40,230 nt of DNA from an uncultured Lachnospiraceae bacterium. Its GTDB lineage: Bacteria > Bacillota > Clostridia > Lachnospirales > Lachnospiraceae. This document shows positions 1-40,230 of the stretch, one piece after another. The notes below the pieces were generated by a model, which saw only the letters and a program-made list of their open reading frames with translations, was not told the DNA's origin and did not search any database. Both the position numbers and the translations under genes were made by a program. Positions within the stretch are counted from its first letter, which is position 1, and every line of letters begins with the position of its first letter. The stretch covers positions 1-40,230 of the forward strand of contig CAMOZY010000017.1 in the NCBI GenBank assembly GCA_946631295.1, in the 5' to 3' direction.

Positions 1-251
1 CCAAACTCTACAATAACCATATCATCCTGAATGTCGATGATGGTTCCGTAGAATCCTGATGTGGTACAGACGATATCACCATTTTCCAGCTGTGAAAGCA
101 TCTCCTGAGTCTTCTTTCTCTCCTTGCTCTGTGGTCTCATGAAGAAGAACCAGAGGGCAAAGATAAGAACGCCATATACGAGAACCATTGAAACAAGTGA
201 TCCGGTTGCTGAAACCTCTCCGGCTTCACCTGTAAGAAGCAGTAAATTCAT
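1..251 (-). CDS. yajC: Preprotein translocase subunit YajC (3' end cut by window)
   Basis: The reading frame gives MNLLLLTGEAGEVSATGSLV, then one hydrophobic segment (about residues 20-38), the YajC hallmark FFMRPQ, a basic KERKK stretch, and the start of the small beta-rich cytosolic domain (ENGDIVCTTSGFYGTI). YajC is a single-pass inner-membrane accessory of the Sec translocon that associates with SecDF; this role is family knowledge. The ATG at 249-251 follows a strong GGAGG ribosome site 6 bases upstream. About 83 codons are visible and the last part of the protein lies beyond base 1. The gene sits directly downstream of tgt, the conserved tgt-yajC order of many bacteria, which supports the call. 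Confidence 0.93.
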   Translation of the reverse strand, partial: MNLLLLTGEAGEVSATGSLVSMVLVYGVLIFALWFFFMRPQSKERKKTQEMLSQLENGDIVCTTSGFYGTIIDIQDDMVIVEF

Positions 252-305
252 TTCAAAACCTCCAAAACAATTTATAGATTAATTACTTTCGGGAACACTT
301 TATTG

Positions 306-334
306 ATGATACACGATAATACATTAAAGTACAA
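306..334 (-). promoter_or_regulatory. Possible sigma-A promoter for yajC
   Basis: On the minus strand TTGTAC (329-334) is followed after 17 bases by TATCAT (306-311), about 55 bases before the yajC ATG. The -10 matches five of six consensus bases but the -35 only three, so this is a weak-to-moderate candidate. It would let yajC be expressed independently of tgt across the 146-base gap. Confidence 0.35.
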
Positions 335-397
335 ATAAAAAATCATTAAACATTAAATCTCAAAAATCGAATTTTACCATTTAAAAGCACTGATCTG

Positions 398-1537
398 TCA
401 TTCACTCTGACTCATGTTTCTTATCATCTCTGCCTTAAAAGAAGAATATCTTCCCTCATCTATGGCATTCCTAATCTCTTCCATCAGATGATTATAAAAA
501 TACAGATTATGAAGAACACATAGCCTGAGTCCAAGCATCTCACCCGATTTATGAAGGTGTCTTATGTAGGCCCTTGAATATCTTCTGCAGGCAGGACATT
601 CGCAGCCTTCTTCTATCGGCCTGTCATCCTCTGCATATTTGGCATTATTGATATTGATCTTGCCGTAATGAGTATATAGATGACCATGGCGTCCGTTTCT
701 CGAAGGATAAACACAGTCGAACATATCTATCCCACGATCTACAGCTTCCAGGATGTTCATGGGAGTACCTACGCCCATCAGATATCTCGGTTTATTTTCC
801 GGGAGATTCGGAGCTGTATGTTCGATCACATCATACATCTCTTCATGCGTTTCTCCGACCGCAAGACCTCCGATAGCATATCCTTCAAGATCAAGTTCAG
901 TGATTCTCTTCGCATTATCAATCCTGATATCGTTATAAACGGCACCCTGATTGATGCCAAATAGCATCTGATGCTTATTGATCGTATCCTCAAGGCCGTT
1001 AAGTCTGTCCATCTCAGCCTTGCATCTGTACAGCCATCTTTCGGTCCTCTGAACCGAAGGGAGAACATAGGATCTTTCGGCCTTGGCAGGTGGACATTCA
1101 TCAAATGCCATTGCTATAGTTGAGCCCAGATTACTCTGAATCTGCATACTCTCTTCCGGTCCCATGAAGATCTTATGACCATCAATATGGCTTCGGAATG
1201 TAACTCCCTCTTCCTTGATCTTTCTCATCGATGCAAGGGAAAAAACCTGGAAGCCTCCGGAATCCGTAAGTATCGGTCTGTCCCAGCTCATGAACTTATG
1301 AAGTCCGCCATATCTTTTTATCAGTTCATCTCCCGTTCTTACATGGAGATGATATGTGTTGGAGAGTTCAACCTGACATCCGATATTCTCAAGATCCTCC
1401 GTTGAAACGGCACCCTTAATGGCACCAACTGTTCCGACGTTCATAAAAAGAGGGGTCTGAACCGTCCCGTGAACCGTAACGAGTTCTCCCCTCCTGGCCT
1501 CTCCGTCTTTTTTCAGAAGTTTAAAACATGAATTCAA
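398..1537 (-). CDS. tgt: Queuine/preQ1 tRNA-guanine transglycosylase
   Basis: This 379-residue protein has full family length. It exchanges guanine-34 in the anticodon of GUN tRNAs for preQ1, the first tRNA-bound step of queuosine formation. The signature TDSGGFQVFSL (residues 91-101) contains the general-base Asp92. DMFDCVYPSRNGRHG (271-285) contains the nucleophile Asp274. The zinc site is visible as Cys312, Cys314, Cys317 and His343. The substrate loop reads FDECPP (145-150) and GGLAVGE lies at 223-229. The segment after TPLFM reads NVGTVGAIKG rather than the commoner PVGT(Q/R)ATVK, a lineage variant outside the catalytic motifs. The ATG at 1535-1537 gives the normal N terminus. yajC follows downstream. 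Confidence 0.96.
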   Translation of the reverse strand: MNSCFKLLKKDGEARRGELVTVHGTVQTPLFMNVGTVGAIKGAVSTEDLENIGCQVELSNTYHLHVRTGDELIKRYGGLHKFMSWDRPILTDSGGFQVFSLASMRKIKEEGVTFRSHIDGHKIFMGPEESMQIQSNLGSTIAMAFDECPPAKAERSYVLPSVQRTERWLYRCKAEMDRLNGLEDTINKHQMLFGINQGAVYNDIRIDNAKRITELDLEGYAIGGLAVGETHEEMYDVIEHTAPNLPENKPRYLMGVGTPMNILEAVDRGIDMFDCVYPSRNGRHGHLYTHYGKININNAKYAEDDRPIEEGCECPACRRYSRAYIRHLHKSGEMLGLRLCVLHNLYFYNHLMEEIRNAIDEGRYSSFKAEMIRNMSQSE

Positions 1538-1688
1538 AATCTAATCCCCCAAAGGATTTACAGTCAAAATATATTAATATCTTTATAATCAGATAATGAT
1601 CAGCTCGGTCAGATATATTACTCATAAATGGATCTATCTGAACATCCTTGTCAAACTTGCAGCAATATATATCCGACCGGCCGACATA

Positions 1689-2813
1689 TTAAAGATCTTT
1701 TTTAGCAGGTGCTTCTTCTGCATCTTCATCAAGTTTATGGATAACAATGCAGTTAGGTGTATTAACATGAACAAAGTTTCCGTTCATAACCATCTGGCCA
1801 TGCTCTATATCAAGCTTGAAGAATGACATCTCGTTTGATTCATGATTGAGTGAAACGAGGAACTTATTACCCGGAAGTATCTCTGCATCCTTGGGATAAT
1901 CTCCTGATACAGGAAGAAGCAGTTTCTTTTCAAGCATGCCTGTCTTCTCATCAACAGAGAAAATAGCAACGGAATTATCACCTGCGATAGTTGTAAGAAG
2001 ATACTTGTAATCCTGTGAAAAAGAAAGAGCACTCAGTGCCATATTTGCACCGTCTTCATGCTTTACTACATCGACTGCCTGTATCTTCTCAAAATGAGGT
2101 TCTTTTCCATCAAAGGTGTATTCATATACGTCTATCTTGCATGTAGCTTCCAGACAGATATAAATGTATCTGCCATCCTTCGAAAGTTTGATCTGACGGG
2201 GTGATGATTCAAGGTCACATCTGATGATATCGACGAGCTTGATCTTGCCGGTTTCCTTATTGAGCTCATAAACATTAACATGATCCATTCCCTGATCGGC
2301 GACGAGAATGTATCTGTTGTCATGAGTCATTCTTGCACTTGCGATATGAGGTCTGAAGTTTCTGTCTGCAAGTGAACCGAGTCCCTTATGGAAAACCTCG
2401 TCAGTGATCTTTCCAACGCCGCCGTTATCCTTGATATGGAGAACAGTGAGCTTTCCATCATGATAACCTGCTACCATCAGATATTTGTCTGTATAGTCGG
2501 TCGCAATATAGCATCCTCTCATTCCGTTGATAGGAGCAAAATTGATCAGATCAAGAGTTCCGTCCGGATTGATCTTATAGCTCTCAACTCCGAGGTCTGT
2601 TATTGAATAGAGGAATTTTCCGTTATGGGAACATGTAACATATGATGAATTGGATATCTCAACTTCATCCTTCTCGGAAAATCTTCCGGTATTCATGTCC
2701 ACGTCATAGATCTTGATACCATGGTTATCACCCATCGTATAAGTCGAGACGTATGCAACATATTTATCCTCTGTTTTTGAAGTTTTAGAAACCTTTTTCT
2801 TTTCGTCTGACAT
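1689..2813 (-). CDS. Lactonase-family beta-propeller protein (6-phosphogluconolactonase-like)
   Basis: A 374-residue cytosolic protein with no signal peptide. It is built from repeated beta-propeller blades, e.g. SNSSYVTCSHNGKFLYSITD, FRPHIASARMTHDNRYILVA and SPRQIKLSKDGRYIYICLE, the recurring 'x-D/N-G-(K/R)-(F/Y)-(L/I)-Y' pattern of the PF10282 lactonase family. Some members hydrolyse 6-phosphogluconolactone, but many have other or unknown substrates, so the activity is not assigned. An in-frame TTG at 2831 would add six residues. I chose the ATG at 2811-2813 because GAGGTGG sits 6 bases upstream of it. It is the last gene of the GH13-DUF5662-aroC run and starts 18 bases after the aroC stop. 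The C terminus is acidic and lysine-rich. Confidence 0.85.
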   Translation of the reverse strand: MSDEKKKVSKTSKTEDKYVAYVSTYTMGDNHGIKIYDVDMNTGRFSEKDEVEISNSSYVTCSHNGKFLYSITDLGVESYKINPDGTLDLINFAPINGMRGCYIATDYTDKYLMVAGYHDGKLTVLHIKDNGGVGKITDEVFHKGLGSLADRNFRPHIASARMTHDNRYILVADQGMDHVNVYELNKETGKIKLVDIIRCDLESSPRQIKLSKDGRYIYICLEATCKIDVYEYTFDGKEPHFEKIQAVDVVKHEDGANMALSALSFSQDYKYLLTTIAGDNSVAIFSVDEKTGMLEKKLLLPVSGDYPKDAEILPGNKFLVSLNHESNEMSFFKLDIEHGQMVMNGNFVHVNTPNCIVIHKLDEDAEEAPAKKDL

Positions 2814-2831
2814 GATTTCCACCTCGCTCAA

Positions 2832-3935
2832 TTAATCTTTATATATACGGACCAGGTTATCCATCCTGGATGACATATCATACATAAGAGCGTCCAGAAC
2901 AGTTATGGCACACATGCTTTCGAGAACCACAACCGCTCTCGGAACGATTACCGGATCGTGTCTTCCGTGTATCTCTATATCAACATTCTCACCGGCAGTA
3001 TTTACTGTTTTCTGGCTTCTGGCAATGGAAGGTGTCGGTTTTACTGAACATCTTACGATTATGTCTGAAGAATCACTTATACCGCCGAGTATTCCACCCG
3101 CATGATTGGTCTTCTTTGAAATATGTCCGTCTTTTGCAATCCTGAACTGATCATTGTTCTTACTGCCGTTTGATGCGGATGCCTTAACACCGTCTCCGAT
3201 CTCTACAGCTTTGACAGCACCAATGCTCATAACTGCCTGCGCAAGAAGTGCATCGAGTTTATCAAATACAGGATCACCGATTCCTGCAGGCATTCCTTTT
3301 ATCATGCATTCCATAACACCACCGCAGGAATCAGACTTATTCTTCATGTCTGCAATATATTCCAGTGCCTGCGCATTGGCAGTAATATCAGGCATTGCGG
3401 TAGCATTGGCAAGAACAGCACTTCTTGAATATTCATCCATATCAGCCTCCACAGGCCCAATGGATCTGGTATATGCTTCAACGCTTATTCCAAGCCCAGC
3501 AAGAACCTTTGATGCAACAGCACCGGCAATAACTCTTGCAGCGGTTTCTCTTCCTGAACTTCTTCCGCCTCCCCTGTGATCCCTTATACCGTATTTGGCA
3601 TCATAGGTCATATCGGCATGTCCGGGTCTGAACACATTTTTAAGTTCATCATAATCTCCGGAATGCATATCCGAATTTCTGATGATAACCGATATAGGAG
3701 TTCCGGTAGTTTTTCCCTCAAAAACTCCCGATAAGATCTCACACGTATCGGATTCCTTCCTTGCGGTAGCCACTGCGGCATTTCCGGGCTTCCTTCTGTC
3801 GAGAAACGGCTGTATATCAGCCTCTGACAGTTCAACTCCCGCCGGGCATCCGTCTATAACACATCCAAGTGCAGGACCATGTGATTCGCCCCAGGTTGTT
3901 ATCCTGAATATTCTTCCTATTGAAGATCCGGCCAT
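2832..3935 (-). CDS. aroC: Chorismate synthase
   Basis: This 367-residue enzyme converts 5-enolpyruvylshikimate-3-phosphate to chorismate with reduced FMN, the last shikimate-pathway step. Recognisable family blocks are the N-terminal GRIFRITTWGESHGPALG, the DRRKPG motif, FRPGHADMTYDAKYGIRDHRGGGRSS and the C-terminal HDPVIVPRAVVVLESM. Together they cover the full FMN/substrate site, with the conserved histidines in ESHGPALG and FRPGHAD present. Its ATG immediately follows the DUF5662 stop with no spacer, so translation is probably coupled. No other shikimate gene is in the window. Confidence 0.97.
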   Translation of the reverse strand: MAGSSIGRIFRITTWGESHGPALGCVIDGCPAGVELSEADIQPFLDRRKPGNAAVATARKESDTCEILSGVFEGKTTGTPISVIIRNSDMHSGDYDELKNVFRPGHADMTYDAKYGIRDHRGGGRSSGRETAARVIAGAVASKVLAGLGISVEAYTRSIGPVEADMDEYSRSAVLANATAMPDITANAQALEYIADMKNKSDSCGGVMECMIKGMPAGIGDPVFDKLDALLAQAVMSIGAVKAVEIGDGVKASASNGSKNNDQFRIAKDGHISKKTNHAGGILGGISDSSDIIVRCSVKPTPSIARSQKTVNTAGENVDIEIHGRHDPVIVPRAVVVLESMCAITVLDALMYDMSSRMDNLVRIYKD

Positions 3936-4556
3936 TTATTCCTCATTTTCCGCCTGTTCAGGCTCTTTGATTGTTTTCTCTGTCCTGCTGATCTTCTTTC
4001 CAAGGACCAGTTCCTGTCTGATCAGCTTAAATGTCTTTTCCTCGCCATACTTTGCAAGGATTCTTAGATATCTGTAGAGGCTTTTCTTGGTATTCGGATG
4101 CATGGGAACCATTTCTATACCACCAAGAAAATATTCCAATGCTGCAGAATCTGTATAATCCTTCCCCTTATAAACCTTGGATGCCGCAATGCGGTCCATT
4201 ATCATCTCTGCAAGATATCTGTCCGGCATCTCAACCGGTATCAGCACATCCTCACCGGCTATCTCGCCTCTAGTATTATAATCAATCCAGTATTCGTAAT
4301 GGTGCTTATTACGTCCCTTGTGATGCAGCCATGCGGATGAATATCCGATATCTTCACGCTCTGCATTATTTGGGCTTCTGGTTCCCTGATAATATTTTAC
4401 ACCGACAAGAAACTCACTCGGAGAATACTTCGACAGATCATGTGTAAGTCCCTGATAATACAGACCAATCTTAAAACAGCCTTCACACACGAGCATCCTG
4501 TGTTTGGTTATCGTGATGAAATGCATAATGAATCTGTATATATATGGTTTTTTCAT
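3936..4556 (-). CDS. DUF5662 family protein
   Basis: A 206-residue protein resembling the DUF5662 family (function unknown). It has the blocks that characterise it: ITKHRMLVCEGCFKIGLYYQGLTHDLSKYSPSEF near the N terminus (His and Asp at LTHDLSKY), then WLHHKGRNKHHYEYWIDY around residues 97-114. The clustered conserved His/Asp residues suggest a metal or ligand site, but this is inference. The C terminus is Lys/Glu-rich. Its ATG overlaps the GH13 stop by four bases (ATGA) and its stop abuts the aroC ATG, so it lies in the middle of a translationally coupled operon. No function can be read from the context. Confidence 0.75.
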   Translation of the reverse strand: MKKPYIYRFIMHFITITKHRMLVCEGCFKIGLYYQGLTHDLSKYSPSEFLVGVKYYQGTRSPNNAEREDIGYSSAWLHHKGRNKHHYEYWIDYNTRGEIAGEDVLIPVEMPDRYLAEMIMDRIAASKVYKGKDYTDSAALEYFLGGIEMVPMHPNTKKSLYRYLRILAKYGEEKTFKLIRQELVLGKKISRTEKTIKEPEQAENEE

Positions 4557-6409
4557 CTGCCTGCTTTACCTGTCTTCTTTTCACATGTTTTACATGCCGA
4601 AGCCTCAAAAAATGCAACGCACCTGCCCGGTATAAGTTTTTCCAGTTCATCTCTGGAAGCATCTCTTCCCGGCTGATCATCGGATCTGCTTTTTGATTCC
4701 GGACAGACAGGAACATCTTTTGCTAAATACATATCCCTGTCAGTTGAAAGTAAAAGCTTCCATTCAAATCCCTTCGGCGGTCTGGGGAGTGCAAGGTATG
4801 TTTCCTCCCAGTTCATGTTAACTGCTGCATATACAAGCGAGTTTGCGCTCTTTTCGCAATACATTATTCCAAAAGATCTCGAATAATATTCAGCCGATAC
4901 TCTCCATGCGGTATCCGAATGATAACTGATCTCAGGGAATCCGCAATTTTCGGTATCTATCATATAGAGCTCTTTATCCTTGCGAAATACTGAATATTTC
5001 TTTCTGAGAAGCACTATCTCTTTCAGATAATCCGTAAGATCTGAGTTTTTAACCGCATCCTTCCAGTCAAGCCATGTGACAGGTGAATCAATGCAGTAGG
5101 GATTGTTATTACCCTTTTGCGAATTACCGAATTCATCTCCCATGAAGATAAGCGGTGTTCCTGCTCCCATCATCAGAAGACTGAATGCATTCCTTATCTG
5201 TCTTGATCTTAAGTCTCTTACTTTCTTTTTCCTGGAAGGACCTTCCTCTCCACAGTTCCAGCTGAAGTTAAAATCACTTCCGTCACGTCCGTCTTCACCG
5301 TTTTCCTCATTATGCTTGCGGTCAAAACTCACAAGATCCATAAGAGTGAAGCCTCTGTAACTGGAAAGGAAATTAATGCGTCCGAAATCTTCCGGATTAT
5401 TTCTCAGCATTGAAAGGCTTTCTGATACCTGCCCCTCATCGCTTTTAAGTATTCTTCTCAGAGGATACTGGAAATCATCTGTGTAATAACCTATTACCCT
5501 CTTTGACCCCCGCTTCCTGATTACATCAAAATTGACGTTCTCAAGATGATCTGATAAAAGCTTGGTTCCGGCAAGAAGCGGATCCGCAGCAAGAAGCCTC
5601 ATCGGGATACCGATACCCATAAGATGGAAAGCATCCACATGGAAATTCACTACCCAGTAGCGAAGAATCTCAAGGACCTCTGCTTCAGGAAAATCAGGTG
5701 CAAAGTAAAACTGCATACAGATTTCCATATTACGCTTATGCAGAGCGCTTACTAATTCTCTGAACTCCTTAACAGGATCATCCGAAAAAGAATAAGCCTG
5801 TTTGGGAGTGTAATAATATCCCGGCTTATATCCCCAGTAATTGATCTTCTGAGTTTCTTCATCCCATTCATCAAATTCATATGCAGGCTGAAGCTCAATC
5901 GTGGTAACACCTATGGATTCAAGATGATCAAGCTTCTCGATAATACCTGCAAAAGTTCCTCTTGCCTTAACGCCAGATGAAGGTGACTTGGTAAATCCCC
6001 TCACATGAAGCAGATACCAGAAGCTGTCTTCATATGAAAGACCGGGATTTTTATCTCCATCCCAATCCGTTTCATCATCATATACGAATGCTTTCAATGA
6101 AGACACATCCTGTACTCCATATGTCCTTCCGGATACAAATCTCACAGCTCTGGGATCACTTACAAGCTTCTTTCCGTCATAAAAAAGATACGAAATATCT
6201 GAAGCGTTAATGCCGGAAACCGTTCTGCAGTACAGATTGCCAATCCTGTCGGAATCCTCAAATGCTATCCTTTTAAGCTCTTTTTTTCCTGTTTTGTCAT
6301 AAAGGATAATACCGCAATCATCAGAATCCGATTCAAGGCAGAAACGCACTCCGTTTTCAGTCACCTGTGTAATAAGCGGAAATATGAAATTTGACGCTTT
6401 TTTATTCAT
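4553..6409 (-). CDS. GlgX/isoamylase-like GH13 protein with degenerate active site
   Basis: A 618-residue protein. It has an N-terminal beta domain (about 1-115), then the GlgX block WYLLHVRGFTK...RGTFAGIIEKLDHLESIGVTTIELQP, a TIM-barrel region, the debranching-enzyme block KHNEENGEDGRDG...FNFSWNCG and the late barrel motif GTPLIFMGDEFGNSQKGNNN, and a C-terminal beta domain. By alignment from memory, the catalytic regions are lost. Region I DVVYNH is MQFYFA. Region II VDGFRFD is VDAFHLM, with Met264 at the nucleophile. Region III AEPWD is SDHLE (Asp287). Region IV THDG is SYRG, with Tyr351 and Arg352. About 45 residues between regions I and II are also missing. Debranching activity is therefore unlikely. 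The ATG at 6407-6409 has GGAG 10 bases upstream; an in-frame TTG at 6415 is less well placed. Confidence 0.82.
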   Translation of the reverse strand: MNKKASNFIFPLITQVTENGVRFCLESDSDDCGIILYDKTGKKELKRIAFEDSDRIGNLYCRTVSGINASDISYLFYDGKKLVSDPRAVRFVSGRTYGVQDVSSLKAFVYDDETDWDGDKNPGLSYEDSFWYLLHVRGFTKSPSSGVKARGTFAGIIEKLDHLESIGVTTIELQPAYEFDEWDEETQKINYWGYKPGYYYTPKQAYSFSDDPVKEFRELVSALHKRNMEICMQFYFAPDFPEAEVLEILRYWVVNFHVDAFHLMGIGIPMRLLAADPLLAGTKLLSDHLENVNFDVIRKRGSKRVIGYYTDDFQYPLRRILKSDEGQVSESLSMLRNNPEDFGRINFLSSYRGFTLMDLVSFDRKHNEENGEDGRDGSDFNFSWNCGEEGPSRKKKVRDLRSRQIRNAFSLLMMGAGTPLIFMGDEFGNSQKGNNNPYCIDSPVTWLDWKDAVKNSDLTDYLKEIVLLRKKYSVFRKDKELYMIDTENCGFPEISYHSDTAWRVSAEYYSRSFGIMYCEKSANSLVYAAVNMNWEETYLALPRPPKGFEWKLLLSTDRDMYLAKDVPVCPESKSRSDDQPGRDASRDELEKLIPGRCVAFFEASACKTCEKKTGKAGR

Positions 6410-6436
6410 GCGCAAAATACTCCAAAATTATAATAA

Positions 6437-6465
6437 ATTATACTTCAAAAATCCCTTATTTTCAA
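6437..6465 (-). promoter_or_regulatory. Sigma-A promoter of the GH13-DUF5662-aroC-lactonase operon
   Basis: The minus strand carries TTGAAA (6460-6465), a 17-base spacer and a perfect TATAAT (6437-6442), with 27 bases between the -10 and the GH13 ATG. It is the best promoter candidate for the four downstream genes, which have overlaps or gaps of at most 18 bases. Confidence 0.75.
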
Positions 6466-6489
6466 GGAATAATACGTTTTCCAAAAGGC

Positions 6490-6536
6490 ATAAAAAAAGC
6501 TCCTTTTATGCACTCTCCAGTGCATAAAAGGAGCTT
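6490..6536 (-). terminator. Intrinsic terminator of the zinc-ribbon/FecR gene
   Basis: A perfect 18-base inverted repeat (6497-6514 and 6519-6536) encloses a 4-base loop. On the minus strand it is followed at once by a run of seven T (6490-6496, overlapping the end of the stem). It lies about 60 bases after the stop of the FecR-domain gene and just upstream of the GH13 promoter, insulating the two units. The stem is unusually long and perfect. Confidence 0.88.
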
Positions 6537-6597
6537 CGTTTATCATCTTTCAAGATCATGCCGGACATAACCATTCTCGGTCTCACCGGTATATCTT

Positions 6598-8502
6598 TTA
6601 ATCACCATCCATTTCCCCGTAATAATCCCCGTATGAGATTCTGTCATATGTTCCCCATCCGGTCACATGCAATTTATCCTCTCTTATATAGCATGAATAT
6701 GATATTCCGTTACCATGGTCAACAAATGTCCAGCCATCACCCGAGGTCTCATAAGTCAGTTCAGATATCGAATTAGGAGCATAATAGCAGTAGCCTTCTC
6801 CATTTTCAAAAAAGACAAGATCGGGCCAGCCATCATTCTGGGAATCCCATGTTCCGACAAGACTCATATCAATCGGTCCGTCCGTAACCGTATCTTCATC
6901 ATCACCAAGTGAAAAGCGGACGTATCCCGATCCATCATATACCAGGCTGTATCCCGACAATTCTGCCGTCAGATTTTTGGAATCCAATCCCGGATGAGTT
7001 TCACCGCACAAAACCGTAATATAAATGTATCCGGGCTCATATCCCCATCCCCATTCAAATGCATATGTATATGACTTGGCGCCGTCATACGTGCGCACAT
7101 ATCCGGTATTGTCACGGCTGAAGCTGAAACCTGTTACGGTATTGGTTTCACCCTCATCCAAAGCCCAGTCACCAACAATCTGATCATATGGATCGTCTGA
7201 CAGTGTTGCACCCGGGTTCATGGTAAGTACCCTCTCCCAGTCCTTTAATCCCAGGCTGCCGTCATCAAGTGTACAATAAGTCAGTGCTCCGACAGTTCCC
7301 ATGAGGGGATTTATATAGCCTATAAATTCATTATCTTCAATAAACCAAACGAGCTGTATCTTGTTATATGTGCCCTCCTCTCCGATGGCAACTACGGGCT
7401 GATACTGATATGCAATTCCGTCTGACAATAGTTCAAAAGCGGGCTCACCCTCGTAATACCACATACCAATAACATCATCGTCAGTGATTGTGGAATAATC
7501 TATTTCCTGAACGACCTCATCACCATCATCAGGTTCATCAGCTGTTTCATCATCCTCTTCATCATCCGGTTCTTCCTCAGAATAGAGATCTTCCAGTGAT
7601 TTTAGTATATCGCTGTCCCATCCTGTAGCATCAGTTACCGCTTCAAGGAGATCCTTATCGGAAACGATCTCTGATACAGCCTCTACAGGCAGATCATATT
7701 CCGTAATATCCTCAACGACAAGTGTGATTTCGTCATCATCCTTAATGACAGTTATCTTCTCGCCTGCATATATCTTTTCACTTTCAGCTTCCGCGCCTGT
7801 ATCATCAAGTCCGGATACTACAACCTTTCCGCTTGTAAGATAAAGGACGGGGTTACCCTTCTCATCAGAATCGATATATCCTGACGTTCCTCTGATGCCT
7901 ACCGCCATCGTTGAAGTACGTATTTCGAATAACTCATCGTCTTCAAGAGGACGCTCAATGTTAAAAAAGATCCGTCCCTCAGTAAGATTCAGCCTCATAT
8001 CCTTACCCTGCTGGAGGAACTCTGCGCTGCTCAATTCCATAAGGGTAACCATACGCTCTTCATCCAAAAGAACCCATGCCTTACTCTCTTCCTCAGTACC
8101 CAGCCTGTCCCCGAAAAGAAGACGTCTGGATTCGCTGAGTTCCAGCTCTTTTCCCTTGGCATTTATAAGGGTGACTTCCCCGGTATAATCGGAAAGGCGC
8201 ATTGTTGAAGCAGTAAGCTTACTGCGTGCGATCAGAACGCAAACAACGATCACAAGCAAAAGTGCAAAGATTCCGATCAGCACAACAGGCAGAATACTCT
8301 TCTTTTTATCAGAAACCTGTACATTTTCATTTACAGGCACATTTTCATTTACAGTCAAACTTTCATTTACGAAAATGTTTGGTTTTTCTTCCACTGACTG
8401 TGTTCCCGCATCAGCCAACTGTTCCTCTTCTGCCTTAGTACCGCATTTAGGACAGAATGTATCTCCATCTTCAAGCTCATTACCGCATTTTATGCAAAAC
8501 AT
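6598..8502 (-). CDS. Zinc-ribbon, transmembrane, FecR-domain protein with tandem beta modules
   Basis: A 634-residue protein. Residues 1-22 form a zinc ribbon (Cys3, Cys6, Cys17, Cys20). A repeat-containing linker runs to about 67, with one TM helix at about 69-92. Residues about 105-255 match a FecR domain (GEVTLINAKGKELELSE; the hallmark MAVGIRGTSGYI near 199-210; TSGKVVVSG). A very acidic linker (about 305-340) leads to three related Trp/Gly-rich modules beginning VIGMWYYEG, IVGDWALDE and LVGTWDSQN, which look like lipocalin-type extracellular beta domains. With the zinc ribbon inside, the FecR and beta modules would face outward, suggesting an envelope sensor or scaffold; this is inferred. 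Unlike classical FecR it has no TonB-receptor or ECF-sigma partner here. Monocistronic. Confidence 0.8.
   Translation of the reverse strand: MFCIKCGNELEDGDTFCPKCGTKAEEEQLADAGTQSVEEKPNIFVNESLTVNENVPVNENVQVSDKKKSILPVVLIGIFALLLVIVVCVLIARSKLTASTMRLSDYTGEVTLINAKGKELELSESRRLLFGDRLGTEEESKAWVLLDEERMVTLMELSSAEFLQQGKDMRLNLTEGRIFFNIERPLEDDELFEIRTSTMAVGIRGTSGYIDSDEKGNPVLYLTSGKVVVSGLDDTGAEAESEKIYAGEKITVIKDDDEITLVVEDITEYDLPVEAVSEIVSDKDLLEAVTDATGWDSDILKSLEDLYSEEEPDDEEDDETADEPDDGDEVVQEIDYSTITDDDVIGMWYYEGEPAFELLSDGIAYQYQPVVAIGEEGTYNKIQLVWFIEDNEFIGYINPLMGTVGALTYCTLDDGSLGLKDWERVLTMNPGATLSDDPYDQIVGDWALDEGETNTVTGFSFSRDNTGYVRTYDGAKSYTYAFEWGWGYEPGYIYITVLCGETHPGLDSKNLTAELSGYSLVYDGSGYVRFSLGDDEDTVTDGPIDMSLVGTWDSQNDGWPDLVFFENGEGYCYYAPNSISELTYETSGDGWTFVDHGNGISYSCYIREDKLHVTGWGTYDRISYGDYYGEMDGD
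8321..8374 (-). repeat. Three 18-base tandem repeats inside the FecR gene
   Basis: Units at 8321-8338, 8339-8356 and 8357-8374 repeat an 18-base sequence. The first two differ at two bases and the third is more diverged. They encode a six-residue period of the VNEN-V type in the cytosolic linker between zinc ribbon and TM helix. In-frame slippage here would change linker length without breaking the protein. Confidence 0.8.
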
Positions 8503-8557
8503 ATTTCTTACTCTTTTCTGAAAATCTCATATTCCCTTACCAAAATGAAATACACGC

Positions 8558-8568
8558 ATTATATTATA
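8558..8568 (-). promoter_or_regulatory. Probable -10 region of the FecR-domain gene
   Basis: The minus strand carries two overlapping TATAAT hexamers within 8558-8568, about 55-65 bases before the ATG. The nearest -35-like hexamer, TTGTGA, is only 15 bases upstream of the first TATAAT, which is short. The -10 is strong but the -35 is uncertain. Confidence 0.4.
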
Positions 8569-8600
8569 ACCCAATGGCCATATTCACAAGCATTTCACAC

Positions 8601-8630
8601 TTTACACCTTCCTGCATTCAGGTGTATCAT
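8601..8630 (+). promoter_or_regulatory. Sigma-A promoter of the helicase gene with embedded inverted repeat
   Basis: TTTACA (8601-8606), an 18-base spacer and TATCAT (8625-8630) each match five of six consensus bases, 47 bases before the helicase ATG. ACACCT (8604-8609) and AGGTGT (8620-8625) form an inverted repeat overlapping both hexamers, a typical position for a repressor operator. It is not a LexA-type box by eye. Confidence 0.5.
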
Positions 8631-8677
8631 ACCCGCATACATGACAAGACGCCCCGGAGAAGGCAGAAAGTACATGT

Positions 8678-10552
8678 ATGAATAAATTCACATTTAAAGA
8701 TCTTAATCCTCAGCAGCGCGAAGCCGTGCAGTTTTCAGGCGGCAATCTCCTGCTTGCTGCAGGTCCGGGTTCAGGCAAGACACATACCATGACCTCCCGG
8801 ATCATCTATCTTATCGAATGCATGTCAGTCGATCCCTCTTCGATCCTTGTGATCACATTCACAAAAGATGCCGCTCTTTCAATGCAGAAGAGATTCCAGA
8901 ACGCATCTGAACTCTCTTATCCTGTTGCTTTCGGAACATTCCATTCGATCTTCTACAACATGATAAAAGAATACAAAAAAGCTTCACCTCCCATTCTGAT
9001 CTTCGATAAAAACAAAAATCATATAGCTGAAAACTGTCTGAGAAAATTTGCCGACAGATCCTTTCTTAACGATGAACCCGATGCAGTAAAAAGCTTTATT
9101 GCGGCTCTTTCCGTATATAAGAATACGGCAGATGCTGAAAAGGCATCATCCGAACTTCCCGCAAAGATCAGAAGCCTTTTTCCTGACATGCTCAGGTATT
9201 ATGAGGGCATCCGAAAAAAAAGCTGCCAGATGGATTTTGATGATATGGGCTGGGATTGCAGACAGCTTCTGATTCATGATGAATCATTTGCACGCAGATG
9301 GAAAGGAAGATTTTCCAACATACTCATTGATGAATTTCAGGACATATGTCCGGTACAGTATGAAACGGTAAGACTGTTGTCCGAAGATTTTTCAGGCAAT
9401 TCAAAAAGCAATGTATTTGCAGTAGGTGATGATGATCAGTCCATATACGGTTTCAGAGGAGCAGATCCATCAATACTTACCAGGTTTGCAAATGAAATGC
9501 ATGCCGGAATCCTTCATCTTGATACCAACTACAGAAGCAGGAAAAAGATCGTAAATTATTCTATGGCGGTAATAAACGAAAACAGCTGCAGGATCAAAAA
9601 AGATCTTATCTCTGCTTCTGACGAAGAAGGAATCGTGGAGATAAAAGGACTGGTCAGCAGAGATGAAGAATACGGATATATTGTTAAAAAAGCCTCTGAA
9701 ATATGCGGTAATAAAGCCGTTTTATTCCGAACAAATCTCGAAATGCAGAGTTTTGCCTCATATCTTTCTTCGAAAGGCATACCATTTACCATAAAAGAGA
9801 AAACCGAAAGCATTTTCGAACATTTTATTTTCAAAGATTTATCTGCCTACATCAAGCTTTCACAGGGAATATATGACGAGTCAGATATATGTGCGATCAT
9901 CAACAAACCACTCAGATATATAAATCATGAAGCCGTGATAGGAAGCAGAGGTAATCTTATGGAAATAATAAATAAACTAAAGAACAATCAGGGAATCATG
10001 AATCCGGAAGCAAAGATCAGAAATATCCGTTTGCTAATAAAGGATCTTGAATTCATGAAATTTCTTTCCCCCTTTTATGCCATAGGATATATATGTCAGA
10101 AAATCGGATATTCAAAATATCTTTATACCATGGCAGGGACTGACGCAAAGAAGAAAGAGGAATATGACCGCATACTGTCCATCGCAAAGGAAATATCCTC
10201 AAAAACTGAAAACTACGATGAATTAGATCTGATAAAAGAAAAATATGAAAACGATCTTCGCAGATCAAAAAAAGAGCTCCATAATGATGATCTTCTGGAC
10301 CTCATGACAGTACACGCTTCCAAAGGCCTTGAATTTGATAATGTTTTCATTCCTGATTGCAATGAGGGAATATTTCCTCACGGAAAGCTTCCTGATAAGG
10401 ATACCATCTCCGAAGAACGAAGGATTTTCTATGTTGCAATGACCAGGGCAGTTTCAGGATTATACCTTCTCTACATAAAGGGGCGGAGCAATAACAAATA
10501 CGTAACGTCAAGATTCTTAAATCCGATCATTAAGATGGAAAAAAACGCCTGA
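8678..10552 (+). CDS. UvrD/PcrA-like superfamily 1A DNA helicase
   Basis: A 624-residue ATP-dependent 3'-5' helicase of the UvrD/Rep/PcrA group. Visible motifs in order: LNPQQREAV (Q motif, residues 9-17), Walker A AGPGSGKT (28-35), VITFTKDAA (Ia), ILIDEFQD (II, about 214-221), VGDDDQSIYGFRGA (III), LDTNYRS (IV), LMTVHASKGLEFDNVFIP (V) and EERRIFYVAMTRA (VI). It is about 100 residues shorter than PcrA and lacks an obvious C-terminal PcrA tail, so it is probably an accessory paralogue and not the main PcrA. An upstream ATG at 8674 stops after three codons, so 8678 is the start. It is divergent from the FecR gene and has no terminator before the cellulase gene. Confidence 0.92.
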   Translation: MNKFTFKDLNPQQREAVQFSGGNLLLAAGPGSGKTHTMTSRIIYLIECMSVDPSSILVITFTKDAALSMQKRFQNASELSYPVAFGTFHSIFYNMIKEYKKASPPILIFDKNKNHIAENCLRKFADRSFLNDEPDAVKSFIAALSVYKNTADAEKASSELPAKIRSLFPDMLRYYEGIRKKSCQMDFDDMGWDCRQLLIHDESFARRWKGRFSNILIDEFQDICPVQYETVRLLSEDFSGNSKSNVFAVGDDDQSIYGFRGADPSILTRFANEMHAGILHLDTNYRSRKKIVNYSMAVINENSCRIKKDLISASDEEGIVEIKGLVSRDEEYGYIVKKASEICGNKAVLFRTNLEMQSFASYLSSKGIPFTIKEKTESIFEHFIFKDLSAYIKLSQGIYDESDICAIINKPLRYINHEAVIGSRGNLMEIINKLKNNQGIMNPEAKIRNIRLLIKDLEFMKFLSPFYAIGYICQKIGYSKYLYTMAGTDAKKKEEYDRILSIAKEISSKTENYDELDLIKEKYENDLRRSKKELHNDDLLDLMTVHASKGLEFDNVFIPDCNEGIFPHGKLPDKDTISEERRIFYVAMTRAVSGLYLLYIKGRSNNKYVTSRFLNPIIKMEKNA

Positions 10553-10604
10553 TAATAGTAAAATATAAATCTGTATGGAATTACACAGGAACTGACATAT
10601 TTGC

Positions 10605-10625
10605 AGATTCAATTTTTAGATTCAA
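10605..10625 (+). repeat. Two direct AGATTCAA repeats upstream of the cellulase gene
   Basis: AGATTCAA occurs at 10605-10612 and again at 10618-10625 (13-base period), 37 bases before the cellulase ATG. The 109-base gap has no convincing sigma-A hexamer pair. These direct repeats could be a regulator site or chance in AT-rich sequence. Confidence 0.35.
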
Positions 10626-10661
10626 CATTGTAAAAGTTCCGGGATAAAAGGAGTCAGGATA

Positions 10662-12875
10662 ATGAATCAAAGACGCACAGGGGTAATTACAAGAAAGATT
10701 TTTTCACTGATACTTATCGTGATATTGACCATCGGAATAATATCACCCTATATCAGTGCAGGAAGGGTTTCAGCCGATGAGGGTCCAACCGCTTCCAATG
10801 TTTCAACCAATCTGTGGGGATCAGGCGGTCAGATCTCCTTTGATCTTTCAGGCTGTAACGGATTCCTTACCATCACGGTGGTAGTTGAATTCAATGCGGA
10901 TGTCAATTCACCTTCAGGATGGGGATTCGACAGCTATACTGCTAACGGAAAACAGGTTACTGCAACAGTCAGAGCAGACGGCGGAAATTCCTGGGGATTC
11001 AATTCGAATGTCGGAATACAGGTAAGCGGATCCGGTCTTTCTTCAGCTAAGGTCATCAGTGTTTCAGGCGACGGATCATATACAGCACCTGTGATAAACA
11101 ACAATAACAATAATAACAACAACAATAATAACAATCAGAATAATAACCAGAATTCCGAAGCAAGACCCGAATTCTCATCTCCCGCTGTCACCACATACGG
11201 AACTGCCGGCGATGACTGGCTCACAACAAAAGGATCCAAGATCGTCGATATGAACGGTAACGAGGTATGGCTTACAGGATGTAACTGGTTCGGATACAAC
11301 ACCGGAACCAATCTCTTTGACGGTCTCTGGAATGCCGAACTCGAATCCTCTATCAAAGCCATTGCAGATCATGGTTTTAATCTCCTCAGAGTTCCAATGT
11401 CCGCAGAGCTGCTCCTTGAATGGAAAAAAGGAAACTTCCCTACTGCAAACTATAACCATGCATATAACAGCAATCTTAACTCACTCAACTCTCTTGAGAT
11501 CTTTGATTATGTCCTGACCCTCTGTGAAGAAAACGGGATGAAGGTCATGATAGACATTCACTCCGCCAATACTGATGCATCCGGACACAATCATCCGGTA
11601 TGGTATACCGACAAAATTTCGGAAGACCAGTACATTGAAGCACTCAAGTGGCTTGCAGACAGATACAAGAATTACGACACCATTGTCGCATATGATCTTA
11701 AAAACGAGCCTCACGGAAAAGCAAGCGAACAGACTCATGCAATCTGGAACGATTCAAATGATAAGAATAACTGGAAAAGAGTTGCCGAGCGTGCCGGAAA
11801 TACGATCCTTGATATCAACCCCCATGCACTTATTGTGATCGAAGGAATCCAGATTTATCCTACCAACCCTGCTTCCAACAATTTCACTTCCACCAATGAT
11901 GCTGATTATTACAACACATGGTGGGGCGGAAATCTCATGGCTGTTAAGGATTATCCCATTGATTTCGGAAACGAGGAAAGAAACAGACAGATTGTCTACT
12001 CTCCTCACGATTACGGCCCACTTGTATATCAGCAGCCCTGGTTTGACGGCGGTTTCACATATGACTCACTCTATAAGGACGCATGGCATCCCTACTGGCT
12101 CTACATCGAAGAAGACAATATCGCTCCAATCCTCATCGGAGAATGGGGCGGCTTCATGCAGGGAGATAACCTGAAATGGATGGAATATATAAGAGACCTT
12201 ATCGGAAAAGAAAACCTTCATCACACTTTCTGGTGCTTCAATGCAAATTCAGGTGATACAGGTGGACTCGTAAAAGATGATTTCAAGACATGGGATGAAG
12301 AAAAATATGCCCTTGTAAAACCGGTTCTCTGGGCTGACAGTGCAGGAAAGTTCATCAGTCTCGACCATGAAGTAGCTCTTGGAGTAAATGGAATAAGCCT
12401 CGGTGCTCATGCAGGTAACGCTCCCACTCCCGTGATCAACCCTGATACCGCATCTTCTGATTCAAACTCAGGAAGTTCTGATACCGGAAATTCCTCATCA
12501 GGCACAGGCAGTTCTGATACTAACAGTTCAACAGGATCAGATAATTCCGACGATACCGGCAATACCGTAGCAGAAACTGCATCATCAGATGATAACGGTT
12601 CTGCAACAGACACTTCTGCTCCTGCTTCAGATACAGCAGCAGGAAATGACACGCAGGTTGGCCAGCAGCCTAATACGCCTGCCGCAACAAACCCTGCCGG
12701 CGAACAGGAAAAAGACAGTGATATGATACTGATGATAGTCCTTCTGATCATTGCGACAGCCCTCCTTGGAGCAGTTATCATAATCACCATGAACAACAGG
12801 GACAAACAGCGTAAGGCATCATCAAACTCAGATAGCAATCCTGAAAATGATCAGGATTATGATCAGAGAAACTGA
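10662..12875 (+). CDS. Membrane-anchored GH5 endoglucanase (cellulase)
   Basis: A 737-residue exported protein. A signal peptide (basic start, hydrophobic about 13-30, cleavage near VSA-DE) is followed by a beta-rich Trp-containing domain (about 40-140) I cannot assign to a CBM family. Next come a 13-Asn linker extended with Gln (146-164), a GH5 domain (about 175-580), a Ser/Thr/Asp/Asn-rich linker, a TM helix (about 688-712) and a 25-residue polar tail. GH5 features include TGCNWFGYNTGTNLFDGLW, the acid/base Glu349 in KNEPHG, the SPHDYGP block and the nucleophile Glu494 in LIGEWGG. The sequence is closest by eye to GH5_1-type endoglucanases. The enzyme is likely active and displayed on the outside by its C-terminal helix, with no LPXTG or dockerin. 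GGAG lies 8 bases before the ATG. Confidence 0.93.
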   Translation: MNQRRTGVITRKIFSLILIVILTIGIISPYISAGRVSADEGPTASNVSTNLWGSGGQISFDLSGCNGFLTITVVVEFNADVNSPSGWGFDSYTANGKQVTATVRADGGNSWGFNSNVGIQVSGSGLSSAKVISVSGDGSYTAPVINNNNNNNNNNNNNQNNNQNSEARPEFSSPAVTTYGTAGDDWLTTKGSKIVDMNGNEVWLTGCNWFGYNTGTNLFDGLWNAELESSIKAIADHGFNLLRVPMSAELLLEWKKGNFPTANYNHAYNSNLNSLNSLEIFDYVLTLCEENGMKVMIDIHSANTDASGHNHPVWYTDKISEDQYIEALKWLADRYKNYDTIVAYDLKNEPHGKASEQTHAIWNDSNDKNNWKRVAERAGNTILDINPHALIVIEGIQIYPTNPASNNFTSTNDADYYNTWWGGNLMAVKDYPIDFGNEERNRQIVYSPHDYGPLVYQQPWFDGGFTYDSLYKDAWHPYWLYIEEDNIAPILIGEWGGFMQGDNLKWMEYIRDLIGKENLHHTFWCFNANSGDTGGLVKDDFKTWDEEKYALVKPVLWADSAGKFISLDHEVALGVNGISLGAHAGNAPTPVINPDTASSDSNSGSSDTGNSSSGTGSSDTNSSTGSDNSDDTGNTVAETASSDDNGSATDTSAPASDTAAGNDTQVGQQPNTPAATNPAGEQEKDSDMILMIVLLIIATALLGAVIIITMNNRDKQRKASSNSDSNPENDQDYDQRN
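11097..11153 (+). repeat. AAY trinucleotide tract encoding the poly-Asn linker
   Basis: Thirteen consecutive AAC/AAT codons, then CAG, three Asn codons, CAG and AAT. Mixed use of AAC and AAT breaks up a pure microsatellite. The encoded linker joins the N-terminal domain to the GH5 catalytic domain. Confidence 0.9.
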
Positions 12876-12951
12876 TAATGATAAAGACTGATACATGAAG
12901 CTGCCAATACATTTGGGGATTTTCAGAAATAAAAAGCGCCTCTGACAAACG

Positions 12952-12993
12952 GAAACACCGGGCATCATACCTGCCCGGTGTTTCTTTATTTTT
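12952..12993 (+). terminator. Intrinsic terminator after the cellulase gene
   Basis: A perfect 13-base inverted repeat (12952-12964 and 12972-12984) with a 7-base loop is followed on the plus strand by a T-rich tract (to about 12993). It lies about 76 bases after the cellulase stop, between convergent genes. It may also slow minus-strand transcripts leaving gltX, but the T tract on that side is about 15 bases away. Confidence 0.88.
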
Positions 12994-13034
12994 CTGCTTA
13001 TATTATTTCTTTATAAGGGTATACTTCTATGGTT

Positions 13035-14489
13035 TCACGAAAGCTTTTCTATAGCCGCTTTAATACGCTTTACAGATTCTTCTTTTCCAAGAAGTTCAAG
13101 TATCTCGGTTGCTCCCGCGGGAGTCATCATCTTACCTGACAATGCAATTCTTACAGGCCACATGACATATCCGTTCTTATACCCCTTGCCCTCAGCGTAC
13201 TCAAGAAGTTTTGCATAAAGTGCATCGTTGGAATAATCATCCTGTGCCTCAAGTATCGGAAGCACGTCTTCAAGAACTGCAAGAGATCCGGCTGCATCGA
13301 TCTTATTTTTCTTGTTGGTGTAGAGCTCGGTGGAATACTCTGGTACAGCGCTCAGGAAATCAACCTGTTCTGCTATATCGGGGAACACCTCTATTCTGGT
13401 CTTAACCTTGGATGCAACCTTCTTAAGGTCCATTCCCTGAGGAAGAGACTTTTCAAGATAAGGCTTAGCCATCTCAAAGAACTTCTCATCATCCATAGCC
13501 TTAAGATATTCACCGTTCATCCATCTGAGCTTCTGGATATCAAAGACTGCAGGTGACTTGCTTATCCTGTGATAATCAAACTCTTTGATCAGTTCGTCCA
13601 GTGAGAAAATCTCCCTGTTATCTTCGGGGGACCATCCAAGAAGAGCAATGTAATTGACAACCGCTTCAGTGATAAATCCCTGTTCGATAAGATCTTCAAA
13701 AGAAGAATGTCCGCTTCTTTTTGAAAGTTTCTTATGATTCTCATCAGTGATCAGAGGAAGATGGATATATACGGGGCTCTTCCATCCGAATGCATCATAC
13801 AGTCTCTGATACTTGGGAGATGATGATATATACTCATTTCCCCTGACAACGTGCGTGATGTTCATCGTATGATCATCAACGACATTTGCAAAATTATATG
13901 TCGGATATCCGTCTGACTTGATAAGGATCATATCATCAAGTTCGGAATTCTCAACGGTGATATCTCCGTAAAGTTCGTCACTGAATGTAGTGGTTCCCTC
14001 ATTTGGAATATTCTGTCTAATGACAAAAGGCTTTCCCTCAGCGAGATTCTTCTCAACTTCTTCTTTTGAAAGGCCCAGGCAGTGCTTGTCATATACTGTG
14101 ATGGTCTTACCGTCTTCAGAAACAGCAGTCTTAAGGGAAGCGAGTCTTTCCTTGTCACAGAAACAATAATATGCCTCACCCTTATCGATCAGTTCCTTTG
14201 CATACTTCATATATATGCCGGTCTTAACTCTTTCAGACTGAACATAAGGTCCTACACCGCCATCCTTATCAGGACCTTCATCATGATAAAGTCCTGTTTT
14301 CTCAAGAGTACGGTTGATTATATCTATCGCGCCTTCAACAAATCTCTCCTGATCGGTATCCTCTATCCTGAGCATAAAGTCTCCGCCTGCGTGCTTTGCA
14401 ACGAGGAACTCGTAAAGAGCTGTTCTGAGGTTTCCCACATGCATCTTTCCCGTAGGTGAAGGTGCATATCTTGTTCTTATCTTTTCCAT
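13035..14489 (-). CDS. gltX: Glutamyl-tRNA synthetase
   Basis: A 484-residue class I aminoacyl-tRNA synthetase that charges tRNA-Glu. [16 protein letters not shown] (residues 5-20) is the HIGH-type motif with the GluRS-specific Arg and Ser, [13 protein letters not shown] follows, and KLSKRSG is the KMSKS motif. Length and all motifs are typical. An in-frame TTG at 14504 would add five residues, but the ATG at 14487-14489 has GGAGAG about 6 bases upstream and is preferred. It begins 42 bases after proA, so it is probably the last gene of the proB operon. In many Clostridia this enzyme also charges tRNA-Gln; that cannot be told from sequence by eye. Confidence 0.95.
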
Positions 14490-14531
14490 TTTTTCACTCT
14501 CCAAACTATTAGTTCTGTATTTCGGATAAAA

Positions 14532-15782
14532 TCAGCCTCTTACCTGACCGTTTCCGACAATCTGATATTTATATGATGTTATCTCCCTAAGTCCCATAGG
14601 TCCTCTTGCATGAAGCTTCTGGGTGGAGATGCCTATTTCAGCTCCGAATCCGAATTCAAAACCGTCAGTAAATCTTGTGGATACGTTTTCATATACACAT
14701 GCGGCATCTATACGCTCAAGGAATTTCGCAGCTGTTTCTTTATTATTTGTTACTATGCTTTCCGAATGATGAGTGCTGTATTTATTGATGTGCTCAATAG
14801 CTTCCTCAACGCTTGAAACGGTTTTGACTGAAAGTATGTAATCCAGATATTCCGTTCCGAAATCCTCCTCGGTTGCCGCTTTTGCATTATCTCCCAGAAC
14901 ATTCAGAGATTCAGGATCACATCTGAATTCAACATTCTTCTCGGAAAGTTTCTTATAAAGTGCAGGAAGCAGTGCCTCCTTGATATCCTTATGAACCACA
15001 AGGCTTTCCATGGAATTACATACAGATATACGCTGTGTCTTGGCATTGAAGATTATATTCACTGCCATATCAAGATCAGCATCCTTATCAACATATACAT
15101 GGCAATTTCCGGTACCCGTTTCAATGACAGGTATGAGCGAATTCTCAACAACAGCCCTTATGAGTCCTGCTCCGCCTCTGGGAATAAGCACATCAACATA
15201 CTGTTTCATCTTCATGAATTCGGTCGTGACAGCTCTGTCTGTATTTTCTATAAGCTGAAGGATATCAGGCTCAAGTCCTTCTTTTTCCAGGACACCCCTG
15301 AGCACCTTTACGATTGCTTTATTGGTCTCAATCGCATCGCTTCCGCCCTTAAGGATACATGCAGATCCCGCCTTGAATGTCAGTGAAAATGCATCTGCTG
15401 TAACATTAGGTCTTGATTCGTAGATAATTCCGATGACACCCATGGGAACTCTTACCTTTCGGATATGAAGTCCGTTAGGGCGGTCAAACTCATCCATCAC
15501 CTCACCTATGGGATCAGGAAGTTCACTGACCTGCCTGAGGCCTTCGGCAACTCCGTCAATTCTTTCCACAGTAAGTCTTAATCTGTCCTGTTTAGACTCA
15601 CTCATACCGTTTTTTACGGCTGTTTCAAGATCTGCAGAATTAGCTTCAAGAATAAAAGATGCGTTATCCTGAAGAGCCTTCGCACATTTGATAAGAACGT
15701 CATTCTTTTTTTCAGTACTGACAAGAGCTGCTTTATATTTTGCCTTTACGGCATTTTCACATAAACTAACAAGTTCAGTCAT
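14532..15782 (-). CDS. proA: Gamma-glutamyl phosphate reductase
   Basis: A 416-residue NADPH-dependent enzyme of the aldehyde dehydrogenase fold. It reduces gamma-glutamyl phosphate to glutamate-5-semialdehyde, the second step of proline synthesis. Visible features are VPMGVIGIIYESRPNVTADA, the catalytic Cys255 in QRISVCNSMESL, ETGTGNCHVYVD and the C-terminal FGFGAEIGISTQKLHARGPMGL. The ATG has GAGGTGA upstream. It lies in the order proB, cyclo-ligase, proA, gltX with gaps of 42-74 bases. No proC is present in the window. Confidence 0.97.
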   Translation of the reverse strand: MTELVSLCENAVKAKYKAALVSTEKKNDVLIKCAKALQDNASFILEANSADLETAVKNGMSESKQDRLRLTVERIDGVAEGLRQVSELPDPIGEVMDEFDRPNGLHIRKVRVPMGVIGIIYESRPNVTADAFSLTFKAGSACILKGGSDAIETNKAIVKVLRGVLEKEGLEPDILQLIENTDRAVTTEFMKMKQYVDVLIPRGGAGLIRAVVENSLIPVIETGTGNCHVYVDKDADLDMAVNIIFNAKTQRISVCNSMESLVVHKDIKEALLPALYKKLSEKNVEFRCDPESLNVLGDNAKAATEEDFGTEYLDYILSVKTVSSVEEAIEHINKYSTHHSESIVTNNKETAAKFLERIDAACVYENVSTRFTDGFEFGFGAEIGISTQKLHARGPMGLREITSYKYQIVGNGQVRG

Positions 15783-15856
15783 AAGATCACCTCACTCTTA
15801 AACGGGATTTGCAGTCACTGACTCATTCGTACAGATTTACAAATGTCGGCCTTTAC

Positions 15857-16468
15857 TCATGCATGTATGATCTTAAACGGCCTTACATCGCCTTCATCTT
15901 CAGGAATCTCTGTATCCAGCATCTGACAGTCAAAACATACAGCAATTGAATGAATCCTCAGTGTAAGCTTATCTTCAAGGAACATATCATAATATCCGCC
16001 GCCATAGCCCACTCTCTTGCCATACATATCGAAAGCAACTCCGGGCATTATCATAAAATCCCTTGCAGGCAGCATCATGGCTTCGGCTTCATTATATTCA
16101 TAGAGATCATTATCAGCAGGTGGTTCAAGTATCTTATATTTACTGAAGGAAAAATGAACCGGATCTACATCTGTGATCTTTCTGAATTCCATTTCCTTGT
16201 GGAATCCGTTAGTCGTGATCCTTGGAACAAATACTTCCTTTCCTTCATCAAGTGCTATCTGGAGAACCGGCTTAATATCTATCTCACTTCCAAAGGGCAT
16301 GAATCCAAGCACTCTCTTAGCCTTTACAAAAAACGGCTCTGCTATCAGCTTTTCCCTGACTATATCAGCGGCAGCCCTTTTTTCGGCTTCAGTAAGAGCA
16401 TCTCTTCGTTCGAGCACTTCGGTCCTAATCTGCTTTTTTGTGACTTCAGGTAATTTCTTATCTGCCAT
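15857..16468 (-). CDS. 5-formyltetrahydrofolate cyclo-ligase
   Basis: A 203-residue ATP-dependent enzyme that converts 5-formyl-THF (folinate) to 5,10-methenyl-THF, recycling a storage and inhibitory folate. The N-terminal KKQIRTEVLERRDAL block, FMPFGSEIDIKPVL, and the ATP/substrate loop MIMPGVAFDMYGKRVGYGGGYYDMFL (about residues 138-163) define the family. The ATG is preceded by a GAGG site. It is inserted between proB and proA, although folate metabolism has no direct reaction in proline synthesis. fhs and folD lie about 16 kb away on the same strand. Confidence 0.94.
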   Translation of the reverse strand: MADKKLPEVTKKQIRTEVLERRDALTEAEKRAAADIVREKLIAEPFFVKAKRVLGFMPFGSEIDIKPVLQIALDEGKEVFVPRITTNGFHKEMEFRKITDVDPVHFSFSKYKILEPPADNDLYEYNEAEAMMLPARDFMIMPGVAFDMYGKRVGYGGGYYDMFLEDKLTLRIHSIAVCFDCQMLDTEIPEDEGDVRPFKIIHA

Positions 16469-16533
16469 ATATACCTCAAAAGACGCATGTACGTCCGTAG
16501 CATTTATTATCTCATTTTAGTCATCACAGCTAA

Positions 16534-17403
16534 TCATTTAAGGATCTGTGATACAAAACCCGGAAGATCAAAGTCAGCCTTCCTGTTAGCCTTAAATGCA
16601 GTTCCTGCATCTTCTCCTGCAATTACTCTTCCGAGAATAGTCAGATCTTTGCTTGAACAGATAACCATATCCGCACCTGAATAGGTTGCAATACGTGCGG
16701 CATTAAGCTTCGTACTCATTCCGCCGGTTCCCATTCCGGTACCGGTACTGCCCTTTCCCATCTCCAGATATTCATCTGTGATCTCTGGAACTTCGGCAAT
16801 AAACTTTGCATCCGGATTCTTGTTGGGATCATCAGTATAAAGGCCTTCTATATCTGAAAGAAGTATAAGGAGATCCGCATCAACCATGGAAGCTACCATT
16901 GCAGACAGTGTGTCATTATCACCAATCTCAATCTCATGTGTGGCAATGGTATCATTTTCATTAACTATGGGAATAACTCCCATATCAAGAAGAGCCTTGA
17001 AGGTATTGGTTGCATTCATCCTGTTCGTATCGTTCAGGACTGTATCTTTGGTCATAAGTACCTGGGCAGGAAGCTGATTATATTCGGTAAAGAATTTCTC
17101 ATAGATGTTCATGAGTCTTCCCTGACCGATAGCTGCACATGCCTGCTTCTGGGGAAGAGTGAGTTCATGTGAGACAACGGATCTGTCTCTTCCGTATCCG
17201 ATTGCGTGTTTTCCCGCTGCAATCGCACCGGATGATACCAGAACAACATCCTTTCCTGAATTATGAATATCGCAAAGCTGTCTTACAAGCAGCTCTATTC
17301 TGGAAAAATCCATGCCACCGCTCTCAGGATGGTTTATTGAAGAAGAACCGATCTTTACAACAATTCTCTTTTTATTCTTAAAATTCTCTCTCAGATCACT
17401 CAT
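16534..17403 (-). CDS. proB: Glutamate 5-kinase, PUA-less form
   Basis: A 289-residue amino-acid kinase that phosphorylates glutamate, the committed and usually proline-inhibited step of proline synthesis. RIVVKIGSSSINHP, VLVSSGAIAAGK, PIVNENDTIA, GDNDTLSAMVA and the substrate loop STGTGMGTGGMSTKLNAA are present. It ends right after the kinase domain, so the C-terminal PUA domain of the longer (about 370-residue) ProB proteins is absent. Such short forms occur in many bacteria. First gene of the operon, with a near-consensus promoter. Confidence 0.96.
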   Translation of the reverse strand: MSDLRENFKNKKRIVVKIGSSSINHPESGGMDFSRIELLVRQLCDIHNSGKDVVLVSSGAIAAGKHAIGYGRDRSVVSHELTLPQKQACAAIGQGRLMNIYEKFFTEYNQLPAQVLMTKDTVLNDTNRMNATNTFKALLDMGVIPIVNENDTIATHEIEIGDNDTLSAMVASMVDADLLILLSDIEGLYTDDPNKNPDAKFIAEVPEITDEYLEMGKGSTGTGMGTGGMSTKLNAARIATYSGADMVICSSKDLTILGRVIAGEDAGTAFKANRKADFDLPGFVSQILK

Positions 17404-17473
17404 TTTGGTACCTGCATTTCGTTATGAAAAATTAAGTAAAACACGCATATTTCCGATAAAAATACACCGTTTA

Positions 17474-17502
17474 ACTATAAATCAGACCCATCAAACTGTC
17501 AA
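17474..17502 (-). promoter_or_regulatory. Sigma-A promoter of the proB operon
   Basis: The minus strand has a perfect TTGACA (17497-17502), a 17-base spacer and TATAGT (17474-17479, five of six matches). Initiation about 7 bases downstream would give a leader of roughly 65 bases, too short for a T-box. No riboswitch-like structure was seen. Confidence 0.82.
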
Positions 17503-17608
17503 TTATAGCAGAAAGGTAAATTCGCGCCAAAAAAGTTTGATAAATAATAAACTATGTGGCAAATTTTCAGACAATAGTTTACAATACTAATGTATTAAAA
17601 AGGTTCTT

Positions 17609-19357
17609 ATGTGTGGGGTTCATATGAGTAAAGACACGGATGTTCACAAAAAACGAATAATAGACGAAACTCTTACTAAGCTGTATGAAGAAAACAGCGG
17701 CAAGCCCGAACATGCCTTTTGGTTTTTCCTTATAGGATATTTTATAACCAATATCATTGTGACCACCAGTGCTCACACATCTACAATGATTGAAATGGGC
17801 GGTCACTCAATACCGGTTTACACCTTTGCCGGAGTATTTTCTTCTGTGGCTAATATATGTGTTATTTTTCTTGCAGTATATTTTGGAAAAAGAGGTTTTC
17901 TTACAGGCCTTGTCTTGCTCATAGTCCAGCTTCCGCTGATACTTTCCAGTGTTATTTTCAAAGGAAATCTTTCTTCACTTCCAGGCTTTTTCGGAAACAT
18001 CCTCGCGATAATCGCAATTGTTGCCGTATATCTCAATAACGTTAAAGTTGACAAATTTCAGCAAAAGTTAAGATATACTGCAGTTACCGATCTTCTTACA
18101 GGCATTCCGAATGGATTTGCATGTGACGAGCTGATCAATGCTCTGATGAAAAAGAATGATCGATTTGCAAATGTATGCATTGATCTGAACGGCTTCAAGG
18201 ACATAAATGACACCATGGGCTTTGAAGCAGGCAACCAGGTTCTTATAGAGATTGCTTCCAGGCTTAAGGAAATATGTGACAGTGGCACAACCGGTACACT
18301 TGATTTTATCAGCAGAACAAGCGGTGATGAATTTGCTCTGCTTATAAGACAATTTTCTACCGAAGAAGATATCATTAAGACTCTGTCAAAATATGATGAA
18401 GCAATAAGTAAAAAACTCACCATATTTGATTGTGATTTCTTCATCTCAGCTGCATTTGGATATACCATTTACCCCGATGACGGAACAACCGTAGACTCCA
18501 TCGTTTCACACGCCAACACCGCCATGAACGAAGTTAAACGTGTGAACAGCAGCAATCATTTTCTGAGATTTACCGGTGACCTGTTAAGTACGGAAAAAAC
18601 TCTTGAGACCGAAGCAAAGATCATAGCTGCGATTGAAAACGACACGATCTTTTTCATGCTTCAGCCTCAGTTTGATCTTTCGCACAAACTCCGCGGATTC
18701 GAGGCCCTTGCCAGAATGAAAGATAAGGACGGCAATATCATCAGCCCGGGTGAGTTCATTCCCGTAGCTGAAAAAGTCGGATTGATCGATCAGGTGGATG
18801 GAATAGTCTACAGAAAAGCAGGAAAATTCATTGGTGATATTATCAGACAGACAGGAGCAGATATTTCTCTCAGCATTAACGTCTCGGTAAGACACCTCCT
18901 TAAAAATGATTTCCTTACTGAGATTGACAATCTGCTGATGAACAGTGGCATTCCTCCCGCACAGCTTGAGATTGAGATCACTGAATCGATCATGATCGAA
19001 TCAATCAATAAAGCAATGAACCGTATCAATGCAATACATGATATGGGAATCATGATCGCTATAGATGATTTCGGAACGGGCTATTCATCATTAAGTTACT
19101 TAAATGAATTCCCTGCAAATCTTCTGAAGATTGATAAATCATTCATCGACAAGCTTAATACCAACGATAAATCCAAGCAGTATGTTGCAGGTATTATCAA
19201 TCTTGGACACACAATGGGATTCGATGTAATATCCGAAGGTGTTGAAGAAGATGCACAGATCGAAACGCTTCGTGAAATAGGCTGTGACCTCATACAGGGC
19301 TTTATATGGGGCAAGCCTCTCCTGCCCGAAGACGCAGGCAAGCTTATCACATCGTGA
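17609..19357 (+). CDS. Membrane GGDEF-EAL cyclic-di-GMP protein
   Basis: A 582-residue protein with four predicted TM segments in residues 36-142, a GGDEF domain (about 155-322) and an EAL domain (about 332-580). The diguanylate-cyclase motif reads SGDEF (238-242) and the RxxD inhibitory site is absent, so cyclase activity is uncertain. The EAL domain keeps EAL (365-367), the NVS Asn, EITES, DDFGTGYSS, KIDKSFI, EGVE and QGF, so c-di-GMP hydrolysis is likely. No periplasmic sensor domain is visible, only short loops between helices. Starts at 17609 (AAGG 5 bases upstream) and 17624 (GGGG 5 bases upstream) are about equally good. It is divergent from proB and stands alone. Confidence 0.9.
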   Translation: MCGVHMSKDTDVHKKRIIDETLTKLYEENSGKPEHAFWFFLIGYFITNIIVTTSAHTSTMIEMGGHSIPVYTFAGVFSSVANICVIFLAVYFGKRGFLTGLVLLIVQLPLILSSVIFKGNLSSLPGFFGNILAIIAIVAVYLNNVKVDKFQQKLRYTAVTDLLTGIPNGFACDELINALMKKNDRFANVCIDLNGFKDINDTMGFEAGNQVLIEIASRLKEICDSGTTGTLDFISRTSGDEFALLIRQFSTEEDIIKTLSKYDEAISKKLTIFDCDFFISAAFGYTIYPDDGTTVDSIVSHANTAMNEVKRVNSSNHFLRFTGDLLSTEKTLETEAKIIAAIENDTIFFMLQPQFDLSHKLRGFEALARMKDKDGNIISPGEFIPVAEKVGLIDQVDGIVYRKAGKFIGDIIRQTGADISLSINVSVRHLLKNDFLTEIDNLLMNSGIPPAQLEIEITESIMIESINKAMNRINAIHDMGIMIAIDDFGTGYSSLSYLNEFPANLLKIDKSFIDKLNTNDKSKQYVAGIINLGHTMGFDVISEGVEEDAQIETLREIGCDLIQGFIWGKPLLPEDAGKLITS

Positions 19358-19398
19358 TCATCCCTTTTATAAAGCATTATTAATATTTTTATTCAGAT

Positions 19399-21018
19399 TT
19401 ATTGGAAAGGCTTAAACCTTCTGATAACAGCCTCTGCCCCGCGCAGCCCGTCAGCCGCAGCTGATGTTATCCCGCCTGCATATCCAGCACCTTCCCCGAG
19501 CGGATATATACCTCCTATAGAACTTTCCATATTTTCATTTCTTGTTATCCTGACAGGTGAACTCGTCCTGGATTCCACTCCCGCCATAATAACCTCAGGT
19601 GCATCGAAATTCTTTATCGTCCGGGCAAATGATGTCATGCCATCTACAAAAAGCCTGTTGATCTTCTCGTCAAAGATTCCTGTAAGATCACACCATTCAT
19701 AATCCCCTTTGAAAACAGGTTCGAAGCGATCAGAGGAAACGTCTTCGGCTTCACCGGTTACGGAGCGTTTAAAATCTCCATACCTTTCTGCAGGAATTCT
19801 GCCTTCGGCTAGTTCAAAAGCTTTTCTTTCAAGTTCTCTTTGATACTCTATTCCGGCAAGAGGATGCTCCGAAGGATATTCAGAAACGGGGATGCTGACA
19901 ACGATAGCGGAATTTGCATTTGCTGAATCTCTTCCGCTGTAACTCATCCCGTTGACACAGAGTTCTCCTTTTTCAGATGATGCATTTACCACATATCCGC
20001 CGGGACACATGCAGAACGAGAAAACTCCTCTGTCATCAAAATTTGCAGTAACCTTATATGGAGATGCTCCGAGAAGATCAGCTGCTTCATATGATCCGTA
20101 ACGATCAAGGTTTATCTCCTTCTGGGGATGCTGAACCCTGAATCCTGCGGCAAATGGCTTCTGCTCCAGCTTCAGACCGCTGTCGAGGAGCATTTTATAT
20201 GTATCCCTTGCTGAGTGCCCTGTAGCAATAAATAAAACTTCACACGGGATATCCTCTCTCTTACCGTCCTTATCTTCTACGGTTACAGATACGATGTGTT
20301 CCTCTTCTTCCCTGATACCTGTAAGTTTTGTTTCGAATCTGACCTCTCCACCGGCAGATATTATCTTTTCACGAATGCTCTTTACTATACCCGGAAGCAT
20401 ATCCGTTCCAAGATGGGGCATCTGATCATACAGGATGTCAAAAGGTGCTCCGTTATCGGAAAAGATCTTAAGCACTTCATGGATTCGTCCATCCTTATCC
20501 TTGACAGACGTTGCAAGCTTACCATCCGAAAAAGTACCGGCGCCGCCCTCACCGAACTGAACATTGGATGTTGTATCAAGTACTCCCGTTTCCCAGAATC
20601 TTTTTACATCATTCTTACGTTCATCAACGCTTCTTCCGCGTTCGATCACAAGTGGCCTGTAGCCTGCAATTGCAAGCTCGTATGCACAAAAAAGACCGGC
20701 AGGACCCATACCAACTATAACAGGTCTGTTACTGAGTTTCTCTGTCCCATGTTCCGGAAGTCTGTATATTACAGGTGAAAACTGTGATACATTACTATCC
20801 TTTTTACACTTTTTCAGCATCTTCTCATCATTGGATGTTTTTATCCATATACTGTATACGGAATAAAGCTCCGGTTTCTTACGGGCATCCAGAGACTTTC
20901 TGATGATACCAAGTTCAAGGATATCCTCCTGTCTGATACCAAGCTTTCTTGTAACGGCTTTTATCAGGCCTTTATCATCCTTTGTAGGTGTGCACTTTAT
21001 CTGATCTATCCTGATCAT
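19399..21018 (-). CDS. FAD-dependent dehydrogenase, COG2509 type
   Basis: A 539-residue flavoprotein. An N-terminal region of about 95 residues (IRIDQIKCTPTKDDKGLIKAV) precedes the FAD-binding VIVGMGPAGLFCAYELAIAGY (about 99-119). QFGEGGAGTFSDGKLAT, HLGTDMLPGIVKSIREKI and a C-terminal GIYPLGEGAGYAGGITSAAADG follow, the pattern of the uncharacterised COG2509 dehydrogenases. Substrate and partner are unknown. The start overlaps the preceding BaiN-like gene by four bases (ATGA), implying coupled translation of two different FAD oxidoreductases. It faces the GGDEF-EAL gene across only 41 bases, where I see no clear terminator. Confidence 0.85.
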   Translation of the reverse strand: MIRIDQIKCTPTKDDKGLIKAVTRKLGIRQEDILELGIIRKSLDARKKPELYSVYSIWIKTSNDEKMLKKCKKDSNVSQFSPVIYRLPEHGTEKLSNRPVIVGMGPAGLFCAYELAIAGYRPLVIERGRSVDERKNDVKRFWETGVLDTTSNVQFGEGGAGTFSDGKLATSVKDKDGRIHEVLKIFSDNGAPFDILYDQMPHLGTDMLPGIVKSIREKIISAGGEVRFETKLTGIREEEEHIVSVTVEDKDGKREDIPCEVLFIATGHSARDTYKMLLDSGLKLEQKPFAAGFRVQHPQKEINLDRYGSYEAADLLGASPYKVTANFDDRGVFSFCMCPGGYVVNASSEKGELCVNGMSYSGRDSANANSAIVVSIPVSEYPSEHPLAGIEYQRELERKAFELAEGRIPAERYGDFKRSVTGEAEDVSSDRFEPVFKGDYEWCDLTGIFDEKINRLFVDGMTSFARTIKNFDAPEVIMAGVESRTSSPVRITRNENMESSIGGIYPLGEGAGYAGGITSAAADGLRGAEAVIRRFKPFQ

Positions 21019-22253
21019 TTCGCTGCGCTCCTGCCCGCAATAAGCCCGGTTGCCCAGGCAAGATAGAGGTTATATCCTCCGCATTTGCCATCGATATCAA
21101 GAAGTTCTCCGGTAATATATAAACCGTCACTTCCCTTAAGACTCAGATCATCATTAACAGATGAAATGCTTACTCCTCCGCTCATCGTCTGAGCTTTGTC
21201 CTGTTTTTCGGTTCCTGTTATTTCAAATAACAGATGCTTAAAAAGCAAAATCAGCATATCTATTTTTTCGGAAGGCAGATCCAGGACTTTATCTCTTCCG
21301 GAAATACCTGCACCAAGATAGATATATTTAATGAGTTTATCATTTATAAGACCGTTGAGGATCTCATATATCTTTCTTGACGGATGTGCTTTAATCCTGT
21401 CATAAATTTCAGTTCTCAGTTCATCTTCTGTCATTTCAGGGATGAGATCCAATTCAGCGCTTACCGGCTGTCCTGCCTTCAAAGCATGTGCAGCCTGCCT
21501 GCTGACCTGAAAAACCGGAATTCCCGAAATGCATTCCTTTGTAAACTGAAGCTCGCCTTCATCGCATCCAAGCAATTCCTCGTATGAAAAGAGCGAAATC
21601 CCTCCTTTTGTCCTTACACCAGCGATGGATGTTATGTCCTCAGATACCACCAGACCGCAAAGAGCAGGTACCGGTGTTCTGTATTCAAAGGAATCTGACA
21701 TCATACTCAGATCGCGCTTAATATCCATCCCTTCAGCTTTAACATCAAAACCGCCCGATCCGAATCCTGATGAAACAATAACTCTGTCTGCTTCATAACA
21801 TGAATCAGCTGTTTTCAGGACAAATCTTCCATCCTTTTTGCAGATACTGTTTATTAGTGCGGAATATACGATACCGACTCCGGCATCGTTAATTTCCGTC
21901 ATAAGTGCGTTCAAAACCGATGACGCCTGCATTGACCTTGGATAAAGATATCCGTTTTTCGATACAGTAATAATATCAAGTGATCTGAAGAATGCTTTGA
22001 GATCATCCGTATCAAATTCAGATAAGAGCCTTCCAAGAAGATCTTTACCCTGCTTACCATATGTATAAAAACATGAGGCTTCAAGATATTCGTTACCGAG
22101 ATTGCATCTTCCGTTACCGGTCGCAAGTATCTTTCTTCCCGGTCTGTCAGAAGCTTCGAAGATTGTAATATCAGAAGGATCGGCACCGTTTCTTATTGCA
22201 GAAATGGCTGCAGTCATCCCTGAGGCGCCGCAGCCAATAATTGATATCTTCAT
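21015..22253 (-). CDS. BaiN/HI0933-like NAD(P)/FAD-dependent oxidoreductase
   Basis: A 412-residue flavoprotein with the N-terminal Rossmann motif ISIIGCGASGMTAAISAI, the family block PGRKILATGNGRCNLGN (about 39-55), YPRSMQASSVLNAL and the C-terminal GGVSISSVN...LYITGELLDIDGKCGGYNL. This is the HI0933/YhiN family, some of whose gut members (BaiN) act in bile-acid dehydroxylation. Bile-acid chemistry is not implied here, because no other bai gene is visible. The ATG lies one base after the flippase stop and the stop overlaps the next gene, so the three form one coupled unit. Confidence 0.88.
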   Translation of the reverse strand: MKISIIGCGASGMTAAISAIRNGADPSDITIFEASDRPGRKILATGNGRCNLGNEYLEASCFYTYGKQGKDLLGRLLSEFDTDDLKAFFRSLDIITVSKNGYLYPRSMQASSVLNALMTEINDAGVGIVYSALINSICKKDGRFVLKTADSCYEADRVIVSSGFGSGGFDVKAEGMDIKRDLSMMSDSFEYRTPVPALCGLVVSEDITSIAGVRTKGGISLFSYEELLGCDEGELQFTKECISGIPVFQVSRQAAHALKAGQPVSAELDLIPEMTEDELRTEIYDRIKAHPSRKIYEILNGLINDKLIKYIYLGAGISGRDKVLDLPSEKIDMLILLFKHLLFEITGTEKQDKAQTMSGGVSISSVNDDLSLKGSDGLYITGELLDIDGKCGGYNLYLAWATGLIAGRSAAK

Positions 22254-22254
22254 A

Positions 22255-23829
22255 TCAGATTACCTTTAATATCTGTCCGAGACTGTAAAGTATCCCGCCA
22301 AATGGCATAAGTCTTAGTTCGGCATCCGTGTAATTTCTGAGCAGAAGCAGAACGGAATGATAAATGATAAGTCCTATAGGGATGCACATTAACATTGTAA
22401 AGAGGTTGCCAAGATGTGCAGCTGCAGCATTTGTGATAAGAAGAAGAACAATAGCCGTAACAGCACCCGAAACAACAGGAAGAAGTATATTCCTGAATGG
22501 ATCGAAAACCATCGCCATCCTGAAATAGGTGATCACGCACCATATGATCATATTGACTGCTGAAAAAACGAGTACAGCTATCATCAGAGTCATATAAAAG
22601 CTATGAGCCATGCCGGAACTTATCTTCACTGTAAGAAATGCCAGAAGACAGGATACGATATCAGAGACTATTCTGGACAGCCTGTCATCGCGCATCGCAC
22701 ACAGCTGATCACAAAACAGTGCGATTGAGTAAAATACGGAAGCTGTAGTGATAAGAACAAGCTCAATCGAAACAGACATTCCGGACTCAGACAGCAGAAG
22801 CCTGTTTACCAGTTTTGACACTGAAGCAAAGAAAGCCGTACAGAAAACTGCTGCGATAACTACAATATGAATTCCAAAATCAAAATATGATCTCGCAAGT
22901 CCCTTTTCATTCTTTCTTGCAGCTGATGCCCAGCTGACTGTGGCTGAAGTACCGCTGTATATTGCTATGATTGATGATATTGCAAATGGAATGAACAGCG
23001 TGTTAATCGATGTTCCGATAACAGATGCATTACCTGCAGTGGCAAATGCAGCCAAAAGAAATACACAGAATGCAGCTCCGTGGACCAGACTTCCCAGACG
23101 TCTTTTCCAAAGATTAAGAAAGATTGCAAAAGGATTCTCTCTCGGTGCATATGAATCGCGTTCCGATCCTGCTTTTATCTTAAGTCCAAGTCTGATGATA
23201 AAAAGGAAAAGAAAGACTAAGAATTCAGTTATGCAAAAACCGATGAAAAGACCGGAACCTGCATATATGTACTTCAGATCTTCATCCATCAAAAGCGTAC
23301 TTGCGATAACTCCTTTATCATACATAACATTCATAAAGAAACATCCTGAAACGATCCTGAAAAACTCCCTGAGTACACCTGCAATACAGACTGCCTTATC
23401 TCCGGAAGATACGGAAGCATACCCTAGAAGAAATTCATTGATCATCCTGAAGAAAAAGAAAACACTTAAGTAAAGCCCGAGGAATCTCCCCTTAGGAAGT
23501 CCCATAATACCGGGCATCAGATGAAAGGTAAGTCCGGCACACAGCACTGCACCTATGATGCCGCCAAGAAACTGATTAACAAATGAAACGGACAGGATGT
23601 TCATAGCATTGTCCTTCTGTCCCTTTGAAAGCTTTGTTCTGATCATTCTCGACATCACGTCGGAAAAACCTTCACCAAGCACCATCCAAACAAGCGCACA
23701 GATCAGATATGCACCGGCAACATAGCCTATTCCCGTATCAGTAAGCAGAAATCTGTAGACATATACCGAAAATGCAGAAATGAGAAGTGCAATATAACCG
23801 GTCTTCTTTTTATATATATAATTCTTCAT
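22255..23829 (-). CDS. MOP-superfamily flippase-like membrane protein
   Basis: A 524-residue, very hydrophobic protein with roughly 12-14 TM helices and basic cytoplasmic loops. The pattern (Arg-rich MSRMIRTKLSKGQ loop, a polar Asn in a central helix at FVNQFLGG, the FFFFRMINEFLLGYASVSSGDK segment) fits the MOP superfamily of lipid-linked saccharide and lipid flippases (Wzx/SpoVB/MurJ relatives). The match is from overall appearance and not from a diagnostic motif. The start shares one base with the ybeY stop (TGATG). Possible cargo is a lipid-linked oligosaccharide; no dedicated polysaccharide cluster is adjacent. Confidence 0.65.
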   Translation of the reverse strand: MKNYIYKKKTGYIALLISAFSVYVYRFLLTDTGIGYVAGAYLICALVWMVLGEGFSDVMSRMIRTKLSKGQKDNAMNILSVSFVNQFLGGIIGAVLCAGLTFHLMPGIMGLPKGRFLGLYLSVFFFFRMINEFLLGYASVSSGDKAVCIAGVLREFFRIVSGCFFMNVMYDKGVIASTLLMDEDLKYIYAGSGLFIGFCITEFLVFLFLFIIRLGLKIKAGSERDSYAPRENPFAIFLNLWKRRLGSLVHGAAFCVFLLAAFATAGNASVIGTSINTLFIPFAISSIIAIYSGTSATVSWASAARKNEKGLARSYFDFGIHIVVIAAVFCTAFFASVSKLVNRLLLSESGMSVSIELVLITTASVFYSIALFCDQLCAMRDDRLSRIVSDIVSCLLAFLTVKISSGMAHSFYMTLMIAVLVFSAVNMIIWCVITYFRMAMVFDPFRNILLPVVSGAVTAIVLLLITNAAAAHLGNLFTMLMCIPIGLIIYHSVLLLLRNYTDAELRLMPFGGILYSLGQILKVI

Positions 23830-24335
23830 CAGTTTCCTCTGGTAATACCTAGTTTTTCAAGAATTTCTTCCTGTTTGGAAAACATTACTTTTTCTTCATC
23901 AGGTGTCATATGGTCATAACCGCACAAATGCAGACAGCTGTGTGCGGTAAGAAAAGCCATTTCTCTTTTAACGGAGTGTCCGAACTCCTCAGCCTGCGAA
24001 AAGATCCTGTCGGCATTGAGAATAATATCACCAAGTATCAGTTCACCTGTCTCAGGATCTGTATAATCCGCTCTTCTTTCCTCCGGAATGCTGAAATCCG
24101 ATGGAACTTCAAAATCAATATTGGGGAAAGAAAGAACATCCGTGGGAGAATCGATATCACGATAATCCCTGTTGAGTAAACGTATGCCTTCGGAATCCGT
24201 GATTAGAACGTTTACGGATGAACTATCTACGGGTGCTCCTTCGGTTGAAAAAGCCTCCAGGCATACTTGTTCTATCAGTTCGGATTCATCAAATCCGAAA
24301 TCTTTATCCGTTTCATTTTCGACGAAGAAAGTCAT
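23829..24335 (-). CDS. ybeY: Endoribonuclease YbeY, 16S rRNA maturation
   Basis: A 168-residue metal-dependent RNase involved in 16S rRNA 3'-end processing and ribosome quality control. NRDYRDIDSPTDVLSFP (about 55-71), LGDIILN (101-107) and the zinc motif HSCLHLCGYDH (His132, His136, His142) are intact. It follows phoH by 56 bases, a widely conserved gene pair in Firmicutes. Confidence 0.96.
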   Translation of the reverse strand: MTFFVENETDKDFGFDESELIEQVCLEAFSTEGAPVDSSSVNVLITDSEGIRLLNRDYRDIDSPTDVLSFPNIDFEVPSDFSIPEERRADYTDPETGELILGDIILNADRIFSQAEEFGHSVKREMAFLTAHSCLHLCGYDHMTPDEEKVMFSKQEEILEKLGITRGN

Positions 24336-24391
24336 AACAGATCAATTCCTTTTATCATTTTGTTTCTTCACAGTATCTTTATCTGAATTAT

Positions 24392-25375
24392 TTATCTGTG
24401 TTTCTTCTCTGCAGTTCTTCGTTTACTTTCGTAATCTTCATAACGCTTAACTATTTTCTGAACAAGAGGATGTCTTACAACGTCCTTGCTCGTCAGTGTA
24501 CAGAATGCTATTTCATCCATACCTCCAAGTACTTTGGTTGCAACATCAAGCCCTGAAACAGTACCGGGTGCAAGGTCTTTCTGTGTAGCATCACCCGTAA
24601 CAACCACCTTGGATCCAAAGCCTATTCTTGTCAGGAACATCTTCATCTGTGCAGGAGTGGTGTTCTGAGCCTCATCTAGTATTATGAATGCATTGTCCAG
24701 TGTTCTTCCCCTCATATATGCAAGAGGTGCAACTTCGATAAGTCCCTTTTCCATATTGAGCTGGAATTTTTCGGGACCCATGATCTGAAAAAGTGCATCA
24801 TAGAGAGGTCTCAAATAAGGATCCACCTTGCTTTGAAGATCTCCCGGAAGAAATCCCAGTTTCTCACCGGCTTCTATGGCAGGTCTTGTAAGAATTATTC
24901 TCCCGACTTCCTCATTCTTAAAAGCCGTAATAGCCATTGCCATTGCAAGATATGTTTTTCCGGTACCTGCAGGACCTACACCAAAAGTTATCATCTTATC
25001 CCTGATCGAACGGACATATTTCTTTTGTCCGAGAGTCTTGGGAAGAACAGGCTTGCCCGCAGCGGTATGACAGATGACATCCGTAAGAGTTTCGCTCAGC
25101 GCTCCTTCATGATCTTCAGCTGCTTCTTCAATTGCGTAATTAACACTTTGTTCTTCTATCTCATTACCCTTTCCGGAATAATCCTTAAGATCCATGATAA
25201 CGGACATTGCTTTTTTAGCATTCTCTTCATCTCCATAGACATAAAGATAACCGTTTCTGGATACCACACGCACATTCATGGATGATTCGACCTTTTTAAT
25301 ATGGGCATCCCTCATCCCAAATATATTTCTCATTTCATCGCCTGAAAGTTCAGCCTTTAATGAAAAACCTTCCAT
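24392..25375 (-). CDS. PhoH-like ATPase with N-terminal KH domain
   Basis: About 327 residues. An N-terminal KH-like RNA-binding part (GMRDAHIKKVESSMNVRVVSRNGYLYVYGDE) precedes the PhoH ATPase with Walker A GPAGTGKTYLAMAMA, RPAIEAGEKLGFLPGDL, Walker B FIILDEAQNTTPAQMKMFLTR and VVTGDATQKDLAPG. Members are thought to act in RNA metabolism together with YbeY. An in-frame TTG at 25387 sits only one base after a GGGA and would add four residues. The ATG at 25373-25375 has AGGG about 13 bases upstream, so neither start has an ideal ribosome site and translation is probably coupled to the upstream nucleoside phosphorylase, whose stop is 15 bases away. Confidence 0.93.
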   Translation of the reverse strand: MEGFSLKAELSGDEMRNIFGMRDAHIKKVESSMNVRVVSRNGYLYVYGDEENAKKAMSVIMDLKDYSGKGNEIEEQSVNYAIEEAAEDHEGALSETLTDVICHTAAGKPVLPKTLGQKKYVRSIRDKMITFGVGPAGTGKTYLAMAMAITAFKNEEVGRIILTRPAIEAGEKLGFLPGDLQSKVDPYLRPLYDALFQIMGPEKFQLNMEKGLIEVAPLAYMRGRTLDNAFIILDEAQNTTPAQMKMFLTRIGFGSKVVVTGDATQKDLAPGTVSGLDVATKVLGGMDEIAFCTLTSKDVVRHPLVQKIVKRYEDYESKRRTAEKKHR

Positions 25376-25390
25376 CTGTTTATTCAATCC

Positions 25391-26695
25391 CTATTCAACT
25401 ATCATTTTGATAAGATCCTGCTTAGCAGGCTCTGTATCTGATATGATATAAGATGACTTCAGCTTATCAAGTGCCTCAGTCAGGTTCTTTTCCTCGTTAT
25501 AATATACTATTGCAAGATCTTCACCTTCGGAGACATGATCTCCTCTTTTCTTTAAAAGTCTTATACCGACAGAAAGATCGATAACGTCTTCCTTGGACGC
25601 TCTTCCACCTCCAAGCATCATGCAGGCAACACCGACTTCGTCGCATATTATTCTCTCGACATATCCTGTCCTGTCAGCTTTTATCGTAGCCGTTTTTTCA
25701 GATACCTTAAGAGTTTCAGGATGATAAACCTGATCTGCACTTCCACCCTGTGCTTCTATGAACTCACCGAGTTTTTTAAGCGCTGCACCGCTCTTTACAG
25801 CATCTTCTGCCATCAGACGGGCCTCTGAAACTGATGAAGCCTTTCCTCCGAACATTATCATATATGACGCAAGTGTCATCACAAGTTCAGTAAAATCATC
25901 AGGGCCTTCACCTTTAAGGGTATCTATAGCCTCTCTTACCTCTATTGCATTACCTACGGCATTTCCGAGAGGCTGATCCATATCACTGATAACGGCTATG
26001 CATTTTCTTCCCGCGCCTTTTCCTATTCGGACCATTTCCTCAGCAAGAGCTTTGGAGTCTTCAAGAGTCTTCATAAATGCACCGCTGCCTGTCTTTACGT
26101 CAAGAACTATCGCATCGGCGCCTGCAGCCAGCTTCTTGCTCATTATGGAACTGGCGATAAGTGACATATTCTCTACTGTTCCGGTAACATCCCTGAGAGC
26201 GTAAAGCTTCTTATCCGCAGGTGCAAGATCCGCTGTCTGCCCCATGATCGATATGCCGATACTGTTAACGTTATTGATAAATTCTTCGGTTGATATGGAA
26301 ACATTGAATCCATCAAAACTTTCAAGCTTATCTATAGTACCGCCCGTATGTCCGAGACCTCTGCCACTCATTTTGGCGATGGGAACTCCGCATGCAGATA
26401 CAATGGGGGTGAGAGCAAGTGATGTCTTATCTCCGACTCCGCCGGTTGAATGCTTATCTACCTTGATCCCGTTGATTGCGGAAAGATCAAGCTTATCTCC
26501 GGAATTTTCCATTTCCATGGTAAGAGTAAGAGTTTCTCTTTCATTCATACCGCGGAAATATATTGCCATCATCAGAGCAGATACCTGATAATCAGGAATC
26601 TCACCTTTTGTATATCCTCTGACGAAAAAAGAGATCTCGTCATCAGTGAGTTCATTCCCGTTCCTTTTTGAGGTTATGATGTCCACCATTCTCAT
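25391..26695 (-). CDS. Pyrimidine-nucleoside (thymidine/uridine) phosphorylase
   Basis: A 434-residue enzyme that phosphorolyses thymidine, uridine or deoxyuridine to base plus (deoxy)ribose-1-phosphate. VDIITSKRNGNELTDDEI, DKHSTGGVGDKTSLALTPIV (phosphate loop), KMSGRGLGHTGGTIDKLES, SSIMSKKLAAGADAIVLDVKTGSGAFMK (the family signature) and a C-terminal alpha/beta domain are present at normal length. The Firmicute Pdp type with broad pyrimidine specificity is more likely than strict DeoA. The ATG at 26695 has AGGAG nine bases upstream; a second Met two codons later is less well placed. Confidence 0.95.
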   Translation of the reverse strand: MRMVDIITSKRNGNELTDDEISFFVRGYTKGEIPDYQVSALMMAIYFRGMNERETLTLTMEMENSGDKLDLSAINGIKVDKHSTGGVGDKTSLALTPIVSACGVPIAKMSGRGLGHTGGTIDKLESFDGFNVSISTEEFINNVNSIGISIMGQTADLAPADKKLYALRDVTGTVENMSLIASSIMSKKLAAGADAIVLDVKTGSGAFMKTLEDSKALAEEMVRIGKGAGRKCIAVISDMDQPLGNAVGNAIEVREAIDTLKGEGPDDFTELVMTLASYMIMFGGKASSVSEARLMAEDAVKSGAALKKLGEFIEAQGGSADQVYHPETLKVSEKTATIKADRTGYVERIICDEVGVACMMLGGGRASKEDVIDLSVGIRLLKKRGDHVSEGEDLAIVYYNEEKNLTEALDKLKSSYIISDTEPAKQDLIKMIVE

Positions 26696-26755
26696 GATAA
26701 AGATCTCCTTTCAGATTGCGTTTATTTAGTTTCAAAATATTAAAAAGTTCGGATC

Positions 26756-27385
26756 TCAGATCTTCTTTTTGCAGATACCATTCAGAACACATTCTTCACA
26801 TGACGGCTTTCCGGCCCTGCATACGGCTCTTCCATGGTCAACAAGTCTGTGACAAAAATCACCCGATTCATCCGGAGGGATTATCTTCCTCAGCTGCATC
26901 TCCACGGATAGCGGATCCTTAGATCCATCGGTAAGTCCGATTCTTCCCGTGAGCCTGATGCAGTGTGTGTCACATACATATGACTCTTTTCCGAAAATAT
27001 CACCGAGTATCAGGTTGGCACTTTTCCTTCCTACTCCCGGAAGAGACAACAGTTCTTCCATGGTATCAGGAACTTTCCCTCCAAACTCAGTGCAGAGTTT
27101 ATTCATGCAAAGCTTAATATCACGGGCTTTTGTCTTATACAGACCACAGGGATGAACTATCCTTTCGATATCCTCTATATCTGCAGCTGCAAGCGCTTCC
27201 GGAGTCGGATATTTTGCAAACAGCTCAGGAACAGTTTCATTCACTCTCTTATCCGTACATTGTGCTGCAAGCCTTACGCTTACGAGAAGCTGCCATGCCT
27301 GCCCTATATCGAGCGTACAAACAGAATCCGGATATTCCTTTTTCAGCCTCTCTATAACTTCGGCAGCAAGTTCTTTCTTTCTCAT
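26756..27385 (-). CDS. nth: Endonuclease III (DNA glycosylase/AP lyase)
   Basis: A 209-residue base-excision repair enzyme that removes oxidised pyrimidines. The helix-hairpin-helix LPGVGRKSANLIL contains the catalytic Lys121, and Asp139 lies in CDTHCIRL. The [4Fe-4S] ligands are Cys189, Cys196, Cys199 and Cys205 (C-x6-C-x2-C-x5-C). All catalytic residues are intact. It overlaps the rlmH stop by four bases (ATGA). Confidence 0.96.
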   Translation of the reverse strand: MRKKELAAEVIERLKKEYPDSVCTLDIGQAWQLLVSVRLAAQCTDKRVNETVPELFAKYPTPEALAAADIEDIERIVHPCGLYKTKARDIKLCMNKLCTEFGGKVPDTMEELLSLPGVGRKSANLILGDIFGKESYVCDTHCIRLTGRIGLTDGSKDPLSVEMQLRKIIPPDESGDFCHRLVDHGRAVCRAGKPSCEECVLNGICKKKI

Positions 27386-27858
27386 TTATGATACGGTTCT
27401 CCGCGCATGATCCTGAATGCCCTGTAAATCTGTTCGGACAGTATAACCCTCATAAGCTGATGAGGGAATGTCATATCAGAAAAACTAAGCCGCATATCCG
27501 CTCTTTCGGAAACAGATCTGTCCAGTCCGTTAGACCCGCCTATGATAAAAGCAATATCACTCTTTCCCGAAACAAAGAGATCTGAAAGCATTTTTGAAAA
27601 GCCTTCGGAATCAGTCTTTTTCCCTTTAATCTCAAGAGTCACAACATACATTCCGGGTTTTACAGCTTTAAGTATCCTCTCTGCTTCCTTAGACAGGATC
27701 AAGGATGCATCACCGGACAAAAAGCCCTGGTCGGACTCATCCTCTACTTCTATAACCCTGAATGTGCAGTATGCGGAAAGTCTCTTTGAATACTCCGCAA
27801 CCGCTTCACGGTAAAAGGATTCCTTTATCTTTCCGACACAAATGATACTGATATTCAT
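27382..27858 (-). CDS. rlmH: 23S rRNA (pseudouridine1915-N3)-methyltransferase
   Basis: A 158-residue SPOUT-class methyltransferase that acts on the assembled 70S ribosome at pseudouridine 1915. [15 protein letters not shown] at the N terminus, [13 protein letters not shown] (SAM loop, about 103-115) and the C-terminal [23 protein letters not shown] are diagnostic. Its start overlaps the upstream membrane protein by four bases and its stop overlaps nth by four, so it is translationally coupled on both sides. Confidence 0.96.
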   Translation of the reverse strand: [158 protein letters not shown]

Positions 27859-28424
27859 TCGTTGTCTCCGTCAAAGATCATGTCATAGATTTTGTCATCA
27901 ATAAGAGTATCGAGAAAATCCGGATCTATTCCAACGAACTTATTACAGATCATTTTCTTCAATGTATCAGTTCTCTTAAAATACAGTATCTCCGGCTCAT
28001 CGTCCTCAGATACTCCGGCTTTCTCATCTATGCTTTCCCGGTTCAGCTCTTCTTCCACAAAACCAAGAATTCTCTTTTCAAGTGAATGATCTGATTTTGC
28101 TCTCTTTTCAAACACGCCCGCACTTCTTATGGATATGATGCCCATAACAAGGAAAAGAACAAATACAGCAAATATTACACCGTAAGTAAGATAGGGATTT
28201 CCGAGAAATTCCGGGATTACGCCAAGTACCGTAAGAACAACAAAAATAATGCCAAGGCCGCCGAAACCCGTTAGCAGAAAACCTGTTGATCTGTAATCAG
28301 TGGCCTTATCATTATTTTTTATATAGGGAGCTCTGTGCTGCGGCTCTTCGGAAAATGCCTCTTCGATTTCAGGTTCTTCCGAAAAACCGTAGCTTGTGCT
28401 TAAATCCTTATCATCATCAGACAT
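27855..28424 (-). CDS. Small acidic membrane protein of unknown function
   Basis: I do not recognise a family in this 189-residue protein. It has an acidic, likely cytosolic N-terminal region of about 45 residues (repeated FSEEP motifs), two TM segments (about 47-70 and 77-100) and an acidic C-terminal cytosolic domain ending IDDKIYDMIFDGDNE. Both ends would face the cytoplasm. It overlaps rlmH by four bases and begins 30 bases after the nfnB-type stop. A real gene is supported by the overlap and by continuity of the operon. Confidence 0.75.
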   Translation of the reverse strand: MSDDDKDLSTSYGFSEEPEIEEAFSEEPQHRAPYIKNNDKATDYRSTGFLLTGFGGLGIIFVVLTVLGVIPEFLGNPYLTYGVIFAVFVLFLVMGIISIRSAGVFEKRAKSDHSLEKRILGFVEEELNRESIDEKAGVSEDDEPEILYFKRTDTLKKMICNKFVGIDPDFLDTLIDDKIYDMIFDGDNE

Positions 28425-28454
28425 ATAATCAGCCTCCGATGTGCTGAAATCCGA

Positions 28455-29843
28455 TCATCCCTTTATGAATTCATCAATTGCCTTTGCTGCTTCCTTACCT
28501 GCACCCATTGCAAGGATAACGGTAGCTGCACCGGTAACCGCATCTCCTCCCGCATATACGCCTTCTCTGGATGTCTTACCGGTATTTTCCTCGGCAACGA
28601 TACACTTTCTCTTATTGGTATCAAGTCCCTTTGTGGTCATGGATATAAGAGGATTAGGTGAAGTTCCGAGAGACATGATAACGGTATCAACATCAATATC
28701 AAACTCTGAACCTTCAACAGGCTGAGGACTTCTTCTTCCGGATTCGTCGGGCTCACCAAGCTCCATCTTTACACATCTGATACCCTTAACCCATCCCTTT
28801 TCATCACCGAGTATCTCGGTAGGATTGGTAAGAAGATCGAATATGATTCCTTCTTCCTTGGCATGATGTACTTCCTCAACTCTTGCAGGAAGCTCTTCCT
28901 CGCCTCTTCTGTAAACTATATGTACCTCTGCTCCAAGTCTGAGAGCGGTTCTTGCAGCATCCATAGCTACATTACCGCCGCCGACTACAGCAACCTTTTT
29001 GCTCTTCATAATGGGAGTAGGTGACTCCTCGCGGAAGGACTTCATAAGATTGCTTCTGGTAAGATACTCATTTGCGGAGAATACGCCGTTAAGAGTTTCA
29101 CCGGGAATGTTCATGAATCTGGGAAGTCCTGCTCCGGAACCGATAAATACTGCCCTGAAGCCTTCCTTTTCCATAAGTTCATCAATGGTAACGCTTCTTC
29201 CTACAACAACGTTAGTCTCTATCTTTACACCAAGAGCCTTAACGTTTTCGATTTCCTTTGCAACAACTCTTTCCTTGGGAAGTCTGAACTCGGGAATTCC
29301 GTATACAAGAACACCGCCTGCCTGATGAAGAGCCTCAAAGATAGTCACGTCATATCCGAGCTTCGCAAGATCTCCGGCACATGTAAGTCCGCTTGGACCT
29401 GAACCGATGACAGCAACCTTTATTCCGTTATCGGGAGCTTCCTTCTTAGGCTTAAGACCATGCTCCATTGCATAATCGGCAACAAATCTCTCAAGCTTGC
29501 CGATTGAAACAGCTTCTCCCTTGATTCCTCTTACGCACTTGCCTTCACACTGTGTTTCCTGAGGACATACTCTTCCGCATACTGCAGGAAGTGCCGAGGA
29601 TTTGGAAATGATATTATATGCTTCCTCAATATTGCCTTCCTTGATCTGCTGAATAAATCCGGGAATATCGATAGATACGGGACATCCCTTCATACACTGT
29701 GCATTCTTACAGTTAAGACATCTGCTCGCCTCAGCCTGTGCTTCTTCAAGGGTGTATCCGTAGCAGACCTCTTCAAAATTTGTAGCTCTTACCTTAGCTT
29801 CCTGTTCCCTGACAGGTACTTTCTTCATTACATCGATTTCCAT
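28455..29843 (-). CDS. NfnB-type NADPH:ferredoxin/glutamate-synthase-small-subunit-like flavoprotein
   Basis: A 462-residue protein. It has an N-terminal double [4Fe-4S] domain (Cys42, 45, 50, 54 and Cys89, 93, 99, 103), an FAD site VAVIGSGPSGLTCAG (143-157), an NADP-binding VAVVGGGNVAMDAARTA and the C-terminal VYAGGDAVTGAATVILAMGAGK. On its own it is often annotated as glutamate synthase small chain (GltA/GltD). The adjacent gene is an FAD/[2Fe-2S] subunit with NfnA features, and no gltB large subunit is present. The pair is therefore better read as NfnAB, the electron-bifurcating NADH-dependent reduced ferredoxin:NADP oxidoreductase. A GGAG site lies 9 bases before the ATG. Confidence 0.9.
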   Translation of the reverse strand: MEIDVMKKVPVREQEAKVRATNFEEVCYGYTLEEAQAEASRCLNCKNAQCMKGCPVSIDIPGFIQQIKEGNIEEAYNIISKSSALPAVCGRVCPQETQCEGKCVRGIKGEAVSIGKLERFVADYAMEHGLKPKKEAPDNGIKVAVIGSGPSGLTCAGDLAKLGYDVTIFEALHQAGGVLVYGIPEFRLPKERVVAKEIENVKALGVKIETNVVVGRSVTIDELMEKEGFRAVFIGSGAGLPRFMNIPGETLNGVFSANEYLTRSNLMKSFREESPTPIMKSKKVAVVGGGNVAMDAARTALRLGAEVHIVYRRGEEELPARVEEVHHAKEEGIIFDLLTNPTEILGDEKGWVKGIRCVKMELGEPDESGRRSPQPVEGSEFDIDVDTVIMSLGTSPNPLISMTTKGLDTNKRKCIVAEENTGKTSREGVYAGGDAVTGAATVILAMGAGKEAAKAIDEFIKG

Positions 29844-29860
29844 TTATCGTATCTCCTTAT

Positions 29861-30736
29861 TTAGCAATTTCCGCATCCACCGTGATGTGTAGCACCCTCC
29901 TGAAGTTCAAGCAGCTTTCTGCCTTCTTCAGTCTTATACATAGCCTGACGTCTCATGGATTCATCAAAATCAACAAGCCATCCGTCAAATTCGGGTCCGT
30001 CAATACATGCAAACTTGATCTCATCACCTACATGTACACGACATGCACCGCACATTCCGGTACCGTCTACCATTATCGGGTTCATTGAAACGATGGTAGG
30101 AATCTGAAGCTTTTTGGTAAGCTGAACAGCAAATTTCATCATGATGAGGGGACCTATAGCGACACATCTGTCATATTTCTTACCCTCATCGATAAGAGAC
30201 TGGAGGCATACGCAAACGTTACCATTTCTTCCGTATGATCCGTCATCAGTAGTAACATATACATTTTCCGCAACTGTCTTAAAATCATCCTCAAGAATGA
30301 CAAGATCCTTATTCCTTGCACCGATTATTACATCAGCAGGAACACCATGCTCCTTGAGCCACTTAAGCTGGGGATATACAGGAGCCGTTCCGACACCGCC
30401 TGCTATGAAGATTATCTTTTCTTTCTTAAGATCCTCCACACTCATTTCGCAAAGTTCTGAAGGGCATCCCAGAGGACCCACGATATCTGTAAAGGAATCG
30501 CCTTCCTTGAGATCTGCCATAAGAGTCGTAGATGCACCGATAGTCTGGAACACAAGTACTATTGTTCCCTTTTCGCGATCATAATCACAGATGGTGAGAG
30601 GAATTCTCTCTCCGTCGGATGAAGCTCTTACAATGACAAACTGTCCGGGAAGACATCTGTCTGCAGTACGCTTTGCCTCGACCTCCATTCTGATGATATT
30701 GTCGGTCAGATAGGATTTTGTTAAGATCTTGTACAT
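29861..30736 (-). CDS. NfnA-type FAD/[2Fe-2S] subunit of NADH-dependent ferredoxin:NADP oxidoreductase
   Basis: A 291-residue ferredoxin-reductase-fold protein of the dihydroorotate-dehydrogenase electron-transfer family. It has an FAD block CLPGQFVIVR...RIPLTICDY, a nucleotide-binding IFIAGGVGTAPVYPQLKWL (109-127) and a C-terminal cluster site D224-x4-C229-x2-C232-x11-C244. An Asp plus three Cys is the unusual [2Fe-2S] ligation reported for NfnA proteins, supporting NfnA rather than PyrK. It precedes the NfnB-type gene by 17 bases. It likely supplies NADPH from NADH and reduced ferredoxin in the cytoplasm. Confidence 0.88.
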   Translation of the reverse strand: MYKILTKSYLTDNIIRMEVEAKRTADRCLPGQFVIVRASSDGERIPLTICDYDREKGTIVLVFQTIGASTTLMADLKEGDSFTDIVGPLGCPSELCEMSVEDLKKEKIIFIAGGVGTAPVYPQLKWLKEHGVPADVIIGARNKDLVILEDDFKTVAENVYVTTDDGSYGRNGNVCVCLQSLIDEGKKYDRCVAIGPLIMMKFAVQLTKKLQIPTIVSMNPIMVDGTGMCGACRVHVGDEIKFACIDGPEFDGWLVDFDESMRRQAMYKTEEGRKLLELQEGATHHGGCGNC

Positions 30737-30803
30737 TTTGTTTACCTTTCCCTTAATGTATTTTCTCCACCAGAAACCGTCTTTTATTTTACCTCATAAC
30801 GGT

Positions 30804-32015
30804 TTAATTTTGATCTGTTATATTGCCCTCTTCAGGCGTCTGTGCTTCAGTCTGTGCTTCAGCCTGCACTTCAGTTTCTGCTTCCTCAGTCACAGATTCA
30901 GCGGGAACAGCTTCTGCTCCATCATCAGCCGGAATATTTTCATCCGGAGTATAAAATAGCAGTTCTCCATTTTCATTGAGTACAAACGGTATGCCGTCAA
31001 TATATATAAGTCCGTCTTCTCCAAAGATTATTTCAGGCGTCTGTGTCTCAGCCTCGTTCTGAACACGTCCTCCGTTAGGCTCTATAGCCTCATAAAGTTC
31101 CTCGCTCTGGATTATTATATTTCTCTCTGCCACCGGACTCCATATACCGTATGGATTGAGAACACATACTTTGAAATTATATTCTCCCTTAGTCAGAAGA
31201 AGCGGGACCGTATACTCCGATGAATACAGATCAGGATCCGAACCGTCAAGTGTATAGAATATCCTTCCTTTGCCGGGAATGGTTATCTTAAATATCTGGT
31301 CCGTCCCATAATATCCGTTGTCAAGACTGAATTCGGGATTCATTATGCAGTAATCAATATACTTATCCCTTATCATGGCATTATTACAGCCAAGAAGGAT
31401 ATCAGCCATTGAAACATAATCCCCGCTGTTAAGATATATTGCAAGGAGCATCTCATAGCTTTCTGCATTCTGATCCGATGTTGCAAAGGGCATTCCTATC
31501 ATGGAGATCAGGAGATTCTCATACTTGACCATATCTCCGTCTTCCTTGTACAGCTTGGCCAGATACATCAGCGCGTCGACATCAGAAGCATCCTTAGCCT
31601 CTATACCTTCAAGAATAGCCTTTGCCTTGGCAGGATCACCGCTTATCGCAGCTTCTCTTGCGGATTCAAGCAAAAAATCCGTTCTGGATGATCTGTTAAT
31701 AAATCCGAGTGATACAGAAGCCAGGATCATGATGCTTGCAGCAAGCAGAGCGAACCTTATCCATCCGTATTTAGATTTTGGTTGTTCTTCAGGAACTTCG
31801 ACCTTTCTGACTGGTCTCTCGTCATTAGCTCCTTCCGGGGATCTTCCGAAATCAGCTTCATCTCCGTCAAGATCATTCAGGAGATTCTTAACGGTATCTT
31901 CTGCTTTTTTTTCGGCAAACTCCGTAAAATCGGGAACTATATGAACATCCTTGCCACATTTGGGGCAGTAGAGAGTACCTTCAGGTATCTCGGTTCCGCA
32001 TATTTCACATTTCAT
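30804..32015 (-). CDS. Zinc-ribbon, transmembrane protein with TPR-like and CHB/HEX-like domains
   Basis: A 403-residue protein. The zinc ribbon is Cys3, Cys6, Cys17, Cys20. An acidic linker (about 30-80) and a TM helix (about 86-106) are followed by a helical region with TPR-like periodicity (AAISGDPAKAKAILEGIEAKD, DALMYLAKLYKEDGDMVKYE) to about 230. An Ig-like domain (about 240-305) contains GRIFYTLDGSDPDLYSSEYT, the chitobiase/hexosaminidase C-terminal-type signature. The acidic C-terminal tail holds EAEVQAEAQTEAQ-type repeats. Function unknown; an envelope sensor or scaffold is plausible. The ribosome site is weak. It lies between folD and the nfn pair. Confidence 0.8.
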   Translation of the reverse strand: MKCEICGTEIPEGTLYCPKCGKDVHIVPDFTEFAEKKAEDTVKNLLNDLDGDEADFGRSPEGANDERPVRKVEVPEEQPKSKYGWIRFALLAASIMILASVSLGFINRSSRTDFLLESAREAAISGDPAKAKAILEGIEAKDASDVDALMYLAKLYKEDGDMVKYENLLISMIGMPFATSDQNAESYEMLLAIYLNSGDYVSMADILLGCNNAMIRDKYIDYCIMNPEFSLDNGYYGTDQIFKITIPGKGRIFYTLDGSDPDLYSSEYTVPLLLTKGEYNFKVCVLNPYGIWSPVAERNIIIQSEELYEAIEPNGGRVQNEAETQTPEIIFGEDGLIYIDGIPFVLNENGELLFYTPDENIPADDGAEAVPAESVTEEAETEVQAEAQTEAQTPEEGNITDQN

Positions 32016-32039
32016 ATTTGCTGCGGCTCATACCGCTTA

Positions 32040-32885
32040 TCAGTCAAAGCTCCATACAGATGAAAGGCAATTGTACATGAGCATTGCAATAGTCATGGGG
32101 CCTACTCCGCCGGGAACCGGAGTTATTGCGGAAGCAACAGGTTCCACGGAATCAAAATCAACATCTCCGCAGAGCTTTCCGTCTTCATTTCTGTGAATTC
32201 CTACATCGATGACAACCGCACCTTCCTTCACATAAGAAGCATCGATAAACTTAGGCTTTCCTATAGCAACTACAAGTATATCCGCTCTCTTTGTCACACT
32301 CTTAAGGTCAGCTGTGCGTGAATGAGTTACAGTTACAGTGCCGTTCTCTCTGAGAAGAAGCATAGCCATGGGTTTTCCGACTATATTACTTCTTCCTACA
32401 ACAACACATTCCTTTCCGGAAATTTCAATTCCGGAGCGCTTGAGAAGCTGTATTACACCGGCAGGAGTACAGCTGACATAACCCTTCTTTCCGATGGAAA
32501 GCTTACCAACATTGACAGGATGAAAACCATCAACATCCTTAAGCGGCGAAATAGCATCAAGAACCTTGTCTTCATTGATTCCTGTAGGAAGAGGAAGCTG
32601 TACAAGAATGCCGTTAACATCATCACGTCCGTTAAGTTCCTCGATCAGTTCAAGAAGCTTTCCTTCGGTTGTATCTGCGGGAAGTTCATATGAAAGTGAT
32701 CTTATTCCGCAGTATTCGCAGGCTTTCTTTTTGTTCTTCACATACACCTGTGATGCAGGATCCTCACCAACAAGTATAACTGCAAGAGTTACGGTTATGC
32801 CCTTAGCTGCAAGTTCTTCGGTCTGAGCCTTGATCTCATCTTTAACAGCCTGGGATATTGCTTTTCCGTCTATAAGTTTAGCCAT
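32040..32885 (-). CDS. folD: Bifunctional methylene-THF dehydrogenase/methenyl-THF cyclohydrolase
   Basis: A 281-residue enzyme that interconverts 5,10-methylene-, 5,10-methenyl- and 10-formyl-THF with NADP(H). The catalytic YVKNK pair (Tyr48, Lys52), GILVQLPLP, KDVDGFHPVN and the nucleotide-binding VVVGRSNIVGKPMA are intact, as is the C-terminal TPVPGGVGPMTIAML. It follows fhs by 23 bases; the two catalyse consecutive steps from formate to methylene-THF. Confidence 0.97.
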   Translation of the reverse strand: MAKLIDGKAISQAVKDEIKAQTEELAAKGITVTLAVILVGEDPASQVYVKNKKKACEYCGIRSLSYELPADTTEGKLLELIEELNGRDDVNGILVQLPLPTGINEDKVLDAISPLKDVDGFHPVNVGKLSIGKKGYVSCTPAGVIQLLKRSGIEISGKECVVVGRSNIVGKPMAMLLLRENGTVTVTHSRTADLKSVTKRADILVVAIGKPKFIDASYVKEGAVVIDVGIHRNEDGKLCGDVDFDSVEPVASAITPVPGGVGPMTIAMLMYNCLSSVWSFD

Positions 32886-32908
32886 TTTGTACTCCTTTTA
32901 ACCTACTA

Positions 32909-34579
32909 TCAGAACAGTCCCGTGATCTTACCGTTTTCATCGACATCGATATTGTATGCTGCAGGTGACTTGGAAAGTCCGGGCATAGTCATTATGCTTC
33001 CGGTAAGAACAACAACAAATCCTGCACCGCTGCTTACATAAACTTCCCTGACATGCATCCTGAATCCTTCAGGTCTTCCGAGAAGCGAAGGATCATCGGA
33101 AAGTGAATACTGAGTCTTTGCCATACAGACAGGAAGATTTCCAAATCCCATATCCTCGATCTTCTTTATCTGCTTGACTGCCTCTGATGAAAACTCGACG
33201 CCGTCAGCTCCGTAGATCTTCTTTGCAACGGTTTCAATCTTTTCCCTGATGGGCATTTCATCGGGATATGCAGTCTTAAAATCAGCCTTACCCTCTCCTA
33301 TTGTATCAATAAGCATCTTTGCAAGCTCGGTTCCGCCTTCTCCGCCCTTCTCCCAGACTCTTGCAACAGACACTGCACAGTTCTTCTTAGCACAGTAATC
33401 TCTGATAAAGGAGATCTCAGCTTCAGTATCCGTTACAAATGCATTGAGAGCAACAATAACAGGAAGTCCATAGCTCTGAATGTTCTCGATATGCTTTCCG
33501 AGGTTTTCTATTCCCTTTCCGAGAGCTTCGAGATTCTCTGTGCCAAGCTCTGTCTTGGGAACGCCACCATTATACTTGAGTGCCTTAACTGTTGCTACAA
33601 GAACAACTGCATCAGGCTTCAGACCTGCCTGTCTGCACTTGATATCGAAGAATTTCTCAGCTCCGAGATCTGCACCAAATCCTGCCTCTGTTATACAGTA
33701 ATCTGCAAGTTTAAGAGCAGCTCTTGTTGCTATAACTGAATTACATCCGTGAGCGATATTTGCAAAAGGTCCGCCGTGAACGATCGCGGGAGTATGCTCA
33801 AGTGTCTGGATAAGATTAGGTCTTATCGCATCCTTGAGAAGTGCGGTCATAGCTCCGACAGCCTTGATATCTCCTGCAGTAACGGGATTACCGTCAAGAT
33901 CGTATGCAACGATTATCCTTGAGAGTCTTTTCTTGAGATCCTGAAGATCCTCTGAAAGACAAAGGACTGCCATGATCTCACTTGCAACGGTGATAACGAA
34001 ATGATCCTCCCTGACAAAGCCGTCAGATTTTGATCCAAGACCCACAACAATATTCCTAAGGCTTCTGTCGTTCATATCCATGCATCTTTTCCATACTACG
34101 CTTCTGGAATCGATGCGCTTTTCATTACCCTGCTGGATATGATTATCCAAAAGAGCTGCAAGAAGATTGTTTGCAGATGTTATGGCATGAAAATCTCCGG
34201 TAAAATGAAGGTTAAGATCCTCCATGGGAACAACCTGAGCCATTCCGCCTCCTGCAGCGCCGCCCTTTATTCCAAAGCAGGGGCCGAGTGAGGGCTCTCT
34301 GAGTGCAATTATCGCCTTTTCGCCAATCTTCGCAAAAGCCTCACCAAGTCCTACTGTTACAGTAGTCTTGCCCTCTCCGGCGGGAGTAGGATTGATAGCG
34401 GTAACGAGTATAAGCTTGCCGTTCTTATTGCCGGAAATCTTCTTAAGGCATTCATCACTAAGCTTTGCCTTATACTTTCCGTACAGCTCGAGGTCTTCCG
34501 GATCGATTCCGGCTCTTTTTGCAACCTCTGTAATGGGGAGCATTTCACAGCTCTGTGCGATCTCAATATCTGATTTCAT
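32909..34579 (-). CDS. fhs: Formate-tetrahydrofolate ligase
   Basis: A 556-residue enzyme that makes 10-formyl-THF from formate, THF and ATP, and feeds FolD. The P-loop-like [50 protein letters not shown] and [15 protein letters not shown] are characteristic. An in-frame GTG at 34591 would add four residues. The ATG at 34577-34579 has AGGTGG eight bases upstream and is clearly better. No other Wood-Ljungdahl carbonyl-branch gene is in the window, so a role in purine and C1 supply is the simplest reading. Confidence 0.97.
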
Positions 34580-34652
34580 TTCCTTTACCACCTGTAAAAA
34601 ATTTCAACCGTTCATAATGTGATGACGGCAAATGATGTTGTCATTAAGAGGA

Positions 34653-37600
34653 TCATTCGGGAGGCGTGTCTTTACTGTGCAGAAGAACATTGAACTCATC
34701 CTCTGTCATAAGTATATCTCTTGGCTTGGTACCCTGCTCAGGACCTACAACTCCGTACTCAGCAAGATAATCCATTATCCTGGCAGCTCTGTTGAAGCCT
34801 ATCTTCAGAACTCTCTGCAGATAACCTATAGATGCCTTTCCGCTCCTGATTATATACAGACCTGCTTCTGCAAAAAGATCATCTCCGAAAACAGAGGAAC
34901 CCTGCCCGGATGCAGCAGATGAAGTTCCTGATGAAGGAGTGGGATCCATTCCCGCCTCTATATCCTTGATAGTCTTCTTCAGCTCATTTATACCATCCGC
35001 ATCCGCAAGAGGATTATGGAACGAAGGATCGTTGCTTATGCCTCTGAGATATCCCGTAACCTTACTTACTTCTTCATCCGATACAAAGGCTCCCTGAAGT
35101 CTGTCAGGCTTCATCTTACCCTGCGGATAGAAAAGCATATCTCCTTTTCCGAGAAGCTTCTCTGCACCGACAGTATCAAGTATAGTTCTCGAATCCACAC
35201 CGCTCGATACCGCAAAAGCTATACGGCTGGGCATATTAGCCTTGATAAGACCGGTGATAACATCGACAGAGGGACGCTGTGTTGCAACTACAAGATGCAT
35301 TCCCGCAGCTCTTGCAAGCTGTGCAAGACGGCATATCGATTCCTCGACTTCCTTGGCAGCAACCATCATCAGATCTGCAAGCTCATCGATTATGATAACG
35401 ACTCTCGGAAGCTTTCTGAGTGCCGGTGCCAGCGAAGTACTTTCATCATGCTGATCGATAGGGAAAGGATCTCTCCTGCCGGAATTGACATCCTCAACAT
35501 ACTGATTATAACCTTCGATGTCCCTTACTTCCCTGTCGGCAAATGCTCTGTATCTTCTCTCCATCTCCCTTACGGACCACTTGAGCATCTCGGAAGCTGC
35601 CTTGGGCTTGGTCACAACATCAAAAGGAAGATGAGGAATATTGTTATAAACCTTAAGCTCAACAACCTTGGGATCCACCAGTATCAGCTGTACATCTTCA
35701 GGTGAGGACTTATACAGCAGACTCAGTATCAATGTATTGATACATACCGATTTTCCGGAACCGGTTGTTCCCGCAATAAGAACATGGGGGAACTTGGCAA
35801 TATTGGATACTATCGTTCTTCCTTCTATATCCTTACCTACGGCAAAGGAAAGAGGATCCGAAGATTTTTTGTAATCCGTGCTCGAAAGCAGATCTCCCAG
35901 AAAAACAGGAACCGCCGATGAATTGGGCACCTCTATACCTATTGCACTCTTGCCGGGAATAGGAGCTTCAATCCTTATGTCAGTAGCGGCAAGCGCCATC
36001 TTGATCTCATCGGAAAGGCCTACAACCTTGGAAAGCTTTGTTCCCTGACTTACGGTGAATTCATATCTTGTAACCGTAGGCCCCTGACTGTAAGCACCCA
36101 TCTCGGCTTCGATGCCAAACGATGACAGTGTCTCGATCAGCCTTGTCTGTACATTTCTTATCTCAGCTGCGGCATCAACCTTGGAAGAACCGTTCTTCTT
36201 AAGCAGATCAAGTCCGGGTGCCCTGTAAACAAACTTACCGCCTTTAGAAGGCTTTGCAGGTTTTGAAGCTGTGCCCCTTGAAGAAGGTGATACAATGGCA
36301 ACTTTCTCTGCAGGCTTCTGAACCTTTACGTTCTCTGTATATGATACGGATTCTGTATTTGAGACAGGGTCTGCATCAGTAACAGGTACCGTATTAACTT
36401 CCTCATCTCCGGAAATCCTGATCTTATGCTCTGATTTTATCTGAACCTTTTCAAATGAAAGCTCTTCAGGCTCTGTATCTTCCTCGGGATAATACTCATC
36501 CTGTGAGGAATACTCTTCTGTGTCTTCATACTGAGCGGCTTTCTGCTGCAGGCTGCCGGGTCTCTTTGAAGGATTATCCCATCCGCCCAGAGCTTCGTTG
36601 TACTCAGGCTCGTCTTCATAATAATCATCCGGATCCGGTTCACTGTAATTCATCTGATGCATCTCGCCGGTATGCTTAGGCTCAAATGCCGCACCGTGAA
36701 CAGGAGCTTTTTCAACCTTCAGAATATCTCTTGCATCCTCAGTTTCCTGGCGGATCTTTTTATTCTGCTCTTTTTTCAGATGCTCTTCTTCAGTTCTCTT
36801 TTTAACATTATTCTTCCAGTTCTCAAGTCCGTTTGAAACGCTTGAAAGAACCTCTTTCTTCCTGCCTTCGCGCTCTTTGTTTATCTTCTCGGTAACGGTG
36901 AGCGCTTCTCTTGAAGCAGGGAGCTGTGCATCTTCGCCTTCAGTATATTCCCTGTCATCTCCGTTATCCGGAAGTTCGGGAAATCTCTTGCTTTCGGCAA
37001 TTCTTAATCTGCGCTCTTCACTCCTTGCCCTGGATTCCGAGATCAGTTCTCCGGTTCTTTCACCGGCACCTGTCAGGATGTTCCTGAAAAATTCGGAGAA
37101 GAACTGTCTGTTTATCGCAAAAAGACTCAGTATCAGAACAAGCAGACTTATGATCACTTCACCTGCGGTTCCGATATTTTTGTACATCAGATAGGACAGG
37201 CTTCCGGAGATTACACCACCTCCGTTTTTTCCTACGAAAGAAAGTCTGTAGACATCTCCCGCACTGTATGCCGCAAGCTCCTTTGCACTGCCTGACAGCA
37301 TCTCGGAAAAGATACCGAATACAAGGAACAGACATACAGCTCCTGTCATTCTTATGGGAAGTACAGGATCATCGTCATTTCTGTAGAGCCACCATATGAT
37401 CAGTCCGCCGATAAAAGCAGGTGCTATATAGCCTTCAAAACCGAATGCTCCAAAAATAACGGAAGCAACGCTCTCACCAAATTTACCGCAAATTCCGAAA
37501 GTACAGAGTGAAAGGAAAAGAACGATGCCGATGATTATTACAGTAATAAGAACCTTCTCGGAACCGTCATTTTCAGGTTCACTTTGTGCAGGTCTCCTCT

Positions 37601-37736
37601 GCGGAGCATGTCCTGAAGTACGTCCAGCAGAATTACCTGATGATCTTCTGCCCTGTGAAGTATTACGGTTAGGTGCAGCATTTCTGCTGCCTCCACCCAG
37701 TCTTTGATTGTTATTTCCGGTAGTACGCTGAGCCAT
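34653..37736 (-). CDS. FtsK/SpoIIIE DNA translocase
   Basis: A 1027-residue protein with an Arg/Asn/Gly-rich cytosolic N-terminal tail (about 1-58), four TM helices (about 61-205), a long charged, disordered linker (about 210-540) and the motor. The motor has Walker A [9 protein letters not shown] (about 655), Walker B [12 protein letters not shown] (about 780), [24 protein letters not shown] and the C-terminal DNA-reading gamma winged helix ([39 protein letters not shown]). It pumps DNA at the division or sporulation septum. FtsK and SpoIIIE roles cannot be separated by sequence alone. It precedes fhs by 73 bases and follows the GT-C-like gene by 15. Confidence 0.95.
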   Translation of the reverse strand: [1027 protein letters not shown]

Positions 37737-37751
37737 TAATACACAAATCCT

Positions 37752-40055
37752 TTAAACATCATAATCGTCATCATCCGATATCGTAATATCATAATCGGAA
37801 TTAGAATCATTAAGATCAACATCGTATTCCATCACCTTACGCTCTGTCTTTCTTGCGGGATGAGGAATGGGATTTTCGAGCAGAACCGCACCGTTTGGAG
37901 CAATTTCAGGAGCATGAGCGCTCTCTTTACCTGCTTCATTTTTCTGAGATGCTGCGGACTGAACCTCATCAGCATCCGATACGCCTGTTTTAGTCTGAAC
38001 TGTCTTTACTTCCGGACCATTTACTTTTGCCGGATCGTTTACAGAGGCTGAATCAGACTTTGCCTCGTCGTCTTTGTTATTCTGAGTTCCCAGTTTTATT
38101 TCCTGAGAAACGCCTGCCGCCTTGTTTTTCTCATTGAGAGCCTGCATCCATGCACCGGGTCTTCTTCTGTACTCGGGCTTGAGCTGAGGCTTTCCGTAAG
38201 GGACATAAACGGATTTTTTCTTCTCTTCAGGTTCTGCTGTAGTTTCAGCAGAAGAAGTCTGCTGAAGTGTCTGAGTATCTACATTTTCAGTTGTGGTTCC
38301 CGAAGCAAATGAAACCTGTGAAGCATGCGAAGGAACTGCTGCAGGTGCCTCTGCAGGCTGCTCGGGAGGAAGTGAAGCCTGAATTGCCTGTGATGTAAGC
38401 TGGCCCTGTGAAATATGAGGCTTGGTATCCTGACCTGGCCTTGGAAGGATCACCGCATCAAACATCTCCATGGGAGTATATTCTCTGGGAGTTTCTGCAG
38501 ATGACTGTGAATCCGATGAAGCTGACTGAGCGGCTGAAACCGAAGACTGTGCACCAACTGCAGACGGCTGAACATCACTTACAGGAGGCTGTACAAATCC
38601 ATCATAAGTATTTCCTGCAGAACCTTTATCCGATGACTCGCTGTTGACAGCCTCTTTTGAATCGCTTTGCATCTCTTCACCAGTTTCTGGAGATACAGGA
38701 TCAGGTTCCGGTTTTATATCAAGATCAGACAGATCGTCAAATTCAATCGATGGTGCTGCATTCTTAAGCCCAGAAGGAACATAGCCCTTATCGGGAGCTG
38801 AAAATTCATTGTCATACATCTCGGCACTCGCTTTGAAAACGTCACCCGTAATCTGCGCAGGAAAAAGTTCCCTGAATGAAATACCTGCGATCAGTGCACC
38901 GAGCATAAAGAAGATTTCTCTTCCGTCATTTTCAAGATAAGTCATCCCGAAATTGTTGATGATAAGGATCATGATCATGGAAAGCATAAGTATAAGCCTG
39001 TTTTCTTCCTCCGAGAAGAAACAGACGAATATTCCAAGAGCTGTGATCAATGCCATTATCACTATCTCGTCATATGAAGTCATATACGAGAAACCAAGTG
39101 AGAACATACCGGACGGCTTATAGAGTGAACATATTGAAGACAGCGTTGTGAAAGGATTCGAAGAAGTCAGATACGAATCAACAAAAATAAGAAGAACAAG
39201 GCCAAACACAACAGATACAAGAGTAAAGAACATCTTGCTCATCCTGAGTCCGAAGCTGTTGTCATCTTCTTCACTCAAATCATTTAAAAGAATACCGAAA
39301 ACAAAAGGAATAAGAACAAGTCCTGCGATATCCGCATAAATACAGACTGCGACAAGAAGTCCCGAAATAAGATAACTGAAAAACTTGCCTGTTGAAGCAG
39401 GAATACAGATGCTGAGAACAAAAAGAGTAAGCGTTACGAGTAAAAATACAAGATTTCTGGAATTTAAAGTGAGTGATTCATGAACAGAAAAACCCGTGAT
39501 AGTCCAGAACGCGGTAAAGAACAGAGCCGGAACGATACCAAGCATTTTTCTGAATGCCGCAAATCCAAGGATCACTGCGGCAAGCTGCAGAACGCAGTTG
39601 AATATTGCTGCTATAAAGACGCGGTTCCCGAAAAGAAAAAAGATTCCGTGGAGAATTGTAAGATACCAGTCATCGGAAGCATGAACATAGTGTCTCATCT
39701 CCCCGCCGGTAACCTTGGCAAGTTCAAAATACACATTACCGCCAAGTCCGTTCGATGAATAAAAAACGAACCTGAAAATGATCGAGAAAACAAGCAGTAC
39801 CGCAAAAATGATAATACCGATAAGATCTCCTTTTTCGGCAAGAGCCTTGAACTTATCGGAACCTGCAGTAAAGGAAAGAACCTTTTTAAGGCCCAGGCCA
39901 AGCGCCATAATGACAGCAAACGCTATAAGACCCGGTAAATAAGAAAAACCGAATCCCTCAGCGGCATCCATGATCGTGATGATGCAGAGCGCGCTTGCTA
40001 CGAGCACATATATGGCATTTATAACGATACTGGCCTTAGTCTTCCGAAGAGTCAT
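37752..40055 (-). CDS. GT-C-like polytopic membrane protein with long disordered acidic tail
   Basis: A 767-residue protein with about 10-12 TM helices in residues 1-400 and a first large outward loop carrying polar residues (VTGGEMRHYVHASDDWYLTI), reminiscent of GT-C membrane glycosyltransferases. I cannot identify a catalytic DD/ED motif with certainty. Residues about 410-767 are low-complexity, rich in Ser, Gln, Glu, Pro and Ala, ending in a very acidic NDSNSDYDITISDDDDYDV; a cytosolic disordered tail is likely. The start lies inside the upstream GT2 frame (20-base overlap), with AAAAGG 9 bases upstream. A GT2 next door would fit lipid-linked sugar synthesis followed by transfer. Confidence 0.65.
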   Translation of the reverse strand: MTLRKTKASIVINAIYVLVASALCIITIMDAAEGFGFSYLPGLIAFAVIMALGLGLKKVLSFTAGSDKFKALAEKGDLIGIIIFAVLLVFSIIFRFVFYSSNGLGGNVYFELAKVTGGEMRHYVHASDDWYLTILHGIFFLFGNRVFIAAIFNCVLQLAAVILGFAAFRKMLGIVPALFFTAFWTITGFSVHESLTLNSRNLVFLLVTLTLFVLSICIPASTGKFFSYLISGLLVAVCIYADIAGLVLIPFVFGILLNDLSEEDDNSFGLRMSKMFFTLVSVVFGLVLLIFVDSYLTSSNPFTTLSSICSLYKPSGMFSLGFSYMTSYDEIVIMALITALGIFVCFFSEEENRLILMLSMIMILIINNFGMTYLENDGREIFFMLGALIAGISFRELFPAQITGDVFKASAEMYDNEFSAPDKGYVPSGLKNAAPSIEFDDLSDLDIKPEPDPVSPETGEEMQSDSKEAVNSESSDKGSAGNTYDGFVQPPVSDVQPSAVGAQSSVSAAQSASSDSQSSAETPREYTPMEMFDAVILPRPGQDTKPHISQGQLTSQAIQASLPPEQPAEAPAAVPSHASQVSFASGTTTENVDTQTLQQTSSAETTAEPEEKKKSVYVPYGKPQLKPEYRRRPGAWMQALNEKNKAAGVSQEIKLGTQNNKDDEAKSDSASVNDPAKVNGPEVKTVQTKTGVSDADEVQSAASQKNEAGKESAHAPEIAPNGAVLLENPIPHPARKTERKVMEYDVDLNDSNSDYDITISDDDDYDV

Positions 40056-40230
40056 CAGTTAAAACCTTTTCAATGTTATATCTGGGTCTTTGTTTGACCT
40101 CAATATAGGTCTTGCCGACATATTTTCCGACAAGTCCGATAGCAAGAAGTTGCATACCGCCCAGGAACCATATCGAAATAATAATCGATGTCCAGCCCGG
40201 TTCAACGTTTCCCGTAAAATACGAAACAAG
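40036..40230 (-). CDS. C-terminal end of GT2 glycosyltransferase, GtrB/polyprenyl-phosphate type (5' cut by window)
   Basis: The visible 64 residues read LVSYFTGNVEPGWTSIIIS, then a TM helix, and end in GLVGKYVGKTYIEVKQRPRY plus a short acidic tail. The motifs 'EPGWTS' and 'GEYIGK-x-Y-x-E-x-K-x-RP' mark the C-terminal membrane part of family 2 glycosyltransferases that load sugars onto polyprenyl phosphate. The catalytic domain lies beyond the right edge. Its last 20 bases overlap the next gene. Confidence 0.8.
   Translation of the reverse strand, partial: LVSYFTGNVEPGWTSIIISIWFLGGMQLLAIGLVGKYVGKTYIEVKQRPRYNIEKVLTDDSSED

Follow-up and report, generated by a model that had tools for sequence, protein, structure and literature searches.

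A GlgX-like protein without the catalytic residues of GlgX is retained across much of the Lachnospiraceae

Gene organization and predicted fold of pseudo-GlgX

The window analysed here (the whole stretch of 40,230 nucleotides from an uncultured Lachnospiraceae bacterium) carries on its minus strand a gene (4553..6409) for a GlgX-like protein, designated here as pseudo-GlgX. The frame runs from an ATG at 6409 to a stop at 4553 (618 codons), with an in-frame TTG at 6415, and is preceded on the same strand by a putative sigma-70-type promoter (6437..6465; TTGAAA-17-TATAAT), assigned through a consensus match only (11 of 12 bases). Residue numbers given below are those of P0001, the translation that starts at the in-frame TTG, two codons upstream of the ATG, and exceed by two the numbers used in an earlier, sequence-only reading of this DNA. 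A terminator-like hairpin of 19 pairs (6496..6537, minus strand; it also scores on the plus strand) separates the pseudo-GlgX unit from the upstream gene (6598-8502, minus strand), whose product of 634 aa contains a zinc ribbon along with a FecR domain. Downstream, the pseudo-GlgX stop and the start of a DUF5662 gene (PF18907; 3936..4556, minus strand), a conserved neighbour, share 4 nt; the DUF5662 gene is followed on the same strand by genes for chorismate synthase (2832..3935) and a lactonase-family protein (PF10282; 1689..2831), which represent context. The uninterrupted frame with its consensus promoter and the coupling to downstream genes had both been described in the sequence-only reading, and both were recovered here. 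Elsewhere in the window, a 524-aa open frame (22255-23829, minus strand) without a Pfam match lies between genes for YbeY and an FAD-dependent protein, and an Rfam search of the window returned no match.

Structure prediction assigned the GlgX/ISA1 fold to the window protein (pLDDT 90.3), with structure matches of the model including 7u3a, 7u3b and 7u3d (GlgX of S. venezuelae), and sequence blocks of GlgX are present on this isoamylase fold. The N-terminal domain gave no Pfam CBM48 match; in the model it aligns to that of GlgX and of ISA1. Against TIGR02100, the NCBIfam GlgX equivalog, the window protein scored 271.9 bits, which is below the curated cut-off of 640.9.

Loss of the catalytic site

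To compare the catalytic site, matches to P0001 at ≤1e-20 were taken from the collected loci, and the 200 distinct proteins with a length of 400 aa or more were aligned, 33 rows being labelled active-type and 167 pseudo-type; two of the latter are shorter than 550 aa and were omitted from the conservation counts, which are given for 165 sequences. According to this alignment, the window protein carries Gln235 at the region I Asp position (codon 5711..5713), Met266 at the position of the catalytic nucleophile Asp (5618..5620), Asp289 at that of the acid/base Glu (5549..5551) and Arg354 at that of the transition-state Asp (5354..5356), all on the minus strand and with coordinates computed from the P0001 numbering. 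The substitution of the catalytic regions, as reported from the sequence alone, is therefore borne out.

These losses are common to the relatives. The nucleophile Asp, like the full triad, is present in 33/33 active-type and 0/167 pseudo-type proteins, the latter having retained none (116 sequences), one (46) or two (5) of the triad residues. Among the 167, the transition-state Asp remains in 36, the acid Glu in 19, the region IV His in 54, the region II Arg in 22 and the region I Asp in 17; the region I His, like the region II Arg, is mostly gone. Across seven site residues, pseudo-type sequences each retain zero to three, as compared with seven in every active-type sequence, and their nucleophile column is occupied by Asn, Met, Leu, Ile, Val, Lys, Ser, Tyr and others. 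The columns of the region I Asp and the nucleophile lie 30-31 residues apart in 167/167 pseudo-type versus 75-76 in 33/33 active-type proteins. The gap of about 45 residues between regions I and II that had been noticed in the window protein is thus a loss of 44-45 residues in every pseudo-type relative.

A restored triad at shifted positions was looked for by a proximity test and rejected, as none of the 167 relatives carried all three acids within one to two residues of each position. This result, together with the varied nucleophile column and the loss, in most sequences, of the Arg of region II and the His of region I, argues against a still-active enzyme with moved or different catalytic residues; in favour of such an enzyme, an Asp or Glu lies at most three residues from the nucleophile column in 73/167, and a Glu near the acid column in 50/167. 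Overall, pseudo-GlgX is almost certainly catalytically dead, as judged from its residues.

Distribution among Lachnospiraceae genomes

The family sample consisted of 200 Lachnospiraceae genomes, including incomplete drafts, from 199 genera, with the window's own genome among them. P0001 was matched in 175, and in 150 of these the best match was read: all 150 were pseudo-type with open frames (two rows duplicating other sequences). Re-searching the remaining 25 yielded 11 pseudo-type genomes (some with fragments at contig ends), three with active GlgX only and 11 with other GH13 proteins only. The dead form is thus present in 161 genomes and absent from 39; 35 of the latter possess GlgA, indicating that pseudo-GlgX is dispensable in some. 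Orthologues had been proposed as a check on whether the substitutions are fixed, and in the aligned pseudo-type relatives the absence of the nucleophile Asp is universal (167/167), with various residues in its place.

Active GlgX, defined as a TIGR02100 match better than 1e-100 (35/200 genomes exceed the curated cut-off), was identified in 58 genomes, its catalytic residues having been read in the 33 active-type proteins of the alignment plus a few more. Both forms occur in 55 genomes, including the window's own, where a separate GlgX with an intact site is encoded on contig C1, and the dead form occurs without active GlgX in 106. Pseudo-GlgX could be envisaged as an obligate regulatory subunit of active GlgX, as is ISA2 for ISA1 in Arabidopsis, working only as a heteromer. 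The dead form accompanies active GlgX in 55 of the 58 genomes that encode the latter (odds ratio 6.2, p 7e-4, uncorrected for phylogeny), which fits this proposal, as do loci L117 and L121, in which no more than about 2 kb separates active glgX (3128-5299 and 10658-12880, respectively) from the dead form (6915-8825 and 6907-8814). However, active GlgX as defined by the 1e-100 threshold is missing from 106 of the 161 dead-form genomes, which makes an obligate pairing distinctly unlikely; a facultative one may exist.

In a class sample of 291 genomes, six genomes of other families matched at ≤1e-20, all with an intact triad, and 8/10 listed family members had a match. An order sample of 146 genomes gave 17 other-family matches at this threshold (and matches in 13/15 listed family members); the triad was intact in all 15 that were read, i.e. 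all except G567 and G582, and their candidacy as intermediates was rejected. No dead form was therefore found outside the Lachnospiraceae among the 21 of 23 other-family matches read in these two samples. A search of named genome contigs returned 20 relatives, comprising one active-type deltaproteobacterial match and 19 pseudo-type sequences assigned to Lachnospiraceae, Acetatifactor, Eubacterium, Lachnoclostridium, Ruminococcus or unplaced Clostridia; as the last lack an exact family placement, the term family-specific rests on the class and order samples. The best 10 of 589 plasmid records were all annotated as glgX and showed at most 33% identity.

Phylogeny and selection

Two quick maximum-likelihood trees were built with 45 and 22 pseudo-type rows, plant sequences being in neither. 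Pseudo-type sequences formed one branch (SH-aLRT 100) with a stem of 0.61 and 0.64 in the two trees, its sister group being the GlgX proteins of Clostridia, Lachnospiraceae included (joint support 96 and 98), and the window protein grouped with GlgX and not with pullulanase. By descent, pseudo-GlgX is thus of the GlgX/isoamylase type (GH13_11). End branches ranged from 0.5 to 1.4 among pseudo-type sequences and from 0.1 to 0.8 among active GlgX.

Selection on pseudo-GlgX is purifying. Among 25 close pairs, dN/dS (Nei-Gojobori, own script) was 0.04-0.13 in 21, the other four having infinite dS; since dS exceeds 1 in most pairs, the values of 0.043, 0.062 and 0.064 from pairs with dS <1 are the most reliable. 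A gene in decay would account for the faster evolution relative to active GlgX (mean identity of 40% versus 61% over the same 378 genome pairs, see below), yet such low dN/dS values, the open frames in 150/150 genomes read and the many positions that are invariant in 165/165 pseudo-type sequences render decay barely credible. The description of a catalytically dead but maintained paralogue, put forward in the sequence-only reading, is well supported at the sequence level by the losses common to 167 relatives, by the negative search for a shifted triad, by purifying selection and by the separate intact GlgX in the same genome.

Retained glucan contacts and regional conservation

Acarbose contacts of S. 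venezuelae GlgX include Trp222, Tyr224, Glu470, Asn534 and Tyr536, as given in the accessible part of PMC9530166. With the numbering transferred via the PDB sequence (a manually counted offset of 3), these correspond to W194, Y196, E374, N438 and Y440 of P0001, which are kept in 164, 146 (others Phe), 162, 165 and 154 (Trp in 11) of the 165 pseudo-type sequences, respectively. Residue E374 falls within the kept block KHNEENGEDGRDGSDFNFSWNCG (residues 367-389; 5249..5317, minus strand) and N438 within the kept block GDEFGNSQKGNNN (residues 426-438; 5102..5140, minus strand), with Y440 following shortly after. Because Trp222 and Tyr224 belong to subsite -1, some -1 contacts survive in pseudo-GlgX. 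The equivalents of His271, Asp342, Glu378, Trp380 (Trp in 48/165), His449 and Asp450 are lost or variable, and Arg212 of the S. venezuelae enzyme is situated in a loop that could not be aligned with pseudo-GlgX. The pseudo clade also possesses fixed residues of its own, such as Lys205 (163/165; Asn in 30/33 active-type proteins) and Asp487 (159/165). On the basis of the kept positions, pseudo-GlgX more likely than not binds alpha-glucan; these residues may instead serve folding.

Residues 361-390 (window about 5246-5335, minus strand) form a surface loop that includes E374; they are among the most conserved of the family, yet no other part of the barrel was modelled with so little confidence (pLDDT 67-75), which tells against reading E374 as a glucan contact. 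Such a low pLDDT in a conserved loop would be expected if a ligand or partner orders it, and may be a model limit only.

Regional identity was compared over 378 non-independent pairs from 28 genomes holding both forms. Mean identities of active and pseudo-type proteins were 61% and 40% for the whole protein, 58% and 28% for the N-domain, 67% and 50% for the first barrel part, 73% and 36% for beta3-beta6, 71% and 57% for beta7-beta8, and 38% and 41% for residues 461-560. The catalytic strands are therefore the most diverged in pseudo-GlgX, whereas its C-terminal part is no more so than that of active GlgX, and the concentration of the drop in beta3-beta6 indicates that constraint has shifted off the catalytic strands. 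Two Cys residues close to the C terminus of P0001 were dismissed as a family trait, as CxxC within the last 60 residues was found in only 2/167 pseudo-type sequences. In loci L013 (1420-3861, plus strand) and L174 (587-2968, minus strand), the pseudo-GlgX frame extends into an additional C-terminal domain, which we take, from reading the sequence (PCHRVVG motif), to resemble O6-alkylguanine-DNA alkyltransferase.

The structure matches to 7u3a, 7u3b and 7u3d place pseudo-GlgX in the same fold family as the c-di-GMP-regulated GlgX of S. venezuelae, and a role as a second-messenger sensor of that kind was considered. The motif of the latter, ExR(X)6R (available text of PMC9530166), was detected by plain text match in the first 110 residues of only 4/167 pseudo-type and 0/33 active-type proteins; a c-di-GMP receptor was accordingly rejected, and sensing after the manner of S. 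venezuelae GlgX appears highly improbable.

Neighbouring genes

Neighbours were counted in 161 pseudo-GlgX loci with at least 1.2 kb of downstream sequence, a set that differs from the 161 genomes counted above. In 90 of these loci, a DUF5662 gene of the same orientation lies no more than 2.5 kb downstream, and 40 have a TraX-type gene downstream (the protein used as query matches PF05857); 113 had either and 48 neither. These frequencies and the 4-nt overlap in the window could point to non-glycogen work, in which pseudo-GlgX and DUF5662 (TraX in other genera) function together as an operon and the barrel serves purely as a protein-binding platform. Such a role is unlikely given that glucan-contact positions are kept, that 48 loci have neither neighbour, that 29 of the 39 genomes without the dead form also carry DUF5662 and that DUF5662 genes standing alone lie in varied contexts. 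DUF5662 is present in 138 of the 161 dead-form genomes as compared with those 29 of 39 (p 0.10, non-significant, uncorrected for phylogeny); on this ground, and as neighbours varied among 20 fetched loci centred on DUF5662 genes with no dead form alongside (DUF5662 found in 19, none in L299), an obligate partnership was rejected. DUF5662 is a doubtful candidate for a physical partner of pseudo-GlgX.

The window DUF5662 protein scored 117.5 bits against PF18907 (gathering score 27). The invariant columns of the family are His, His-Asp, His-His and Asp, presumably reminiscent of HD hydrolases, a likeness that is only suggestive. No PDB sequence relative was obtained at E up to 1, and the name DUF5662 was absent from the open full-text literature searched. 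Relatives occur in nine phage-collection records (MT839405.1, MT837678.1, MT836863.1, MT837485.1, MT838682.1 and four more) with uninformative annotation; seven are unannotated records from human faeces, and some may represent bacterial contamination.

The other recurrent neighbours of pseudo-GlgX appeared housekeeping-like (UvrD, DUF1292, GltX, ABC-F, TrpS, AroC and ExoA types); these names, except for DUF1292, TraX and the window's own genes, are assumed from reading the sequences. No glycogen gene was prominent among the recurrent neighbour clusters inspected, and active glgX lay close by in two fetched loci.

Glycogen metabolism in the sampled genomes

GlgA was above its cut-off in 194/200 genomes, including 159 of the 161 with the dead form, and being nearly universal it hardly discriminates between genomes. 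Type I pullulanase was above cut-off in 49/200 genomes, and GH133 above the Pfam cut-off in 59; for GH133, only the 38 genomes with a match below 1e-50 entered the count. In 103 of the 200 genomes, no debrancher of these three types (active GlgX, type I pullulanase, GH133 at <1e-50) was detected, and 98 of the 103 carry GlgA; the 103 comprise 75 genomes with and 28 without the dead form. Among the 75, GlgA is present in 74, so that a need for debranching could exist there, which would suit the still-active enzyme considered above. The debrancher search covered these three types, alpha-1,6-glucosidases being known also from GH31, GH13_31 and GH57. Given the state of the catalytic columns, a still-active enzyme is very unlikely.

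Discussion

The observation made from the sequence alone was correct in nearly every detail. Its interpretation held in so far as the protein is dead and maintained; the binding, sensing or regulatory role it also proposed is one that we can only infer, from the kept contacts and the shifted conservation.

In its fold, block order and non-catalytic contact positions, pseudo-GlgX resembles bacterial GlgX/TreX, from which it differs in lacking a catalytic triad, in the absence of 44-45 residues from the stretch joining regions I and II and in its sub-cut-off score. No title among the matches listed in open PMC full text, a scope outside which most subscription papers fall, concerned a non-catalytic bacterial GlgX, and the portions available of PMC10395257, PMC11046441 and PMC4236520 make no mention of one; the first, a review, credits Blautia obeum with two glgX homologues.

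A dead isoamylase can persist for glucan work, as exemplified by plant ISA2 in the accessible parts of PMC12510319, PMC3787081 and PMC12892837. In Arabidopsis ISA2, the region I Asp is changed to Glu, the nucleophile Asp to Ile, the acid Glu to Asp and the region IV His to Asn (PMC3787081, in part); the same changes are seen in 106, 19, 29 and 27 of the 167 pseudo-type sequences, respectively. As a non-catalytic GH13_11 paralogue, pseudo-GlgX is like ISA2 in combining an isoamylase fold with replaced catalytic residues, including the nucleophile, in having long been kept and in evolving faster than the active paralogue. ISA2 is described, in extracts of the respective papers, as binding four glucoses in its C-terminal segment (PMC12892837) and as possessing an extra N-terminal beta-sandwich domain (PMC12510319). 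Pseudo-GlgX, in contrast, lacks such a domain (618 aa; the model aligns to ISA1 from residue 7), and it often has no active GlgX in the same genome (an active match in 55/161 dead-form genomes); for these two reasons, it is not filed as ISA2. The missing loop between regions I and II is defined relative to active GlgX, not to ISA2. An origin independent of ISA2 is suggested by the placement beside clostridial GlgX, in trees that hold no plant sequences.

The plant beta-amylases BAM4 and BAM9 belong to GH14, i.e. another enzyme family than that of pseudo-GlgX, whose role is a proposed one, and they are comparable as a model of how it might work only. They are dead hydrolases proposed to regulate glucan breakdown, according to the available sections of PMC12892837.

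We consider it about 50% probable that pseudo-GlgX is a non-catalytic isoamylase-type protein, split once from active GlgX and kept across much of the Lachnospiraceae, that acts as a glucan-binding scaffold or sensor. A single split from active GlgX would have been followed by loss of catalysis and by retention across much of the family. Alpha-glucan chains would be held on the remaining face of the cleft (the beta7-beta8 loops), perhaps also on the C-terminal domain, and the protein would bring other proteins to glycogen or shape the polymer, by analogy with plant ISA2 for starch. Candidate partners are the DUF5662 protein encoded next door and, where present, active GlgX. By the same analogy, a scaffolding or regulatory part in glycogen metabolism is plausible. 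Weighing against this reading are the lack of a prominent glycogen gene among the neighbour clusters inspected, the 39 genomes without the dead form and the non-significant co-occurrence with DUF5662. More tentatively, pseudo-GlgX may be a family-specific non-catalytic isoamylase, independent of ISA2, that sets glycogen architecture or recruits enzymes and is kept in many genera in which no active GlgX was found.

As far as the residues indicate, loss of catalysis is common to most sampled Lachnospiraceae genera and is not a one-off. The family would thereby offer a second, bacterial case of a question raised for plants, i.e. why selection retains a non-catalytic isoamylase (PMC12510319). In this sample, the dead form outnumbers the live one almost threefold (161 versus 58 of 200 genomes), so that the assumption that any GlgX-like gene encodes a debrancher would misjudge glycogen breakdown in a major gut and rumen family. 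In these bacteria, pseudo-GlgX may have a non-catalytic, probably glucan-binding, role in glycogen handling.
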